DNA from: Paenirhizobium selenitireducens ATCC BAA-1503
Lineage (GTDB): Bacteria > Pseudomonadota > Alphaproteobacteria > Rhizobiales > Rhizobiaceae
DNA: 64,000 nt
Direction: 5' to 3'
Assembly: GCF_000518785.1 (NCBI RefSeq)
Contig: NZ_KI912495.1
Location: 150,257 to 214,256, forward strand
Part shown: one piece after another, positions 1 to 64,000 of the stretch
Layout: each line of letters begins with the position of its first letter
How positions within the stretch are numbered: position 1 is the stretch's first letter
The notes under the pieces: generated by a model
Databases searched by the model: none
What the model was told of the DNA's origin: nothing
The model's input: only the letters and a program-made list of their open reading frames with translations
Position numbers and translations under genes: made by a program

Positions 1-978
1 TGCGACATCCGCGCCGTCGGCCCGGGCGTGTGGAACGGCTGGAAGGGCCAGCTGCTGCGTACGCTCTACTACGAGACCGAGCTCCTGCTCTCCGGCGGCT
101 TCTCCGAGGTTTCGCGCAAGGAGCGGGCGAAGCATGCCGCCGAACAGCTCGGCAAGGCGCTTGGCAACTGGAGCCAGAAGGACCAGAAGACCTATACCAA
201 GCTGCACTACGAGCCCTACCTGCTCTCCGTGGAGCTGGAGGATCAGATCCGTCACGCCCATTTCATCCGCGAGTCGGACAAGGCCGGCAAGGCGCTGGCG
301 ACCATGGTCCGGACCCATTCCTTCCACGCCATCACCGAGATCACGGTGCTCTCGCCTGACCATCCGCGCCTGCTGTCGATCATCGCCGGCGCCTGCGCGG
401 CTGCCGGGGCCAACATCGCCGACGCGCAGATCTTCACCACCTCCGACGGCCGTGCGCTCGACACCATCCTGATCAACCGCGAATTCCCGATCGACGAGGA
501 TGAGATGCGCCGCGCCGCCACCATCGGCAAGATGATCGAGGATGTGCTGTCGGGCCACAAGCGCCTGCCGGAAGTCATCGCCACGCGCAGCAAGGGCAAG
601 AAGAAGAACAAGACTTTCCCGGTCCAGCCGGATGTGACGATCTCCAACGCGCTGTCCAACAAGTTCACGGTTGTCGAGGTCGAGTGCCTTGACCGCATCG
701 GCCTGCTGGCGGAAATCACCGCCGTCCTGTCCGACCTGTCGCTCGACATTCACTCGGCGCGCATCACCACCTTCGGCGAAAAGGTCATCGACACCTTCTA
801 CGTCACCGACCTGGTCGGCCAGAAGATCACCAACGAGAACCGCCAGGCCAGCATCGTCACCCAGCTGAAGGGTGTCATGGCCGAGCAGGGTGACGAGTTG
901 CGGGATCGAATGCCCTCCGGCATCATTGCCCAGGCCGTCCAGCGTTCCGTGCCCGCCCAGAAGAAGGCCAAGGTCTGA
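1..978 (+). CDS. glnD: Bifunctional uridylyltransferase/uridylyl-removing enzyme GlnD, C-terminal part
   Basis: The frame is open from base 1, so the 5' part lies outside the window. GlnD senses glutamine and adds or removes UMP on PII proteins, controlling nitrogen assimilation. The visible part is the end of the catalytic region followed by two ACT domains, the first from about base 322 ([11 protein letters not shown]) and the second from about base 664 ([18 protein letters not shown]). Both have the family's D-x-P/I-x-L-L pattern and bind glutamine. The stop codon lies two bases before the murJ start, so the two are probably co-transcribed. The N-terminal nucleotidyltransferase and HD domains cannot be checked here. 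Confidence 0.95.
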
Positions 979-980
979 CC

Positions 981-2549
981 ATGGGACTGGTGAAGAAGTT
1001 CATGACCGTCGGCGGCGCGACGCTCGGCAGCCGCGTCTTCGGCTTCGCCCGCGAAACGCTGATGGCGGCCGCCCTCGGCACGGGGCCGATGGCCGACGTC
1101 TTCTATGCCGCCTTCCGTTTCCCGAACCTCTTCCGCCGGCTTTTTGCCGAAGGGGCCTTCAACGCCGCCTTCGTTCCGCTCTTCGCCAAGGAGATCGAGG
1201 CGAACGGCGTCGATGGCGCCAAGCGCTTTTCCGAAGAAGTCTTCGGCGTGCTGTTCTCGGTGCTCTTGCTCATCACCATCGTCATGGAGCTTTCCATGCC
1301 GCTCCTGGTGCGATGGGTCATTGCGCCGGGCTTTTCCGACGATCCGGAGAAATTCTCGCTGACCGTCCGGCTCGCCGTGGTCATGTTTCCCTATCTGATG
1401 TGCATGTCGCTGACGGCCATGCTCTCCGGCATGCTGAATTCGCTGCACCATTTCTTTGCCGCCGCGATCGCCCCCGTCTTTCTCAATGTGATGATGATCG
1501 GCGCACTGTTCTGGGCGCTCTACAACGGTGCCGATCCCGCCTTGACCGCCTGGTATCTGTCCTGGTCGGTGCTCGGCGCGGGCCTGCTGCAGATGGCCGT
1601 CGTCTATGCCGGCGTGCGCCATGCCGGCATGAGCATCGCCTTCAAGTTTCCGCGCTTTACACCCAATGTGAAGCGTCTTCTGGTGCTTGCCGTTCCGGCG
1701 GCGGTAACCGGCGGCATCACCCAGATCAACCAGCTGATCGGACAGGCGATCGCCTCCGGCAAGGAAGGGGCGATTGCCGCCCTGCAATATGCCGACCGCA
1801 TCTACCAGCTGCCGCTCGGCGTCGTCGGCGTGGCGGTCGGTGTCGTGCTCCTGCCCGAACTCGCGCGCGCGCTGAAGTCCGGACACATGAAGGAAGCCGG
1901 CAATATCCAGAACCGCTCGATGGAATTCGTGCTGTTCCTCACGCTGCCGGCGGCGGCTGCGCTGTGGGTGCTGTCCGACGAGATCATCCGCGTGCTCTAT
2001 GAGCGTGGCGCCTTTTCGCAGGAGAACACCACGGTCGTCGCCGCCATCCTGGCGATCTACGGCATCGGCCTTCCGGGCTTCGTGATGATCAAGGCGCTGC
2101 AGCCGGGCTTCTATGCACGCGAGGACACCCGCACGCCGATGCGGTTCACCGGCGTCTCGGTGGTGATCAACTCGGCGCTGGCGATCTCGCTCTTTCCGAT
2201 TCTGGCCGAGCGCGGTATCGCGGTCGCCGAAGCGGCGGCCGGCTGGGTCAACACGATCCTGCTGTTCGCCACGCTGCATCGGCGCGGCCATCTGACCTGG
2301 GAATGGGCGCTCGTCACCCGCACATTGCGCCTCATCGTCGCCGCGACGATCATGGCGGTCATGCTCGTCTATCTGTCGGACTACTGGTCGACCTGGCTGG
2401 CGCCGGAGGCCTCGCTTCTCCATCAGGTCACGGCGCTCGGCGGTCTGGTTGCCGTCGCCATGGTGGTCTATTTCGTCATTGCCTTTGCCATCGGCGGCGC
2501 CGATCTCAGCATGCTGCGGCGGAACCTCAAGCGCAAGCCCAGGGTCTGA
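981..2549 (+). CDS. murJ: Lipid II flippase MurJ (MviN)
   Basis: 522 residues, the usual length for MurJ, an inner-membrane protein of the MOP superfamily that moves lipid II across the cytoplasmic membrane for peptidoglycan synthesis. The N-terminus MGLVKKFMTVGGATLGSRVFG and the following FARETLMAAALGTG are the signature start of the family, with the conserved arginines in the first helix region. The rest is a series of hydrophobic segments spread over the protein, consistent with 14 helices. The ATG follows the glnD stop by two bases. The glnD-murJ-trpS order is common in Rhizobiaceae. Housekeeping and probably essential. Confidence 0.95.
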   Translation: MGLVKKFMTVGGATLGSRVFGFARETLMAAALGTGPMADVFYAAFRFPNLFRRLFAEGAFNAAFVPLFAKEIEANGVDGAKRFSEEVFGVLFSVLLLITIVMELSMPLLVRWVIAPGFSDDPEKFSLTVRLAVVMFPYLMCMSLTAMLSGMLNSLHHFFAAAIAPVFLNVMMIGALFWALYNGADPALTAWYLSWSVLGAGLLQMAVVYAGVRHAGMSIAFKFPRFTPNVKRLLVLAVPAAVTGGITQINQLIGQAIASGKEGAIAALQYADRIYQLPLGVVGVAVGVVLLPELARALKSGHMKEAGNIQNRSMEFVLFLTLPAAAALWVLSDEIIRVLYERGAFSQENTTVVAAILAIYGIGLPGFVMIKALQPGFYAREDTRTPMRFTGVSVVINSALAISLFPILAERGIAVAEAAAGWVNTILLFATLHRRGHLTWEWALVTRTLRLIVAATIMAVMLVYLSDYWSTWLAPEASLLHQVTALGGLVAVAMVVYFVIAFAIGGADLSMLRRNLKRKPRV

Positions 2550-2563
2550 CCGGGCGTTTCCGT

Positions 2564-2995
2564 CTAGCGTCTCTTGCAGTGCGTCCAGGTGCGCTTCGGG
2601 CCGATGTCGACATGCACCAGGCCGTTGCAGTAGCGACCGATGCCGCCAATGCCGGGCGCGGTCGCCGCGGCCGCCAGCACGCGCTTTTCCGATACCCCCG
2701 GCACCCGAATGTCGGCTGCATAACAATGGCTGTGCTGCGACGTGCCGGAATGCGGGCGATGGCCCGACGTGATGATCGGCTTGCGCTTCGTCTCCACGGC
2801 GATGTGGGCGAGGATCGCCTTCAGTTTCGTCGGAAAGCAGCCGGCTCTGACACTGACCCGCTGCAGAGTATAGGCCGCCGTGTAGTCGTGATTGAGCTTT
2901 GTGACGCGATGTTTCTGGCTCTCACCGGCTTCGACGGTGGCATCGAGGCCGAGTGCCAGGAGACAGGCAAGCGCGACGCGAAAAGTAATGCGCAT
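2564..2995 (-). CDS. Secreted M15A-family peptidase-like protein
   Basis: 143 residues from the ATG at 2995, which has a G-rich ribosome-binding site on the minus strand and opens directly into a signal peptide (MRITFRVALACLLALGLDA). An in-frame ATG ten codons upstream (3025) lacks such a site. The mature part carries TSGHRPHSGTSQHSHCYAAD and later GLVHVDIGPKRTW, the SxHxxxxAxD and HxD zinc-ligand pattern of the YcbK/DUF882 and peptidase M15A group, which cleave or bind peptidoglycan peptides. It converges on murJ with 14 bases between stops. Its substrate is not evident from the sequence. Confidence 0.75.
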   Translation of the reverse strand: MRITFRVALACLLALGLDATVEAGESQKHRVTKLNHDYTAAYTLQRVSVRAGCFPTKLKAILAHIAVETKRKPIITSGHRPHSGTSQHSHCYAADIRVPGVSEKRVLAAAATAPGIGGIGRYCNGLVHVDIGPKRTWTHCKRR

Positions 2996-3206
2996 GGCAT
3001 CCCCCGTGAAAGGACCTTTCGTCATGAAAGGTTGATTAGGTTGCGAGGGAGTATTTCATTTCCAAAAGTGACATGAATAAGGAGCAATTTGCTTCAATTC
3101 GGGATTTATGCTGCCTCAATGGTTAAATTGACTTAACTTTTCGACCAAATCGACCCTTTGTCCCTCGCTCTGCGAGCCCGCAGGCCGCCGCCAGTCAGGA
3201 GCCAAG

Positions 3207-3602
3207 ATGCCCTCCCAATCGCTTTTCCTCGTCGCCCTCGTTGTCGATGACTATGCCCGCGCCAGGAATTTCTACTGCAATATTCTCGGTTTCGACTGCC
3301 TCGAGGACACACCCCAGCCGGATGGAAAGCGGTGGCTCGTGGTCAAGCCGAAGGGCGTAGAGGGAGCGGCGCTGCTGCTGGCCCGGGCAGACGGCGTCGA
3401 GCAGGTGGGAGCGATCGGCAATCAGACCGGCGGACGCGTCGGCTTCTTCCTCAAGACGGACGATTTTGCCCGCGACCATGCGGCCTATCTCGCCGCCGGG
3501 GTGACCTTCCTCGAGGTGCCGCGTCACGAACCCTATGGGACCGTGGCGGTCTTTCAGGATATCTTCGGTAATCGCTGGGATCTCATTCAGCCTGCCGGCT
3601 GA
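3207..3602 (+). CDS. Glyoxalase/bleomycin-resistance (VOC) family protein
   Basis: 131 residues forming one vicinal-oxygen-chelate module with two beta-alpha-beta-beta-beta halves. The first half begins SLFLVALVVDDYARARNFYCNILGF and the second ends PYGTVAVFQDIFGNRWDLIQP, where the terminal glutamate-type metal-ligand position of the fold would lie. Such proteins are usually dimers that bind a divalent metal and act on small electrophiles or antibiotics, but the sequence does not identify a substrate. AGGAG precedes the ATG by about 6 bases. It stands alone between the M15-like gene and trpS, with an AT-rich stretch of about 210 bases upstream that shows no convincing promoter. Confidence 0.8.
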   Translation: MPSQSLFLVALVVDDYARARNFYCNILGFDCLEDTPQPDGKRWLVVKPKGVEGAALLLARADGVEQVGAIGNQTGGRVGFFLKTDDFARDHAAYLAAGVTFLEVPRHEPYGTVAVFQDIFGNRWDLIQPAG

Positions 3603-3622
3603 GCGGTGCGGGAAACAGGCTC

Positions 3623-3651
3623 TTGATTGTGGGCGATCCGGCGTGCATAAG
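3623..3651 (+). promoter_or_regulatory. Candidate sigma-70 promoter for trpS
   Basis: TTGATT, 17 bases, then CATAAG lies 57 bases upstream of the trpS start. The elements fit the relaxed rhizobial housekeeping consensus. This is pattern matching only. Confidence 0.4.
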
Positions 3652-3707
3652 CCGCAGCGTATTTCGATCGACAGATCGGGCCCTCCACCAGCCTGTTGAG
3701 GACAATC

Positions 3708-4772
3708 ATGGGTGAGTTCAAGCCGCTGGTCTTTTCCGGCGTTCAGCCGACCGGCAACCTCCATCTCGGCAATTATCTCGGTGCGATCCGCAAGTTCGTC
3801 GCGCTGCAGGAACATCACGACTGCATCTATTGCGTCGTCGACCTGCACGCCCTGACGGCGCAGCTCGTCCACGACGACATGCAGGGCCAGATCCGGTCGA
3901 TCACGGCCGCCTTCCTCGCCAGCGGCATCGACCCGAAGAACCATATCGTCTTCAACCAGTCGGCCGTGCCGCAGCATGCCGAGCTCGCCTGGATCTTCAA
4001 CTGCGTCGCCCGCATCGGCTGGATGAACCGCATGACGCAGTTCAAGGACAAGGCCGGCAAGGACCGCGAGCAGGCCTCGCTCGGCCTCTATGCCTATCCA
4101 AGCCTGATGGCCGCCGACATTCTCGTCTACCGCGCCACCCATGTGCCGGTCGGCGAGGACCAGAAGCAGCATCTGGAACTGACCCGCGACATCGCCATGA
4201 AGTTCAATCTCGATTTCGTCGATCATATCCGCCGCACCGGCTACGGCATCGACATTACCGTCGGCGAGGAGCCGGTGCATGCCTATTTCCCGATGGTCGA
4301 GCCGCTGATCGAGGGCCCCGCGCCCCGCGTCATGAGCCTGAAGGACGGCACCAAGAAGATGTCGAAGTCGGATCCGTCCGACCTGTCGCGTATCAACCTG
4401 ATGGATGACGCGGAAACGATCTCGAAGAAGATCCGCAAGGCGAAGACCGACCCGGACGCGCTTCCGAGCGAGACCGAAGGCCTGAAGGGCCGCCCTGAGG
4501 CCGACAACCTGGTCGGCATCTTCGCAGCCCTCTCCGACCGCACCAAGGAAGACGTGCTCAACGAGTTCGGCGGACAGCAGTTCTCGGTGTTCAAGCCGGC
4601 CCTCGTCGAGCTTGCGGTCGACGTCCTGTCGCCGGTCAACGGTGAAATGCGCCGTCTGATGGGCGACACCGCCTATATCGACGGCGTCCTGCGCGACGGC
4701 GGCGAAAGGGCGCGGGCACGTGCCGAAAAAACCATGAAGGAAGTCCGCGACATTATCGGTTTCGTGCAGTAA
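3708..4772 (+). CDS. trpS: Tryptophan--tRNA ligase
   Basis: 354 residues, class I aminoacyl-tRNA synthetase that charges tRNA-Trp in the cytoplasm. The HIGH-equivalent motif is PTGNLHLGN at residues 14-22 and the KMSKS loop is at residues 218-222. Bacterial TrpRS is normally about 330-355 residues. The ATG at 3708 is chosen because GAGG at 3698-3701 sits just upstream; a TTG four codons earlier overlaps that ribosome-binding site. Between the family motifs lie the typical tryptophan-pocket segments ([15 protein letters not shown]). Single housekeeping gene, here after murJ as in other Rhizobiaceae. Confidence 0.97.
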
Positions 4773-4854
4773 AGTCGCCGCGATCCGCGCGGCTGGGGCT
4801 CTGAACCAGTCGCTGAACGGCCGAAGTTCAACCCATCCTGCGGCGGGGTTCCCT

Positions 4855-5346
4855 ATGGTTTCAACGCGCCTGTCACGCCTCGAAGGTCACCGCCGCAAGT
4901 TCATGGCGGTGATCGACAACACGCCGGAATGCTCCCGCGCGGTCCACTATGCAGGACGGCGCGCCAAGAACTCCAATGGCGGCCTGGTGCTGATGTATGT
5001 GATCCCCGAAGGCGACTTCCAGCAATGGCTGGGGGTGGAGGAGATCATGCGGGCCGAGGCCCGCGAAGAGGCCGAAGCCGTGATGGCCAAGGCGGCGCAG
5101 ACGGTGCGCGAGACCATCGGGATCGAGCCCGAAATCGTCATCCGCGAGGGAAATTCCACCACGGCGATCAATGCCCTGATCGAGGAAGACCGCGACATCG
5201 CCATCCTCGTTCTGGCGGCCGGCTCGACCAAGGAAGGCCCGGGGCCGCTGGTATCGATGATCGCCGGGCGCGGCGCCGCCTTTCCGATCCCGGTGACGGT
5301 TCTGCCGGATTCCCTCACCAACGAGGAAATCGACGCGCTCTGCTGA
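4855..5346 (+). CDS. Universal stress protein (UspA) family
   Basis: 163 residues with one Usp domain. It starts RKFMAVIDNTPECSRAVHYAGRRA, has the central DIAILVLAAGST segment, and ends AAFPIPVTVLPDSL, matching the alpha/beta Usp fold. The glycine-rich ATP-binding pattern (G-2X-G-9X-G-S/T) is only partly kept, so nucleotide binding is uncertain. Members of the family protect cells in stationary phase or under stress by mechanisms that are often unknown. It sits between trpS and the NifU-like scaffold gene, both on the same strand, with about 110 bases before the next gene. The start has no strong ribosome-binding site. Confidence 0.85.
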   Translation: MVSTRLSRLEGHRRKFMAVIDNTPECSRAVHYAGRRAKNSNGGLVLMYVIPEGDFQQWLGVEEIMRAEAREEAEAVMAKAAQTVRETIGIEPEIVIREGNSTTAINALIEEDRDIAILVLAAGSTKEGPGPLVSMIAGRGAAFPIPVTVLPDSLTNEEIDALC

Positions 5347-5458
5347 TCGGTCCCATGGCAAAAGCCAAATCCAGACTTGAAGGCAGTCGCGTTCGGGCCT
5401 ATTTCTTTTGAAGCTTTCTAAATTGAACGGCGGTCCTTGAAGCCGCTCGGAGGTTCCC

Positions 5459-6022
5459 ATGTTCATCCAGACCGAAGCCACGCCGAACCCGGCGACCCTC
5501 AAGTTCCTCCCCGGCAAGGTGGTAATGGAGTCCGGCACCGCCGAGTTCCGCGACGCCGACAGCGCTGCCGTCTCGCCGCTGGCGGCCCGCATCTTCTCGA
5601 TTCCCGGCGTGACCGGGGTCTTCTTCGGCTATGATTTCGTCACCGTCACCAAGGACGGCCCGGAATGGCAGCACCTGAAGCCGGCGATCCTCGGCACGAT
5701 CATGGAGCATTTCATGAGTGGCGCGAAGGTCATGGGTTCGGCCGCCGCCGCCAATGACGAGGACGGCGAGGAAGAATTCTTCGAGGCCGGCGACGAGACC
5801 ATCGTCGCGACGATCAAGGAACTGCTGGAAACCCGTGTCCGTCCGGCCGTTGCCCAGGACGGCGGCGACATCACCTTCCGCGGTTTCAAGAACGGCAAGG
5901 TCTATCTCAACATGAAGGGCGCCTGCTCCGGTTGCCCGTCCTCGACCGCCACGCTGAAGCACGGCGTGCAGAACCTGCTGCGCCATTTCGTGCCCGAGGT
6001 CCAGGAAGTCGAAGCAGTCTGA
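5459..6022 (+). CDS. NifU/Nfu-type iron-sulfur cluster scaffold protein
   Basis: 187 residues with two domains. Residues 1-90 are the Nfu N-terminal domain (MFIQTEATPNPATLKFLPG is the family's hallmark start), and residues about 108-180 are the NifU C-terminal domain with the cluster-ligating pair in GACSGCPSS. Such Nfu proteins carry assembled 4Fe-4S clusters to target enzymes; MiaB, encoded 2.5 kb downstream, is a radical-SAM client type. GGAGG precedes the ATG. The N-terminal domain is the form common in mitochondria and alphaproteobacteria. It is followed by tsaB after 24 bases. Confidence 0.93.
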   Translation: MFIQTEATPNPATLKFLPGKVVMESGTAEFRDADSAAVSPLAARIFSIPGVTGVFFGYDFVTVTKDGPEWQHLKPAILGTIMEHFMSGAKVMGSAAAANDEDGEEEFFEAGDETIVATIKELLETRVRPAVAQDGGDITFRGFKNGKVYLNMKGACSGCPSSTATLKHGVQNLLRHFVPEVQEVEAV

Positions 6023-6046
6023 CAAGGGTTGGACGAGGAGCAGGGC

Positions 6047-6697
6047 ATGATCGTACTGGCGATCGATACGGCCGGGGTCGATTGTTCCGCTGCCGTCTAT
6101 GACGGAGAAGCCAAGCGTCTGCTGGGCGTGTCGACCGAGATGATCGGCCGCGGCCATGCGGAAAAGCTGATGGCGACGATCGACGCGGCCCTGGCGGCCG
6201 CGGATCTTGATCTCTCTGCTGTCGAGCGCGTTGCCGTGACCGTCGGACCGGGCTCGTTCACCGGCATCCGGGTCGGCGTTGCGGCCGCACGCGGTCTGGC
6301 GCTGTCGCTTGGTGTCGAAGCCGTCGGTGTCTCCACGCTGGCTGCGTTGGCGAACACGGCCGAGGAAACCGGCCGTCCGGTGCTGGCTGCCATGGATGCC
6401 AAGCGCGCGGAAATCTATCTGCAGCGCTTCTCCGCGGCCCGTGTGCCGCAGGGGGAGCCGGAAATGGTTTCGCTCGATCGCTTCCGCGAAATCGCGGCCT
6501 CTGGCGAATGGCAGGTCACCGGGTCGGCGGGCGCGCTGCTCTTGGATCCGGACGCAGAGACTGAGAAGGATCGCTTTTCCATTTCCGTCGTCGCCAGGCT
6601 TGGCGCAGAGGCGAAAGCTGCGGGCAAGCCGAAGCCGCTATATTTGCGAGGCCCCGATGCAAAACCGCAGACGGGCTTTGCCGTTTCCCGAGCGTGA
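6047..6697 (+). CDS. tsaB: tRNA threonylcarbamoyladenosine biosynthesis protein TsaB
   Basis: 216 residues, ASKHA-fold pseudo-enzyme that scaffolds TsaD and TsaE in making the t6A modification of ANN-decoding tRNAs. It starts MIVLAIDTAGVDCSAAVYD and carries the family segment VAVTVGPGSFTGIRVGVAAARGLAL. The ATG at 6047 is preceded by GACGAGGAG; six codons upstream there is another in-frame ATG without a better site. The last codon is six bases before rimI, and the pair tsaB-rimI is a conserved neighbourhood in bacteria. Confidence 0.93.
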   Translation: MIVLAIDTAGVDCSAAVYDGEAKRLLGVSTEMIGRGHAEKLMATIDAALAAADLDLSAVERVAVTVGPGSFTGIRVGVAAARGLALSLGVEAVGVSTLAALANTAEETGRPVLAAMDAKRAEIYLQRFSAARVPQGEPEMVSLDRFREIAASGEWQVTGSAGALLLDPDAETEKDRFSISVVARLGAEAKAAGKPKPLYLRGPDAKPQTGFAVSRA

Positions 6698-6703
6698 AAG
6701 CCT

Positions 6704-7201
6704 ATGCTGGATACCTATCTCAAGCGAAAGCCCGAATTCGAAATCGTACCCATGTCCACCGAGCACTGCGCGGCGGTGGCCGAAGTGCATGCCCAGCGCT
6801 TTTCCAAGGCATGGAACGACGGCGAATTCCTGAGCCTGCTGCTGCAGCCGAATTCCTTCGGTTTCGTCGTCTGGCAGACCAATACGCTGATCTTCAAGGC
6901 GCCGCTCGCAGGTTTCGTGCTGGCGCGCGAAACGGCCGGCGAGGCCGAGATCCTGACCATTGCCGTCGGTGACAAGTTCGGCCGTTTTGGTCTTGGCTGG
7001 CGCCTGATGCAGGCGGCGATGCGCGAGGCGGGCGGGCGCGGCGGGGAAGCGATGTTCCTTGAAGTCGATGACGGCAACGCGGCGGCGCTTGGTCTCTACC
7101 GCAAGCTCGGCTTCCAGAAGGCCGGCGAACGGCCGGCCTATTATACCGACGCAAGTGGACGGCGGTCGTCCGCGCTTGTCATGCGTCGCGATCTTCGATA
7201 G
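6704..7201 (+). CDS. rimI: Ribosomal protein S18-alanine N-acetyltransferase RimI
   Basis: 165 residues, GNAT acetyltransferase. The acetyl-CoA site appears as the segment VGDKFGRFGLGWRLMQAAM (R/Q-x-x-G-x-G/A pattern) and the C-terminal beta strand as FLEVDDGNAAALGLYRKLGF, which is diagnostic of RimI-type enzymes (E-V-x-x-x-N-x-x-A-x-x-L-Y). RimI acetylates the N-terminal alanine of ribosomal protein S18. It directly follows tsaB. The enzyme is about 15 residues longer than E. coli RimI, because of the N-terminal segment before MSTEHCAAVAEVH. Confidence 0.9.
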   Translation: MLDTYLKRKPEFEIVPMSTEHCAAVAEVHAQRFSKAWNDGEFLSLLLQPNSFGFVVWQTNTLIFKAPLAGFVLARETAGEAEILTIAVGDKFGRFGLGWRLMQAAMREAGGRGGEAMFLEVDDGNAAALGLYRKLGFQKAGERPAYYTDASGRRSSALVMRRDLR

Positions 7202-7244
7202 TTGCCTCTGTCATACGTCCGACATGCGCGGGAAACATGTGGCC

Positions 7245-7673
7245 ATGAGCGAAGCACTTAAATCGCTGGAAGACTTGTGCGTCGAGCGCGGCATGCGCAT
7301 GACGGAGCAGCGCCGTATCATCGCGCGGATTCTCGAGGAGTCCGCCGATCACCCCGATGTCGAGGAACTCTATCGCCGCTCGGTGAAGATCGACGCGAAG
7401 ATCTCGATCAGCACGGTCTATCGCACGGTCAAGCTGTTCGAGGATGCCGGCATCATCGAACGCCACGACTTCCGCGACGGCCGCTCGCGCTATGAGACGG
7501 TGCCGGAAGAGCATCACGACCACCTGATCGACCTGAAGACCGGCGTGGTCATCGAGTTCCACTCGCCGGAGATCGAGGCGTTGCAGGAGCGCATTGCGCG
7601 CGAACACGGCTTCCGCCTCGTCGATCATCGGCTGGAACTCTACGGTGTGCCGCTGGCCAAGGACGAAGGCTGA
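7245..7673 (+). CDS. fur: Fur-family transcriptional regulator (rhizobial Mur type)
   Basis: 142 residues with an N-terminal winged helix (residues about 20-85, including SISTVYRTVKLFEDAGIIERHDF) and a C-terminal dimerisation and metal domain beginning HHDHLIDLKTGVVIEFHSPEIE. There is no CxxC structural zinc motif. In Rhizobium and Ensifer the orthologue at this place, after rimI, is the manganese-responsive regulator Mur, which represses sitABCD and mntH, while iron is sensed by RirA and Irr. Whether this copy senses manganese or iron is inferred from the lineage, not from residues. The ATG at 7245 gives the conserved MSEALKSLEDLCVERGMRMT start; an in-frame ATG seven codons upstream is possible. 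Confidence 0.88.
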   Translation: MSEALKSLEDLCVERGMRMTEQRRIIARILEESADHPDVEELYRRSVKIDAKISISTVYRTVKLFEDAGIIERHDFRDGRSRYETVPEEHHDHLIDLKTGVVIEFHSPEIEALQERIAREHGFRLVDHRLELYGVPLAKDEG

Positions 7674-7703
7674 GCCCATGCATCCGCCATCGAGGGTGAT
7701 TGC

Positions 7704-8501
7704 GTGATCAACTGGCTCAGGGTCGGGCTTGCCTTGCTTCTCGTGCTGCTCGTGACGCTGGTACTGGCACCGCTGCAGTTGCTGGCGCTGCGCTTCGACT
7801 GGAAGCTTCGCCGTCGTCTGCCGCGGCTGTGGCACAGCACGACATGCCGGCTGATCGGCATCCGCATCCGCGCCCACGGAACGCTCGAACGACACCGGCC
7901 CCTGATGATCGCCGCCAACCATGCCTCGTGGAAGGACATCCTGGTGCTCGGGGCGCTGGCCGACGTCGTGTTCATCGCCAAGACCGAAGTGGCCGATTGG
8001 CCGATCTTCGGCACGCTCGCCAAGCTGCAGAAGAGCATCTTCGTGGTGCGCGAACAGAAGCGCCGCACCGGCGACCAGGTGAGCGAGATCGCCGAGCGCA
8101 TGGCCGATGGCGAGATCGTCGTGCTCTTTCCGGAAGGCACGACCTCCGACGGCAACCGCGTCCTCGAGGTCAAGACCTCCCTGTTCGGTGCCGCCGCCGC
8201 GGCCCTGCCGCTGGCGCCTGAGGGCGTCGTCTACGTCCAGCCGGTGGCAATCGCCTATACCCGGGTGCACGGCATGCCGATGGGCCGCTATCATCGGCCG
8301 ATCGCCGGCTGGCCGGGCGATGTCGGCATGGTGCCGCATCTGATGGGCGTCTTGAAAAGCGGTGCGATCGACGTCGATGTCAGTTTCGGCGAGGTGGTGG
8401 AGTACCGCGAGGGGGGCAATCGCAAGCAGGTCGCGGGGCTCGTGGAGAAGCGGATTCGCAGCATGTTGCTCGACCATCTGCGCGGCCGGCTGTGGCGCTG
8501 A
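7704..8501 (+). CDS. 1-acyl-glycerol-3-phosphate acyltransferase family (PlsC/OlsA type)
   Basis: 265 residues starting at GTG with GAGGGT 6-7 bases upstream. One N-terminal membrane segment (LALLLVLLVTLVLAPLQLLAL, about residues 8-28) is followed by the acyltransferase motifs: NHASWKD (the catalytic NHX4D) and FPEGTTSDGN. The family transfers an acyl chain from acyl-ACP to a lysolipid at the inner membrane. In rhizobia a PlsC-like enzyme located beside miaB has been linked to ornithine-lipid synthesis (OlsA), so lyso-ornithine lipid is an alternative substrate to lysophosphatidate. The sequence alone does not decide between them. Confidence 0.85.
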   Translation: MINWLRVGLALLLVLLVTLVLAPLQLLALRFDWKLRRRLPRLWHSTTCRLIGIRIRAHGTLERHRPLMIAANHASWKDILVLGALADVVFIAKTEVADWPIFGTLAKLQKSIFVVREQKRRTGDQVSEIAERMADGEIVVLFPEGTTSDGNRVLEVKTSLFGAAAAALPLAPEGVVYVQPVAIAYTRVHGMPMGRYHRPIAGWPGDVGMVPHLMGVLKSGAIDVDVSFGEVVEYREGGNRKQVAGLVEKRIRSMLLDHLRGRLWR

Positions 8502-8557
8502 GCCTCCGGCTCCACTTTTCGGTTTAATCCGCCGGGAAAAACCACTAAATAGCCCGC

Positions 8558-9964
8558 ATGACACAGGACACCGCACTTCTCGACGCCACGGGCCAGCCGG
8601 AAGGCGCCACCGCCGTTGCCGAACGCAAGGTCTTCATCAAGACCTATGGCTGCCAGATGAACGTTTACGATTCCGGCCGCATGACCGATGCGCTGGCCGC
8701 CGAGGGCTATATCGCGACGGAGACCATGGACGATGCCGATCTGGTCCTGCTGAACACCTGCCATATCCGCGAGAAGGCGGCCGAAAAGGTCTATTCCGCG
8801 CTTGGCCGGCTACGCGAGACGAAGAAGGCGCGTGCAGCCGAAGGCCGCGAGTTCATGATCGGGGTCGCCGGCTGCGTCGCCCAGGCGGAAGGCGACGAGA
8901 TCGCCCGCCGCGAGCCCGCCGTCGACGTGGTGATCGGCCCGCAGACCTACCACCGCCTGCCGCAGGCGCTGCGTCGCGCCCGAACCGGCGAGCGGGTGGT
9001 CGATACGGAATACGCCCTGGAAGACAAGTTCGAGCATCTGCCGGACCCGGCCAAGGTCAAGGGCGGGGTGCGCAACGTCACCGCCTTCCTCACTGTCCAG
9101 GAAGGCTGCGACAAGTTCTGCACCTTCTGCGTCGTGCCCTATACCCGTGGCTCGGAAGTCTCCCGGCCGATCGCCCAGATCGTTTTGGAAGCCGAAAAAC
9201 TGGTCGCCTCCGGCGTGCGCGAACTCACCCTGCTCGGCCAGAACGTCAATGCCTGGCACGGCACGGATGCCGCGGGCCGGGCGATCGGCCTTGGCGAACT
9301 GCTCTACAGGCTGGCGGAGATCCCGGGGCTCGCCCGGCTGCGCTACACCACCAGCCATCCCCGCGACATGGATGACCGGCTGATCGAGGCGCATCGCGAC
9401 CTGAGAATGCTGATGCCCTATCTGCACCTGCCGGTGCAGTCCGGTTCGGACCGCATCCTCAAGGCGATGAACCGCCGTCACAAGGCTTCGGAATATATCG
9501 CGCTCGTCGAGCGCATCCGGGCCGCCCGGCCGGACATCGCCCTGTCCGGCGATTTCATCGTCGGCTTCCCCGGTGAGACGGACGCGGACTTCCAGGCGAC
9601 CATGGATCTGGTCGAAACCGTCGGCTACGCTCAGGCCTATTCGTTCAAATATTCGACCCGTCCCGGCACGCCGGGCGCCGACCTGCCGGATCATGTGGCC
9701 GAAGAGGTCAAGGTCGAACGCCTGGCCAGGCTTCAGGAATTGCTGCTGAAACAGCAGCAGGATTTCTCCCGCTCCTTGATTGGACGTGAAATCGACTTAC
9801 TTCTGGAGAAGCCCGGTCGCATGCCCGGTCAATTGATCGGACGATCTCCTTGGCTGCAATCGGTGAATGTTGATGCAAACGCATCGAAAATCGGTGACAT
9901 TATCAATGTACGAATCACCGCAGCCGGCCCAAACAGCTTGTTTGCCGAGGTGGCAGAGGGTTAG
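8558..9964 (+). CDS. miaB: tRNA-2-methylthio-N6-dimethylallyladenosine synthase MiaB
   Basis: 468 residues, radical-SAM methylthiotransferase that modifies A37 of tRNAs. Domain order: an N-terminal MTTase domain with three cysteines ([27 protein letters not shown]), the radical-SAM domain with the CxxxCxxC motif in [17 protein letters not shown], and a C-terminal TRAM domain ending near residue 460. All cluster ligands are present. It begins 57 bases after the acyltransferase and is followed by phoH and ybeY, the usual miaB-phoH-ybeY order of proteobacteria. Confidence 0.97.
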
Positions 9965-10003
9965 AGTGAGGGCCATGACCTGATCGAACAGGAGCCTGAT
10001 CGC

Positions 10004-11059
10004 TTGAACGCACAAGAAGTGATTTCTTCATCCTCACGCAACCTCCAAGCCGCCGTGACCGACGCCAATCACTTCATCTTGACGTTCGAGAACAATCGGT
10101 TCGCCAGCGAGCTCTTCGGCCAGTTCGACCAGAACCTCAAGCTGCTGGAAGATCGGCTGCAGATCCAGGCGCGCGCGCGCGGCAATTCCGTGTCGATTTC
10201 CGGCGATCTGCTGGCGACCAACCAGGCGCGCCGGGCGCTGGACTTCCTCTATGCGCGGCTGCAGAGCGGCGGTTCGGTCGAATCGTCCGACGTCGAGGGT
10301 GCGATCCGCATGGCGGTTGCCGCCGACGATCAGCTGACGCTGCCGACGATGGAGCGCAAGGCCAAGCTCTCCATGGCGCAGATTGCCACCCGCAAGAAGA
10401 CCATTTCCGCCCGCACGCCGACGCAGGACGTCTACATGCGCGCGCTCGAGCGCTCGGAACTGGTGTTCGGTGTCGGTCCGGCCGGTACCGGCAAGACCTA
10501 TCTGGCGGTCGCCCACGCGGCGCAACTGCTGGAGCGCGGCGTGGTCGACAAGATCATCCTGTCCCGTCCGGCCGTCGAGGCCGGTGAACGCCTCGGCTTC
10601 CTGCCCGGCGACATGAAGGAGAAGGTCGATCCCTATCTTCGCCCGCTCTATGACGCGCTCTACGACATGATGCCCGGCGACAAGGTCGAACGCGCCATTA
10701 CCGCCGGCGTCATCGAGATCGCGCCGCTCGCATTCATGCGCGGACGCACGCTGGCCAATGCCGCAGTCATTCTCGACGAGGCGCAGAATACCACATCGAT
10801 GCAGATGAAGATGTTCCTGACCCGTCTTGGCGAGAACGCCCGCATGATCGTCACCGGCGACCCCAGCCAGATCGACTTGCCGCGGGGCGTGAAATCCGGA
10901 CTGGTCGAGGCGCTGCAGATCTTGAACGGCGTGGAGGGTGTGTCCTTCGTGCGCTTCAAGGACGTCGATGTCGTGCGCCATCCGCTGGTTGGACGCATCG
11001 TCCGGGCTTATGACGCGCAATATGCGGTGCAGGACGAAAGCGAGCAGACCGACCGTTAG
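10004..11059 (+). CDS. PhoH family ATPase (PhoH-like, ybeZ type)
   Basis: 351 residues starting at TTG, with CAGGAG about 9 bases upstream; no ATG start fits the conserved N-terminus. Walker A is GVGPAGTGKTYLAV and Walker B is AAVILDEAQN. The protein is a cytoplasmic ATPase of the PhoH/YbeZ group, which acts with YbeY in RNA processing and ribosome quality control. It lies between miaB and ybeY, 15 bases before the latter, so co-expression with YbeY is likely. The name PhoH comes from phosphate-starvation induction in E. coli and need not apply here. Confidence 0.93.
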   Translation: MNAQEVISSSSRNLQAAVTDANHFILTFENNRFASELFGQFDQNLKLLEDRLQIQARARGNSVSISGDLLATNQARRALDFLYARLQSGGSVESSDVEGAIRMAVAADDQLTLPTMERKAKLSMAQIATRKKTISARTPTQDVYMRALERSELVFGVGPAGTGKTYLAVAHAAQLLERGVVDKIILSRPAVEAGERLGFLPGDMKEKVDPYLRPLYDALYDMMPGDKVERAITAGVIEIAPLAFMRGRTLANAAVILDEAQNTTSMQMKMFLTRLGENARMIVTGDPSQIDLPRGVKSGLVEALQILNGVEGVSFVRFKDVDVVRHPLVGRIVRAYDAQYAVQDESEQTDR

Positions 11060-11074
11060 GCCGGACGAAGACCC

Positions 11075-11581
11075 ATGCAGCAACTTGACATCCAGATCGC
11101 CGTCGAAGCCGATGGCTGGCCGGAAGAAGTGGAACTTGAGACCGTCTCGAGCCATGTGCTCGAGGCGGCCGCCACCTTCCTGAAGGCCGAGGAGAAGCAG
11201 CCTTTCCCCGCCATGCCTCCGGAAGTGTCCCTGGTTTTTTCCGACGACGCGCAGGTGCGGGCGATCAATGCGGAATGGCGCGGCCAGGACAAGCCGACCA
11301 ACGTGCTGTCCTTCCCGGCTTTCCCGCTCGTTCCCGGAGGCAAGCCGGGGCCGATGCTGGGCGACATCATCATCGCGCGGGAGACGGTTGAGCGCGAAGC
11401 AGCCGATCTCGACAAGAGCTTCAACGACCATCTCACCCATCTCATGGTCCATGGTTTCCTGCATCTCTTCGGCTACGACCACATGGACAGCGAAGAGGCG
11501 GAAAGAATGGAGAGCATCGAGACTCGCATTTTGGCCTCGCTTGGCTTATCTGATCCCTATGCGGGCCAGGACCCGGTTTGA
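11075..11581 (+). CDS. ybeY: Endoribonuclease YbeY, rRNA maturation factor
   Basis: 168 residues. The zinc-binding H3xH5xH signature is present in HLMVHGFLHLFGYDHM near residue 118. YbeY cleaves single-stranded RNA and is needed for 16S rRNA 3'-end maturation and 70S quality control. In Ensifer meliloti the orthologue (SmYbeY) affects small-RNA regulation and symbiosis, which is known biology rather than something visible here. The gene is tightly packed between phoH and the CorC-like gene (12 bases to the next start). Confidence 0.95.
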   Translation: MQQLDIQIAVEADGWPEEVELETVSSHVLEAAATFLKAEEKQPFPAMPPEVSLVFSDDAQVRAINAEWRGQDKPTNVLSFPAFPLVPGGKPGPMLGDIIIARETVEREAADLDKSFNDHLTHLMVHGFLHLFGYDHMDSEEAERMESIETRILASLGLSDPYAGQDPV

Positions 11582-11593
11582 CAGTTTGGAATA

Positions 11594-12772
11594 ATGAGCG
11601 ATTTTTCGACGAGAGCGGCCTCTGAGGCCAATGAGGGATCGGACGGTTCCTCTTCGGATGAAGGCGGCAGTCCTTCGCGGCCGGAGAGTACCGGCCGAGC
11701 AAACACTTCCTTTTGGGCGCGAGCCGCCCGCATATTGAGGCCGTCGCAGGCGTCCAGCCTGCGCGAGGACCTGACGGACGCTCTTAGAGCCGATGCCGGC
11801 ACCGGCGACGTCTTCACGCCCGAGGAACGGGCGATGCTCAACAACATCCTGCGCTTCCGCGAGGTGCGGGTGGAGGACGTGATGGTCCCGCGCGTCGACA
11901 TCGAGGCGGTCGACCAGAGCATCAGCATCGGCGAGTTGATGGTGATCTTCGAGGAGTCCGGCCGATCGCGTATGCCGGTCTACTGCGACACGCTCGATGA
12001 TCCGCGCGGCATGGTGCACATCCGCGATCTTCTGTCCTATGTGACGAAGCAGGCCCGCAACAAGCGCCGCAATGGTGTGCGGCAGGCCCAGGAAAAGACG
12101 GAGAAGGCGGATAAACCCACGCGCGCGGCCAAGACGGATTTCGACCTTGCGCGTGTCGACCTTTCCAAGACCGTCGCGGAATGCGGCATCGTCCGTTCGA
12201 TCCTCTTCGTTCCGCCTTCGATGCTGGCCTCCGATCTGTTGAGCCGGATGCAGGCGGCCCGCACCCAGATCGCCCTGGTGATCGATGAATATGGCGGCAC
12301 CGACGGGCTGGTCTCCCATGAGGATATCGTCGAAATGGTCGTCGGCGACATCGAGGACGAGCATGACGACGAGGAGGCGATGTTCAGCCGTGTGTCGGAT
12401 GACGTGCTGGTGGCCGATGCACGCATCGAACTGGAGGAGATTGCCGCGGCGATTGGCTCCGATTTCGATGTTCGCGATCAACTCGACGACGTCGACACGC
12501 TGGGTGGCTTGATCTTCGCGGCGCTGGGACGCATTCCTGTGCGTGGCGAGGTCGTCCAGGCGCTGCCCGGCTTCGAATTCCACATTCTCGATGCAGATCC
12601 CCGGCGCATCAAGCGTGTCCGCATCGTGCGCAAGCGCCCTGCGGCCCGCCGGCGCGTCACGAAGGGTGAAGTCGAGGTGCCCGCCTCGTCGGGGAAGACG
12701 CGAGCCGCGGCAAAAGGAGATTTGGCCGTGATGGACGAGGCGCTTCCGACGGACGCCGATAGCAACGCCTGA
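11594..12772 (+). CDS. CorC/HlyC family CBS-domain protein
   Basis: 392 residues with two CBS domains (about residues 90-215, starting at VEDVMVPRVDIEAVD and continuing with FVPPSMLASDLLSRMQ) followed by a CorC_HlyC transporter-associated domain near residue 255-345 (DDVLVADARIELEEI). The DUF21 membrane domain of larger family members is missing, so this is a soluble form, as in E. coli CorC. It is usually encoded after ybeY and before lnt, as here. The role is in magnesium/cobalt efflux or magnesium homeostasis by analogy. The C-terminal tail is basic, then acidic and of low complexity. Confidence 0.88.
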   Translation: MSDFSTRAASEANEGSDGSSSDEGGSPSRPESTGRANTSFWARAARILRPSQASSLREDLTDALRADAGTGDVFTPEERAMLNNILRFREVRVEDVMVPRVDIEAVDQSISIGELMVIFEESGRSRMPVYCDTLDDPRGMVHIRDLLSYVTKQARNKRRNGVRQAQEKTEKADKPTRAAKTDFDLARVDLSKTVAECGIVRSILFVPPSMLASDLLSRMQAARTQIALVIDEYGGTDGLVSHEDIVEMVVGDIEDEHDDEEAMFSRVSDDVLVADARIELEEIAAAIGSDFDVRDQLDDVDTLGGLIFAALGRIPVRGEVVQALPGFEFHILDADPRRIKRVRIVRKRPAARRRVTKGEVEVPASSGKTRAAAKGDLAVMDEALPTDADSNA

Positions 12773-12873
12773 CGCCCCGGTCTCCGGCGATCCGTTCCTA
12801 TCCGCACGACAAGCCCGGTGTTTTTTGGAACACTGCGGACGAAACGATTCGCGGACATGGAAAGGGACGGGGC

Positions 12874-14463
12874 ATGGAACGGCTGGCCGGGAGGATCATG
12901 CTGCTCGGGGGGGCGAAACGCGCATTTCTGGCGTTTTTCGCCGGAGCGCTCGGCGCGCTCGCGCTGCCACCCTTCGGCTTCTTTGCCGTCTTCTTCATCT
13001 CCTTTCCCCTTCTCGTCTGGCTGCTGGACGGCATTTCCGGCAATCCTGACCGCGGCCATTCCTTCGGTTTGCGATCCGCCTTTGTCACCGGCTGGCTGTT
13101 CGGCTTCGGCTATTTCACTGCCGGACTTTGGTGGCTCGGCAATGCGCTGCTGTTCGAGGCCGAGGAGTTCGCGTGGGCGCTGCCGCTGGCCGTGCTGGGC
13201 CTGCCGGCGGTGCTGGCGATCTTCTACGGATTGGCGACGACGCTTGCCCGGCTCGTCTGGTCGGATGGCATGGGGCGGATAGCGGCACTTGCCGCCGGCT
13301 TCGGTCTGGCCGAGTGGCTGCGCAGCTTCGTAGCGACCGGCTTTCCGTGGAATGCCATCGGCTATGGGGCGATGCCGATCCCGTTGATGATGCAGTCAGC
13401 CGCGCCGCTCGGGCTGTTCGGGGTCAGCACGCTTGCCGTCTTCGTCTTCGCCGCGCCGGCGCTGCTCGGCACCCGAAAGGGGCTTGTTCCGGGGCTTGCG
13501 CTGGCCGGCCTGCTCTTTGCCGCCCATCTCGGCTATGGCGCCTTCAGGCTGCAGGAGCTTCTGCCGGCCGGCGCAAGCAGTCTGACGGTGCGGCTGGTGC
13601 AGCCGGCGATCGACCAGGCGAAGAAGCTGGAGAATGCCGATCGCATCGATGTGTTCAACCAGCACCTTGCGCTGTCGGCGCAGCCGGTCGAGCCCGGCAA
13701 GCCGGAGCCGGACATGATCGTCTGGCCGGAAACCTCCATCCCGTTCATCCTCACAGAGCATCCCGACGCCTTGTCGCGGATCGCCGATATGCTGAAGGAT
13801 GGCCAGGTGCTGGTGACCGGCGCTGTGCGTGCCGAGGATCAGGGGGCGGGCCAGGCGCCGCGCTACTACAATTCGGTCTACGTGATCGACGACAAGGGGC
13901 AGATCCTCTCCGCTTCCGACAAGGTGCACCTGACTCCCTTCGGCGAATACGTTCCCTACGAGGAGGTGCTGCGCCGGGTCGGCTTCGACAATCTGATCAG
14001 CCTGCCGGGTGGTTTTTCTCCGGCCTCGCAGCGCACGCTTTTGACCCTGCCGTCCGGGATCGGTCTCTATCCGCTGATCTGCTACGAGATCATATTTCCC
14101 GATGAAGTTGACATCCCGGCAGGCAAGGCCGGCGCCATTGTCAACCTGACGAACGATGCGTGGTTCGGCGCGACGCCGGGGCCCTATCAGCACTTTCTCC
14201 AGGCGCGCATACGCGCCGTTGAGGCAGGTTTGACGCTCATTCGGGGCGCCAACAACGGCATTTCCGCCGTTGTTGATCCGCGCGGGCGTATTATTTCTGG
14301 GGTGGCGCTGAATGCCCGGGGAGCGGAAGATGCAACCTTTGGTGTCATTGCTGTCTCGAATTGGAACAACAGTGATCGCAAACTAAACTTCTGGTTGGTT
14401 ATGCTTGCCGTCGCATCGGCTGCGTTGATTTCACGCATGGGTTTTATTTTTCGGAAGAATTGA
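12874..14463 (+). CDS. lnt: Apolipoprotein N-acyltransferase
   Basis: 529 residues, inner-membrane enzyme that adds the third acyl chain to lipoproteins. The N-terminal half has six or more hydrophobic helices (AFFAGALGALALPPFGFFAV onward); the periplasmic C-terminal part is a carbon-nitrogen hydrolase domain with the Glu-Lys-Cys triad in VWPETSIPF, KVHLTPFGEYVP and PLICYEIIFP. A final hydrophobic segment (LNFWLVMLAVASAALIS) anchors the end. GGGACGGGGC precedes the ATG. It follows the CorC-like gene after about 100 bases, as in other proteobacteria. Confidence 0.95.
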   Translation: MERLAGRIMLLGGAKRAFLAFFAGALGALALPPFGFFAVFFISFPLLVWLLDGISGNPDRGHSFGLRSAFVTGWLFGFGYFTAGLWWLGNALLFEAEEFAWALPLAVLGLPAVLAIFYGLATTLARLVWSDGMGRIAALAAGFGLAEWLRSFVATGFPWNAIGYGAMPIPLMMQSAAPLGLFGVSTLAVFVFAAPALLGTRKGLVPGLALAGLLFAAHLGYGAFRLQELLPAGASSLTVRLVQPAIDQAKKLENADRIDVFNQHLALSAQPVEPGKPEPDMIVWPETSIPFILTEHPDALSRIADMLKDGQVLVTGAVRAEDQGAGQAPRYYNSVYVIDDKGQILSASDKVHLTPFGEYVPYEEVLRRVGFDNLISLPGGFSPASQRTLLTLPSGIGLYPLICYEIIFPDEVDIPAGKAGAIVNLTNDAWFGATPGPYQHFLQARIRAVEAGLTLIRGANNGISAVVDPRGRIISGVALNARGAEDATFGVIAVSNWNNSDRKLNFWLVMLAVASAALISRMGFIFRKN

Positions 14464-14488
14464 CCAAAAACCCCTAAAATTGCATAGT
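14460..14488 (+). promoter_or_regulatory. Candidate promoter for the XRE regulator gene
   Basis: TTGACC, 17 bases, then CATAGT. The -35 box overlaps the lnt stop codon. It would give a leader of about 115 bases before the regulator start at 14611. This is a close match to the rhizobial housekeeping consensus; it is untested. Confidence 0.5.
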
Positions 14489-14610
14489 GGATTGAACCAT
14501 AGGTCCGTACGTATGCTTGAAGTTCATGAATGGCGTGTGCAACGCCACGTTATGCTCCGTCCGGCGCAGAGGGTCATGGTCGAATTGCCAACACTTGTCA
14601 GGATCGCAAC

Positions 14611-15030
14611 ATGATCGAGAATAAAAAGAAGCCGAACCCGATCGACATTCATGTCGGTAGCCGGATTCGTCTTCGCCGCACCATGCTGGGCATGAGCCAG
14701 GAGAAACTGGGCGAGAGCCTCGGAATCACCTTCCAGCAAATCCAGAAATACGAAAAAGGCACAAACCGCGTTGGCGCCAGCCGCCTTCAGAACATCTCCA
14801 ATATTCTGAACGTCCCGGTTTCCTTTTTCTTCGAAGATGCGCCGGGCGAACAGTCGTCGGGTGCCAACGGCATGGCCGAAGCGTCCAGCTCCAACTATGT
14901 CGTCGACTTCCTGTCGTCGTCGGAAGGCCTGCAGTTGAACCGCGCTTTCGTCAAGATCGCCGATCCCAAGGTTCGTCGCAAGCTGGTCGACCTCGTCAAG
15001 GCACTGGCCGCGGAAGCGGACGCTGACTGA
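14611..15030 (+). CDS. XRE-family regulator, PraR/PhrR-like
   Basis: 139 residues with an N-terminal Cro/C1 helix-turn-helix at about residues 14-68 (GSRIRLRRTMLGMSQEKLGE and ITFQQIQKYEKGTNRVGA). The C-terminal half has no recognised sensor domain. A near-invariant protein of this length lies just upstream of metK in many Rhizobiales. In Azorhizobium and Rhizobium the named members are PraR, a repressor affecting biofilm and symbiotic genes, and PhrR in Ensifer medicae. The identification as PraR rests on the sequence start, length and neighbourhood. A terminator follows the stop by 28 bases, so it is probably monocistronic. Confidence 0.85.
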   Translation: MIENKKKPNPIDIHVGSRIRLRRTMLGMSQEKLGESLGITFQQIQKYEKGTNRVGASRLQNISNILNVPVSFFFEDAPGEQSSGANGMAEASSSNYVVDFLSSSEGLQLNRAFVKIADPKVRRKLVDLVKALAAEADAD

Positions 15031-15057
15031 CCTTTTGGCCAGACGGGTGCGAAAGAG

Positions 15058-15082
15058 AGCGGCCCTTCGGTCGCTTTTTTTC
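15058..15082 (+). terminator. Rho-independent terminator after the XRE regulator
   Basis: A 7-bp stem (AGCGGCC with GGTCGCT, one G-T pair) around a CTTC loop is followed by seven T residues. It separates the regulator from metK. Confidence 0.85.
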
Positions 15083-15108
15083 TGTCTGGCGGGGGTCCTG
15101 AAATTCCC

Positions 15109-15128
15109 ACATAAAGATATATTTATGT
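15109..15128. promoter_or_regulatory. 20-bp near-perfect palindrome upstream of metK, candidate operator
   Basis: Arms ACATAAA and TTTATGT are perfect; the centre GATATA is one change from the symmetric GATATC. It lies 71-90 bases before the metK start, downstream of the previous gene's terminator. The shape fits an ArsR-type dimer site, and SAH-responsive SahR-like regulators of methionine genes are the obvious candidates by location. No such regulator is encoded nearby. Confidence 0.55.
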
Positions 15129-15199
15129 CGTTGTCTGCTTGTTTTTCGCGCGTGAACTGAGTAACAAGGGCGAGGCCTGTTCTTTGAGGGGAATCCCGA

Positions 15200-16438
<1,239 letters not shown>

Positions 16439-16444
16439 GGCGAA

Positions 16445-17146
16445 ATGACGGAAGCGGAACGCAGGACACGGTCGACCGAAGCTTTCTTCGGTCGACGCAA
16501 GGGAAAGCCATTGCGCGACCAGCAGGTCGAGCGAATGGAAACCCTCCTGCCGGAGCTGAAGATCGACCTGGTGTCCAGGCCGCCGGCTGACCTCAACGCG
16601 CTGTTTCCGCACGCCGTGGACAAGGTTCGTCTTGAGATCGGTTTCGGCGGCGGTGAGCATCTCGTCCACCGCGCCCGCACCAACCCGGACACCGGCTTTA
16701 TCGGCGTCGAGCCTTTCGTCAATTCCATGGCCAAGCTCCTGGCCGTGGTCGAGGCCGAGGGGCTGAAGAACATCCGTGTTCATGACGATGACGCCACCCA
16801 GTTGCTCGACTGGATGCCGGAGGGCTCGGTCGATCAGATCGAACTGCTTTATCCCGATCCCTGGCCGAAGAAGAAACACTGGAAACGGCGCTTCGTCTCG
16901 CAGGTCAATCTCGACCGCTTCCACCGCGTGCTGAAGCCGGGCGGGCTGTTCTGCTTCGCCTCGGACATCGATACCTATGTCAACTGGACGCTGCAGCATT
17001 GCCGGCAGCATGGCGGCTTCGAATGGACGGCGCGCAACGCCTCCGACTGGCTGACCCCGTTTTCCGGTTGGCCGGGAACGCGCTACGAAGCCAAGGCGAA
17101 GCGCGAGGGTCGCGCCTCTGCCTATCTCACATTCCGTAAGTCGTGA
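16445..17146 (+). CDS. trmB: tRNA (guanine-N7-)-methyltransferase
   Basis: 233 residues, SAM-dependent enzyme that makes m7G46 in tRNA. The SAM-binding loop appears as [17 protein letters not shown], and the family motif [15 protein letters not shown] follows, with the C-terminal [13 protein letters not shown] that closes the active site. It starts six bases after metK, a linkage seen in other alphaproteobacteria that puts a SAM consumer beside SAM synthase. It converges with the DUF1150 gene with only nine bases between the stops. Confidence 0.95.
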
Positions 17147-17155
17147 TAGAAACGG

Positions 17156-17413
17156 TTAGTGGAGGCTGACCGTCTTGAGGTCGTCCTCGGCAGCCTTGTA
17201 GAAGGTGCTGGAGCGGTTGTCGGTCAGCAGGATCGGCGTGCCGTCCGCGCCGAACAGGGCCCATAGGTCGAGACTGGGGTCGATATCCGGTGCTTCGGGA
17301 AAGCAGCGGGACACTTCTTCCGAGCGCATCTTGCGGATGTAGCCGACTTCGCCGGCGCCGAGATGCGCCAGTTCGGATTGGGTCAGGCGGCCGTTTACTT
17401 CTCTCATCAACAT
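17156..17413 (-). CDS. DUF1150-family protein
   Basis: 85 residues from the ATG at 17413, preceded on the minus strand by GGAGG with six bases spacing. The reading frame is open further upstream, but that part has no family similarity and overlaps the region next to hsp20. The protein reads REVNGRLTQSELAHLGAGEVGYIRKM and ends with ILLTDNRSSTFYKAAEDDLK, matching a short alphaproteobacterial family of unknown function that is usually encoded directly after a small heat-shock protein. That is also the case here (50 bases after hsp20, same strand), so a role linked to Hsp20 or stress is inferred. Confidence 0.8.
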   Translation of the reverse strand: MLMREVNGRLTQSELAHLGAGEVGYIRKMRSEEVSRCFPEAPDIDPSLDLWALFGADGTPILLTDNRSSTFYKAAEDDLKTVSLH

Positions 17414-17462
17414 TCCGATCCTCCGCCACTGAGGGAGCCACGGCACGATCATGCCGTTAACC

Positions 17463-17888
17463 CTACTGTGCAGCGGAAATGTTAATTTTTCGCACCACCT
17501 CGGCCGATTGCGGGCGCACGAGATCGATCGACAGAAGGCCGTGGCGCAGCGTCGCGCTGAGCACGTCCATGCCGCTCTCAAGCAGGAAAACCCGCTGGAA
17601 CTGGCGGGCCGCGATGCCGCGAAAGAGATAGTTCGGCTCGTCGCGCTCGGCCTGGCGCCCGCGGATGACGAGCTGTTCGGCCTCGACGAGGACCTCCAGT
17701 TCGTCTTCGCCGAAGCCGGCGACGGCCAGGGTGATTCGCAAGCGCTCGGCCACCGTCTCGTCGCTGCGCAATCTCTCGATGTTGAACGGCGGATAGCCGT
17801 CGCTCGGTCGGTTGACGCGCCCCGAAACCGGATCGCCCATTCCGAATCCGATCAGCAGCGGGCGCGCCGATGTCTTGGTGCTTCTCAT
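17463..17888 (-). CDS. Small heat-shock protein, Hsp20/IbpA family
   Basis: 141 residues with an alpha-crystallin domain: YPPFNIERLRSDETVAERLRITLAVAGF leads into the beta strands ELEVLVEAEQLVIRGRQ and the GIAARQFQRVFLLESGMDV segment. It acts as an ATP-independent holdase for unfolded proteins. The ATG at 17888 gives the typical IbpA-like start and has GAGGA about 7 bases upstream; an open frame extends a further 35 codons without family character. The ribosome-binding site lies inside a possible hairpin (see the leader entry), so heat control of translation is plausible. Confidence 0.88.
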   Translation of the reverse strand: MRSTKTSARPLLIGFGMGDPVSGRVNRPSDGYPPFNIERLRSDETVAERLRITLAVAGFGEDELEVLVEAEQLVIRGRQAERDEPNYLFRGIAARQFQRVFLLESGMDVLSATLRHGLLSIDLVRPQSAEVVRKINISAAQ

Positions 17889-17939
17889 CGATGGTCCTCG
17901 TCCAGGATGCCGTTTCCGGCCGGGACCGAAATCGTCATG
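17889..17939 (-). promoter_or_regulatory. hsp20 leader with two hairpins, possible RNA thermometer
   Basis: Read on the minus strand, GCCG-GAAA-CGGC (17909-17920) forms a stable GNRA-capped hairpin. Next, UCCU-GGACG-AGGA (17895-17907) pairs the GAGGA ribosome-binding site with an upstream UCCU. GGUCC/GGACC (17923-17927 with 17893-17897) is an alternative, longer-range pairing that also hides the site. This resembles ROSE-type heat control of rhizobial small heat-shock genes, but the ROSE core motif is not clearly present. Confidence 0.4.
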
Positions 17940-17945
17940 ACCCTG

Positions 17946-17974
17946 AATATGGGTTGGGCGAGGCGGCTCCGCAA
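17946..17974 (-). promoter_or_regulatory. Candidate promoter for hsp20
   Basis: On the minus strand TTGCGG, 17 bases, then CATATT. It would start the transcript near 17939, giving a leader of about 50 bases. An RpoH promoter was not recognised. Confidence 0.4.
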
Positions 17975-18043
17975 GCGCTTCGGATCTTGACAAGCGTTGC
18001 CGGCGGGCTCAACTGGCGGGCCCTCAAATTCGAGATCGGACGC

Positions 18044-18988
18044 ATGACGGAACGCAGAAAGATCATTATCGACACCGACCCTGGCCAGGATGATGCCGCC
18101 GCGCTCATGCTCGCCTTTGCAAGCCCGGCGGAACTCGAAATCCTCGGCATCACGACGGTCGCCGGCAACGTTCCGCTGCGGTGGACCAGCCGTAATGCCC
18201 GCATCGTCTGCGAGCTGTGCGGCCGGACCGATATCCCGGTCTACGAAGGTGCCGACCGGCCGATAGAGCGTCCGCTGGTCACCGCCGAGCATGTCCACGG
18301 CAAGACGGGCCTCGACGGCGCCGTACTCGAAGAGCCGACCATGGCGGTGATGCCACAGCACGCTGTCGATTTCATCATCGAGACCCTGCGTCGCGAGCCG
18401 GAAGGCAGTGTGACGCTGTGCACGCTCGGACCGCTCACCAATGTCGCGCTTGCCCTGAAGAAGGCGCCGGACATCGCGCCGCGCATTCGCGAACTGGTGC
18501 TGATGGGCGGCGGGTTCTTCGAGGGCGGCAACATCACGCCGGCTGCGGAGTTCAATATCTACGTCGACCCGCAGGCCGCCTCGATCGTTTTCGGCTCCGG
18601 CATTCCGCTGGTCATGATGCCGCTCGACGTGACCCACCAGTTGATGACCACAAAGGCCCGCGTCGCGCGACTTTCGGCGCTCGGCACCCGCCCCGCAAAG
18701 GCCATGGTCGAATGGCTGGAATTCTTCGAGCGCTTCGATGAGGAAAAGTACGGCTCCGACGGCGGCCCGCTGCACGATCCGACGGTCATCGCCTATCTGC
18801 TCAAGCCGGAACTCTTCTCCGGCCGCCATTGCAATGTCGAGATCGAGACGCAATCCGAACTGACGGTCGGCATGACGGTCGTCGACTGGTGGCGGGTGTC
18901 CGGACGGGCTGCAAATGCGCAGGTGATGCGCAATGTCGATGCGGACGGCTTCTTCAACTTGCTGATCGAGCGCTTCGGGCGGCTCTGA
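18044..18988 (+). CDS. Inosine-uridine-preferring nucleoside hydrolase family
   Basis: 314 residues. The N-terminal RKIIIDTDPGQDDAAALMLAF carries the DxDxxxDD calcium site of the family, and the C-terminal part keeps LHDPTVIAYLLKPELF with the histidine-aspartate pair. The enzyme cleaves the N-glycosidic bond of ribonucleosides to give base and ribose. The ATG at 18044 has GAGATCGG upstream; the frame is open further but without family sequence. A ribokinase gene lies 2.7 kb away behind a chemoreceptor, so ribose released here could be phosphorylated by it. A strong terminator follows. Confidence 0.92.
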   Translation: MTERRKIIIDTDPGQDDAAALMLAFASPAELEILGITTVAGNVPLRWTSRNARIVCELCGRTDIPVYEGADRPIERPLVTAEHVHGKTGLDGAVLEEPTMAVMPQHAVDFIIETLRREPEGSVTLCTLGPLTNVALALKKAPDIAPRIRELVLMGGGFFEGGNITPAAEFNIYVDPQAASIVFGSGIPLVMMPLDVTHQLMTTKARVARLSALGTRPAKAMVEWLEFFERFDEEKYGSDGGPLHDPTVIAYLLKPELFSGRHCNVEIETQSELTVGMTVVDWWRVSGRAANAQVMRNVDADGFFNLLIERFGRL

Positions 18989-19006
18989 ATGCCCTGAAAC
19001 GCAGAA

Positions 19007-19040
19007 GGCCGCCGGATCGCTCCGGCGGCCTTTTGTTTTC
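19007..19040 (+). terminator. Rho-independent terminator, nucleoside hydrolase
   Basis: A perfect 9-bp stem GGCCGCCGG / CCGGCGGCC around a 6-base loop is followed by TTTTGTTTTC. It lies between the stops of the convergent nucleoside hydrolase and chemoreceptor genes; the T-run serves the plus strand. Confidence 0.9.
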
Positions 19041-19077
19041 CATCTGTCTGGCGCCCGGGTGTAGCCCGTGGATCCGC

Positions 19078-21432
19078 TCAGAATTCCTGCCAGTCCTCTG
19101 CTACAGCGGCCGAGGACCCGCCGCCGGCGGCACGCTTCGGCGCCGGGCGGGATGCGGCCGCAGGAGCGCTCGGGGCGGCTGTCCGCATGGTCCGGGCAAC
19201 CGATGTCAGCGACGAGGAGAGAGCCTGCGGCGACGACCGGTAGGTATTCGCACCCGTGACCGTGAAGCGCGAGACGAGGTCTCTCAGGTTCTCGGATTCG
19301 CTCCTCAGCGTCATGCTGGCGGCGGTTGTCTCCTCCACCATTGCCGCGTTCTGCTGGGTCACCTGGTCCATCTGGTTGACGGCCGAGTTGATCTCCTTCA
19401 GGCCCGAGGCCTGCTCGCTGGCCGAAGCGGAGATCTGGCGGATCAGGTCGTTGATCTGCATGACCTGGCCGGCGATCTTGTGCAGCGTGTGACCGGCCTG
19501 GCCGACCAGTTCGACGCCGTCCTTGACCTGCGCACCCGAGGTGGTGATCAGCGTCTTGATCTCCTTCGCCGCGCTGGCGGAGCGCTGCGCGAGTTCACGC
19601 ACTTCCTGGGCGACGACGGCAAAACCCTTGCCGGCCTCACCGGCGCGGGCGGCTTCGACACCGGCATTGAGCGCCAGAAGGTTGGTCTGGAAGGCGATCT
19701 CGTCGATCACGCCGATGATGCGCGAGATTTCCTGCGACGACTGGGCAATGCCGTGCATCGAGGTGACGGCCTTCTGCACGACTTCGCCCGAGCGTTCGGC
19801 ATCCTCGCAGGCGAGGTTGACCGTTGCCGCGGCCGTATTGGCGTTGACGGCGCTGGCATTGACCTGCTCGGTCAGTTCGTTGAGGGCTGCTGCCGTCTCT
19901 TCGAGGCTTGCGGCCTGCTGTTCGGTGCGCTTGGACAGATCCGCAGCGCTTTCGGCGATCTCGCCGCTGCCGGCGCCGATGTTGACGACGCTCGAATTGA
20001 CCGCAGTGATCGTCGATTCCAGGCTTGCCAGCGCATCGTTGAAGTCGCGCTTGAGGGCGGCGTATTCGCCGGGGAACTCGTCTTCGATGCGATAGCCGAG
20101 ATTGCCCTGCGACAGTTGCGACAGGCCGGTGCCGAGAACGCTGACGACCTGCTGCTGGACGCCGAGAGAATCACTGCGTTCCTGTTCCGAGCGACGGCGT
20201 TCGGCATCGGCCGCACCGCGCTGCTGCTCGGCTTCGCTTTCGAGTTTGCGGCTGTCAGCCAGACGGTGGCGGAAGCCCTCGAGCGCCTTGGCCACGAGGC
20301 CGAGTTCGTCGCTGCGCTCCTGGCCCTTGACTGCAGTTTCGTAATTGCCCTGGCCGAGCCGACCGACATCCTCCAGCAGGGCCTGCAAGGGCTTCTGGGC
20401 AAAGGCGCGGACCGCCAGGAACAGGCTGGCCATCACGGCGCCGAGAACGATCAGGCCGGCGACGATCATGATCAGCGTCTGCGCTTCGACTGCGGCACCG
20501 GTGGCGCTATGGGGAATGTCGACGATGACGGACCAGGTCGCATTCACGCCCGGAACCTCGAAGGGAAAGAGCAGGCGGTCGAATGCGTCGGCACCATTTT
20601 CCTCGAGATCCTTCACGAGGCTGCTCTTGCCGGACGACAGTGCGGTCTTCAGCGCATCGGCGCCCGCCACCTCATAGGGCTTCATCAGCAGGTCGTCGGA
20701 GGGGGCGACGAGCCACTGGCTGTTCTGCGCCACGAGCATCACGCGGCCGGTTTCGAACGGACGAAGGGCCTTGAGCTTTTCCGAAAGCGAGGCAAGCGAG
20801 ATATCGACCCCCGTGACCCCGATCATCTTGCCGCCGGAAATGACCGGATAGGCGATCGAGCTCATCGTCGTCGGGACATCCGTCCCTTCCGCGAGATAGG
20901 GCGCCGTGATCGCACCCTTGCCGCTCTTTGCGGCCAGCGCATACCATTCGGCGGTGTAGTCGTTGTTGAAGGTCGAGAACTGGATCGCGCCGTTGCGGTC
21001 CTTCGACCAGTAGGGTGTGAAGACGCCGTTGGCGTTGGCGCCGAGTTCGGCATTGCCGACCACGTCGTCCTTGCGCCCGTCGAAGGCTTTCTCAGCTTCG
21101 GCAAACCAGCTGCCGAAGGCGAACGGGTTCTGTTCGAGATTTGCCTTGAGCAGGTTCATCGCGCCCTTGCGGTCGAAAGACTGACCTTCGTGGCCGCGGC
21201 CCAATACACCCGACATGGTTCGGGCGGCGCTGGCCAGCTCGCCGATGTCGCCGGCGATTTCCTGGGCGATGGCTTCCGCCTCCGCTGTCGCCTGCTGCAT
21301 GGTCAGCGTCTGGACGCGGTCGCGCGTCTCGTAGATCAGGAAGAGATTGGAGAGCATGAGGACGAAGGCGATCGCCACGCCGGTCACGACGAGCAGCTTC
21401 GCCGCGATGGAGCGGGATATGAACTTCAGCAT
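19078..21432 (-). CDS. Methyl-accepting chemotaxis protein with a dCache-type sensor domain
   Basis: 784 residues from the ATG at 21432, which has GAGG six bases upstream. Membrane segments lie at about residues 12-32 and 320-342. They flank a periplasmic double-Cache-like domain of about 285 residues (SSIAYPVISGGKMIGVTGVDI is typical). A HAMP region follows, then a second HAMP-like stretch and a signalling hairpin with [20 protein letters not shown]. The C-terminus DWQEF is a CheR/CheB docking pentapeptide, so this is a high-abundance type receptor able to recruit the adaptation enzymes. The ligand is unknown; it sits between nucleoside hydrolase and ribokinase genes. Confidence 0.93.
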   Translation of the reverse strand: MLKFISRSIAAKLLVVTGVAIAFVLMLSNLFLIYETRDRVQTLTMQQATAEAEAIAQEIAGDIGELASAARTMSGVLGRGHEGQSFDRKGAMNLLKANLEQNPFAFGSWFAEAEKAFDGRKDDVVGNAELGANANGVFTPYWSKDRNGAIQFSTFNNDYTAEWYALAAKSGKGAITAPYLAEGTDVPTTMSSIAYPVISGGKMIGVTGVDISLASLSEKLKALRPFETGRVMLVAQNSQWLVAPSDDLLMKPYEVAGADALKTALSSGKSSLVKDLEENGADAFDRLLFPFEVPGVNATWSVIVDIPHSATGAAVEAQTLIMIVAGLIVLGAVMASLFLAVRAFAQKPLQALLEDVGRLGQGNYETAVKGQERSDELGLVAKALEGFRHRLADSRKLESEAEQQRGAADAERRRSEQERSDSLGVQQQVVSVLGTGLSQLSQGNLGYRIEDEFPGEYAALKRDFNDALASLESTITAVNSSVVNIGAGSGEIAESAADLSKRTEQQAASLEETAAALNELTEQVNASAVNANTAAATVNLACEDAERSGEVVQKAVTSMHGIAQSSQEISRIIGVIDEIAFQTNLLALNAGVEAARAGEAGKGFAVVAQEVRELAQRSASAAKEIKTLITTSGAQVKDGVELVGQAGHTLHKIAGQVMQINDLIRQISASASEQASGLKEINSAVNQMDQVTQQNAAMVEETTAASMTLRSESENLRDLVSRFTVTGANTYRSSPQALSSSLTSVARTMRTAAPSAPAAASRPAPKRAAGGGSSAAVAEDWQEF

Positions 21433-21655
21433 GGAAACCTCGAAACGCACGGGGGAAGGGCTCAGGGACGCAACCGGGCGGTCCACACCATCATGGTGCG
21501 CTAGCACACCCCCACTTCTCTCAAAGGGGGGGTGTACGCCAATCGAAGCTAATATGAGACCCGAAAGCTTAACGAGATTTGAAGTCACTCTGCATTTTCT
21601 TGCCTGCCTCCAGTAACGCCAAACGGCGACTGTCGCACAGCGAAACAAAGTTATC

Positions 21656-22555
21656 CTAAACGCGCCGTTCGACCTCGTCCACGGTCGGAATCGACGGCTG
21701 GGCGCCAGCCTTCAGGCAGGCGAGAGAGCCCGCAACGGCGGCGCGGCGGAGAGCCTGCTCGAAAGCGATGCCCTGATCCAGGGCGGCCGCGAGATAACCG
21801 CAGAAAGTGTCGCCGGCACCGACCGTGTCGACCGGTTCGATGGCCAGGCCCAGGGTCCGGTAAAGCGTCGAATCCCGCGCGGCGATCACGCCGTCGGCGC
21901 CGAGCGTGACGATGAGTGTCTGACCGGTCTCCTTGTGCAGGCGCATCAGCGTCTGCTCGCGTTCGGCCGCGTTGAGTCCGTCGCGGCTGGCCAGGCGTTC
22001 GAATTCCGTCTCGTTGGCGATGACGATGTCGGCCATGCGCCCGAGGCGTGCGGCCTCGGCCGTCAGCGGAGCAATGTTGAGAACGGTCGTCACGCCGCGT
22101 GCCTTGGCGTCTGCCAGCGCACGCTCGACCGAGGCTGCCGGGACCTCCAGCTGGAGCATGAGGAAATCGCCCGGCTGCATGGCGGCGACGGCTGCCTTGG
22201 CCTCCTGCTCGCCCACCGCACCGTTGGCGCCAGGCACCACGGTGATCATGTTTTCGCCGCCGCCGCCGACCAGGATGACCGCGATGCCGGTCGGGCCGTC
22301 GACACGCCGGACCGTGGACAGGTCGTTGCCGGCTTCGTCCAGCAGAGCCAGCGCCGGGTCGGCGAACTCGTCGCGCCCCACGGCACCCACCATGCGCACG
22401 GTCGACCCGGCGCGGCGGGCGGCCAGCGCCTGATTGGCGCCCTTGCCACCGGCGGCGGTCGAAAAGCCGGTGCCGGCTACCGTTTCGCCCGGCTTCGGCA
22501 GTCGCGGTGTGGTGGCGATGAGGTCCATGTTGATGGAGCCGAATACAGTAATCAT
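21656..22555 (-). CDS. rbsK: Ribokinase
   Basis: 299 residues, PfkB-family sugar kinase. It begins MITVFGSINMDLIATTPRLPKPGETV and has the substrate motif GGKGANQALAARRAGSTVRMVG and the C-terminal anion-hole motif VDTVGAGDTFCGYLAAAL with the catalytic aspartate. Together these are diagnostic of ribokinase rather than fructokinase. It makes ribose-5-phosphate from ribose. No ribose transporter is encoded beside it; the likely source of ribose here is the nucleoside hydrolase encoded 2.7 kb away. About 220 bases separate it from the chemoreceptor gene, with no obvious terminator. Confidence 0.93.
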   Translation of the reverse strand: MITVFGSINMDLIATTPRLPKPGETVAGTGFSTAAGGKGANQALAARRAGSTVRMVGAVGRDEFADPALALLDEAGNDLSTVRRVDGPTGIAVILVGGGGENMITVVPGANGAVGEQEAKAAVAAMQPGDFLMLQLEVPAASVERALADAKARGVTTVLNIAPLTAEAARLGRMADIVIANETEFERLASRDGLNAAEREQTLMRLHKETGQTLIVTLGADGVIAARDSTLYRTLGLAIEPVDTVGAGDTFCGYLAAALDQGIAFEQALRRAAVAGSLACLKAGAQPSIPTVDEVERRV

Positions 22556-22597
22556 GCGTGTTTCCGTCCTTGGTCTCGGTGTTTCGAGGACCCGATC

Positions 22598-23815
22598 CTA
22601 TTCTTCGTCGACGATCCGGAGCTTCAAGAGGCCAGTCCGGCTTTCCACCGATCTCTGACTATCCTCCGGCAATGTCGCTGCGCCCGTCTGGAACTCGAGC
22701 GCCTCGATCTTCGCGCCCCGTTTCGTCAGTTTGTCGGCCGAGGTCAGAATCATGTCCACATCTTTCTGGGCCGCCAGGAAATGACCCTGCAGTTTTCTCG
22801 TGCGTTCGTCGAGACGAAGCAGGTCTTCCATCAGATGGAGAACCTCGCCCTGGATCAGGTGCGCCTGTTCGCGCATGCGCTGATCCTTGAGCACGGCCTG
22901 GATCACCTGGATCGACAGCATCAGCAGGGAGGGCGAGACGATCACGACGCGCAGGCGATGGGCCTTCTGGACGATGGCTTCGAAATGTTCGTGGATCTCG
23001 GCAAAGATCGATTCCGACGGCACGAAGAGGAAAGCCATGTCCTGGGTTTCGCCGGCGATCAGGTATTTCGCTGCGATGTCGCGGATATGCACCTCGATAT
23101 CACGGCGGAAATTCTGGCCGGCCGCCTTCTTCTCCTCCGGGGTCTGGGCGTCGCGGATGGCGTTCCACGCCTCGAGCGGAAATTTCGCGTCGATCACCAG
23201 CGGCGGCGAGCCGTTCGGCATGCGGATCGTGCAGTCCGGCCGCATGCCGTTCGACAGGGTCGACTGGAAGGCATAGGCGCCCATCGGCAGGCCGTCGGCG
23301 ACGATCGTCTCCATGCGCGACTGGCCGAAGGCGCCGCGGGTCTGCTTGTTCGACAGGATGGCCTGCAGCCCGACCACGTCCTTGGCCAGCGACTGGATGT
23401 TGTTCTGTGCAGCATCGATGACGGCCAGCCGTTCCTGCAGGTGGCGCAGGTTCTCATGCGTCGATTTCGTCTGCTCGGTGATCGTCGCCCCGATGCGATG
23501 GGTCATGCCGTCCAGCCGCTGGCTGATCGTCTGGTTGAGCTCCGACTGACGCTTGCCGAACACGTCGGACATCGCGGCGAGCCGTCCATGCATCTCCGCC
23601 TGGGCCTTCAGCAGTTCCGAAAGCCGGGCGTCCGCCACCGCCTCGCGTCTTGCGGCTTCCAGCGCGAGCTCGGCGCGAATGCGGCTGGACCGGCGATTGG
23701 ACACAAGAAGCACGAGAAGGACAACCAGCAGCGCGGCACCGACGATGCCGGCGAGGGCAGCCGGAGAAAGGCCAAAGGTGTCGATGGCGAGCGCGGTAAG
23801 GTCGGTGCTGTTCAT
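22598..23815 (-). CDS. rmuC: DNA recombination protein RmuC
   Basis: 405 residues. An N-terminal membrane anchor (ALAGIVGAALLVVLLVLLV) is followed by a coiled-coil region and the RmuC nuclease-like domain with GAFGQSRMETIVADGLPMG and the conserved PLVIDAKFPLEAW segment, where the D-x-K pair is the PD-(D/E)XK signature. RmuC limits inversions at short inverted repeats in E. coli. The ATG at 23815 is chosen because it gives the usual short leader before the membrane helix; a TTG 14 codons upstream is open. It ends 43 bases before the ribokinase start, on the same strand. Confidence 0.92.
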   Translation of the reverse strand: MNSTDLTALAIDTFGLSPAALAGIVGAALLVVLLVLLVSNRRSSRIRAELALEAARREAVADARLSELLKAQAEMHGRLAAMSDVFGKRQSELNQTISQRLDGMTHRIGATITEQTKSTHENLRHLQERLAVIDAAQNNIQSLAKDVVGLQAILSNKQTRGAFGQSRMETIVADGLPMGAYAFQSTLSNGMRPDCTIRMPNGSPPLVIDAKFPLEAWNAIRDAQTPEEKKAAGQNFRRDIEVHIRDIAAKYLIAGETQDMAFLFVPSESIFAEIHEHFEAIVQKAHRLRVVIVSPSLLMLSIQVIQAVLKDQRMREQAHLIQGEVLHLMEDLLRLDERTRKLQGHFLAAQKDVDMILTSADKLTKRGAKIEALEFQTGAATLPEDSQRSVESRTGLLKLRIVDEE

Positions 23816-24138
23816 GGCGGCGGAGACTAGCAGATTCGTCCGGCCGCGACAGATCAAATCAGGAACATTTGTTGGCCGGCCGCATGCCGGAGCGTCAGGC
23901 CTTTTGGCTCTTCGCGCGAATTGTCATTTCTTCCCCCAATCGGGCGGGATGTGCGGCGACGGTCTTTTCTCGCCTGGGCGACCGCGTCGACGGCGTGCAG
24001 ATGTCGTCTATTTCTCGCATTGCGATAAATTGAACATTAGTTAAATTAAATATTTACCATTCTAGGTAGTTTATGGGGAACCAAATAACGCATTGCAGAA
24101 GTGCATGTCAAAGCTGAACTCAACACACGGGGGCGTCC
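23816..24138. other. Intergenic region between divergent rmuC and globin-coupled chemoreceptor genes
   Basis: 323 bases without a gene. The first half is GC-rich and holds the rmuC upstream region. From about 24005 it becomes AT-rich (GATAAATTGAACATTAGTTAAATTAAATA), probably the chemoreceptor promoter region. A GTTTATGGGGAACC stretch lies at 24068-24081 and CACGGGGGCG just before the start. No RNA gene, clear terminator or repeat was recognised. Confidence 0.5.
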
Positions 24139-25671
24139 ATGACCACACACAAAGAGAAAAGCAGTCTTGATGCCCGCCTCGAGTTCCTTGGGCTCGACGA
24201 AAAGGCCAGGCAGCAACTGCGGGCACTGGCGCCGAGCATCAGCAAGAATATCGGCGCCTCGCTCGACGTTTTCTACAAGAAGGTCCGGAGCACCCCCGAG
24301 ACCGCTGCCTTCTTTCGCAACGAGGACCACCTCCAGGGGGCCAAGAAGCGGCAGGAAGGCCACTGGGGTATCGTAACGACGGCGCAGTTTGACGAGCGCT
24401 ATGTCGAGGGCGTGACGGCGGTCGGCAAGGCGCATGCCCGCATCGGCCTGGAGCCCCGCTGGTATATTGGCGGCTATGCCCTGTTGGTCGAGCAACTCAT
24501 TCACGCCGTGGTACGCGAGCGCTGGCCGTCGCGGTTTGCGCGCAAGGAGGGCAAGGTCCTTGGTGAAGAGATCGGCGTGCTGGTCAAGGCCGCACTGCTC
24601 GACATGGACTACGCCATCACCGTCTATCTCGATATTCTGGCCGCCGAGCGAAAGGCGGCCGAAGATGCGCGCGCCAAGGCCGAGCAGGAACAGGTTCTGG
24701 CGCTCAGGGCCTTGAGCGAGGTGCTGAGCAGGCTGTCCGGCGGCGACCTTGAAGCGAAGCTCTCTCCCGAGCAACCGGAAAACTTCGTCGGCATGGCCCA
24801 GGACTACAATGCCTCCGTCGAGAAGCTCCGTGACACGATCGGCACGGTGCGAAGCGCCGCCGAGGAGATCCTGCGCTCGACGACCGCCATTTCCGATGCG
24901 TCCAATCATCTGGCTCAGCGCACGGAACAGCAGGCCGCTGGCCTGGAGGAAAGCACCGCCGCGCTGCACGAATTGACCCAGAATGTCACCTTGGCGGCCG
25001 ATGGCGCGCAGAAGGCGGCGAGTGTCGTCGGCATCGCTCTCAATGAGGCGCGGGCCTCGGGCGAAGTGGTGACGCGCGCGGTGAGCGCAATGGGCGCGAT
25101 CGAGAAGTCCTCCGACGAAATCTCCAAGATCATCGGCGTCATCGACGAAATTGCCTTCCAGACCAACTTGCTGGCCCTCAATGCCGGGGTCGAGGCGGCC
25201 CGTGCGGGCGAGGCCGGCCGTGGCTTCGCGGTCGTGGCCCAGGAGGTTCGCGAACTGGCGCAACGGTGTGCCAGTGCCGCCCGCGAGATCAAGGGCCTGA
25301 TCTCCCAGAGTTCCGGACAGGTCGAGACTGGTGTCGGGCTGGTCAACAATGCCGGCGAAGCGCTCGACAAGATCATCGTCCGGATCGGCGAGATCAACGG
25401 CATCGTCGCCGGTATCGCCAGCGCCGCGTCGGACCAGTCCGGCGGCCTGCGGGAAGTAAACGCGGCGGTCGCCAGCATGGACACGATCACCCAGCAGAAC
25501 GCCGCCATGGTCGAGGAGACGTCCGCGCAGACCTTGACGCTGAGAGACGAGGTCGAACGTCTGGTTGCCGCGCTGCGCGGGTTCAAGACGCGCGACGGCA
25601 GTGCCGCAAACGCGACGTCCCACGCACGTCGCTCCCAGGACAGCATGTCGAGCTATCGCCGCGCCGGTTGA
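24139..25671 (+). CDS. Globin-coupled chemoreceptor (protoglobin-MCP), first copy
   Basis: 510 residues, no membrane segment. Residues about 20-160 are a protoglobin-type sensor domain: the likely proximal haem histidine is H99 in [17 protein letters not shown], and Y46 in VFYKK is in the place of the distal B10 tyrosine. A HAMP-like linker follows (LSGGDLEAKLSPEQPENF), then a methyl-accepting signalling domain with [20 protein letters not shown]. There is no C-terminal docking pentapeptide. By family it is a cytoplasmic haem sensor of oxygen (HemAT-like aerotaxis). The paralogue 25843-27357 lies directly downstream. Confidence 0.93.
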   Translation: MTTHKEKSSLDARLEFLGLDEKARQQLRALAPSISKNIGASLDVFYKKVRSTPETAAFFRNEDHLQGAKKRQEGHWGIVTTAQFDERYVEGVTAVGKAHARIGLEPRWYIGGYALLVEQLIHAVVRERWPSRFARKEGKVLGEEIGVLVKAALLDMDYAITVYLDILAAERKAAEDARAKAEQEQVLALRALSEVLSRLSGGDLEAKLSPEQPENFVGMAQDYNASVEKLRDTIGTVRSAAEEILRSTTAISDASNHLAQRTEQQAAGLEESTAALHELTQNVTLAADGAQKAASVVGIALNEARASGEVVTRAVSAMGAIEKSSDEISKIIGVIDEIAFQTNLLALNAGVEAARAGEAGRGFAVVAQEVRELAQRCASAAREIKGLISQSSGQVETGVGLVNNAGEALDKIIVRIGEINGIVAGIASAASDQSGGLREVNAAVASMDTITQQNAAMVEETSAQTLTLRDEVERLVAALRGFKTRDGSAANATSHARRSQDSMSSYRRAG

Positions 25672-25690
25672 CGGCATCGCTACGGGCGAG

Positions 25691-25720
25691 GCCGCCTGTC
25701 CGACAGGGGCAGGCGGCTTC
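25691..25720 (+). terminator. Weak terminator-like hairpin after the first globin-coupled receptor
   Basis: An 8-bp stem GCCGCCTG / CAGGCGGC with an 11-base loop is followed only by TTCTGCC. It may reduce read-through into the second copy. Confidence 0.4.
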
Positions 25721-25842
25721 TGCCATCGTGATTTCTCGCACCCCGCGTTCATGCTCCATTTAGGAATTTCACGAATTGTTGTGACATATTCCTAAAATTT
25801 AAGGGGGGCTACCCCAGCTCCCTCGGAAGGCATGGCGATATT

Positions 25843-27357
25843 ATGAGTGTAGAAGCAGACAAGAGTTTGAAGGAACGTCTGGCATTCCTCGAGATTGACC
25901 AGAAGACGTCCAAGACACTGAACTCGCTGCGGCCGACACTCGGTGAACTGCTCGGCGGCGTGCTCGACAAATTCTATGCCAAGGTCGGCGCCACCCCGCA
26001 GATCGCCCGCTTCTTCAGCGGCAAGGAGCATATGGCAGGGGCAAAGAATGCCCAGATGAACCATTGGGACAAGGTTTCCAAGGGCACCTTCGATCCGGAT
26101 TACGTCAAGGGCGTGACCGCGATCGGTAAGGCCCACGCCCGTATCGGCCTCGAGCCGCGCTGGTACATTGGTGGCTATTCCATGCTGATGACCGAACTGG
26201 TCGCCGGCGTGCTCGTCAAGCACTGGCCATTCCCCTTCGGCAAGCACCATGCGGAGGCGCTGGCCGACAAGCTCGGCGCGCTCATCAAGGCATCGATGCT
26301 CGACATGGATTACTCGATCTCGGTCTACCTCGATTCGCTTGAGGACCGGCGCAAGCAACTCGAGGAAGACCGCAAGCAGTTCGAATCCGATCAGCAGCTC
26401 GCCATGGAGCATTTGCGCCGTGGTCTCGAAGCGCTCGCCCGCGGCGACTTCGAAAACCGGATGACCACCGACCTGCCGGACAATTTCAAGCAGATGGCGA
26501 CCGACTACAACGAGACGATCGTCAGGCTCAGCGAATCCTTCGCCTCCATCCGTCGCGCGTCGGAAGAAATTCTCGACGGCACCGAAACCATCGCCAAGGC
26601 CTCCGACGACATCGCCGTCAGCACGGCCAAGCAGGCCGCTGGCGTGCAGGAGAGTTCGTCCGCCCTGCAGCAGCTGTCGGTGAGCGTCGGCCAGACGGCG
26701 ACCAATGCGGAACGCGCCTCCATGGCGGTACACGATACCCAGCAGCAGGCACGCAGCTCCGGCGACGTTGTCGCCCAGGCGATTTCCGCCATGGCGGAGA
26801 TCGAGAAGTCCTCGACGGAAATTTCCAAGATCATCGGCGTTATCGACGAGATCGCCTTTCAGACCAACCTGCTGGCGCTCAATGCCGGCGTCGAGGCGGC
26901 GCGTGCCGGTGATGCCGGCAAGGGCTTTGCCGTTGTCGCCCAGGAAGTGCGCCAGCTCGCCCAGCGCAGCGCCGATGCCGCCAAGGAAATCAAGCGCCTG
27001 ATCTCGCAGAGCAGCAATCAGGTCAACGAGGGCGTCGGCCTGGTCTCCAACACCGGTACGGCGCTCACCGACATGATCAGCCGCATCGACACGATCCATT
27101 CCATCGTGTCCGAGATCGCCACCGCCGCCAAGGACCAGGCGACCGGCCTCAAGGAGGTCAACCAGGCGACCCAGAGCATGGACAAGCTGACGCACCAGAA
27201 TTCGACCATGGTGGAGCAGACCTCGGCCGAGACCCAGCGCCTGCGCAGCGAAGTCGTCGGTCTGGTACAGCTGCTCGCGCAACTGAGCACGCGCTCGGGC
27301 GCCGATGGCGACCATGTCTCCGAGCGCCGCCAGGACCAGCGCCGACAGGCAGCCTGA
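25843..27357 (+). CDS. Globin-coupled chemoreceptor (protoglobin-MCP), second copy
   Basis: 504 residues with the same architecture as its upstream neighbour: a protoglobin domain with H98 in [17 protein letters not shown] and Y45 in KFYAK, a HAMP-like linker ([18 protein letters not shown]), then the signalling domain. No membrane segment and no docking pentapeptide. The globin domains share long identical stretches, but the linker and signalling helices differ more, so the duplication is not recent. ATG at 25843 after a G-rich leader; AGGCATGG upstream offers only a moderate ribosome-binding site. Presumed oxygen or gas sensor in the cytoplasm. Confidence 0.93.
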
Positions 27358-27384
27358 TCCGCAACGCGGCCAAAGTCTTGTCGG

Positions 27385-27410
27385 AAACGCGGGCAATGTC
27401 CGCGTTTTTC
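27385..27410 (+). terminator. Rho-independent terminator after the second globin-coupled receptor
   Basis: An 8-bp stem AAACGCGG / CCGCGTTT around a 7-base loop, with a run of five T residues ending the stem. It separates the receptors from def. Confidence 0.8.
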
Positions 27411-27447
27411 GATTCCATCGCCGCAAAAGATGCGTTATGGGAGCCGC

Positions 27448-27963
27448 ATGACGATCAAGCCCCTCATCATCCTCCCGGATCCCCTGCTGCGCCAGGTTTC
27501 CACGTCCATCGAACGTGTCGATGCCGAGCTCCAGAAGCTGGCCGACGACATGCTTGAAACCATGTACGAGGCGCCGGGCATCGGCCTTGCCGCCATCCAG
27601 GTCGGCGTGTCGCGCCGCCTGCTGGTGATCGACGTCTCCAAGGAAGGCGAGGACAAGCAGCCGCTGGTCTTCATCAATCCCGAGATCATCAAGTCGTCGG
27701 ATGAGCGTTCCGTCTATGAAGAAGGCTGCCTGTCGATCCCCGACTACTATGCCGAGGTCGAGCGCCCGGCGATGGTGACGGTCAAGTCGATCGACCGCGA
27801 CGGCAAGGAACAGATGACCGAGGCCGACGGCCTGCTGGCGACCTGCCTGCAGCATGAGATCGACCATCTCAACGGCGTTCTGTTCATCGACCATATCTCC
27901 CGGCTGAAGCGCGAGATGGTGATCAAGAAGTTCACCAAGGCGGCAAAGTCGAAGGCGCTCTGA
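27448..27963 (+). CDS. def: Peptide deformylase
   Basis: 171 residues. All three metal-site motifs are present: [11 protein letters not shown] (GxGxAAxQ), EGCLSIP (EGCLS) and [12 protein letters not shown] (HExDH). The enzyme removes the formyl group from nascent proteins. The ATG at 27448 has GGGAG upstream and gives the normal [14 protein letters not shown] start; an ATG six codons earlier is less likely. def, fmt and truA follow one another on the plus strand in the usual rhizobial order. Confidence 0.97.
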
Positions 27964-28026
27964 TCATCGGCCGGCGATCCTCGCCGGCGGAGACGGGCGT
28001 CGATCGCGGAAGGGGTGGAAACCATC

Positions 28027-28962
28027 ATGGCACTTCGCATCATCTTCATGGGCACCCCAGAATTTTCCGTCGCCACGCTTGAGGCTTTGGCGGCGGCCGG
28101 CCACCAGATCGTCGCGGTCTATACCCAGCCGCCGCGTCCGGGCGGGCGGCGCGGGCTCGATCTGCAAAAGTCTCCCGTCCATCTCGCCGCCGAGCGGCTC
28201 GGTCTGCCGGTCCTGCATCCGCTGAATTTTCGCGAGGCGGAGGAGCGTGACCGCTTCCGTGCCTTCAACGCCGACGTGGCCGTCGTCGTCGCCTATGGCC
28301 TGCTGCTGCCGGAGGCGATCCTCACCGGCACACGGCTTGGCGCCTATAACGGGCATGCTTCGCTCCTGCCGCGCTGGCGGGGAGCGGCCCCGATCCAGCG
28401 CGCCATCATGGCCGGCGACGCAGAGACCGGCATGATGGTGATGAAGATGGACAAGGGGCTCGACACCGGCCCGGTGGCGCTCACCCGCACGATTGCGATC
28501 GGGCCGGACATGACCGCGGGCGAACTGCATGACCGCTTGAGCGTCATCGGCGCCGAAGGCATGGCCGAGGCCATGGCGGCGCTCGAGGCCGGCACGCTGG
28601 AGACCGTGCCGCAGCCCGAACAGGGCGTGCTCTATGCCGCCAAGATCGACAAGGCCGAGACGCGCATCGATTTTTCCCGTGACGCCGCGCAGGTGCACAA
28701 TCACATTCGCGGCCTGTCGCCCTTTCCCGGCGCGTGGTTCGAGCTGGAAGTGAACGGCAAGCCCGAGCGGATCAAGGTTCTCGGCTCGACCCTGGCCGAG
28801 GGCGAAGGCCGCCCCGGCGCGGTCCTTGATCAATCGCTGACCGTCGCCTGCGGACACGGCGCGGTGCGGCTGACCCGTCTGCAGAAGGCCGGAGGCAAAC
28901 CGCTCGATGCGGCTGATTTCCTGCGCGGAACGCCCGTTTCGCCCGGAACGGTTCTAAACTGA
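28027..28962 (+). CDS. fmt: Methionyl-tRNA formyltransferase
   Basis: 311 residues, the typical length. It begins [20 protein letters not shown] and carries the folate-site and active-site segment [20 protein letters not shown] with the catalytic Asn-His pair and DTGPVALTR. It formylates initiator Met-tRNA with 10-formyl-tetrahydrofolate. The ATG at 28027 is preceded by AAGGGGTGG; a GTG four codons earlier overlaps that site. Its stop TGA shares one base with the truA start, so translation is probably coupled. Confidence 0.97.
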
Positions 28963-29723
28963 TGCCGCGTTTTCGCATGACCGTCGAATATGACGGTTCC
29001 CCCTATGTCGGCTGGCAGCGCCAGGACAACGGCCATTCGGTGCAGACTGCGCTCGAAAATGCAGTCCTCTCGCTAACCGGCGAAACCGTGTCGATCCGCG
29101 GTGCCGGTCGAACCGATTCCGGCGTGCATGCCAAGGGGCAGGTGGTCCATGTCGACCTGACGCGCGCCTGGATCCCCTACACGCTGCGCAACGCGCTGAA
29201 CGCCTATCTGGCATCGGCGGGCGAACGGGTCGCCGTGCTGGATGTCCGCGCGGTTGATGACAGTTTTGACGCGCGCTTCTCCGCCATCCGCCGGCATTAT
29301 CTCTATCGCATCATCACACGCCCCGCTCGCCTCGCGCTCGAGGCCGAGCGCGCCTGGTGGGTGTCGAAGCCGCTCGACCAGGAAGCGATGCACGCGGCCG
29401 CCCAGAGGCTCATCGGCCACCATGACTTCACCACGTTTCGCTCCATCCGCTGTCAGGCCAATAGCCCGATGCGGACGCTCGATCGGCTGGACGTGACGCG
29501 GCAGGGCGATCTGATCGAAATCCGCGCCACAGCGCAAAGCTTCCTGCACAACCAGATCCGCTCCTTCGCAGGAACGCTCAAGCGCGCCGGTGAAGGCAGG
29601 ATGACGCCTGACGACGTGCAGGCCGCACTCGAGGCGCGCGACCGCGCCGCCTGCGGTCCCGTGGCGCCGCCGGAAGGACTGTTCTTCCTCAAGGTGGACT
29701 ATCCGGGCGACGAACCCGCCTGA
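28962..29723 (+). CDS. truA: tRNA pseudouridine(38-40) synthase
   Basis: 253 residues. The catalytic aspartate lies in [20 protein letters not shown] (GRTDxGVHA motif), and the C-terminal [21 protein letters not shown] is also typical. TruA isomerises U38-U40 of the anticodon arm. Start overlaps the fmt stop by one base. The end of the gene is followed by the promoter region of arsC with no visible terminator. Confidence 0.97.
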
Positions 29724-29742
29724 GCGGCGTCACGCCGGACGC

Positions 29743-29771
29743 TTGTCAGGCGCTCGGAAATGACATATCCA
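29743..29771 (+). promoter_or_regulatory. Candidate promoter for arsC-arsH
   Basis: TTGTCA, 17 bases, then TATCCA. The -10 box overlaps the left edge of the palindrome at 29769-29796, and the predicted transcription start falls inside that palindrome. Confidence 0.45.
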
Positions 29772-29796
29772 TATTTCAAGAAATCTCGAAATATGG
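29769..29796. promoter_or_regulatory. 28-bp palindromic operator upstream of arsC
   Basis: Perfect 9-base arms CCATATTTC and GAAATATGG flank an inner AGA/TCT pair; only the two central bases and one inner pair break the symmetry. It covers the predicted start of transcription and ends eight bases before the GTG start of arsC, a classic repressor position. An ArsR-type arsenite-responsive repressor is the likely ligand, although no arsR gene lies beside the operon. Confidence 0.75.
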
Positions 29797-29804
29797 AGAA
29801 ACCC

Positions 29805-30218
29805 GTGACCGTCACCATCTACCACAACCCCGCCTGCGGCACGTCGCGCAACACGCTTGAAATGATCCGCCAGTCGGGCGAGCAGCCGGTGGTCATCGAA
29901 TATCTGAAGACCCCGCCGAGCCGCGAGCGGCTGGTCGAACTGATCGGCAAGATGGGCATCGCGCCGCGCGAACTGCTGCGCAAGAAGGGCACGCCCTACG
30001 AGGAACTCGGCCTCGATGATGCCGGCCTTTCCGACGAACAACTGATCGATGCGATGATGGCGCATCCGATCCTCATCAACCGCCCGATCGTCGAGACGGA
30101 GAAGGGCACGCGCCTGTGCCGTCCCTCCGAAGCTGTGCTGGACATCCTGGAAAACCCCGTCGACACCTACACCAAGGAGGACGGCGAAGTCGTCAGGACG
30201 GGCGGTGCCGTGGAATGA
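29805..30218 (+). CDS. arsC: Arsenate reductase, glutaredoxin-coupled ArsC
   Basis: 137 residues from a GTG at 29805, chosen because GGAG lies six bases upstream and the protein then begins with the family start ([20 protein letters not shown]). The upstream ATGs at 29760 and 29793 lie before or within the operator palindrome and have no ribosome-binding site. The catalytic cysteine is C11. The second half has the arginine-rich region [20 protein letters not shown] that binds arsenate. The enzyme reduces arsenate to arsenite with glutathione and glutaredoxin. The stop overlaps the arsH start (ATGA). Confidence 0.92.
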
Positions 30219-30937
30219 GCATCGAGGATACCGATACGCCGAACATCGACGACAGCCAGTTTCGTGCCGTCGACGAGGCACGCTTGTTCCTACCGGAGCG
30301 CATGACCCATCCGCCGCGCATCCTGATGCTCTACGGCTCGCTGCGAGAGCGCTCCTATTCGCGGCTGCTGACGGAAGAGGCGGCCCGCATCCTGCGCCGC
30401 TACGGCGCCGAAGTCCGCATCTTCGATCCGCACGGCCTGCCGCTCGCCGACGAGGTCGAGGCGTCGCATCCCAAGGTGCAGGAACTGCGCGATCTGTCCC
30501 TCTGGTCCGAGGGACAGGTCTGGTGCTCGCCCGAGCGTCACGGCGCCATGTCGGGGGCGATGAAGACTCAGATCGACTGGCTGCCGCTGTCCATGGGGGC
30601 GATCCGCCCGACGCAGGGCCGGACGCTGGCGCTCATGCAGGTTTGCGGCGGATCGCAGAGCTTCAATTCGCTCAATCAGATGCGCGTGCTCGGCCGCTGG
30701 ATGCGCATGGTCACCATCCCGAACCAGTCGTCGGTGCCCAAGGCCTTCAGCGAATTCGACGACGCGGGACGGATGAAGCCGTCCTCCTATTACGAGCGCG
30801 TCGTCGACGTGATGGAGGAGCTGGTCAAGTTCACGCTGCTGGTGCGCGAGCGCTCCGACTATCTGGTCGAGCGCTATTCGGAGCGGGTCGAGACCGCGGC
30901 CGAATTGTCGAAGCGGGTCAACCAGCGCTCGATCTGA
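30215..30937 (+). CDS. arsH: ArsH, NADPH-dependent FMN reductase / organoarsenical oxidase
   Basis: 240 residues from the ATG overlapping the arsC stop. The flavodoxin-like FMN site appears as [21 protein letters not shown], and [23 protein letters not shown] is the ArsH signature. ArsH oxidises trivalent organoarsenicals and protects against methylarsenite; it also reduces quinones and azo dyes. Co-transcription with arsC from the palindrome-controlled promoter is likely. No arsenite efflux gene (arsB or acr3) is seen next to them, which is unusual for a complete resistance operon. Confidence 0.93.
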
Positions 30938-30943
30938 GTCTTT

Positions 30944-31540
30944 TCAGCCCGGATAGATGTCGAGATAGCGCTCCAGCAATTCCGAGAGGATCATCGTCGG
31001 CACCAGCAGCACCATTGTGACCGTCGCGATGGTCAGCACATGCTCGCCGAGCAGCATGCGGAAGATGCGGAAGAGTGTGATCACCAGTGCCAGCGCCATC
31101 AGGTAGGACAGGATGACGGCGAGCCCGGTGAGGCTCGGCAGCAGCATCATGATCAGCAGGAGCACGCCATATCCATAGGCCACCGGCAGCGTCAGCCAGT
31201 TGGAGATGGCCACGATCGACAGGAATTTGTCGCCGATGCCGACGAGCCAGCTGAGCAGGCCGACCAGCACTAGCGGCACGATCCAGTTGGCGACTTCGAC
31301 CAGCGCGAGCCGGAAGAAGAACAGCGCCCCGACGTCCGCCCCCTCGGGCAGGGTCTGCAGATAGATGCTCCGCCACCACAGGAAGGTGAGCAGCGTGGTC
31401 GGCAGGACGAAGAATGCCGCCCAGAACGATCGCAAGGCGCCGCGGTCGGAGAAATCGAGATGGGAAAAGCCTTTCGGGTTCTGCTGGAACAGCAGCCACA
31501 GGCCGGTCAGGTAGAATTCGACCTCCTTAAGCGTTGGCAT
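30944..31540 (-). CDS. Integral membrane protein of unknown function
   Basis: 198 residues with about five hydrophobic segments ([85 protein letters not shown]). The short basic/amphipathic start ([18 protein letters not shown]) and the general pattern resemble small Yip1-like or DUF-type membrane proteins of Rhizobiaceae, but I do not recognise a functional family. It starts inside the dapE stop region (14-base overlap) on the same strand, so it is co-transcribed with dapE. It converges with arsH with six bases between stops. Confidence 0.75.
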
Positions 31541-32720
31541 TCGCGAACCACTGCTCGATGAAGGTCTTGTAGATCCGGGTCAGCGTTTCCAGGTCTTCGA
31601 CCGCGACGCGTTCGTCGACCATGTGCATGGTCTGGCCCACCAGCCCGAATTCCACCACCGGGCAATAGTCCTTGATGAAGCGCGCGTCCGAAGTGCCGCC
31701 TGTCGTCGACAGTTGCGGCGTCGAGCCGGTCACGGTCTCGATCGCGCCGGACAGGGATGCGATCAGCGCGTTGTTGCGCGTCAGGAAGACGTGGCTCGGA
31801 CGCTCCGACCAGACGATCTCGTAAGCGACCGGATCGCGGCCCGGACGCAGATGGTTCTCCGCCGCCGCCTCGTCGAGCCGGCGCAGGATCTCGGCCTGGA
31901 CGCTCTCCGCCGTCCACACATCGTTGAAGCGGATGTTGAACTTGAAGCTGGTCGAGGCGGGAATGACGTTGGTCGCCGGATTGCCGACATCGATCGAGGT
32001 GACCTCGAGATTGGACGGCTGGAAATTGTCGGTGCCATGATCGAAGGGCGGATGCATCAGCGCATCGGCCAGGCGCACCGCGCCACGCACCGGATTGTCG
32101 GCGAGATGCGGATAGGCCGCATGCCCCTGCACGCCGCGCACGGTGACCGTCGCCGAGATCGAGCCGCGCCGGCCGATCTTGATCATGTCGCCAAGCTGGT
32201 CGGGATTGGTCGGCTCGCCGACCAGGCAGGCGTCCCAGTGTTCGCCCTTGTCCTTGGCCCATTCGAGCAGCTTGACCGTGCCGTTGACGGCCGGGCCTTC
32301 CTCGTCGCCGGTGATGAGCAGCGACACCGAACCCTTCGGCGGACCCTTCTCCTCGACCAGTCTTGCGAGTGCCGTGACGAAACAGGCGATGCCGCCCTTC
32401 ATGTCGACGGCGCCGCGCCCGTAGAGCATGCCGTCGGCGATCTCTGCAGCAAAGGGCGGGTGGCTCCAGTCGGCCTCGTTGCCGACCGGCACGACATCGG
32501 TATGGCCGGCAAACATCAGATGCGGGCCTTCGCTGCCGAGCCGCGCATAGAGGTTTTCGATGTCGGGCGTGCCCGGCTCGCTGGCCGTCATGCGCTCCAC
32601 CTTGAAGCCGAGCGGCTCGACGAGGGCCTGTAATGTCGTGAGCGCGCCGCCCTCGGCGGGGGTCACAGACGGGCAGCGGATGAGGGCCTGGAGGACTTCG
32701 GCGGGATTGGTGCTGTTCAT
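31527..32720 (-). CDS. dapE: Succinyl-diaminopimelate desuccinylase
   Basis: 397 residues, M20-family zinc enzyme. Metal-site motifs are visible: [27 protein letters not shown] and [13 protein letters not shown], and the C-terminal [14 protein letters not shown] carries the last histidine ligand. It removes succinate to give LL-diaminopimelate for lysine and peptidoglycan. dapD, the preceding step, is encoded 0.5 kb upstream on the same strand with a DUF805 gene between. The downstream membrane protein gene overlaps its stop. Confidence 0.96.
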
Positions 32721-32827
32721 GATCTCTGGGCGCTGTCGAGGTCCGGCAGCGTGGCTGCCGCGACCGTCTGGGAGGTTGAGTGAGGTTTAGCCGATCGGCC
32801 GGCGCCTGTCACGAGCCAAGGGCCGGC

Positions 32828-33211
32828 TCAGCTTTTCGGCCAGTCCGGTGCCGGGCCATAGGCGTTCGGTCCTGACGCCGAGGGCCACAGACAGAGCACG
32901 AAGAGCATGACGAAGGACACGGCGGGCACGAACAGCACGAAGACGAGGATCCCCGGCAGGCCCATGTCGTGCAGCCGTTTGACGCTCATCATCACCGTCG
33001 AGGCGACGGAGACCGTCACGCCGGCAAAGAACAGCAGGCTGAACAGCCGGAACAGATCCTCGTCCTCCTGGTGGAGGGCGAGGGAGGCGACGGCGTAGCA
33101 GTTGAGCGTCATCCAGAACAGCCAGCCGAGGATGAACACCTGCCGTCCGGCGCGGCCCGACGGGCTGAAGAACAGCCAGGCGACGGTCGGCCGACGGGCC
33201 GGCGTCTGCAT
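32828..33211 (-). CDS. DUF805 family membrane protein
   Basis: 127 residues. The start WLFFSPSGRAGRQVFILGWLFWMT is the DUF805 signature (F-x-G-R-x-x-R), followed by three or four hydrophobic helices (LFRLFSLLFFAGVTVSVAS, MGLPGILVFVLFVPAVSFVMLFVLCLWP) with the conserved KRLHDMGLPG between them. Function unknown; family members are small inner-membrane proteins. It lies between dapD (5 bases away) and dapE on the same strand, an arrangement seen in other Rhizobiaceae, so it is probably part of the dap operon. Confidence 0.85.
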   Translation of the reverse strand: MQTPARRPTVAWLFFSPSGRAGRQVFILGWLFWMTLNCYAVASLALHQEDEDLFRLFSLLFFAGVTVSVASTVMMSVKRLHDMGLPGILVFVLFVPAVSFVMLFVLCLWPSASGPNAYGPAPDWPKS

Positions 33212-33216
33212 CGGCC

Positions 33217-34074
33217 TCAGTCCCGCAGAAGCTCGTTGATGCCAGTCTTCGAGCGGGTCTGCGCGTCGACGCGCTTGACGATCACGGCGCAGTAGAGGTT
33301 CGGCGCCGGCTGGCCGTTGGCCATGGTCTTGTCGGAGGCCAGCGAGCCGGCGACGACGACGGAATAGGGCGGCACTTCGCCATAGGAGATCTCGCCGGTG
33401 GCGCGGTCGACGATCTTGGTCGACTTGCCGATGAACACGCCCATGCCGAGCACCGAGCCCTCGCGGACGATGCAGCCCTCGACGACTTCAGAACGCGCGC
33501 CGATGAAGCAGTTGTCCTCGATGATGGTCGGGCCGGCCTGCATCGGTTCCAGAACGCCGCCGATGCCGACGCCGCCGGACAGATGCACATGCGCGCCGAT
33601 CTGGGCGCAGGAGCCGACGGTCGCCCAGGTATCGACCATGGTGCCCTCGCCGACATAGGCGCCGAGATTGACGAAGGATGGCATCAGGATGGCATTGGGC
33701 GCGATATAGGCCGAGCGGCGCACGACGGCGTTCGGCACGGCGCGGAAGCCGGCGCGCTCGAATTCATTGGTGCTCCAGCCTTCGAACTTGGAGGGCACCT
33801 TGTCCCACCAGGTCGAGCCGCCGGGGCCGCCGCTCACCACTTCCATGGCGTTCAGGCGGAAGGAAAGAAGCACGGCCTTTTTCAGCCACTGATGAACCGT
33901 CCAGTTGCCGTCCTCGCCGCGTGTGGCGACGCGCACCTTGCCGCTGTCGAGCAGGTTGAGGGAGGTTTCAACGGCATCGCGGATCTCGCCGCGGGTCGAG
34001 GTGCTGACCGTGTCGCGATTGTCGAATGCCGCTTCGATGACGTGTTCGAGGGCGTTGAGATCCGTGGCGTTCAT
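33217..34074 (-). CDS. dapD: Tetrahydrodipicolinate N-succinyltransferase
   Basis: 285 residues, hexapeptide-repeat transferase. The left-handed beta helix is visible from about residue 120 to 220 ([52 protein letters not shown]). It uses succinyl-CoA to make N-succinyl-2-amino-6-oxopimelate in lysine/diaminopimelate synthesis. First gene of the dapD-DUF805-dapE-membrane protein unit. It diverges from the LOG-family gene with about 150 bases between the starts. Confidence 0.96.
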
Positions 34075-34228
34075 CTGAATTCCTTAAACTTCGTTGTCTA
34101 TCGTTGAACCGGACGATACCCGCATTCGCAATCGGGAACTGACCCTTGCTCTAGCGCATTCGCCCGGGGTTGAAAACAGCCGCCGGCGCATTCGGCGTCT
34201 CCGATCGCGACAAAGAAAGGCATGAAAA

Positions 34229-35089
34229 ATGGCAAAACCCTCCAATGGCCGGGAACGGAGCAAGGACGGATCGTGGGCCGCGCTGAAGGACAGCCAGACC
34301 GACCGCAGACGCGCCGCGGAGGTGCCCCGCACGCCGCAGTCTGAATCCCCGTCCTACCGGCTCGCCTATGTCGACGATGATTTCATGATGCGCGAAGAAC
34401 TGCGCCCGGTGCGGCTGCAGCTCGAATTGCTGAAGGTCGAGATGATCCTCGCCGAGCGCGGCATCAAGTCGACGGTGGTCATGTTCGGCGGCGCGCGCAT
34501 TCCCGAGCCCGGCAAGGATGCCTGGGCGGCGCGCAACGAGACCCAGCGCGCCAGCCTGACGGCGGCATCGGTCTACTACGAGGAGGCGCGCAAGTTCGCC
34601 CGCCTGTGCGCCGGCTATGCGGCCCAGTTTAACCACCATGAATATGTCGTGACGACGGGCGGCGGACCGGGTGTCATGGAGGCGGGCAATCGGGGCGCCG
34701 CGGAAATGGGGGCCCCGACCATCGGGCTCAACATCGTTCTGCCGCACGAACAGGCGCCGAACCCCTATGTAACGCCGGAGCTCAGCTTCAACTTCCACTA
34801 TTTCGCCATCCGCAAGATGCACTTCCTGATGCGCGCCAAGGCGATCGTCATCTTTCCCGGCGGTTTCGGCACGCTGGACGAATTTTTCGAAGCGCTGACG
34901 CTCATCCAGACGAAGCGCATGGCGCCGATCCCGCTCATCCTGTTCGGCGAGGCGTTCTGGCGAGGCATCGTCAATTTCGAGGCGCTGGCCGAATTCGGCA
35001 CCATCGCACCCGACGATCTGAAATTGTTGAACTTTGTCGAGACCGCCGACGCGGCCTGGCAGATCATCGCCGACCACTACGAACACTGA
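34229..35089 (+). CDS. LOG family protein (TIGR00730-like)
   Basis: 286 residues. The Rossmann-like core carries VVTTGGGPGVMEAGNRGAAE and the family signature PGGFGTLDEFFEALTL, where the glutamate is catalytic. Such proteins are nucleotide 5'-monophosphate phosphoribohydrolases; short ones make cytokinins, and longer bacterial ones like this, with about 95 extra N-terminal residues, are related to PpnN-type nucleosidases. They were formerly annotated as lysine decarboxylases, which is wrong for this motif. Faces dapD; a strong terminator follows. Confidence 0.88.
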   Translation: MAKPSNGRERSKDGSWAALKDSQTDRRRAAEVPRTPQSESPSYRLAYVDDDFMMREELRPVRLQLELLKVEMILAERGIKSTVVMFGGARIPEPGKDAWAARNETQRASLTAASVYYEEARKFARLCAGYAAQFNHHEYVVTTGGGPGVMEAGNRGAAEMGAPTIGLNIVLPHEQAPNPYVTPELSFNFHYFAIRKMHFLMRAKAIVIFPGGFGTLDEFFEALTLIQTKRMAPIPLILFGEAFWRGIVNFEALAEFGTIAPDDLKLLNFVETADAAWQIIADHYEH

Positions 35090-35109
35090 AAAAGCAGTCT
35101 GGACGAGGA

Positions 35110-35142
35110 AAGGCCCGCGAGCATGCTCGCGGGCCTTCTTTT
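35110..35142. terminator. Bidirectional terminator between the LOG and EF-hand genes
   Basis: A perfect 28-base palindrome (arms AAGGCCCGCGAGC and GCTCGCGGGCCTT) is followed by CTTTT on the plus strand and preceded by A residues, so it can stop transcription from both convergent genes. Confidence 0.9.
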
Positions 35143-35160
35143 GTTGCTTGCAGGTGGCGC

Positions 35161-35970
35161 TTACTGCATCCAGAAGCCGCGCTTCGGGAAGTCGTCCACG
35201 GTGATGGCACCATCCTTGTCGGTGTCCATCTGCGTGAACATCTTGTCGGCCACTGCTGCGGCCTCGTCCTTGCTGATCTGGCCGTTCTCGTCGGTGTCGG
35301 CCATGCCCATCATGCCGCGCGGACCCATTGCGCCCATGCGGTCGCCCATCGGCCCGCCACGTTCCATGCCGGGGCCGCGGTTGCCGTCGCGCATGCCGTG
35401 ATGTCTGCCGTGGCGCTGGTCGTCGTCATCGCCCCAGCCATGGCCCTTGCCCTGGCGCGGACCGTCGCAATCGTCCCCACCGGGACCGCGGTCGCCGTCA
35501 GGACCCCAACCGAACTGGTTGCCCATTCCATCGCGCGGCTGCTGACCGTTCATCGGGCCGGTGCCGTCCTGGGGACCCTGTCCCTGGCCTGCGCCCTGAC
35601 CTTGTCCCTGACCCTGGCCGGCGGCGGGACCATTACCCTGAGCCTGGCCGTCCGGGGCCGGCGCATTGGCCTGCATTTCCGCCTGGCGGGCGGCGCGCAT
35701 GGCCTCGCGGTGCTTGCGGAACTCGCCGGGGATCAGCACGCCGTCATTGTCGGCATCGATGGTGGCGAACATCTTGTCCCTGGCGGTCGTGGACTCTTCC
35801 TTGGAAATCTTGCCGTCCTTGTTGGTGTCGAATTCCTGCAGCATGCGGACGAACATGCCTTCGCCGCCCGGACCGCGGCCCATATCCTGGCGGGCGAGAA
35901 CGACCGAAGCCGAGGTGCCGATCAGGAGGCTGCCGATGATCGCTGCGAGGGTGAGTGTCTTGCCGGTCAT
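35161..35970 (-). CDS. Secreted EF-hand protein with a Gly/Gln-rich middle
   Basis: 269 residues. A signal peptide (LAAIIGSLLIGTSASVVLA) is followed by two EF-hand loops near residues 48-59 (DTNKDGKISKEE) and 72-83 (DADNDGVLIPGE). A low-complexity linker follows that is rich in Gly and Gln (alternating GQ repeats) and then in Gly, Asp, His and Arg. Two more EF loops near the C-terminus read DTDENGQISKDE and DTDKDGAITVDD. All four loops keep Asp at position 1 and an acidic residue at position 12, so calcium binding is likely. Periplasmic or surface location is inferred. Partner and role are unknown. Confidence 0.85.
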   Translation of the reverse strand: MTGKTLTLAAIIGSLLIGTSASVVLARQDMGRGPGGEGMFVRMLQEFDTNKDGKISKEESTTARDKMFATIDADNDGVLIPGEFRKHREAMRAARQAEMQANAPAPDGQAQGNGPAAGQGQGQGQGAGQGQGPQDGTGPMNGQQPRDGMGNQFGWGPDGDRGPGGDDCDGPRQGKGHGWGDDDDQRHGRHHGMRDGNRGPGMERGGPMGDRMGAMGPRGMMGMADTDENGQISKDEAAAVADKMFTQMDTDKDGAITVDDFPKRGFWMQ

Positions 35971-36081
35971 GGGAAAGTTCCTTTCATCATCTGGTGATGA
36001 GAGGAAGATAGGGCGGCCGAATGCAAGAACCTACTTAAACATCGGTAAGCTGGGTGAAGCTTTGGTAATGATTGAGATCCG

Positions 36082-36801
36082 TCAAGCCGAGGCGTCGATG
36101 AGACGACCAAGGAAGCCGGCGAGGTCGTCGGTGACGAAGTCGATGCTTGCCGGATCGGTGTTGTCGGCCAGCTCCCAGCTTTCCAGCACGACATCGCCGA
36201 GATTGCGCGGCACGAGCAGCACCGTCTTCATGCCCAGCGCCTTCGGCACCGCCAGATTGCGCGGCAGGTCCTCGAACATGGCGGCATGGCGCGTATCGAT
36301 GCGGTTCAGGCTGGTGAACTTGTCGTATGTGCTGCCGGCGGGTTTCGGCTGATAGCCGGCCGCGACGATATCGAAGATGTCGTCGAAATGGTCGAGAATG
36401 CCAAGCGCCCGCGCGGCATCCTGCGCATGGGCGACCGTGCCGTTGGTGAAGATGAACTTGCGGCCCGGCAGCGCCTTGATCGCCGCGCCGAGCGTCTCGT
36501 CGGGCAGCAGCGCCGAATAGTCGATCGCATGGGCCTTTTCGAGGAAGTCGTTCGGATCGACGCCGTGATGCTGCATCAGGCCGGCCAGCGTCGTGCCGTG
36601 GTCGTGGTAGTATTTCTTCTGCAGCGCCTTTGCCTCGACCGGATCCATCTGCAGCAACTGCGCCACGTAAGCCGTCATGTTGCGGTCGATCTGCGCGAAC
36701 AGATTGATGTGATGCGGGTAGAGCGTGTTGTCGAGGTCGAACACCCAGTCGCGGACATGGGCGAAGTCGTCTTTGTGCGGAAGAAGGGCTTTGTCGGTCA
36801 T
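36082..36801 (-). CDS. HAD-family pyrimidine 5'-nucleotidase
   Basis: 239 residues. The HAD motif 1 is VFDLDNTLYP, motif 2 is FIFTNGTVAH, and the later KALGMKTVLLVPRN and FVTDDLAGFLG carry the loop IV region. The DxDxT/NTLYP signature followed by a small helical cap is that of the SSM1/pyrimidine 5'-nucleotidase group. It hydrolyses nucleoside or other small phosphates in the cytoplasm. The ATG at 36801 lacks a strong ribosome-binding site, but the conserved DDFAHVRDWVFDLDNTLY begins at residue 10. The frame is open far upstream into the neighbouring gene, which is not meaningful. No operon partner. Confidence 0.87.
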   Translation of the reverse strand: MTDKALLPHKDDFAHVRDWVFDLDNTLYPHHINLFAQIDRNMTAYVAQLLQMDPVEAKALQKKYYHDHGTTLAGLMQHHGVDPNDFLEKAHAIDYSALLPDETLGAAIKALPGRKFIFTNGTVAHAQDAARALGILDHFDDIFDIVAAGYQPKPAGSTYDKFTSLNRIDTRHAAMFEDLPRNLAVPKALGMKTVLLVPRNLGDVVLESWELADNTDPASIDFVTDDLAGFLGRLIDASA

Positions 36802-36947
36802 GCTGGCGTTATGACAGGACCGTCGGATTTGGCAAGCCGATCTGCGTCGGCCGGCGGCCCGAAGACGCCCGCATTTCCCCGAGACGAAAATCCCCCCGCG
36901 GCGCCGGCCGCGAGGGGATCGTGTGTCGAACGGGCGGCTGGCCCCGA

Positions 36948-37718
36948 TCACTTCATCTCGTAGATGTCGATCGGGAAGTACTTCTTGTTGATCTCGGCAT
37001 ATTTGCCGTTGGCGCGGATGGCGTCGATCGCCGCGTTCAGCTTGGCGAGCAGGTCGGTGTCTTCCTTGCGCACCGCAATGCCGGCGCCCTGGCCGATGAA
37101 CTTCGGATCGGCGATCGGTGCGCCGACGAGTTCGCAGCACTTGGCGCCGTCGCCCTTCGACAGCCAGTCCATCATCGGCAGCATGTCGCCGATCTGGACG
37201 TCGAGGCGGCCGTTGATCATGTCCATGTTGACCTCGTCCTGGGTCGGATAGAGCTTGATGTCGAGGTCGGGGTAGGTGGCGGTGGCGAACTCGGCCTGGG
37301 TCGTGCCGGACTGCGCGCCGATCACCTTGCCCTTCAGGCCCTCGTTGGAGAAGTCGGTGATGTTGGCGCCCTTCTGGGCGATGTGGGTCATCGGCGCCTT
37401 GTAGTAGGACTTGGTGAAGGCGACCTTCTCGGCCCGTTCCGGCGTGATGAACATCGAGGCGATCATGAAATCGAACTTCTTCGCCTGCAGCGCCGGGATG
37501 ATTCCGTCCCAGTCCTGGGTCACGACCTCGCATTCGACCTTCATCTCGGCGCACAGCGCCATGCCGATCTCGACGTCGAAGCCGCCGACCTTGCCGTCCG
37601 AGGCGACGAAGTTGAAGGGCGGATAGGCGCCCTCGGTGCCGATGATCAGCTTGTCGGCAGCCTGGGCGGAAAGCGCCGTCAGGGCCGTAAAGGCCAGAGC
37701 CAGAATGGTTTTCTTCAT
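36948..37718 (-). CDS. Periplasmic amino-acid-binding protein (ABC transporter, family 3)
   Basis: 256 residues with a clear signal peptide (MKKTILALAFTALTALSAQA) and the two-lobed fold of family 3 binding proteins: LIIGTEGAYPPFNFVASDGKV, then GFDVEIGMALCAEMKVECEVV and IASMFITPERAEKVAFT. It resembles lysine/arginine/ornithine or opine binding proteins, but the ligand cannot be read directly. No permease or ATPase gene is adjacent, so it must share components encoded elsewhere. A LysR regulator is divergent, with about 140 bases between. Confidence 0.88.
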   Translation of the reverse strand: MKKTILALAFTALTALSAQAADKLIIGTEGAYPPFNFVASDGKVGGFDVEIGMALCAEMKVECEVVTQDWDGIIPALQAKKFDFMIASMFITPERAEKVAFTKSYYKAPMTHIAQKGANITDFSNEGLKGKVIGAQSGTTQAEFATATYPDLDIKLYPTQDEVNMDMINGRLDVQIGDMLPMMDWLSKGDGAKCCELVGAPIADPKFIGQGAGIAVRKEDTDLLAKLNAAIDAIRANGKYAEINKKYFPIDIYEMK

Positions 37719-37799
37719 GATCGTTCCCCTTGTTGTGACGCCTTTCGCGGCGCCTTGCCGGCCAGTCTATGCAGCGCCAGGGCATCAGCGAAATAGATA

Positions 37800-37820
37800 G
37801 TTGCAATAGTCGATATCAAC
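37800..37820. promoter_or_regulatory. Candidate LysR binding site between the binding-protein and regulator genes
   Basis: GTTG and CAAC arms separated by 13 bases, in the AT-rich part of the divergent intergenic region and 38 bases before the LysR start. LysR-type sites are often interrupted dyads with this spacing (T-N11-A variants). Confidence 0.35.
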
Positions 37821-37858
37821 GTGATTTATTGTGAGGCGCCTTTCATCGGGACGACCCC

Positions 37859-38815
37859 ATGGCCAACAAACGGCTTGAACGCTTCGCCCACAATCTCGAC
37901 TGGAATCTGCTGCGAACCTTCGCCGTCGTCGTCGAGGAAGGATCGATCACGGCCGCCGCCTCCCGTCTGCTGTTGCAGCAGCCGGCCGTCTCCATGGCAT
38001 TGAAACGGCTCGAGGAAACGACCGGTCACCGGCTGATCGACCGCCGCCCCGGCCGCTTCGAGATGACGGAGGCCGGCGAGCGGCTGTATCGCCAGGCGCG
38101 CGACATCTTCGCCGCCGTCGTTCGCCTGCCGGATACGCTGGAAGGCGCCGGCGCCGATATCACCGGCCATGTCTCGGTCCATGCCGTCTCCCACGTCCAT
38201 CACCCCGGCTGGGACGAGCGGACCGCGCGCTTCTTCGCCGCCCACCCGAAGGTCACCATGAACGTGACGATCGAGACCACGGCGGACGTCATCAGTTCGG
38301 TAGAGCGCGGCATTGCCAGCATCGGCATCTGCGACGGCATCATTCCCGATCATCTGGCCAAGGTCCCCTACAAGCTGGAGCGCTATGCCCTCTATTGCGG
38401 TGCCGGCCACCGGCTGTTCGGTGTGGAGGGCGCATCGCTCAACGACCTGCGCGGTGATCCCTATGTCGCGTTTACCGCCGACGTGCTCGGCGGCCAGCAC
38501 ATGAATGCGGTGACAGCCGTGCGGGCCGTCGGTTCGTTCGGGCAGGAGGTGCGCGCCGTGTCCAGTCATGTCGAGGAGGTGATCCGCATGGTCGCCGCCA
38601 ATATCGGCATCGGCATGCTGCCCAATCATCTGGTGCGGCCCTGGGTCGAAGCCGGCCGGCTCTGGCAATTACCGCCTTACGGCAGCCTGCCGGTCAGCGA
38701 GGTCTTCCTGATCAGCAATCCCAACGCCATGCTCAATCCGGCCGAGCAGGCCTTTGTGGCGGTGATGGAAGGGCTCGAGCTGTTCGAGGATGAAACCGTA
38801 GATCAATTTGGTTGA
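37859..38815 (+). CDS. LysR-family transcriptional regulator
   Basis: 318 residues. The winged helix-turn-helix spans about residues 15-72 (LRTFAVVVEEGSITAAASRL and LQQPAVSMALKRLEE), followed by the effector-binding domain beginning near residue 100 (ITGHVSVHAVSHVHHP). It is divergent from the amino-acid-binding protein and lies upstream of an FAD oxidoreductase, which together suggests control of uptake and oxidation of an amino acid or amine. The effector is not evident. The stop lies in a small palindrome. Confidence 0.88.
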   Translation: MANKRLERFAHNLDWNLLRTFAVVVEEGSITAAASRLLLQQPAVSMALKRLEETTGHRLIDRRPGRFEMTEAGERLYRQARDIFAAVVRLPDTLEGAGADITGHVSVHAVSHVHHPGWDERTARFFAAHPKVTMNVTIETTADVISSVERGIASIGICDGIIPDHLAKVPYKLERYALYCGAGHRLFGVEGASLNDLRGDPYVAFTADVLGGQHMNAVTAVRAVGSFGQEVRAVSSHVEEVIRMVAANIGIGMLPNHLVRPWVEAGRLWQLPPYGSLPVSEVFLISNPNAMLNPAEQAFVAVMEGLELFEDETVDQFG

Positions 38816-38816
38816 T
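38802..38816. promoter_or_regulatory. Small palindrome before the FAD oxidoreductase
   Basis: ATCAA and TTGAT arms around TTTGG overlap the LysR stop codon, about 80 bases before the oxidoreductase start. It could be a second site of the LysR protein; the evidence is symmetry only. Confidence 0.25.
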
Positions 38817-38894
38817 GCTTGCTTTTGTAACTATAAATTTGAATGTGGGTGTCCTCCCCGGCTAGCATGCGACCTTCATTCGGGAAAACCACGC

Positions 38895-40016
38895 ATGCAG
38901 ACCTATGACATCGCCATTCTCGGCGGCGGCATCGCCGGCCTCTCGCTCGCCTATTTCCTTGGCGCCAGCCGTTCGGTCGTGGTGCTCGAGCGCGAAGAGA
39001 GCCTCGGCTACCATTCGACCGGCCGCTCGGCAGCGGAATTCGTGCTGCGCTACAACAGCCCCGAAGTCTGCACGCTCGCCGCCATCAGCCGCGATTTCTT
39101 CGACCATCCGCCGCAGGGCTTCGCCGACGTGCCCCTGCTCGTGCCGCGGGGCGGTGTGATGATCGCCAATGCGGAAAAGCTGGAACGGTTCGAGGCCCAT
39201 TTCACCGTCGAACGGACGAAGGCCGACAATCTCACACGCCTGTCGATCGAAGAAGCCCTCGCCATGGTGCCGATCCTCGACCCTACCTATGTCGCCGGCG
39301 TCTATCACGACCCGGAATTCTGGGACATCGAGGTCGAGAGCTTGCTGCAAGGCTATGTGAAGGGCGCCCGCCGCGCCGGCGTCGAGATCCGTCAGAACGC
39401 CGGCGTGATGTCCGCCCACGACGATGGCCGCCAATGGGTTCTGGACACCGAGGGAGGGACAATCGCCGCGCGGATTGTGGTGAATGCCACCGGCGGCTGG
39501 GCCGATCCGACGGCGGAACTCTTCGGCGTCGCGCCGATCGGGATCGTGCCGCATCGCCGAACCGCGATCCTCGTGGACCTGCCGGACGGCGTCGACGCCC
39601 GTACCATGCCGGAAATCAACGAACTGGACGACGAGTTCTATATCAAGCCCGATGCCGGCCGCCTGCTCGTCTCGCCCGCCGACGAAACCCCTTGTGAGCC
39701 GGGCGATGTGCAGCCGGAAGAGATCGACGTCGCCTGGGCGGCGCATCATCTGGAAACCGCAACCACCATGGACGTCCGCCGCATCGCCAAGAGTTGGGCC
39801 GGCATGCGCAGCTTCGCGCCCGACCGCCTGCCGGTGATCGGGCCGGACGTCGACAATCCGCGCTTCTTCTGGCTGGCCGGGCAGGGCGGCTACGGCATCC
39901 TCAGTTCACCGGCGCTTGGCGCGCTCGCCGCCAGCCTGCTGACCGGAAGCGCTTCTCCGGAGAGCTTCGCCCGCATAGGCCTCGCGCCGGCGGCCTTTTC
40001 GCCGCAACGTTTCTGA
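38895..40016 (+). CDS. FAD-dependent oxidoreductase, DAO family
   Basis: 373 residues from the ATG at 38895; the open frame upstream has no family sequence. The FAD-binding start is TYDIAILGGGIAGLSLAYFLG (GxGxxG) followed by VVLEREESLGYHSTGRSA, and the end carries FFWLAGQGGYGILSSPALG, both typical of D-amino acid dehydrogenase / glycine oxidase-like enzymes. The substrate is probably an amino acid or amine; context with a LysR regulator and an amino-acid-binding protein supports this. No electron-transfer partner is encoded beside it. Confidence 0.88.
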   Translation: MQTYDIAILGGGIAGLSLAYFLGASRSVVVLEREESLGYHSTGRSAAEFVLRYNSPEVCTLAAISRDFFDHPPQGFADVPLLVPRGGVMIANAEKLERFEAHFTVERTKADNLTRLSIEEALAMVPILDPTYVAGVYHDPEFWDIEVESLLQGYVKGARRAGVEIRQNAGVMSAHDDGRQWVLDTEGGTIAARIVVNATGGWADPTAELFGVAPIGIVPHRRTAILVDLPDGVDARTMPEINELDDEFYIKPDAGRLLVSPADETPCEPGDVQPEEIDVAWAAHHLETATTMDVRRIAKSWAGMRSFAPDRLPVIGPDVDNPRFFWLAGQGGYGILSSPALGALAASLLTGSASPESFARIGLAPAAFSPQRF

Positions 40017-40081
40017 GCCTTCTGTCGCTTTCCTCGGCCCGGCGGCTTTTCCGTTCCGTCGCCGGGTGCTAACAGCACCTG

Positions 40082-40996
40082 ATGCCCGCCTGGATCCTCA
40101 TCACCTTCGCCAGCGCATTCCTGCAGAATCTGCGCTCCGTCCTGCAAAAGCACCTGAAAGGCCGAATGGGCACGACGGGCGCGACCTTTGTGCGCTTCGG
40201 CTACGGGGTGCCCTTTGCGCTGACCTATCTGGCCGTGCTGCACTATGGCCTTGGCCGACCGCTGCCGGTGCCGGACGGCGCCTTCGCCTTCTGGGCGGTG
40301 ATCGGCGCCTTTGCCCAGATTGCCGCCACCTTCTTGCTGGTCCATCTCTTTTCGTTCCGCAATTTCGCGGTCGGCACCGCCTATTCGCGCACCGAACCGG
40401 CCCAGGCCGCCCTGATCGCGCTGGTCCTGTTCGGCGAGACGATCACCGTGCCGACGCTGATGGCTATTCTGGTCTCGGTGCTCGGCGTGATGCTGATCTC
40501 GGTGGCGCGCACGGCGCTGACCCTGCCGTCGCTGTTTACCTCGGTCTTCAGCCGCACCGCGCTGATTGGCCTGCTGTCCGGCCTGTTCTTCGGCGTATCG
40601 GGCATTGCTTATCGCTCCGCGTCGCTTGCGTTGCAGCCGAGTCTGCCCGCACCCGACAGCGTCATGCAGGCGAGCTACACGCTGGTCGTCGTCATCCTCG
40701 TGCAGACCTTCGCCATGCTCTTCTGGATGCTGTGGCGTGATCGCGCCGAGCTTCGTCGGGTCGGTGCCGCCTGGAAGATCGGCATTCTCGTCGGCTTCGT
40801 CGGCGCGACCGCCTCCTTCGGCTGGTTCACGGCCATGACCCTGCAGCAGGTGGCCGTCGTCAAGGCGCTGGCCCAGGTCGAGATGCTCTTCACCTTCGCC
40901 TCCTCGGTCTTCTTCTTCAAGGAGAAGATCAACCGGCTGGAGGTCGCCGGCTGCGTTCTGATCGTCGCCGGGGTCCTATTGCTGCTCGTCGTCTGA
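40082..40996 (+). CDS. EamA/DMT-family transporter
   Basis: 304 residues with about ten hydrophobic helices in two EamA repeats (start PAWILITFASAFLQNLRSVLQK; second half from about residue 155, LIGLLSGLFFGVSGIAYRSA). The family exports metabolites or amino acids, and the substrate here is unknown. The C-terminal helices (LEVAGCVLIVAGVLLLLVV) are typical. It starts 65 bases after the FAD oxidoreductase on the same strand; no terminator between them, so they may be co-transcribed. Confidence 0.85.
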   Translation: MPAWILITFASAFLQNLRSVLQKHLKGRMGTTGATFVRFGYGVPFALTYLAVLHYGLGRPLPVPDGAFAFWAVIGAFAQIAATFLLVHLFSFRNFAVGTAYSRTEPAQAALIALVLFGETITVPTLMAILVSVLGVMLISVARTALTLPSLFTSVFSRTALIGLLSGLFFGVSGIAYRSASLALQPSLPAPDSVMQASYTLVVVILVQTFAMLFWMLWRDRAELRRVGAAWKIGILVGFVGATASFGWFTAMTLQQVAVVKALAQVEMLFTFASSVFFFKEKINRLEVAGCVLIVAGVLLLLVV

Positions 40997-41089
40997 GCGC
41001 TGGCCCGATTTCGGCCTGCCCGCACCGATTGCGGGCGCCGGAACGACTCACTATCATTTCTTCCTCGACAGGCGGGAGGCTTGAGCCAG

Positions 41090-41623
41090 ATGACGGAAGC
41101 GCTGTTTTGCGAATGGTTCGACACGCCGGTCGGCGACCTGGTCGCCGTCGCCGATGATACGCATCTGCGGGTTCTGGGCTTCGAGGATGACGGATCGCCG
41201 GCCGACAGGCTCGAGCGGCAGCGCCGTCGTCTCGGCTGCGATGTCATCGCCGCGGGCAATGCGATCACCACGGCCATGGGCCGGGAACTCAAGGCCTATT
41301 TCGCCGGTGAACTCTTCGACTTCACCCTGCCGCTTTCGCCGGCCGGCAGCGAATTCGAGCAGAAGGTCTGGGCGGAGCTGTTGAAGGTGCCGCTCGGCGA
41401 AACCTGTTCCTATGGCGATATCGCCAGGAATGTCGGGGGCATGGAAACCGTGCGCGCGGTCGGCAAGGCCAACGGCGCCAATCCGATCGCCATCGTCATT
41501 CCATGCCACCGCTGCATCGGTTCCGACGGCTCGCTCACCGGCTATGGCGGTGGGCTGTGGCGCAAGAAATTTCTCCTGCGCCACGAAGGCGAGATGCGGC
41601 CGGTGGGGCTGTTTGCCCTCTGA
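41090..41623 (+). CDS. Methylated-DNA--protein-cysteine S-methyltransferase (Ogt-type)
   Basis: 177 residues from the ATG at 41090, with GGGAGG ten bases upstream; a TTG three codons earlier is too close to that site. The active site reads IPCHRCIGSDGSLTGYGGGLWRK, with the acceptor cysteine in PCHR. Residue following HR is cysteine where most homologues have valine. The helix-turn-helix DNA-binding part is GETCSYGDIARNVGGMETVRAVGKANGANP. It repairs O6-alkylguanine by suicide transfer. It converges with argB, 30 bases between stops. Confidence 0.93.
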   Translation: MTEALFCEWFDTPVGDLVAVADDTHLRVLGFEDDGSPADRLERQRRRLGCDVIAAGNAITTAMGRELKAYFAGELFDFTLPLSPAGSEFEQKVWAELLKVPLGETCSYGDIARNVGGMETVRAVGKANGANPIAIVIPCHRCIGSDGSLTGYGGGLWRKKFLLRHEGEMRPVGLFAL

Positions 41624-41653
41624 CCGATTGGGATCGGACCGGCAAATCCTCGA

Positions 41654-42541
41654 TCAGGGAACGATCAGCGTGCCGGCACCGTGCTCGGTGAAGATTTCCA
41701 GGAGCACCGAATGCGCCGTCTTGCCGTTGAGGATGACGACGCCCTGAACGCCGGCGCTGATCGCGTCGATGCAGGTCTCGACCTTGGGGATCATGCCGCC
41801 GGAGATCGTGCCGTCCTTGATCAGCGCGCGGGCCTCGGAAACCGAGAGTTCCTTGATCAGCTCGCCGTTCTTGTTCAGCACGCCCGGAACGTCGGTGAGG
41901 AACAGCAGGCGGGTCGCCCGCAGCGCCCCGGCGATGGCGCCGGCAAAGGTGTCGGCGTTGATGTTGTAGGTATGGCCGTCGCGGCCCGGGGCAACCGGTG
42001 CGATGACCGGGATCATCTCGGACTTGGCCAGCAGGTCGAGCAGCGTGCGGTCGACTTCGACCACTTCGCCGACGAAGCCGAGGTCGAGGACGCGCTCGAT
42101 GTTGGAGTCAGGATCGACGATGGTCTTCTTGGCCTTTTCGGCGAAGACCATGTTGCCGTCCTTGCCGCAAAGGCCGATCGCCCATTCGCCCGTCTGGTTG
42201 ATGAGGGCGACGATCTCCTTGTTGATCGAGCCGGCCAGCACCATTTCGACGATCTCGACGGTCTTCTGGTCGGTAACGCGCAGGCCGCCCTCGAACTTCG
42301 ATTCGATGCCCATCCTGGTCAGCATGGCGCCGATCTGCGGGCCGCCGCCGTGGACGACGATCGGGTTGACGCCCGACTGCTTCAAGAGCGCGATGTCAGC
42401 GGCAAAGGCCTTGCCGAGGTCGGCATTGCCCATGGCGTGACCGCCATATTTCACCACGATCGTCTTGTTCTCGTAGCGCTGCATGAAGGGCAGGGCCTGA
42501 GCAAGGAGCCGCGCCTGGGTTTCGCTTTCGGATGCCGTCAT
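41654..42541 (-). CDS. argB: Acetylglutamate kinase
   Basis: 295 residues, amino-acid kinase family. It shows the nucleotide-binding start [14 protein letters not shown], the substrate segment [17 protein letters not shown] and the later [28 protein letters not shown]. The longer N-terminal helix ([20 protein letters not shown]) is typical of arginine-sensitive, hexameric enzymes. It phosphorylates N-acetylglutamate in arginine synthesis. It stands next to the ECF sigma operon, divergent, with about 180 bases between the starts. Confidence 0.97.
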
Positions 42542-42593
42542 CGGATGCCCTCGTGATTGGTTCGCGGCCTTTTAGCGCAAGATCGCCCGCGAT

Positions 42594-42621
42594 GGAATAA
42601 TCCGGGAAAAGATATGCGTCG
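42594..42621 (+). promoter_or_regulatory. Candidate ECF-type promoter for the sigma factor operon
   Basis: GGAATA, 17 bases, CGTCG. It has the same geometry as the element in front of the fasciclin gene (44063-44090), consistent with autoregulation by the sigma factor it precedes. It starts 126 bases before the gene. Confidence 0.4.
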
Positions 42622-42719
42622 TCGATGATCCGGCGATGACCGGATGGCGTAGACGCCTGTAGGACATGAAAAAATTGCGCCCGGGGGAGGGCCGTCTGGA
42701 GGAGAGGGCCTGAAAGCCG

Positions 42720-43280
42720 ATGCCTAGCGACGAAATCGCCGTGCTGCTGAGCCGGGTGGCCCTCAAGGACCGCTCAGCGTTTTCTGTGCTCTATAGCCGT
42801 TCCTCGCCGAAACTTTTTGCCATCTGCCTTCGTATATTGCGAGACAGGGCCGATGCCGAGGAGGCGTTGCAGGATGTCTTCATGAAGATCTGGCAGCGTG
42901 CTGAAAGCTTCGCCTCGTCGGGAAATGGTGCCATGGGATGGCTCGCTGCGATCACCCGCTATCATTGCATCGACCGTCTGAGGTCAAGACGCCCGCCGGC
43001 GCAAGAATTGGAGACGGTCATCGACCTCGCCGACAGCGCGGCCGACCCGGAGCAGAGCGCGGTGTTGCGCTCGGAAGGAAAGCGGATTGACACCTGTCTG
43101 CAAGCGTTGGATCCTGACCGGGCGCGCGCCGTGAGGCATGCCTATGTGGAGGGACTGTCCTATCAGGAACTGGCCGATCGGTTCGCGGTGCCGCTGAACA
43201 CGATGCGCACATGGCTGCGTCGCAGCCTGCTGAAATTGAGAGAGTGCATGGATGACGACGCCAGACCAGAGCAAGGGTGA
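42720..43280 (+). CDS. ECF sigma factor, SigK-like
   Basis: 186 residues with sigma-70 region 2 (LYSRSSPKLFAICLRILRDRADAEEALQDVFMKIW; the DAEE/LQDVF core binds RNA polymerase and the -10 box) and region 4 (YVEGLSYQELADRFAVPLNTMRTWLRRSLLKLRECM). The last 29 bases overlap the start of the anti-sigma gene, so the two are translationally coupled. The sigma / anti-sigma / fasciclin order is that of the SigK-RskA-MPT70/83 system of mycobacteria, which suggests the sigma factor drives the downstream fasciclin gene. ATG at 42720 has only a weak ribosome-binding site. Confidence 0.92.
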   Translation: MPSDEIAVLLSRVALKDRSAFSVLYSRSSPKLFAICLRILRDRADAEEALQDVFMKIWQRAESFASSGNGAMGWLAAITRYHCIDRLRSRRPPAQELETVIDLADSAADPEQSAVLRSEGKRIDTCLQALDPDRARAVRHAYVEGLSYQELADRFAVPLNTMRTWLRRSLLKLRECMDDDARPEQG

Positions 43281-43974
43281 CCGCTCCCGCGACGAAGTGC
43301 TCGCCGGAGAATACGTGCTCGGCGTGCTCGGCGTCGAGGATCGCATGCAGGTCGAGGAACGGCTGCGGCATGACCGCAGCTTCGCCGTGATCGTTCGGCG
43401 CTGGGAGGACAATCTCTCGCAGTTCAACGAGGATTATGGCGTCGAACTGCCGCCCGAGGCACTCTTCGCCAGGATCGAGAGCAAGATCTACGCCCAGCCA
43501 CAGCGAGACGCGTGGGGGGCTGCATTCGGCGGTCTGTGGAACTCGCTCGCCCTGTGGCGCGGCCTGGCCTTTGCCGGCGCGGCCGTTGCAGCGGTCGTCG
43601 CCGGAACCGAGGCGGGGCTCTGGGACCGCTCGGCAGGCGGCCAGCCGCTGGTGGCGGAACTTGCCGGCAAGGACAGTGTCATCAGCCTCGTCGCGCGCTA
43701 CGACAGCGGTTCCGGCAAGTTGCAGGTGACGCCCGTGGCGACCGGCGCGCAGCAGCAGAAATCGCTGGAACTCTGGCTGATCGAGGGCGAGGCGGCGCCG
43801 CGTTCGCTCGGCGTACTGCCGCAGACCGGCGAAGGCGAGATCATCGTGCCCGACACACTGCGGGAGCACTTTGCCGAGGGTGTCATCCTCGCCGTCAGCC
43901 TTGAACCCTTCGGCGGCTCCCCCACCGGCCAGGCCACCGGTCCGGTCATCGCGCTCGGCCCGGCCCATCTGTGA
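43252..43974 (+). CDS. Anti-sigma factor, RskA-like
   Basis: 240 residues. The cytoplasmic N-terminal part (about residues 1-95) begins MTTPDQSKGDRSRDEVLAGEYVLGVLG, the sigma-binding anti-sigma K type. One membrane segment follows near residues 103-122 (GLAFAGAAVAAVVAGTEAGL), then a periplasmic part of about 115 residues of the RskA C-terminal family (LELWLIEGEAAPRSLGVLPQTGEG). It is expected to hold the ECF sigma factor inactive until proteolysis. No zinc HxxxCxxC motif, so it is not a zinc anti-sigma factor. It overlaps the sigma gene by 29 bases. Confidence 0.9.
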   Translation: MTTPDQSKGDRSRDEVLAGEYVLGVLGVEDRMQVEERLRHDRSFAVIVRRWEDNLSQFNEDYGVELPPEALFARIESKIYAQPQRDAWGAAFGGLWNSLALWRGLAFAGAAVAAVVAGTEAGLWDRSAGGQPLVAELAGKDSVISLVARYDSGSGKLQVTPVATGAQQQKSLELWLIEGEAAPRSLGVLPQTGEGEIIVPDTLREHFAEGVILAVSLEPFGGSPTGQATGPVIALGPAHL

Positions 43975-44062
43975 CAGGCGCGCCATCTCGGCGCGTCGTT
44001 CTCAATAAAAATACAGAAATATCAAAATCATAGAGAAAAATTTCGGTTTTTTGCCCGACGCC

Positions 44063-44090
44063 TGAAACTTCCTCGCCCGAGCTCTCGTCC
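44063..44090 (+). promoter_or_regulatory. Candidate ECF-type promoter for the fasciclin gene
   Basis: TGAAAC, 17 bases, CGTCC, in an otherwise AT-rich region downstream of the anti-sigma gene. It matches the spacing and -10 CGTC of the element before the sigma gene and gives a leader of about 95 bases. Confidence 0.5.
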
Positions 44091-44187
44091 TCTGTAGTGT
44101 TCCCGACAAACGGGATCGAAACAACCGCCCGGATGGCAATCCTGCCGCCGAGGACGGATCGAGAACACCAGGACAGAGGAAACCGAA

Positions 44188-44745
44188 ATGTTCAAGACCA
44201 CCCTTCGCCCGCTCACCCTTGCCGTCGTCCTTGCAGCCGGCACCGTTGCCGCCCATGCCGAAAACCCGATGGTCGGTGGCGCCGCCATGTTCGAAGACAA
44301 GAACATCGTTGAAAATGCCGTCAACTCGAAGGATCACACGACGCTGGTCGCCGCGGTCAAGGCTGCCGGCCTCGTCGAGACCCTGTCGGGCAAGGGCCCG
44401 TTCACGGTCTTCGCGCCCGTCAATGCCGCCTTCGACGCGCTGCCGGCCGGCACGGTCGACACCCTGCTGAAGCCCGAGAACAAGGATCAGCTGACCAAGG
44501 TTCTGACCTGCCATGTCGTGGCGGCTGACGCCATGTCGTCTGCCATCGGCAAGATGATCGCCGACGACGGCGGCACCCATCCGGTCAAGACGGTCGGCGG
44601 CTGCATGCTGCAGGCCAAGATGGATGGCGACAAGATCACGCTCACCGACGAGAACGGCGGCGTGGCCACCGTGACCATCGCCGACGTCAAGCAGTCGAAC
44701 GGCGTGATCCACGTGATCGACAAGGTCCTGCTGCCGAAGGCCTGA
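44188..44745 (+). CDS. Secreted fasciclin-domain protein
   Basis: 185 residues: signal peptide (LTLAVVLAAGTVAAHA), then one FAS1 domain from about residue 38 (VENAVNSKDHTTLVAAVKAAGLV, KGPFTVFAPVNAAFDALP, VTIADVKQSNGVIHVIDKVLLP). FAS1 proteins mediate adhesion; rhizobial members such as Nex18/ExoR-region relatives have been tied to plant interaction. It is probably secreted to the periplasm or surface. The preceding candidate ECF promoter suggests the sigma factor encoded upstream controls it. AGAGGAAACC precedes the ATG. Confidence 0.92.
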   Translation: MFKTTLRPLTLAVVLAAGTVAAHAENPMVGGAAMFEDKNIVENAVNSKDHTTLVAAVKAAGLVETLSGKGPFTVFAPVNAAFDALPAGTVDTLLKPENKDQLTKVLTCHVVAADAMSSAIGKMIADDGGTHPVKTVGGCMLQAKMDGDKITLTDENGGVATVTIADVKQSNGVIHVIDKVLLPKA

Positions 44746-44756
44746 GCCGAACGTCT

Positions 44757-44775
44757 GCCCCGCCTCTGGCGGGGC
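44757..44775. terminator. Hairpin between fasciclin and engB stops
   Basis: An 8-bp stem GCCCCGCC / GGCGGGGC with a TCT loop, but no T-run on either strand. It probably ends transcription from one or both convergent genes only weakly. Confidence 0.4.
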
Positions 44776-44799
44776 AATGTCCAGGCCGGGCGTACTGCG

Positions 44800-45459
44800 T
44801 CAGGTTGCCTGGCCGATGGCCTCGAGGATTGCTCCGCGCAAATCGTCGAGGCCATTTCCTTTTTCGGAGGAGGTGGCGACGATGAAGGGATAGGCGGCCG
44901 GGCGCTTCTTGATCTTTTCCAGGGTTTCCGCGATCAGGCGCGGAACGCCGGCTTCCTTGATCTTGTCGGTCTTGGTCAGCACGATCTGGTAGGACACCGC
45001 CGCCTTGTCGAGCAGGTCGAGCACCTCGTCGTCGTTCTTCTTGATGCCGTGGCGGCTGTCGATCAGCACGTAGACACGCTTCAGCGTGGCGCGGCCGCGA
45101 AGATAGTCGAAGACCAGCTTGGTCCAGGCATCGACATGTTCCTTCGGCGCCTGGGCATAGCCGTAGCCGGGCATGTCGACCAGCGCCATCGGCGGCAGGT
45201 CGCCGGCCTCGCCCGAATAGCCTTCCGGAACGAAATAGTTGAGCTCCTGGGTCCGGCCCGGCGTGTTCGACGTGCGGGCGAGGGCCTTCTGGCCGACCAG
45301 CGCGTTGATCAGCGACGACTTGCCGACGTTGGAGCGACCGGCAAAGGCCACTTCGAGCGGACCTTCGGGGGGAAGGAACTGCATTGACGGCACGCCGCGG
45401 ATGAAGATCCACGGGCGGCCGAACAGAGGCTGATCTGTCTTCTGGTTGTTGTCTGTCAT
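44800..45459 (-). CDS. engB: Ribosome biogenesis GTP-binding protein YsxC/EngB
   Basis: 219 residues from the ATG at 45459 (AAAGGCGA upstream). G-domain motifs: [22 protein letters not shown] (Walker A), [15 protein letters not shown] (G3, DxPG), VLTKTDKIK (G4, TKxD) and [10 protein letters not shown] (G5). EngB is an essential GTPase in 50S subunit assembly. Open reading frame continues upstream without family sequence. It follows a DMT-transporter gene, itself downstream of yidC, on the same strand; a yidC-engB-argB neighbourhood is common in alphaproteobacteria. Confidence 0.96.
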
Positions 45460-45508
45460 GGGATCGCCTTTCGCATGTCCTGTGAAATCCGGGTTTTGAC
45501 CGGTAAAG

Positions 45509-46450
45509 TCAAGACGCGGTGGGCACGCGCGGCCCCAGTTCGCGGCGCATATGGCCGATAAGGTAGGTGAACAGCGCGACAAGCACGATGCCCCCGCCGA
45601 TCATCGTTCGGAATGACGGCACCTCATCGTGCAGCAGAACCATCCACACGGGCGCAAGGATCATCTCCGCCGTGCCGAGAAGGGCCGCCAGCGCGGACGG
45701 GATCATGCGGGCGCCCGTCACATACATCGCCATGCCGAGCCCGAGGTTCAGCGCGCCGAAGGCGAACAGCAGCGCAAGATTCGGCAGGCTGACGGCAAAG
45801 CTCACGGTCTGGGTGGCGGCGATGGCCGCCGCGATGAAACAGCCGGTGCTGGCTGCGGGCGTCATGCGGATCTCCGGATGCCGCCGCGTCAGCACAGTCA
45901 TGCAGGCGAAGATCACCGGGATCGAGGCTGCGAGGGCAAGGCCGACCATCGATCCGCCTTCGCCGATCGATGCCGATACCATGATCGCAACACCGACGAT
46001 CACGGTGGCAATCGCTCCCCATGTCACCGCGGTAATGGCTTCGCCAAGCAGCACGCGGGCAAGCAGCGCGGCAAACAGCGGAATGGCCGCCATGAACAGC
46101 ACGACATTGGCGACGGGTGTCATGCTGACGGCGAGCACGAAGCAGGTCGATACGGCGGCAAAGCCGGCGGCGATCATGAGCCCGGGCCATCCCATCGCGC
46201 GGAACAGCCGGAGCGTCCCGGTCAATCTGTCGCGGATCAGCATGAAGCTCAGGAGGAACAGGCCGCCGAACAGGCAGCGCCAGAAGACGATGGCCCAGCC
46301 GTCGTCCATCCTGATGAAACGCTGGATCGCGCCGCCATAGCTCCAGGCGGTGGCGGAGCCAAGCACCAGGGCAATGCCGAGCCAGGGGCGGGCGGCGGAG
46401 ACGGGCGAGGAGTGTGCGGCGGTCATCGGAACTCGTTGGGTGGCGGTCAT
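45509..46450 (-). CDS. EamA/DMT-family transporter
   Basis: Up to 313 residues; an in-frame ATG eight codons in (46426) may be the true start because the T-run of the yidC terminator reaches the first ATG. Ten hydrophobic helices in two EamA halves ([40 protein letters not shown], then [20 protein letters not shown]). Substrate unknown. It lies between yidC and engB, so it is probably an insertion into the usual rhizobial yidC-engB order. No signal of horizontal transfer (composition matches neighbours). Confidence 0.82.
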
Positions 46451-46481
46451 AAAAGAAAGCCCCGGACTGGCCGGGGCTTTC
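46451..46481 (-). terminator. Rho-independent terminator of the rpmH-rnpA-yidC operon
   Basis: An 11-bp stem (GAAAGCCCCGG / CCGGGGCTTTC) with a 5-base loop begins six bases after the yidC stop on the minus strand and is followed by TTTT. The T-run touches the DMT gene's first ATG. Confidence 0.85.
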
Positions 46482-46486
46482 GGGGA

Positions 46487-48355
46487 CTACTCGGTCTTGG
46501 CGGGCTTTCGCCGGAACATGGCCTTGAGATTGTCGAACAGCTCGATCTTGGCGCCGTGGCGCTTCATGATGACCGACTGCTGGGCGATCGAGAGCGTGTT
46601 GTTCCAGGCCCAGTAGATGACCAGACCGGCCGGGAAGGTGCCGAGCATGAAGGTAAAGATCAGCGGCATCCAGTTGAACAGCATCGCCTGGGTCGGGTCC
46701 GGCGGGGTCGGGTTCATGCGCATCTGCAGCCACATGGTGACACCCATGATGATCGGCCAGACGCCGAGATGCAGGAAGGTCGGGCCTTCGAACGGCAGCA
46801 GGCCGAACAGGTTGATGAACGTGGTCGGATCGGGAGCCGACAGGTCCTGAATCCAGCCGAAGAACGGCGCATGGCGCATTTCGATGGTGACGTAGATCAC
46901 CTTGTAGAGCGAGAAGAAGACCGGGATCTGCAGGAGAACCGGCCAGCAGCCGGCGATCGGATTGATCTTCTCATCCTTGTACAGCTGCATCATCGCCTGC
47001 TGCAGCGCCATCTTGTCGTCGCCGTGCTTGGCTTTCAGCTCTTCCATCTTCGGCTGCATGCGCTTCATGTTGGCCATGGAGGCATATTGCTTGCTGGCGA
47101 GCGGGAAGAAGAGCGCCTTGACGACGATGGTGGTCAAAAGGATCGCGATGCCGAAATTGCCCACCTGACGGTAGAAGAAGTCCATCAGCTTGAACATCGG
47201 CTTGGTGAAGAAATAGAACCAGCCCCAGTCGATCAGGAGGTCGAAGCGCGGGACCTCATAGCTCTGTACCGCCGCGGGCTCGCTGGAGCGCAGGTTCGAA
47301 AACAGCTTGCCGAACCAGGATTTGTCGAGCGCATAGCCGTCGACCACCGGCACTTCCTTGGCGCCGGCGAAGACCAGCTGCTTGAGCGTCGTGCTCTGGC
47401 CTGCGGCCACCGTGGTGGGATCGCTCTTGTAGTCGGCCTGGAAGCGCGGCTGGCCGTCGGTGAAGTGCGAGAAACGGCTTTCATAGGCAAGGGTCTGCTG
47501 CGGGATGAGGGCCGAGGCCCAATACTTGTCGGTGATGCCGAACCAGCCGCCCGTCGCCTTCTCGTTGGCAACGGCTTCCTCTTCGATATTGCTGTACTTT
47601 TCTTCGATCAGGCCGCTCTGCGAACCGATGACGCCGAGGAAGCCCTCGTGGAGAACGTAGACGGATGCGGTCGTCGGCTTGTTGTAGCGGGTAATGCGGC
47701 CATAGGGAGCAAGCGTGGCGTTCGCCGTCCCGGCATTCTGGATCGTGTCCTCGACGGTGAACATGTAGTGCTCGTCGACGGAGATCTTGCGCAGGAAGGT
47801 GAGGCCGGCCTCGTTGGTGAAGGACAGCGTGACCGGCGTCGCGTGGGTCAGCTTGTCGCCTTCGACCAGCGTCCAGACGGTCGCCGGGCCCGGCACCGCT
47901 CCGGCGTTCTCGCCGGCAATATAGCCGAGTTCGGTGAAGTAGCCGTCCTTGGTGTCGGCCGGATTGAACAGCGTGATGATCGGGCTCGTCCGGTCGACGG
48001 TCTCGCGATATTCCTTGAGCTTCAGGTCGTCGAAGCGCGCGCCGGTCAGATTGATCGAGCCGGCAAGCGCGGGCGTGTCAATGGCGACGCGCGGGGACTT
48101 GGCGATCGCCTCTTCGCGGTTGGTCTCGGCGGCCGCCTGGGCGCTGCTGCCCGGCAGGTTGCCGGCAACCGTGCCGGCCGCGGGAGCGGCGGCATTCGGC
48201 TGCACCTGGGTCGTCTGGGCTTCCTGGGCAAGGCGCGCCTCTTCGGCGATGCGCTGCGCCTCGATCCTCGGACTCATGATGAAATACTGCCAGCCGAGAA
48301 CGATCAGCACAGACAGGGCAATCGCGATGAAGTAATTGCGGTTGTTTTGCATCAT
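46487..48355 (-). CDS. yidC: Membrane protein insertase YidC
   Basis: 622 residues. One N-terminal membrane helix ([18 protein letters not shown]), a large periplasmic domain of about 330 residues, and a C-terminal 60KD_IMP domain with five helices ([37 protein letters not shown]; conserved arginine region). YidC inserts inner-membrane proteins alone or with SecYEG. The gene's start overlaps the rnpA stop (ATGA). It is followed by a strong terminator. rpmH-rnpA-yidC is the expected order; dnaA is not next to rpmH, as is normal in alphaproteobacteria. Confidence 0.97.
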
Positions 48356-48741
48356 ACTTTCCTGGAATCGGTCGCGGAGGACCCTGCGTTTTTCGGTCTG
48401 GCCTTGATCCGCTCGGCCAATTGCGCGGCAATCCGCGCAAAGGGTGCGTGGAGCACGTCCCTGCGGGCGACAACCACATAGTCGTGTCCGGGCTGCATTG
48501 CAAACGCCGCATTCAGCCGCACGGCTTCTTTTAGGCGCCGCCGCATGCGGTTTCGTTCGACCGCGTTGCCGTGTTTCTTGGTGACGGTAAAGCCGACCCG
48601 CGCTTCGGTGTCCGGCTGTTGGCGGTCGAGGACCTCGAGGAGGAACAACCCGCCCTTGCGCTTTTCTCCGGCGCGAACGGCAAGAAACTGCGGCCGGCTT
48701 TTCAGCCGCCCGACAGTTTGTTTCTTTTTAGGTACATTCAT
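48352..48741 (-). CDS. rnpA: Ribonuclease P protein component
   Basis: 129 residues from the ATG at 48741, giving [20 protein letters not shown]. The RNR motif that binds the RNA subunit is in [15 protein letters not shown], and [15 protein letters not shown] is also typical. It is the protein cofactor for tRNA 5' maturation. An ATG six codons further upstream is in frame but gives no conserved sequence. The stop overlaps the yidC start. rpmH lies 26 bases upstream, in the same operon. Confidence 0.96.
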
Positions 48742-48767
48742 TCGCCCGGTCCCGGGCAAACCCGGCC

Positions 48768-48902
48768 TTAGGCCGAGAGACGCTTGCGACCGCGAGCGCG
48801 GCGAGCAACGAGAACCTTGCGGCCGCCCTTGGTTGCCATGCGCGCACGGAAGCCGTGGCGACGCTTGCGAACAAGCTTGGAAGGTTGGTAGGTACGCTTC
48901 AT
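48768..48902 (-). CDS. rpmH: 50S ribosomal protein L34
   Basis: 44 residues, read on the minus strand from the ATG at 48902: [20 protein letters not shown] then [20 protein letters not shown], ending LSA. This is a full-length, highly conserved basic ribosomal protein, too short to stand out in a length-filtered search. It is the first gene of the rpmH-rnpA-yidC operon. Its promoter is seen at 49017-49045. The start follows an AT-rich stretch (TATTAAATAA) without a strong ribosome-binding site. Confidence 0.97.
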
Positions 48903-49016
48903 TTATTTAATACCGCGGTGTGCGGCCCTTCTTGGGTTTGCATTTCTGCAAGAGCGTTGGATTTGACGCACGGCTCCACATCCGCCACAGGGGCGGGTCG
49001 GTCCGAACGTGCGCGG

Positions 49017-49045
49017 CTTATAAGGGCGATGGCTTGCGGAGTCAA
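49017..49045 (-). promoter_or_regulatory. Promoter of rpmH-rnpA-yidC
   Basis: On the minus strand TTGACT, 17 bases, TATAAG, one of the best housekeeping-consensus matches in the window and placed about 115 bases upstream of rpmH. Confidence 0.75.
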
Positions 49046-49274
49046 TTCCCGCCGTTTGCGGTGTCCAAGAGCGCGCGCGAGATCTCGCCTTTGCCCGTTA
49101 ACCATTTCGCCAGATGCTGAAATGCCGTTTTGGGTCTATTTCTGTCTATTCCGGCAATTTGCTGATCGGTTTTGATCGTTTTGACCGCGGCGACGCGCAA
49201 AATTCGAATTATGACGCAGGCGTCACCGATAAAACAGCGTATTTTAGCATCGCAATAGTTCGTTAACGGCGGAA

Positions 49275-49296
49275 CCTTATTTTTGTAAAAATAAGG
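49275..49296. promoter_or_regulatory. 22-bp AT-rich palindrome upstream of a chemoreceptor gene
   Basis: Perfect 10-base arms CCTTATTTTT and AAAAATAAGG separated by GT, about 40 bases before the GTG start and followed by GGGGGCG. It may be an operator or part of the promoter; it is too AT-rich and short-looped to be a good terminator here. Confidence 0.45.
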
Positions 49297-49335
49297 GGGC
49301 GTGCAGCCTCTCCATTTTTACTTAGGAGTTAGTTC

Positions 49336-51360
49336 GTGAAGATCAGCGGCAAGGTCTATTCATTGGTTGGAATTCTTGGTTTCGCGGCCATAGTGATCGG
49401 GGCGATGGGCATCTTCGTCACCACGCAGTATGGCGCCAAGTCGGAACAGGTGAGCGAGGTATCCGAGCGCGTCTATCTCGGTGAGCGCCTGAACCGCCTC
49501 GTCACCGGGGTGGTGATGGAAGCCCGCGGCATTTACGCCGCGCCGAGCACCGAAAAGGCCGAGAGCTTCGCCAAGGGCCTGCTGAAGAACCTCGACGAAA
49601 TGGACAAGGTGCTGGCCAGCTGGAAGCCGCTCGTGCCGGAGGCGCAGATGGCGACCTTCGATGCGATGATGGCACGCTCCGCCGAGTTCCGCACCTTCCG
49701 CTCGGAAACTGCCCGCCTGGGTACGACGGTGGACCCGAAGGCCGCCAACGAACAGGGAAATACCGAAGCCAACCGCGCCAACCGTAAGGCCTTCCAGGCT
49801 GAGATCGACGCGGTTGTCGATGCCGACAAAGGTGAACTTCAGGCGCTGCAGGATTCGCTTGCCAGCTTCCAGCAGACCATGCTGGTCATCATTTCCGGCG
49901 TGACGGTGCTGTCGCTGGCGATCGGCGCCGGCCTCGGCATCCATATCGGCGTCAATCATCTCAGCCGCCCGATCCGCAACGTCACCGCTGCGATGAAGAG
50001 CGTGGCCGACGGCGACTTCACCACCGAAATCCCCTACGAGGGCCGCGCCGACGAAATCGGCGACATGGCTGCCGCGGTCGAAGTGTTCAAGCGCAATGGT
50101 CTCGCCGTCCAGCGCATGAACGCCCAGGAAACGGCGATGCGCGCCAAGAGCGACGATCTCCAGTCCAGCATGTCGGTGGTCGTGGCATCCGCTGCGGCCG
50201 GCGATTTCGCCAAGCGCATCGACAAGGACTATGACGACGAGAGCCTCAACCGCTTCGCCGCCAACATCAACACGCTGCTGTCGTCGGTCGATCAGGGGAT
50301 CTCGGAAACCCGCCGCGTCATTGCCAGCCTTTCGGCCGGCGACCTGACCCAGAGCATGCGCGGCGATTTCCGCGGCGCCTTCGCCGAACTGCAGACCAAC
50401 GTCAATGCCACCTTCGAGCGGCTCCGCCACACGATGACGGACATTCGCGGCAAGACGGACCTCATCAACGGCAATACCGGCGAGTTGACCTCGGCGACCA
50501 ACGACCTGGCCAAGCGCACCGAGCAGCAGGCCGCCGCACTCGAGGAGACGTCTGCCGCCCTCGACGAGATCACCGTCGTCGTCCGTGGTTCGAGCGAAAG
50601 GGCCCAGGAAGCCAGCCAGATGGTGACCGAAGCCAAGCAGAGCGCCGCCCAGTCGGCAATCGTCGTCTCCGATGCCGTCGATGCCATGGGCCGCATCGAG
50701 CAGGCCTCGCGCGAAATCTCGCAGATCATCAACGTCATCGACGAGATCGCCTTCCAGACCAACCTTCTGGCGCTGAATGCCGGCGTCGAGGCCGCCCGTG
50801 CCGGCGACGCAGGCAAGGGGTTTGCCGTTGTCGCCCAGGAGGTGCGCGAACTGGCCCAGCGTTCCGCCAACGCCGCCAAGGACATCAAGGCGCTCATCAC
50901 CAAGTCCGGCCAGGAAGTGGCCGGCGGCGTGAAGCTGGTGCAGCGCACCGGCGAGGCGCTGTCGGAAATCGAGGTACGCGTCCTCAAGATCAACGACCAC
51001 ATCCATTCGATCGCCGCAGCTGCCAAGGAACAGTCGACCGGTCTCGCCGAGGTCGCCACCGCCATGAACCAGATGGACCAGGTGACCCAGCAGAACGCGG
51101 CCATGGTCGAGGAAACCTCGGCGGCGACCCACAAGCTGTCGGGGGAGGCCAACGGTCTGGCCGCGCTGGTGGCCCACTTCCGCACCGGCGACGAGGGACG
51201 CTCCCACGCGGCACCCGTTGTCGCTCGGTCCACCCAGCACAAGCCTGCGCCGTCGCCGGCCCGCCAGATGATGGGTTCCGTGGCCAAGGCATTCGGCGGC
51301 GGTCGCGCCGCCACCGCCAAGGCTGCCGTCCAGGAAACGGAAAGCTGGGAAGAATTCTGA
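49336..51360 (+). CDS. Methyl-accepting chemotaxis protein
   Basis: 674 residues from a GTG, with TTAGGAG seven bases upstream. Membrane helices lie at about residues 8-29 and 183-206, flanking a periplasmic helical region of about 155 residues of unknown ligand. Two HAMP-like stretches follow (ADGDFTTEIPYEGRADEIGD and SAGDLTQSMRGDFRGAFAEL), and then the signalling hairpin with [20 protein letters not shown]. The C-terminus SWEEF is a CheR/CheB docking pentapeptide. Preceded by a palindrome and AT-rich promoter region. Confidence 0.93.
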   Translation: MKISGKVYSLVGILGFAAIVIGAMGIFVTTQYGAKSEQVSEVSERVYLGERLNRLVTGVVMEARGIYAAPSTEKAESFAKGLLKNLDEMDKVLASWKPLVPEAQMATFDAMMARSAEFRTFRSETARLGTTVDPKAANEQGNTEANRANRKAFQAEIDAVVDADKGELQALQDSLASFQQTMLVIISGVTVLSLAIGAGLGIHIGVNHLSRPIRNVTAAMKSVADGDFTTEIPYEGRADEIGDMAAAVEVFKRNGLAVQRMNAQETAMRAKSDDLQSSMSVVVASAAAGDFAKRIDKDYDDESLNRFAANINTLLSSVDQGISETRRVIASLSAGDLTQSMRGDFRGAFAELQTNVNATFERLRHTMTDIRGKTDLINGNTGELTSATNDLAKRTEQQAAALEETSAALDEITVVVRGSSERAQEASQMVTEAKQSAAQSAIVVSDAVDAMGRIEQASREISQIINVIDEIAFQTNLLALNAGVEAARAGDAGKGFAVVAQEVRELAQRSANAAKDIKALITKSGQEVAGGVKLVQRTGEALSEIEVRVLKINDHIHSIAAAAKEQSTGLAEVATAMNQMDQVTQQNAAMVEETSAATHKLSGEANGLAALVAHFRTGDEGRSHAAPVVARSTQHKPAPSPARQMMGSVAKAFGGGRAATAKAAVQETESWEEF

Positions 51361-51581
51361 TCCGTCGCCCCGGACGGGACCATCGAGATCGAGGCGCCGC
51401 GACCTTTGGGTCGCGGCGTCGTCGTTTGCGGGCGGCGCCCCGTGAGCGGAGGGTCTCCGCTGCCTGCGCCGGAGATGCCATTGGCCAATTCTCCCGCGTC
51501 GGCTAATATGAGAAGAATGCAAATTGTCGAGCCGGGCCGGAAAGCAGCCGGTCCGGACCAGGATGACGACGGGAGTGGGCG

Positions 51582-53066
51582 ATGGCGCGACTGAGCGAAG
51601 CCGGTCGGCAAGCCGAATCGAGTGAGCCATCGGTCATGCCGCATCGGTTGCGTGGCCTTTCGGGCAAGCTGCTGTGGCTGACCATGGCCTTCGTGATGCT
51701 GGCGGAAGTGCTGATCTTCGTCCCGTCGGTCGCCACCATGCGTCTGCGCTGGCTGGAGGACCGACTGAACACCGCCGCTGCCGCCGGCGTGGTGATCGAC
51801 GGCCTGCAGCCGGCCGAACTGCCCCGCGCCGTGCAGGACGACACGCTGATGGCCACCGGCACCAAGGCGATCGTGCTGCGCAAGGACGGGACCTCGCGCC
51901 TGCTGGCGGTCGAGGACATGCCGCTGCAGGTTGACGCGAAATACGACCTCTCCGACGTGCCGGCCCTGCAGTCGATCGGCGACGCCCTCTACACGCTCAT
52001 TCTCGGCGGCGACCGCATGCTGCGGGTCTACGGACCGGTTGGCGACAGCGACATGATCATCGAGCTGGTGATGGAGGAGAAAAGTCTGCGTAAGGCGATG
52101 CTCGCCTATGCCCGCAGCGTTTTTTCCGTGTCCCTGATGATTTCGCTGAGCACCGCCTCGCTCATCTACATCGCCATCAACCGCATGATGATTCGGCCCA
52201 TGCGCCGGCTGACCCGGAGCATGCAGGCCTTTGCGGAAAACCCCGAGGACCCCGCCCGCATCCTGCCGCCGGCACCCGGCGACGACGAGATCGCCCTGGC
52301 AGGCCGCCACCTTGCCCTGATGCAGGAGCAGTTGCAGAAGACGCTGAAACAGCAGCGCAACCTCGCCGACCTCGGGCTGGCGGTGTCGAAGATCAATCAC
52401 GACATGCGCAACATCCTTGCCTCGGCGCAGCTGATGTCCGACCGTCTCGTTGATGTCGAGGACCCCATGGTCAAGGGTTTCGCCCCGAAGCTGGTGCGCA
52501 CCATCGATCGCGCGGTCGGCTATACCAACGAAGTGCTCGCCTACGGCCAGGCGTCCGAGCCCGAACCCAAGCGCCGCCGCTTCCCCCTGTCGGGGCTGTG
52601 CCAGGAGGTGCGCGAGATTCTGGCCATCGGCCCGGAGAGCGGCATCGATTTCGTCGACATGGTCGGCGGGGACATCGAAGTCGATGCGGACAGCGAGCAG
52701 CTGTTCCGGGTCATTCACAACATCTGCCGCAATGCCGTCCAGGCATTGGCCAATCACGGCGGCGATGATCCTGCAGTGTTGCGCCGCATCACGCTGTCGG
52801 GCCAGCGGATCGGCAGCGTGGTCGCCATCACCATCGATGACACCGGCCCGGGCCTGCCGCCCAAGGCACGGGAGAACCTGTTCATGGCCTTCCGCGGTTC
52901 GGCACGCTCCGGCGGCATCGGGCTCGGCCTGGCGATCGCCCGCGAACTCGTGCTGGCCCATGGCGGAACCATCGCCCTTGTGGAAAAGCCAGGCCCCGGC
53001 ACGCTGTTTCGTGTCGAAATTCCCGATCGGCCTGTCGCTCTCGACGATTGGCGTGCCCGCGCCTGA
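51582..53066 (+). CDS. Sensor histidine kinase
   Basis: 494 residues. Two membrane helices, about residues 28-49 (LLWLTMAFVMLAEVLIFVPS) and 180-202 (SVFSVSLMISLSTASLIYIAI), flank a periplasmic sensor region. A HAMP domain follows (RMMIRPMRRLTRSMQAFAE), the dimerisation helix with H-box ISKINHDMRNILASAQ (phospho-accepting histidine) and an HATPase_c domain with NICRNAVQAL (N box), DDTGPGLPP (G1) and GGIGLGLAIARELV (G2). No response regulator gene is next to it, so the kinase is an orphan in this window. GGAGTGGGCG precedes the ATG. It is followed by tRNA-Arg. Confidence 0.92.
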   Translation: MARLSEAGRQAESSEPSVMPHRLRGLSGKLLWLTMAFVMLAEVLIFVPSVATMRLRWLEDRLNTAAAAGVVIDGLQPAELPRAVQDDTLMATGTKAIVLRKDGTSRLLAVEDMPLQVDAKYDLSDVPALQSIGDALYTLILGGDRMLRVYGPVGDSDMIIELVMEEKSLRKAMLAYARSVFSVSLMISLSTASLIYIAINRMMIRPMRRLTRSMQAFAENPEDPARILPPAPGDDEIALAGRHLALMQEQLQKTLKQQRNLADLGLAVSKINHDMRNILASAQLMSDRLVDVEDPMVKGFAPKLVRTIDRAVGYTNEVLAYGQASEPEPKRRRFPLSGLCQEVREILAIGPESGIDFVDMVGGDIEVDADSEQLFRVIHNICRNAVQALANHGGDDPAVLRRITLSGQRIGSVVAITIDDTGPGLPPKARENLFMAFRGSARSGGIGLGLAIARELVLAHGGTIALVEKPGPGTLFRVEIPDRPVALDDWRARA

Positions 53067-53139
53067 AAAAAGATCTGCCGGAAATGCGGGGTGCCGGCCT
53101 TCACATGACGGCAAAATGACTCTTTTTTCCGAAAGGTGC

Positions 53140-53168
53140 TTGCAATCCTCCGCGGCACGTTTTAGAGG
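53140..53168 (+). promoter_or_regulatory. Candidate promoter for tRNA-Arg
   Basis: TTGCAA, 17 bases, TAGAGG, ending 35 bases before the tRNA. Spacing is consensus. Confidence 0.55.
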
Positions 53169-53202
53169 ATCGCCACGCCGCCGACGACAGTCGGACCGGT
53201 AC

Positions 53203-53279
53203 GCACCCGTAGCTCAGCTGGATAGAGCACCAGACTACGAATCTGGGGGTCAGGAGTTCGAATCTCTTCGGGTGCGCCA
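53203..53279 (+). tRNA. tRNA-Arg (ACG anticodon)
   Basis: 77 bases including an encoded CCA. Acceptor stem GCACCCG / CGGGTGC, D-loop TAGCTCAGCTGGATAGAGC, anticodon stem-loop CCAGACTACGAATCTGG with anticodon ACG (wobble A converted to inosine by TadA, reads CGU/CGC/CGA), and T-arm GGAGTTCGAATCTCTTC. No introns or mismatches that break the cloverleaf were seen. Confidence 0.97.
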
Positions 53280-53504
53280 TTTCCTTCTCTTCTGAAATGC
53301 CTTTGACTTCCGCGGCATACGGTGCTGACGGGGTTTTTGCGCGTTGTCGTTTGTCAACCGTCTGCTATGCGTCAAGCGCATGGCAGATAAGCGCGCAATG
53401 CGACTGAAGAATGATTGCGTTTTCGCGCCGCGGGCCTTTAAGCCATGGCCTCTGCCCGTCGGTGCACGATCGGGCCAATATGCGTTGTCTCATGAGGATG
53501 GATT

Positions 53505-54998
53505 ATGCTGCGTGACCGGATCAGATTTAAGCCGCTGCTCGACAAACTGGTCAGTGCAGAGGAGGCCGCAGCCTACATCCAGGACGGCATGACGGTCGGC
53601 ATGAGCGGGTTCACCCGCGCCGGAGAGGCGAAGGCCGTGCCGCTGGCCTTGGCCGAGCGTGCCAAGACCCATCCGCTCAAGATCACCCTGATGACCGGCG
53701 CCTCGCTCGGCAACGATCTCGACAAGACGCTGGCCGAGGCCCATGTGCTGGCGCGCCGCATTCCGTTCCAGTCGGATCCCGGTCTGCGCAAGGCGATCAA
53801 TGCCGGCGAGGTGATGTTCATCGACCAGCATCTGTCGGAAACGGTCGAGCAGCTGCGCACCCAGCAGATCAAGCCGGTCGACATCGCCATCATCGAGGCG
53901 GTCGCCATCACCGAGACCGGCGGCATCGTTCCGACCACCTCGGTCGGCAATTCGGCGAGCTTCGCCATTCTCGCCGACAAGGTCATCATCGAGATCAACA
54001 TTTCCCAGCCGGCCTCGCTCGAGGGCCTGCACGACATCTATATTCCGTCCCGCCGCCCGACCCGGATGCCGATCCCGATCGTCACTCCGGAAAGCCGTGT
54101 CGGCCTGCCTTTCATCCCGATTCCGCCGGAAAAGATCATCGCCATCGTCGTCTCGGAAAAGCAGGACAGCTCGTCCACCATCCTGCCCCCGGATGCCGAG
54201 ACCAATGCGATTGCCGGCCATCTCAGCGATTTCCTGCTCAACGAGGTCAAGCAGGGCCGCCTGGGCTATGAGCTGCAGCCGCTGCAGGCCGGTATCGGCA
54301 CGATCGCCAATGCCGTGCTGCATGGCTTCATCGACACGCCCTTCCATGACCTGAAGATGTATTCCGAAGTCCTGCAGGACTCGACCTTCGAGCTGATCGA
54401 TTCCGGCAAGATGACCTTTGCGTCGGGTTCGTCGATCACGCTGTCGGCCGAGATGTACAAGAAGGTCCTGCCGCGACTATCCGAATACAAGCACCATCTG
54501 TTGCTGCGCCCGCAGGAGATCAGCAACCATCCGGAAGTGATCCGGCGTCTCGGTCTGATCTGCATCAACACCGCGCTGGAGTTCGACATCTACGGCAACG
54601 TCAACTCGACCCATGTCGGCGGCACCCACATGATGAACGGCATCGGCGGCTCGGGCGATTTCGCCCGCAACGCCTTCATGTCGATCTTTGTCACCAAGTC
54701 CATCGCCAAGAACGGTGCGATCTCCTCCGTCGTGCCGATGGTCAGCCATGTCGACCATACCGAGCACGACACCGATATCCTGGTAACGGAAGTGGGGCTC
54801 GCGGACCTGCGCGGCCTTGCGCCGCGCGAACGGGCGGCGGTGATCATCGCCAACTGCGTTGATAAGGATTACCGCGATCCGTTGCAGGACTATTACGATC
54901 GTGCCGTCAAGCGGGGCGGGCATACGCCGCATGTGCTCGAGGAAGCGCTCTCCTGGCATGTGAACCTGCGCGAGAAGGGCACGATGCGACCGGCGTGA
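53505..54998 (+). CDS. Acetyl-CoA hydrolase/transferase family (succinyl-CoA:acetate CoA-transferase type)
   Basis: 497 residues, the size of class I CoA-transferases of the Ach1/AarC/Cat1 group. The N-terminal half begins RFKPLLDKLVSAEEAAAYIQDGMTVGMSGFTRAGEAKAVPLALAE, and the catalytic glutamate region is in VGNSASFAILADKVIIEINISQP; the end has TEVGLADLRGLAPRERAAVIIANCV. The enzyme transfers CoA between acetate and succinate or hydrolyses acetyl-CoA. Which acceptor is used cannot be read. It stands alone. A weak hairpin overlaps the stop (54987-55007). Confidence 0.9.
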   Translation: MLRDRIRFKPLLDKLVSAEEAAAYIQDGMTVGMSGFTRAGEAKAVPLALAERAKTHPLKITLMTGASLGNDLDKTLAEAHVLARRIPFQSDPGLRKAINAGEVMFIDQHLSETVEQLRTQQIKPVDIAIIEAVAITETGGIVPTTSVGNSASFAILADKVIIEINISQPASLEGLHDIYIPSRRPTRMPIPIVTPESRVGLPFIPIPPEKIIAIVVSEKQDSSSTILPPDAETNAIAGHLSDFLLNEVKQGRLGYELQPLQAGIGTIANAVLHGFIDTPFHDLKMYSEVLQDSTFELIDSGKMTFASGSSITLSAEMYKKVLPRLSEYKHHLLLRPQEISNHPEVIRRLGLICINTALEFDIYGNVNSTHVGGTHMMNGIGGSGDFARNAFMSIFVTKSIAKNGAISSVVPMVSHVDHTEHDTDILVTEVGLADLRGLAPRERAAVIIANCVDKDYRDPLQDYYDRAVKRGGHTPHVLEEALSWHVNLREKGTMRPA

Positions 54999-55041
54999 GG
55001 CCGGTCGTTGCCAATGTTCGGAAGAGGCCGCGCGAATGCGG

Positions 55042-55344
55042 CTACACGGCGCAGAAGCTGCCGTAGAGCGCGGTGATCACATTGCGCGCCGGCTCGCTCT
55101 CAATGTGATACCAGATCGTCTGCCCATCCCGGCGGCCGGAGATGATCCGGTCGCGACGCAACAGCGCCAGATGCTGGGAAACGGTCGAGTCACGAATGCC
55201 GAGGAATTCGGCGAGCTGGCCGACCGAGCGCTCTCCGTCGATCAGCTGGCAAAGAATGAGCAGCCGGTGACGGTTGGCGAGCGCTTTCAGCAACTCGCTG
55301 GCGTCGTCGGCGGCTTCCTGCATGGTATCTGGATCAACTTTCAT
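55042..55344 (-). CDS. ArsR-family regulator with two cysteines (SqrR/BigR-like)
   Basis: 100 residues with the ArsR winged helix (ELLKALANRHRLLILCQLIDG and GIRDSTVSQHLALLRRDRII). Cysteines are at C32, in the LLILCQL helix, and C98, in the C-terminal YGSFCAV. This is the pair used by SqrR/BigR/YgaV-type persulfide sensors, which form a C-S(n)-C bridge under reactive sulfur species. No metal-site histidine cluster is evident. Divergent from trxC, 84 bases apart, so control of trxC and of itself is likely. Confidence 0.87.
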   Translation of the reverse strand: MKVDPDTMQEAADDASELLKALANRHRLLILCQLIDGERSVGQLAEFLGIRDSTVSQHLALLRRDRIISGRRDGQTIWYHIESEPARNVITALYGSFCAV

Positions 55345-55428
55345 TCTTGCGTATCTACGTTATTCCGAATATATTGTCAAGTCGGTAGCCCTTGTTTCAA
55401 GGGGCTTGGAACTGCAGGAATACGCAAG
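55345..55428. promoter_or_regulatory. Divergent promoter region between ArsR regulator and trxC, with candidate operator
   Basis: The AT-rich stretch at about 55358-55376 holds TATTCCGAATA (symmetric TATTC/GAATA arms with one central base) running into TATTG. BigR-type repressors bind AT-rich dyads of this kind. CTTGTTTCAAG, another short dyad, follows closer to trxC. Confidence 0.4.
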
Positions 55429-55872
55429 ATGCAGAAAGACAGAAAGATAGTTTGTCCTCAGTGTTCTGCCGTCAACCGCCTGGCGGCCGACCGCCCGGCC
55501 TCCGAGGCGCGCTGCGGCCAATGCGGTCATGCGATGTTCGAGGCCCATCCCGCCGATGCCGATGCCCCGACCTTCGAGAAGCATATGAGCCGCAACGAGA
55601 TCCCGGTCCTCGTCGATGTCTGGGCGCCGTGGTGCGGACCCTGCCGGATGATGACGCCGGCCTTCGCCGAAGCGGCCGGTATGCTCGAGCCGGACGTCCG
55701 GCTGCTCAAGCTGAACTCGGAAAACGAGCCGCAGCTTGCCTCGAAACTCGGCATCCGCGGCATCCCGACCATGCTGCTCTATAAGGGGGGCCGCGAAATC
55801 GGCCGGGTGTCCGGCGCCATGTCGGCGCGCCAGATCGTCGACTGGACCCGCGCGCAGCTCGGTGCCGCCTGA
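55429..55872 (+). CDS. trxC: Thioredoxin TrxC (thioredoxin 2)
   Basis: 147 residues from the ATG at 55429. The N-terminal zinc-finger extension has two CxxC pairs (C9-C12 and C29-C32), followed by a thioredoxin domain with the active site WCGPC at residues 68-72 and the cis-proline loop GIRGIPTMLLY. TrxC is an oxidative-stress-responsive disulfide reductase of the cytoplasm. The divergent thiol-sensing ArsR regulator gives a reason for redox control. The start is preceded by CAGGAATACGCAAG. Confidence 0.95.
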   Translation: MQKDRKIVCPQCSAVNRLAADRPASEARCGQCGHAMFEAHPADADAPTFEKHMSRNEIPVLVDVWAPWCGPCRMMTPAFAEAAGMLEPDVRLLKLNSENEPQLASKLGIRGIPTMLLYKGGREIGRVSGAMSARQIVDWTRAQLGAA

Positions 55873-55969
55873 GGCAGGGAAGCGAGCGGTCGAGCGAAAA
55901 GGCTGGAAAGCGCGTGCCAAGCCCGGTATGACGCAGCTGTAGCTGTCATCGTCCGGCGTTGGAGAGAGC

Positions 55970-57283
55970 GTGCATTCGAACTGCAACGATACCGCGTCCG
56001 CGCTTTCCCTGCCCCGCAAGGCGCCGCTGCGGGCGGCACTGCGCCGCGGCGCGCTGTTCGCCGGCTTGGTCCTGGTTCTGGCCGCCTGCGCCGGCCGGCC
56101 GATCGGCGTCATGGAGCCCACGAACCATACCGCCAACGGCACGACCAAGGTCGAGTTGATCGCGGCGACGACGCGGGCGCCGGCGGTCGACAAGGCGGTT
56201 CTTTTCACCGGCGAGCGCGGTTCCGGCCTGATGATCGACGCGGTGACCCTCTCCATCCCGCCCGATGCCAATCGCGAGATCGGCCAGGTCCAGTGGCCGA
56301 AACGCCTGCCGGCCGATCCGCAGAAGGAATTCACCACGGTCGCCGTCGATCCGATCACAAACGAAAAGGAAGGCGAGGCCTGGCTCAAGGGGCATGTTCC
56401 CAAGAGCCGCCGCGTCCTGGTCTTCGTCCACGGTTTCAATAATCTCTACGAGGAAGCCGTCTACCGCTTTGCCCAGATCGTCCACGATTCCAAGGCGGAC
56501 GTGGTGCCGGTGGTCTTCACCTGGCCGTCGCGGGGTTCAATCTTCGACTACAATTACGACAAGGAAAGCACGAACTACTCGCGCGATGCGCTGGAGGACC
56601 TGCTGACGCAGATCGCCCGCAATCCGGCCGTCGGCGAAGTGACGGTGATGGCCCATTCCATGGGGACCTGGCTTGCGGTCGAAGCGCTGCGGCAGATGGC
56701 CATCCGCCACGGCCGTGTCGATCCGAAGATCAGCAATGTCATCCTTGCGGCGCCCGATCTCGACGTCGACGTCTTCGGCCAACAATTCCAGAGCTTTGCC
56801 GGCAAGGCGCCGCACTTCACCCTGTTCGTCTCGCGCGACGACCGGGCTCTCACCATATCGAAGCATATTTCCGGCAATGTCGACCGCCTCGGCCATATCG
56901 ATCCGACGACCGAGCCCTACCGCTCGCAGCTGGAAATGGCCGGTATTTCCGTGCTCGACCTGACCAAGCTGAAATCCGGCGATGCGCTGAACCATGGAAA
57001 GTTCGCCGAGAGCCCCGAAGTGGTGCGCCTGATCGGCGAGCGGCTGATCGCCGGCCAGGCGGTGACCGATTCCTCCGTCGGGCTCGGCGAGAGCCTGGGC
57101 GCCGTCGCCATCGGCGCCGGCACCACGGTCGGTCAGGCGGCAAGCACAGTGATCAGCGCCCCGATCTCCATCTTCGACCCGCGCACCCGGCGAAATTACG
57201 GCCGCCAGTGGCTGCTGCTCGGCAACTCCGCCGGCAATACGATCGGCGCCGCCGGCACCGTGTTGACGCCGACCCGGCCTTGA
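55970..57283 (+). CDS. DUF900 alpha/beta-hydrolase lipoprotein
   Basis: 437 residues from a GTG with TTGGAGAGAG upstream. Signal region ends with a lipobox LAAC (cysteine C40), suggesting a lipoprotein anchored to a membrane. The hydrolase domain has the oxyanion region RVLVFVHGFNNLYEEAVYRF and the nucleophile elbow VMAHSMGTWLAVEAL with S230; the acid and histidine lie further on. DUF900 proteins resemble esterases or lipases; substrate unknown. The final segment (about residues 350-437) is rich in Gly, Ala and Thr. Confidence 0.83.
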   Translation: MHSNCNDTASALSLPRKAPLRAALRRGALFAGLVLVLAACAGRPIGVMEPTNHTANGTTKVELIAATTRAPAVDKAVLFTGERGSGLMIDAVTLSIPPDANREIGQVQWPKRLPADPQKEFTTVAVDPITNEKEGEAWLKGHVPKSRRVLVFVHGFNNLYEEAVYRFAQIVHDSKADVVPVVFTWPSRGSIFDYNYDKESTNYSRDALEDLLTQIARNPAVGEVTVMAHSMGTWLAVEALRQMAIRHGRVDPKISNVILAAPDLDVDVFGQQFQSFAGKAPHFTLFVSRDDRALTISKHISGNVDRLGHIDPTTEPYRSQLEMAGISVLDLTKLKSGDALNHGKFAESPEVVRLIGERLIAGQAVTDSSVGLGESLGAVAIGAGTTVGQAASTVISAPISIFDPRTRRNYGRQWLLLGNSAGNTIGAAGTVLTPTRP

Positions 57284-57326
57284 GCGCGGTGACCGGCCGA
57301 TCATGCCGGAAGCGCAAACCGTGCCC

Positions 57327-57731
57327 TTAGAGGTCCGCTGCGTGCAGCTCGAACAGCGGCGTGCCGTAGCCCGCAAGCGCGCCCTTGGGGGCCAGCTGGC
57401 GCGAAAGCACGCCGTCGGATGGTGCAACAACCGGGCGCAGCAGGGCGCCGGCCTTCAGGTAGCCGATGATCTCGCCGCGCCGCACGAGGCGGGGCAGGGC
57501 GGCGTCTTTTGTGCTGGATGGATGCTCGGGAAGGAAAAACCCGAGATGCGGTGCGGTGACCGTTTCCGCGCGGCGCGGAGCGGGAGCGGCAGGTTCTTCC
57601 GCCCTCTGTCCGACCTCGAATACCTCGCCGCCGCTCGCCACGATGTGCCGGGTGTCGTCCTGATACTCGAACTCCGCAATGCCGTAGCGCTGCATCAGCT
57701 CAAGGACGGATTGGATCCACGCGCTGCTCAT
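57327..57731 (-). CDS. Biotin-carrier-like protein lacking the biotin-accepting lysine
   Basis: 134 residues, clearly a paralogue of the AccB protein encoded at 59092-59553: same N-terminal segment ([21 protein letters not shown]) and same C-terminal biotinyl-like fold ([22 protein letters not shown]). Aligning the two, the EAMKM biotinylation motif is replaced by KAGAL (residues 93-97), so A96 takes the place of the acceptor lysine and the protein cannot be biotinylated. Its start overlaps the accC stop (ATGA), so it is translationally coupled and last in the minus-strand operon. It is not a pseudogene by frame; the role is unknown, perhaps structural or regulatory within the biotin carboxylase complex. 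Confidence 0.8.
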
Positions 57732-59092
57732 AGCGGCCTCCCGAATCCGTCGGCCATCAGCCGCTCCAGATGATGGATGTCGATGCCGCCGGCCGAAAAG
57801 CCGGGTTCATCGAGCAGAGCCAGGTGAAGGGCGCTTGACGTCTCCACGCCCTCGATGGTCAGTTCTTGAAGCGCCCGCCGCATGCGGGCGATCGCGCTCT
57901 CGCGCGTCGGTCCATGGGCGATCAGCTTGGCGATCAGCGAATCGTAGTTCGGCGGGATTTCATAGCCGGGATAAAGATGGGTATCGAGCCGTACGCCCGG
58001 TCCGCCGGGCGCGATGAAACGCGTCACCTTGCCGGGCGACGGCGTGAAGTTGAAGGCGTGCTCGGCATTGATCCGGCACTCGATGGCATGGCCACTGAGA
58101 AGCACTTCGTCCTGGGTCAGCCCGAGCCTCTCGCCCATGGCGATGCGTAGCTGTTCGCGGACGATGTCCACACCTGTGACTTCTTCGGTTACTGGATGCT
58201 CGACCTGCACCCGCGTGTTCATCTCGATGAAGTAGAACGCGCCGTCCTCGTAGAGGAATTCGAAGGTGCCGGCGCCGCGATAGCCGATGGCCAGGCACGC
58301 CGCCGCGCAGCGCCGACCGATCGCGTCGATGGCGGCCGGATCGATGCCGGGCGGGGGCGTCTCCTCGATCAGCTTCTGGTGCCGCCGCTGGGTGGAGCAG
58401 TCGCGCGCGCCGAGGTGGATCGCATTGCCGTGATTGTCGGCGAGAACCTGGATCTCGACATGGCGCGGGAATTCGAGGAAGCGCTCGACATAGACCTCGG
58501 GATTGCCGAACGCCCGCCCGGCCTCCTCGCGTGCCATCTGCACGGCGGCCGCAAGCGATCCGGGATCGCGGACGATGCGCATGCCGCGCCCGCCGCCGCC
58601 GCCCGATGCCTTGACGATCAGCGGATAGCCGGTCTCCTCACCGACGGCGGCGATACGCGCCGGGTCTTCCGGCAGGGCGCTGTCGGGGCCGGGAACGCAG
58701 GGTACGCCGGCCGCGATCATCGCCCGCTTGGCGGCCACCTTGTCGCCCATGATCCGGATCGCCGCCGATGGCGGGCCGACGAAGACCATGCCGGCCCGTT
58801 CGACCATTTCGGCGAAGTCGGCGTTTTCCGACAGGAAGCCGTAGCCCGGATGGATCGCGCCCGCGCCGGTCAATTGTGCCGCAAGCAGGATTTCATGGCT
58901 GTCGAGATAGCTGCGCGCCGCCGGCGCCGGGCCGATGCAGAGCGCCTGGTCGGCGAGCGCCACATGACGGAGATTGCGGTCGGCCTCCGAATGAATGGCG
59001 ATGGTCTTCAGGCCAAGGTCGCGGCAGGCCCTGAGTATCCTCAAGGCGATCTCCCCGCGATTGGCGATCAGCACGCTGTCGAACATGCGCAT
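57728..59092 (-). CDS. accC: Biotin carboxylase, second copy associated with the Pxp cluster
   Basis: 454 residues, ATP-grasp enzyme that carboxylates biotin on a carrier. It begins [20 protein letters not shown], with the glycine-rich loop [15 protein letters not shown] and the catalytic stretch [18 protein letters not shown]. All expected active-site residues appear present. The start overlaps the accB stop by one base. Housekeeping accBC of rhizobia normally lies elsewhere (with aroQ), so this is probably a dedicated second set. No accA, accD or PccB-type carboxyltransferase is encoded in the window. Confidence 0.93.
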
Positions 59093-59553
59093 CAGTCCGA
59101 GGCAAGCAGGATGAGCGGCGTGCCGGGCGTCACCGGTTCGCCATCCGCGACGAGGATGGAGACAATGCGGCCGCCGCGCGGCGCCTCCACCGGATTGAGC
59201 ATCTTCATCGCTTCGACGAGCGCCACCGTCTGGCCTTCCTCGATCAGGTCGCCTTCCTTCGCATAGGGTTCCGCACCAGGTGCGGGTGCGCGATAGAACG
59301 TGCCGGAAAGGCCGGCGACGATCACGGCCTCGTCGATCTCGGGGATATCGGGAAGCGCCATCAGCGCGGCGATCTCGGCCGCCGCCATGGCTTCGGGCGT
59401 ATCGCGACGCGTGGGCACGACTGCAGGGGCGCCGCCGTTGCGGCCCGCCGTCTTGGCGAGACGGATGCGCATGCCGTTCTCGCTGACCTCCAGCTCGTTG
59501 AGCGTGGAGTTCTCCAGCATCTGCATCAGTCTCTCGATCGTCGAAAGGTCCAT
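59092..59553 (-). CDS. accB: Biotin carboxyl carrier protein, second copy
   Basis: 153 residues. The biotinyl domain carries [13 protein letters not shown] with EAMKM at residues 114-118 (lysine K117), and the N-terminal segment [22 protein letters not shown] binds biotin carboxylase in AccB. The middle linker is Pro/Ala-rich. It shares a base with accC and lies 10 bases after pxpA, so pxpA-accB-accC-carrier paralogue forms one operon on the minus strand. Confidence 0.93.
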
Positions 59554-59563
59554 GGCGGTTCCC

Positions 59564-60328
59564 TCAACGCAGGAAGTTGGCGATGGCGATACCGTCGGCT
59601 TCCAGCGCCGCGCGGATCGTCCGGGCGATGTCGACGGCGGACGGCGTGTCGCTGTGCACGCAGATCGAATCGACCGGGGTGACGATGACGCGGCCGGTGA
59701 TCGTCTCGATCGCGCCGTTCTTCACCATGCGCACCACGCGCGCCGCCGCTGCGTCGGCATCGTGGATGACAGCACCGGGCTTGCTGCGATGGACGAGGAA
59801 GCCCTCGTCGGTATAGGCCCGGTCGGCGAAGATCTCGGAGCGGCATTCCAGCCCCATCTCGCGCGCCAGCCGTTCCTGGTGGCCAAGTGCGATGGTCAGG
59901 CAGACGAGCTTCGGGTCGACGGCCTTGATCGCGTTGTTGACGGCCTGCGCCACGCTCTCGTCCTGCTGGGTGAGGTTGCCAAGCGCGCCATGCGCCTTCA
60001 CATGGGTGATCGGGTGGCCTGCATAGGTCGAAAGTGCCTGCGCCGCGCCGATCTGATAGGCGACCAGCCGCTCGATCTCGCCGGCGGAAAAGGGAATGTT
60101 GCGCCGGCCGAAACCCCAGAGATCGGGGAAACCCGGATGCGCGCCGACGGCGACGCCCTTGGCCTTGGCGATGGCGAAGGTCGAGGCCATGATGTCCGGA
60201 TCGCCGGCATGCATGCCGCAGGCGATATTGGCCGAACTGACGATCGACAGCATCGCCTCGTCGTCGCCCATGCGATAGGCGCCGAAGCCTTCGCCCATAT
60301 CGGAATTGAGGTCGACGCTGAGTGACAT
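59564..60328 (-). CDS. pxpA: 5-oxoprolinase subunit PxpA (LamB/YcsF family)
   Basis: 254 residues from the ATG at 60328; the extra 20 upstream codons lack family sequence. The start SLSVDLNSDMGEGFGAYRMGDDEAML and SSANIACGMHAGDPDIM are the LamB/YcsF signature. PxpA is the hydrolase-like subunit of the ATP-dependent 5-oxoprolinase (L-5-oxoproline to glutamate) with PxpB and PxpC. First gene of the minus-strand operon; it diverges from pxpB with about 128 bases between. Confidence 0.93.
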   Translation of the reverse strand: MSLSVDLNSDMGEGFGAYRMGDDEAMLSIVSSANIACGMHAGDPDIMASTFAIAKAKGVAVGAHPGFPDLWGFGRRNIPFSAGEIERLVAYQIGAAQALSTYAGHPITHVKAHGALGNLTQQDESVAQAVNNAIKAVDPKLVCLTIALGHQERLAREMGLECRSEIFADRAYTDEGFLVHRSKPGAVIHDADAAAARVVRMVKNGAIETITGRVIVTPVDSICVHSDTPSAVDIARTIRAALEADGIAIANFLR

Positions 60329-60429
60329 GCCGCTTACGATCCCTGTTGATGTTTTCCCGAATAGTAGGTCGAGCCCAAGGGAATGCACAATGGCCGGACG
60401 AAGAAATGCTCTTGGTCTCCACCATATTC

Positions 60430-60439
60430 TGATATATCA
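60430..60439. promoter_or_regulatory. Palindrome in the pxpA-pxpB intergenic region
   Basis: TGATATATCA is a perfect 10-bp palindrome just before pxpB. It could be an operator of the divergent operons (GntR or similar), or simply an AT-rich promoter element. Confidence 0.35.
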
Positions 60440-60456
60440 CCATGAGAGAGACGACG

Positions 60457-61134
60457 ATGAAGGCAGGCATGCAGGAGCACGGCGATAATCCGCGGATCAG
60501 CCCGGAAGGGGCAGGGGCGCTTCTATTCGATGTCGCCGGCCCGGTTTTCGATGCGTCCTTGCAGGAACGCATCTGGGTTTTTGCCGATGGCCTCCGCCCC
60601 ATTCCTGGCGTCTCCGAGGTCGCACCCGGCATGAACAACCTGATGGTCCTCTTCGACCCGCTTCGCCTCGACCCGGACAGGCTCGAAGCCCACATGCTCG
60701 GCCAGTGGACGGCGACGGAGGCTGCTCCGGCCGCTGGACGTCTGGTGGAGATCCCCGTCGTCTACGGCAACGAAGGCAGCGATCTTGCCGAAGTCGCCGC
60801 GTCAAAGGGGCTGACGGTAGAGCGCCTGGTCGCGATGCACGCTGCACCCGTCTATTCCGTTGCAGCCGTCGGGGCGATGCCCGGCTTCGTCTATCTCTCT
60901 GGGCTCGATCCGGCCCTTGCGCTGCCCCGCCGCGCGGTTCCCCGCATGGGCGTGCCCGAGGGTTCCGTCATCATCGGCGGCGCGCAGGCCGGCATCATGC
61001 CGCTGACGGCACCTTCCGGCTGGCATATTCTCGGCCACACCGATTTTCATCTGTTCGATCCGATGCGCGAACCGCCGGCCGCCCTTCGCGCCGGTGACCG
61101 TATCCGTTTCGTCGTCAAGGAGATCCGGGCATGA
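60457..61134 (+). CDS. pxpB: 5-oxoprolinase subunit PxpB (KipI family)
   Basis: 225 residues from 60457, the second of three nearby in-frame ATGs; GAGAGA lies just before it. The KipI domain has RLVEIPVVYGNEGSDLAEVA and GAMPGFVYLSGLDPALALPRR, with GGAQAGIMPLTAPSGWHILG near the end (catalytic/cyclophilin-like fold). PxpB and PxpC together form the ATP-dependent part of 5-oxoprolinase; the same KipI/KipA fold is the carboxyltransferase half of urea carboxylase. The stop overlaps the pxpC start (ATGA). Confidence 0.92.
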   Translation: MKAGMQEHGDNPRISPEGAGALLFDVAGPVFDASLQERIWVFADGLRPIPGVSEVAPGMNNLMVLFDPLRLDPDRLEAHMLGQWTATEAAPAAGRLVEIPVVYGNEGSDLAEVAASKGLTVERLVAMHAAPVYSVAAVGAMPGFVYLSGLDPALALPRRAVPRMGVPEGSVIIGGAQAGIMPLTAPSGWHILGHTDFHLFDPMREPPAALRAGDRIRFVVKEIRA

Positions 61135-62150
61135 TCGAGATCCTGACGACAGGCGCGGCCAACTCCGTGCAGGACCTCGGCCGCTTCGGCTATCTCGACG
61201 CCGGCGTCTCCCGCTCCGGCGCCATGGATGCGCCGGCGCTGGAACTGGTCAACCGAATGATCGGCAACGACGCTAGTGCCGCGGCGATCGAAGTGGCGAT
61301 CTTTCCGTTTCGGTTGCGGTTCGGCCAGGCGACGCTGGTGGCCGTCACCGGCGCGGATTGCCCCGTGACCCTCAACGGAATTTCCTATCCCTCCTGGTGG
61401 ACGCTGCCCGTTCGCACCGGCGACATGCTCGAACTCGGCCTGCCGCGCAGTGGCGCGCGCGCCTATGTCGCCATCTCCGGAGGCCTTCGCGTTCCCGCCG
61501 TGCTGGGCTCGGCCTCGACCGACCTGAAAAGCGGCTGGGGCGGCCTGGAGGGCAGGGGCTTGCGTCGTGGCGACCGGCTCGACACCGGCTTTGCGCCGAT
61601 GACCGCGACCGGCTTGCCGGCGGGCTTCGGCCTGGAACCCGCGGAGATCGGCAGATCGACGCTCGACATTGGCGAGGACAGGCCGATCCGGGTTCTGCCG
61701 GGGGCGGAATACGGGTCCTTCGAGCCCGCGGCGGTCGAGGCCCTCGAAGCCGCCGCCTGGCAGGTCACGGACGATGCCAACCGCCAGGGCTATCGCCTGT
61801 CCGGCCCCGCACTCACCTTGACGCAAAAGCTCGAGCTGCATTCGCACGGCATCATGCCGGGCACCGTCCAGGTGCCGCCGTCAGGCCAGCCGATCATCCA
61901 GCTCGCCGAGGCCAATACCTGCGGCGGTTATCCGAAGATCGCCCATGTGATCGAGGCGGATCTCTGGCGGCTGGGCCAGTCCCCGGTCGGCAGTCGCCTG
62001 CGCTTCACTGTGGTAAGCCGCGCCGAGGCCGTCGCCGCGTTGCGCGCCGGGCGCGCCGCGATTGATCGTGCTGCCGCCTTTTCAGCCCTTGCCCGCAAGG
62101 ACAAGTCGCATCCCGAACACCTGGCCGCGCTGTCTCGCGCGAAAGCCTGA
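61131..62150 (+). CDS. pxpC: 5-oxoprolinase subunit PxpC (KipA family)
   Basis: 339 residues. The KipA start IEILTTGAANSVQDLGRFGYLDAGVSRSGAMD is diagnostic, and PPSGQPIIQLAEANTCGGYPKIAHVIEADLWRLGQ closes the domain. It pairs with PxpB. ATG overlaps the pxpB stop by four bases. Usual length about 310-340. The protein was formerly annotated as allophanate hydrolase subunit 2; PxpC is the more specific name because the pxpABC triad is complete here. Confidence 0.93.
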   Translation: MIEILTTGAANSVQDLGRFGYLDAGVSRSGAMDAPALELVNRMIGNDASAAAIEVAIFPFRLRFGQATLVAVTGADCPVTLNGISYPSWWTLPVRTGDMLELGLPRSGARAYVAISGGLRVPAVLGSASTDLKSGWGGLEGRGLRRGDRLDTGFAPMTATGLPAGFGLEPAEIGRSTLDIGEDRPIRVLPGAEYGSFEPAAVEALEAAAWQVTDDANRQGYRLSGPALTLTQKLELHSHGIMPGTVQVPPSGQPIIQLAEANTCGGYPKIAHVIEADLWRLGQSPVGSRLRFTVVSRAEAVAALRAGRAAIDRAAAFSALARKDKSHPEHLAALSRAKA

Positions 62151-62174
62151 AATCCTGACTGACGGAGCAAGACC

Positions 62175-63215
62175 ATGAGATGGAAACGTACTCTTCAGCT
62201 GATCGACGTCCATTGCGAGGGCGAGATCGGCAAGGTGGCGGTCGGCGGCGTGCCGAAGATTCCGGGCGATACGATTGCCGAACAGCTGCACTGGCTGAAC
62301 AACGACCCCAAGGGGCAGGAACTCCGCCGCTTCCTCGTGCTCGAGCCGCGCGGCGCGCCGATCGGCTCGGTCAATCTCCTGCTGCCGGCCAAGAACCCCA
62401 AGGCCGATGCGGGCTTCGTCATCCTGCAGCCGGACCAGGCCCATGCGAGCTCCGGATCGAACTCGATCTGCATCACCACGGCGCTGCTCGAAAGCGGCAT
62501 CGTCGAGATGACCGAGCCGGAGACGACGGTGGTGCTCGACACCGCCGCCGGCCTGGTGACCGCCACCGCCACCTGCCGCGACGGCCGCTGCGAGCGGGTC
62601 AAGCTCACCATGGTCCCGTCCTTCGTGCATGAGCTGGACGTCAGCCTCGAGACCGAGCAATGGGGCCGCATCACCTTCGACCTCAGCTATGGCGGCATCT
62701 TCTATGCGCTGGTCGATGTCGGCCAGGTCGGGCTCACCATCGACAAGGCCAATGCCCGCGGCCTGGTCGAAGCCGGGATGATCCTCAAGGAAGAGATCAA
62801 TCGCCGCATTCCGGTCGTCCACCCGGAAATCCCGGCAATCTCCGGCGTGGCCTACGTGATGTTCCGCGACGTCGATCCCGACGGCGCGATCCGCACTTGC
62901 ACCACCATGTGGCCCGGCCGCGTCGATCGCTCGCCCTGCGGCACCGGCAATTCCGCCAACCTCGCAACGCTTTACGCGCGCGGCAAGGTCAAGGTCGGCG
63001 ACGTGCTGAAATCCCGCTCGATCATCGGCTCGGAATTCGAGGTGGGCCTGAAGGAAGTCACCGAGGTCGCCGGACGCCCCGCCGTCATCCCGACGATCAG
63101 CGGCCGCGGCTTCACCTTCGGCCTGCACCAGGTGGCGCTCGATCCGTTCGACCCGCTGGCCGATGGCTTCGCCCTCACCGATGTCTGGGGACCCTCGGCG
63201 GGTTCGATTGGTTAA
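62175..63215 (+). CDS. Proline-racemase superfamily enzyme (Ser/Cys active-site pair)
   Basis: 346 residues of the proline racemase / hydroxyproline epimerase superfamily. The second catalytic position is intact: C255 in RSPCGTGNSAN. The first position, normally cysteine (CGHN), is serine S93 in the SSGSN motif. Family members with Ser/Cys pairs are reported among 4-hydroxyproline and 3-hydroxyproline epimerases, while Thr/Cys forms are dehydratases, so function is not proline racemization by default. It starts 24 bases after pxpC in the same operon. Its position suggests it acts on a proline-like or oxoproline substrate, which is inference. Confidence 0.85.
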   Translation: MRWKRTLQLIDVHCEGEIGKVAVGGVPKIPGDTIAEQLHWLNNDPKGQELRRFLVLEPRGAPIGSVNLLLPAKNPKADAGFVILQPDQAHASSGSNSICITTALLESGIVEMTEPETTVVLDTAAGLVTATATCRDGRCERVKLTMVPSFVHELDVSLETEQWGRITFDLSYGGIFYALVDVGQVGLTIDKANARGLVEAGMILKEEINRRIPVVHPEIPAISGVAYVMFRDVDPDGAIRTCTTMWPGRVDRSPCGTGNSANLATLYARGKVKVGDVLKSRSIIGSEFEVGLKEVTEVAGRPAVIPTISGRGFTFGLHQVALDPFDPLADGFALTDVWGPSAGSIG

Positions 63216-63283
63216 TAGGACTGCTTTGCGGCGCGCCATTAACCCGGCGGTAATACACCGACAGGTTCTTGGTCGATCCAGAC

Positions 63284-63312
63284 TTGCACTTTCCGACGGT
63301 GGCAGCTTAAGA
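63284..63312 (+). promoter_or_regulatory. Candidate promoter for the Crp-family regulator gene
   Basis: TTGCAC, 17 bases, TTAAGA, about 58 bases before the regulator start, in the intergenic region after the racemase-like gene. Confidence 0.5.
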
Positions 63313-63369
63313 AGCGATCGTATTCGCGTCGCCCTGATTGGTGCATGAGCAAGAAAAGTGGAAGATCAT

Positions 63370-64000
63370 TTGTCCGTGGGAGCCCCTTCGCAAAACAACG
63401 CGCACAGTCTTTCCACGCTGCGCGGCACGTCGATATTTGCCAGCCTGAGCGCCGGCGAAGACAATGATTGGCTGGCGCGCTGTCACACGCGCAATCTTTG
63501 CGCCGGCGAAAGTCTCGTGGACTATGAGGACGCATCGAAAGATGTCTTCGTCGTGCAGAGCGGCGAGATTCGCGCCGTGCTGCGCTTCACCGTCGGCAAG
63601 GAGGCCATTCTCGGCACATTCCGGCGCGGCGACCTTTTGGGCGAACTGTCGGCGATCGACGAAATGGCCCGCTCGGCCAGCCTGATGGCGGTCAGCGATG
63701 CGGTCGTGACCGTCATTCCCTATGCCGTCTTCCACGACATCCTGCAGACCCGTCGGGAAGTCTGTCTGTCCCTGATGCGACTGCTGTCGGGCCGCATCCG
63801 CTCGATGAACGAGCGCGTGTCCGAGCTGTCCTTTCTCGACACCAAGCATCGTCTCTACAATGCGCTGCTGCGGCTCTCGCGCCTGCGCGGCGACGGCGGA
63901 CGCGAGCGGATCATCTCACCGCCGCTCGTCCATGCCGAGCTTGCCGAGCATATCGGCTCCAGCCGCGAGACCGTGTCGCGGGAAATGTCGCGGCTGATCC
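63370..64000 (+). CDS. Crp/Fnr-family transcriptional regulator, 5' part
   Basis: The gene runs off the window end; 210 codons are visible. A cyclic-nucleotide-binding-like domain (VFVVQSGEIRAVLRFTVGKEAILGTFRRGDLLGELSAID) is followed by the dimerisation helix and a Crp-type helix-turn-helix (HAELAEHIGSSRETVSREMSRLI). No Fnr cysteines are seen at the N-terminus. The start is either the TTG at 63370, five bases after GGAAG, or the GTG two codons later; no ATG fits. Its link to the Pxp operons is only positional. Confidence 0.85.
   Translation, partial: MSVGAPSQNNAHSLSTLRGTSIFASLSAGEDNDWLARCHTRNLCAGESLVDYEDASKDVFVVQSGEIRAVLRFTVGKEAILGTFRRGDLLGELSAIDEMARSASLMAVSDAVVTVIPYAVFHDILQTRREVCLSLMRLLSGRIRSMNERVSELSFLDTKHRLYNALLRLSRLRGDGGRERIISPPLVHAELAEHIGSSRETVSREMSRLI

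Follow-up and report, generated by a model that had tools for sequence, protein, structure and literature searches.

Organization of the locus

The locus occupies positions 57327-63215 of the 64,000-nt stretch of DNA analysed here (the window), on contig NZ_KI912495.1 of the soil bacterium Paenirhizobium selenitireducens ATCC BAA-1503. As a preliminary description of this DNA had proposed, it consists of two divergent operons, whose seven ORFs are all intact in translation at the coordinates first assigned to them: a paralogue of the biotin carrier, AccC, AccB and PxpA lie on one arm, and PxpB, PxpC and a proline-racemase-family gene on the other. The features are as follows:

57327..57731, minus strand: AccB paralogue without the biotin lysine (pseudo-carrier), 134 aa, with an AccB-like N-terminal domain and a biotinyl-type domain
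57728..59092, minus strand: AccC-type biotin carboxylase (BC), 454 aa, assigned by TIGR00514, catalytic residues and the BC tree
59092..59553, minus strand: biotin carboxyl carrier AccB, 153 aa, EAMKM with K117; TIGR00531
59564..60328, minus strand: PxpA (LamB/YcsF family); NF003814, PF03746
60430..60439, no strand: perfect palindrome TGATATATCA between the two divergent operons
60442..61134, plus strand: PxpB (KipI family; carboxyltransferase subdomains C and D), over the cut-offs of TIGR00370 and PF02682
61131..62150, plus strand: PxpC (KipA family; carboxyltransferase subdomains A and B), over the cut-offs of TIGR00724 and PF02626
62175..63215, plus strand: proline-racemase-family protein, PF05544 at 412 bits, motifs SSGSN and SPCGTG

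The end of the AccC gene overlaps the start of the paralogue gene by 4 bases. PxpA most likely starts at the ATG near position 60328, rather than at the GTG of a longer frame reaching 60388, as judged from the translation.

Families were assigned by NCBIfam and Pfam profile searches against curated cut-offs. AccC scores 675.8 bits with TIGR00514 (cut-off 626.5), and AccB is just above the cut-off of TIGR00531 (115.9 and 115.2 bits, respectively). PxpA scores 364.6 bits with the subfamily model NF003814 (cut-off 226) and 320 bits with PF03746, PxpB 177.9 bits with TIGR00370 (cut-off 145.55) and PxpC 296.2 bits with TIGR00724, named urea_amlyse_rel (cut-off 230.2). PxpA, PxpB and PxpC are encoded together, as in the PxpABC gene set; the curated cut-offs for 5-oxoprolinase are reached by PxpB, by PxpA for the subfamily model only, and not by PxpC, which scores 290.3 bits with the equivalog NF045499 (cut-off 500). 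The proline-racemase-family protein is below the cut-offs of all six NCBIfam models listed and is nearest to trans-3-hydroxy-L-proline dehydratase (NF047722, 344.5 of 550 bits). Close copies of its gene adjoin the cluster in near relatives, and this conservation suggests that a cyclic amino acid is involved.

Biotin carboxylases and carboxyltransferases in the genome

Compared with E. coli AccC, the window AccC keeps all 13 BC residues checked. Five BC domains are found in the genome. Judged by frame length and the place of the matches, three have ordinary carboxyltransferases (CTs) as partners and two adjoin PxpABC. The BC on contig C2 is AccC, with AccD/AccA on C9 and C6, that on C12 has its own CT and that on C6 lies in a frame of pyruvate carboxylase length. 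Matches to Carboxyl_trans (PF01039) occur on C12, C9 and C6, those on C6 and C9 being the likely partners of the C2 AccC, and the profile search gave none in the window or on its contig. The absence of AccA, AccD and PccB from the window, noted in the preliminary description, is thus borne out, and the locus lacks the AccA/AccD genes that would accompany an AccB/AccC pair in acetyl-CoA carboxylase. Nor did the profile search of the contigs reveal elsewhere in the genome an unpaired CT that could serve this AccB-AccC pair; the preliminary description had named such a partner as a refutation of its proposal. PxpB and PxpC, which carry the CT domains and fold of urea carboxylase, are the candidate CT, no other unpaired one having been found in this genome.

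The window set has a counterpart in the genome. The second BC beside PxpB is found in an operon on contig C7, which belongs to another of the clades described below (type II) than the window (type I).

Distribution and phylogeny of PxpB-PxpC loci

PxpB-PxpC loci were compared in a tree of 180 loci (2 of 182 were dropped because they retained too little PxpB or PxpC), which was built with FastTree and, like the BC tree, carries long-branch warnings. A BC lies within 8 kb at 64 of the 90 loci of type I, 12 of the 14 in the type II clade, all 14 of type III, 1 of the 18 of E. coli type and none of 40 other lone loci, the last value following from the definition of that class by absence of BC genes; these proportions are not unbiased, since they were drawn from the stronger of the matches listed with 80 places fetched (for the named loci, the best 80 of 575 relatives were taken, and the phylum survey took 80 free-standing places from among the matches listed). 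The clade labels are crude: three rows labelled II (L057, L121 and L232) are not placed in that clade by the tree, and L223 was counted with the E. coli-type clade and L181 and L187 with the type II clade, as the tree draws them. L232 stands alone on the tree, with a BC, and L192, L193 and L198 make up a small cluster lacking one, L192 having a biotinylatable carrier. Among the matches listed for 60 Pseudomonadota genomes, including this one, 8 of 16 free-standing PxpB have a BC within about 5 kb. The co-occurrence of accB/accC with pxpABC that the preliminary description had looked to is found in three clades.

PxpA is present at 88 of the 90 type I loci, and genes of a catabolic kind, for transporters, aminotransferases and RraA-family proteins, recur as neighbours. 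At 26 of the 90, no BC lies within 8 kb, and 3, two of them near contig ends, have neither a BC nor any carrier nearby. Type I and E. coli-type PxpB-PxpC are sister clades, and E. coli pxpABC stands without biotin genes. The BC proteins of types I, II and III belong to three separate lineages, of which that of type I groups with housekeeping AccC and is separate from the BC of urea carboxylase. The BC pairing seems to have arisen more than once. Its breadth and the repeated recruitment of BCs are new here.

These trees bear on one explanation of the locus, in which AccB and its AccC are spare acetyl-CoA carboxylase subunits that lie beside pxpABC by chance. The grouping of type I AccC with housekeeping AccC, and the 61% identity of the window protein to E. 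coli AccC, are in keeping with it. However, the linkage is conserved across alpha-, beta- and gammaproteobacteria and marks three clades, no CT gene is found in the window, and a BC would fall within 8 kb of a locus by chance in roughly 1-2% of cases, a rough figure from five BCs in 5 Mb. We regard spare subunits as highly improbable.

The biotin carrier and its lysine-less paralogue

AccB has the EAMKM motif and K117 reported in the preliminary description; the biotin-accepting lysine, in its AMKM context, is invariant in eight aligned AccB sequences. The paralogue has KAGAL in place of EAMKM, with an alanine at the position of the AccB biotin lysine. It has no family match in NCBIfam or Pfam at an E-value of 0.001, and its matches to PDB sequences reach E-values of 0.09-0.25 only, so that profile comparison and fold were used to place it. 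Its profile aligns with that of AccB over nearly the whole length (hhalign probability 99.6%, E-value 1.4e-24), and its AF2 model (mean pLDDT 87.3) best matches in Foldseek the biotinyl domain 1bdo (TM-score 0.85, normalized by target); by profile and AF2 model, the paralogue has the AccB (BCCP) architecture of an AccB-type N-terminal domain followed by a biotinyl fold. H70, P71 and G107 are invariant among 28 aligned sequences, and none of 23 aligned sequences has a lysine at or beside the biotin column.

Such AccB-like carriers lacking the lysine are found in at least 84 of the 90 type I loci, a low count, as L021 and L079 were misread in automatic scoring (86 with both). A biotinylatable carrier is present in 80 of the 90 (a count high by one), and seven retain only the lysine-less carrier. 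A conserved AccB-like protein without the biotin lysine in type I loci is new here. In the named loci, 14 of 80 have a biotinylatable carrier and PxpABC but no BC within 8 kb (one of them, L087, on a 5.6 kb contig), and in all four genomes of carrier-without-BC loci that were examined only one BC of AccC-like frame length is found. These loci, the second operon on C7 and the absence of the biotin lysine from the paralogues of nearly all relatives were not part of the preliminary description. Carrier motif variants that retain the lysine include EVMK in type II and ELMK in L232; automatic carrier scoring also recorded one type III row, L038, as lysine-less.

Plants have BCCP-like proteins without the biotin lysine (BADC), which are said to regulate acetyl-CoA carboxylase. 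The lysine-less carriers described here differ in being bacterial and in lying in type I Pxp clusters.

Comparison with known systems

The PxpA, PxpB and PxpC families are common to this locus and the PxpABC 5-oxoprolinase of B. subtilis, C. glutamicum and E. coli, to which the locus adds AccB, AccC and the lysine-less carrier, and from which it differs in a PxpC below the equivalog cut-off. PxpABC activity has reportedly been reconstituted from purified B. subtilis proteins. PxpABC is described as an ATP-dependent 5-oxoprolinase, in which PxpBC is assumed to carry out the phosphorylation (PMC13274462).

Urea carboxylase and urea amidolyase contain the same three modules, BC, CT and BCCP, in one chain, and their CT shares the PxpC fold, whereas the locus splits the modules over four genes and has PxpA instead of allophanate hydrolase. 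In AF2 models, which cover single chains, PxpC aligns with E. coli YbgK (5dud; Z 39.4, rmsd 1.6, 300 aligned) and with Kluyveromyces lactis urea amidolyase (5i8i; Z 35.8, rmsd 2.4, 308 aligned), in agreement with the earlier assignment of PxpB and PxpC as KipI and KipA homologues with the CT fold of urea carboxylase. As expected of split genes, the individual proteins score below the urea carboxylase cut-off (TIGR02712, 1303.85 bits; AccC 455.9, PxpC 171.3 and AccB 31.2).

The P. aeruginosa genes PA0492-PA0496, of which we take PA0492 to be PxpA and PA0495/PA0496 to be PxpB/PxpC, presumably resemble type II, the C7 operon of this genome, and not the type I of the window. The operon PA0493-PA0496 includes the AccC-like PA0494 and the AccB-like PA0493, and its precise function is given as unknown (PMC6249292). 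As far as the open-licence PMC literature was accessible, no description of pxp genes together with biotin carboxylase genes was found in it.

KipA is an antagonist of KipI, and long chain acyl-CoA carboxylase has a CT of its own. The title and chain names of PDB entry 9yx5 describe the long chain acyl-CoA carboxylase complex of M. smegmatis to which MSMEG_0435-MSMEG_0436 is bound. They join a pair of the KipA/KipI (PxpC/PxpB) family to a biotin-dependent carboxylase in a single solved complex; the PxpC-family chain of this entry carries the DHPxTGGYP motif, as in type III rows, and no accompanying paper was found in the open-licence PMC literature. Together with the three PxpB-PxpC clades and three BC lineages, this pair upholds, so far as its title and chain names go, the earlier view that the biotin module belongs with PxpB and PxpC. 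The pair also suits a reading of PxpB-PxpC as a regulator or inhibitor that binds BC or carrier, with dedicated carriers, with or without lysine, mediating control; KipI is named a kinase inhibitor in the title of 2zp2, and lysine-less carriers persist without a BC. However, the near-constant presence of PxpA, the recurrence of catabolic neighbours and the retention of all checked AccC catalytic residues speak against a regulator, which we consider improbable.

Residues of the putative carboxyltransferase

In K. lactis urea amidolyase (KlUA), Lys1605 is called the likely general base (PMC5770610). At the corresponding column, arginine is found in the window PxpB and in 90/90 type I rows, and also in 18/18 E. 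coli-type and 40/40 lone rows, and lysine in 12/12 type II rows (these counts, and those at PxpC residue 257 below, omit L181, L187, L192, L193, L198, L223 and L232); the column speaks against a general base like that of urea carboxylase in types I and III, and for one in type II. None of the residue patterns tested distinguishes biotin-linked PxpC from lone PxpC. The Arg-Gln motif [DE]RQT was rejected as a mark of lone PxpC, E. coli YbgK having DAQT, as was Gln250, which is found in 18/56 rows labelled type I. The column of window PxpC residue 257, glutamine in all type I rows and leucine in all E. coli-type and 88% of lone rows, shows only that the type I clade has residues of its own there.

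The suggestion that the locus encodes a split enzyme of urea-carboxylase type is upheld in part: the association of the biotin module with PxpBC stands, and the arginine in place of Lys1605 and the position of type I closest to the E. coli enzyme speak against a plain replica of urea carboxylase chemistry. Both features, like the 3/90 type I loci without BC or carrier nearby (two near contig ends) and the phosphorylation assumed for PxpBC in PMC13274462, would be expected if PxpABC were an ordinary ATP-dependent lactamase or 5-oxoprolinase, in which PxpBC phosphorylates and PxpA hydrolyses and AccB and the second AccC act beside it in the pathway, for instance by carboxylating a downstream product or by supplying bicarbonate or carboxyphosphate. 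This explanation is at odds with the failure to find any other unpaired CT in the genome for the biotin module, the three BC lineages that joined PxpABC, the urea carboxylase lysine of type II and, by the entry title, the KipI/KipA-family pair bound to the BC complex of 9yx5; we think it unlikely. A true carboxylase of the urea type, with a non-lactam amide or ureide as substrate and PxpA as the enzyme that hydrolyses the N-carboxylated product, would agree with the common fold of PxpC and the urea carboxylase CT (Z 35.8), with the lysine kept in type II and with the order of steps in urea carboxylase, where N-carboxylation precedes hydrolysis (PMC5770610). It agrees poorly with the loss of that lysine in type I, the membership of PxpA in the 5-oxoprolinase family and the proline-racemase-family gene conserved nearby, and we hold it to be very unlikely.

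Proposed mechanism and its meaning

Based on these comparisons, we propose, with slightly more confidence than doubt, that a split, biotin-dependent enzyme for opening lactams is encoded here, in which an AccC-AccB-PxpB-PxpC carboxylase would activate a lactam for PxpA. AccC would use ATP and bicarbonate to form carboxylated biotin on K117 of AccB, and PxpB-PxpC, kin of the urea carboxylase CT by fold and ancestry, would act as CT and transfer this carboxyl to a lactam amide; the lactam may be 5-oxoproline, but a related cyclic amino acid is more likely. PxpA would hydrolyse the activated lactam, CO2 being lost afterwards, and the lysine-less paralogue would probably take part without a catalytic function, shaping or regulating the assembly of AccC and AccB. 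The split-carboxylase reading is favoured by the clade-specific BC linkage, the three BC lineages, the lack of an unpaired CT and the title of 9yx5. The arginine at the Lys1605 column, the kinship with the E. coli type and the 26/90 type I loci without a BC within 8 kb argue against it, as do the seven loci with the lysine-less carrier only, the failure of the tested residue patterns to set biotin-linked PxpC apart from lone PxpC, and the phosphorylation that PMC13274462 assumes for PxpBC.

The caprolactamase CapAB requires ATP and bicarbonate for lactam hydrolysis and is stated to be dissimilar to PxpABC (PMC8453981). CapAB and its hydantoinase and eukaryotic-type 5-oxoprolinase relatives hydrolyse lactams with ATP and have no biotin carrier; the bicarbonate need of this unrelated lactam hydrolase was counted in favour of the split carboxylase. 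We give an even chance to the wider proposition of a lactam carboxylase-hydrolase with a lysine-less pseudo-carrier, in which PxpABC would have acquired biotin modules on at least three independent occasions, apart from urea carboxylase.

Among bacteria the PxpABC 5-oxoprolinase is widespread, and the chemistry of its PxpB and PxpC is only assumed. If their relatives are CTs, the family would activate amides in two ways, through phosphorylation and through carboxylation with biotin as donor, and it could be asked how one enzyme switches between them. Many genes that now carry an acetyl-CoA carboxylase annotation, some of them on rhizobial plasmids, would then move to lactam catabolism. The lysine-less carrier would be a bacterial counterpart of the plant BADC proteins, and the recurrence of the pairing in many bacteria, with its seemingly repeated origin, points to a CO2-using, unstudied route for opening lactams.

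Intergenic palindrome

The palindrome between the two operons has one match in the window and none in 100 shuffles, and its longer form occurs once in the genome. It is kept in all five near relatives looked at and is a possible regulator site, a candidate from sequence.

Gene Cluster and Adjoining Genes

The window corresponds to positions 150257 to 214256 of contig C3 in a 4.98-Mb genome that is 99.8% complete, and by PxpB/PxpC and AccC sequence Rhizobium sp. and Ciceribacter come closest among the 80 best-matching of 575 named relatives. The two divergent gene sets of the preliminary description were confirmed:

within 57327-63215, leftward: pxpA, accB, accC and a gene for a 134-aa carrier paralogue
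within 57327-63215, rightward: pxpB, pxpC and a proline-racemase-family gene (62175-63215)
60430-60439: perfect palindrome TGATATATCA in the divergent promoter region

AccB carries the biotin motif EAMKM with K117, and AccC keeps, relative to E. coli AccC, all 13 of the residues checked, which we take to be the catalytic ones. Overlaps of 1-4 bases between accB and accC, accC and the paralogue gene, and pxpB and pxpC are the pattern of tight operons. All five of the relatives inspected keep the palindrome, and a longer version of it is present at one place in the genome. The racemase-family gene is a conserved companion of the cluster among the near relatives; its product has the motifs SSGSN and SPCGTG vs. 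MSGSN and SPTGTG in Mesorhizobium (locus L017, 10247-11272), so the two proteins may catalyze different reactions. Directly past this gene, a CRP/FNR-type protein (63358-64000, running off the window end) is a possible regulator of the cluster. A DUF900 alpha/beta hydrolase gene adjoining the cluster on the other strand (55970-57283) is probably unrelated to it.

Biotin-Dependent Enzymes of the Genome

Profile searches identified five biotin carboxylase (BC) C-terminal domains and three Carboxyl_trans matches in the genome. By match position and frame length, a BC and a carboxyltransferase (CT) on contig C12 probably form one pair, AccC on C2 would pair with AccD/AccA on C9 and C6, and a further BC on C6 lies in a 1177-aa frame, the length of a pyruvate carboxylase. 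The two leftover BC genes, in the window and on C7, each adjoin one of the only two PxpB matches of the genome, and the only two PxpA matches are beside the same BC genes. Thus, profile searches for PxpA, PxpB and BC revealed no biotin-free PxpABC in this genome, and comparison of the three Carboxyl_trans matches with the BC inventory revealed no unpaired CT; another CT partner for AccB and AccC, which the preliminary description had named as evidence against its proposal, was not among them. The second set, of type II in the phylogeny below, is organized as follows:

C7, 5457-9730 of its locus: pxpA, a 79-aa biotin carrier gene (EVMKTF), a 460-aa BC gene, pxpB (291 aa) and pxpC

Judged by eye, ABC transporter genes come next after pxpC in this operon.

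Distribution and Phylogeny

Among the matches listed for PF02682 in 60 Pseudomonadota genomes, including the source genome, 24 were found in 16 genomes; eight lie in urea-carboxylase-length frames (1180-1416 aa) and 16 are free-standing, eight of the latter with a BC within ~5 kb. With home-made profiles we annotated 182 loci: two from the source genome, six from plasmids, 14 found in the first survey, 80 named PxpC relatives (the best of 575), and 80 free-standing places from a second survey of 299 genomes, 142 of which had PF02626 among the matches listed. Within 8 kb, 56 of the 80 named loci have both a BC and a biotinylatable carrier, 14 have such a carrier and no BC, six have only a carrier lacking the biotin lysine, and four, at least two of them near contig ends, have neither BC nor carrier.

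A FastTree tree of the joined PxpB and PxpC domains (187 rows: 180 loci, E. coli and six urea carboxylases) contains a separate urea carboxylase clade and several clades of lone loci, i.e., those without a biotin module. Type I (90 rows), which includes the window, is sister to the E. coli-type clade (98). The type II clade has 14 rows, 12 with a C7-type module and two lone, and type III comprises 14 rows with fused BC and carrier (support 100), as follows:

L034, L035, L037, L038 and ten more, type III: fused BC-carrier of ~570-610 aa in most, beside PxpA; PxpB and PxpC fused in 13 of 14

The type III PxpC motif is similar to that of the mycobacterial pair of PDB 9yx5. A BC is found within 8 kb in 64/90 type I, 12/14 type II-clade and 14/14 type III rows, in 1/18 of the E. 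coli-type clade (L223), in the single row L232, in none of the small group L192, L193 and L198 (0/3), and in none of the 40 remaining lone loci, a class defined by the absence of the module and so no test in itself. On the BC tree, the proteins linked to types I, II and III fall into three lineages: type I is one clade (99) grouped with housekeeping AccC, and types II and III stand apart. The simplest reading of these trees is that PxpABC would have recruited a BC at least three separate times, besides urea carboxylase. The lone label requires eight changes on the PxpB-PxpC tree vs. 54 in shuffles; these counts are blind to gain vs. loss, and losses from a biotin-linked ancestor may instead account for the distribution. 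In addition to the proposed recruitments, L223 may represent a further one: its PxpABC is accompanied by a BC and carriers, and the BC is not part of the type I clade of BC proteins.

Proposed Carboxyltransferase Role of PxpB and PxpC

We propose that AccC, AccB, PxpB and PxpC form a split carboxylase whose reaction would be carboxylation of a lactam, activating it for PxpA. Three results favor a CT role. The predicted PxpC structure of the window matches E. coli YbgK with a Z of 39.4 and the CT of urea amidolyase with a Z of 35.8. In 4 of 4 genomes examined for loci with a dedicated carrier and no nearby BC, the search found just one BC of AccC-like frame length that could charge this carrier. 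By its title and chain names, PDB 9yx5 shows the long chain acyl-CoA carboxylase complex of M. smegmatis to which MSMEG_0435-MSMEG_0436, a PxpC/PxpB-family pair, is bound, and AccA3 is also present in the entry. One residue counts against it. K1605 of Kluyveromyces lactis urea amidolyase is given as the likely general base (PMC5770610). With seven rows left out, its column in PxpB is Lys in 6/6 urea carboxylases and 12/12 type II rows, whereas it is Arg in 90/90 type I, 14/14 type III, 18/18 E. coli-type and 40/40 lone rows. Because type I, unlike urea carboxylase, thus shares Arg with enzymes lacking biotin genes, either Arg would serve both chemistries or type I would not transfer carboxyl groups in the urea carboxylase manner. 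Among the residues tested in the alignment, none cleanly divides biotin-linked from lone PxpC. For the split carboxylase around PxpABC, support is good at the level of functional association and moderate at the level of mechanism.

Our literature search found no account of a biotin-dependent PxpABC. PxpC relatives in annotated plasmid records are already called "biotin-dependent carboxyltransferase family protein." A 2011 study noted homologues of the urea carboxylase CT that are encoded by pairs of genes, but gave no functional data on them (PMC3199775), a report on the Pseudomonas aeruginosa PA0493-PA0496 operon gives the precise function of PA0493/PA0494 as unknown (PMC6249292), and phosphorylation by PxpBC is an assumption in a paper on Corynebacterium glutamicum PxpABC (PMC13274462).

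The Carrier without Biotin Lysine

At least 84 of the 90 type I loci encode an additional AccB-like protein that lacks the biotin lysine. It aligns to AccB over nearly its full length in profile comparison, and its predicted structure is similar to biotinyl domains (best match, 1bdo). H70, P71 and G107 are invariant in 28 aligned sequences, and Lys is found at or beside the biotin column in 0 of 23. In seven type I loci, including five from named Enterobacterales, this carrier and PxpABC occur with neither BC nor biotinylatable carrier nearby, so the carrier may have a function that can be separated from carboxylation; by locus annotation, L021 is an eighth locus with this carrier alone. Enterobacterales clusters in which PxpABC is kept with this carrier alone are L104, L107, L108, L109, L115 and the plasmid locus L021; four of the five genomes searched, those of L104 to L115, also have at least one BC in a urea-carboxylase-length frame. 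The plant BADC proteins are an analogue. A literature search made by terms other than the carrier's name found no account of it.

Neighborhood and Candidate Substrate

Recurrent non-core gene clusters from 91 loci (named, plasmid and near sets) were kept if judged to be real genes and named from one representative each.

Recurrent neighbors of PxpABC (loci of 91)
SDR oxidoreductase: 54
amino-acid ABC transporter: ATPase 53, permease 41, binding protein 39
aminotransferase: 51
LysR regulator: 43 (representative over the NAC cut-off)
RraA-like protein: 41 (named from a scan of the L020 protein, presumed a member, not from the cluster's own representative)
2-hydroxyacid dehydrogenase: 23
proline-racemase-family protein: 16

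Judged from these gene names, the neighborhood looks like one for the nitrogen-controlled breakdown of an amino acid that is cyclic or hydroxylated, and we infer that 5-oxoproline is one candidate substrate among others.
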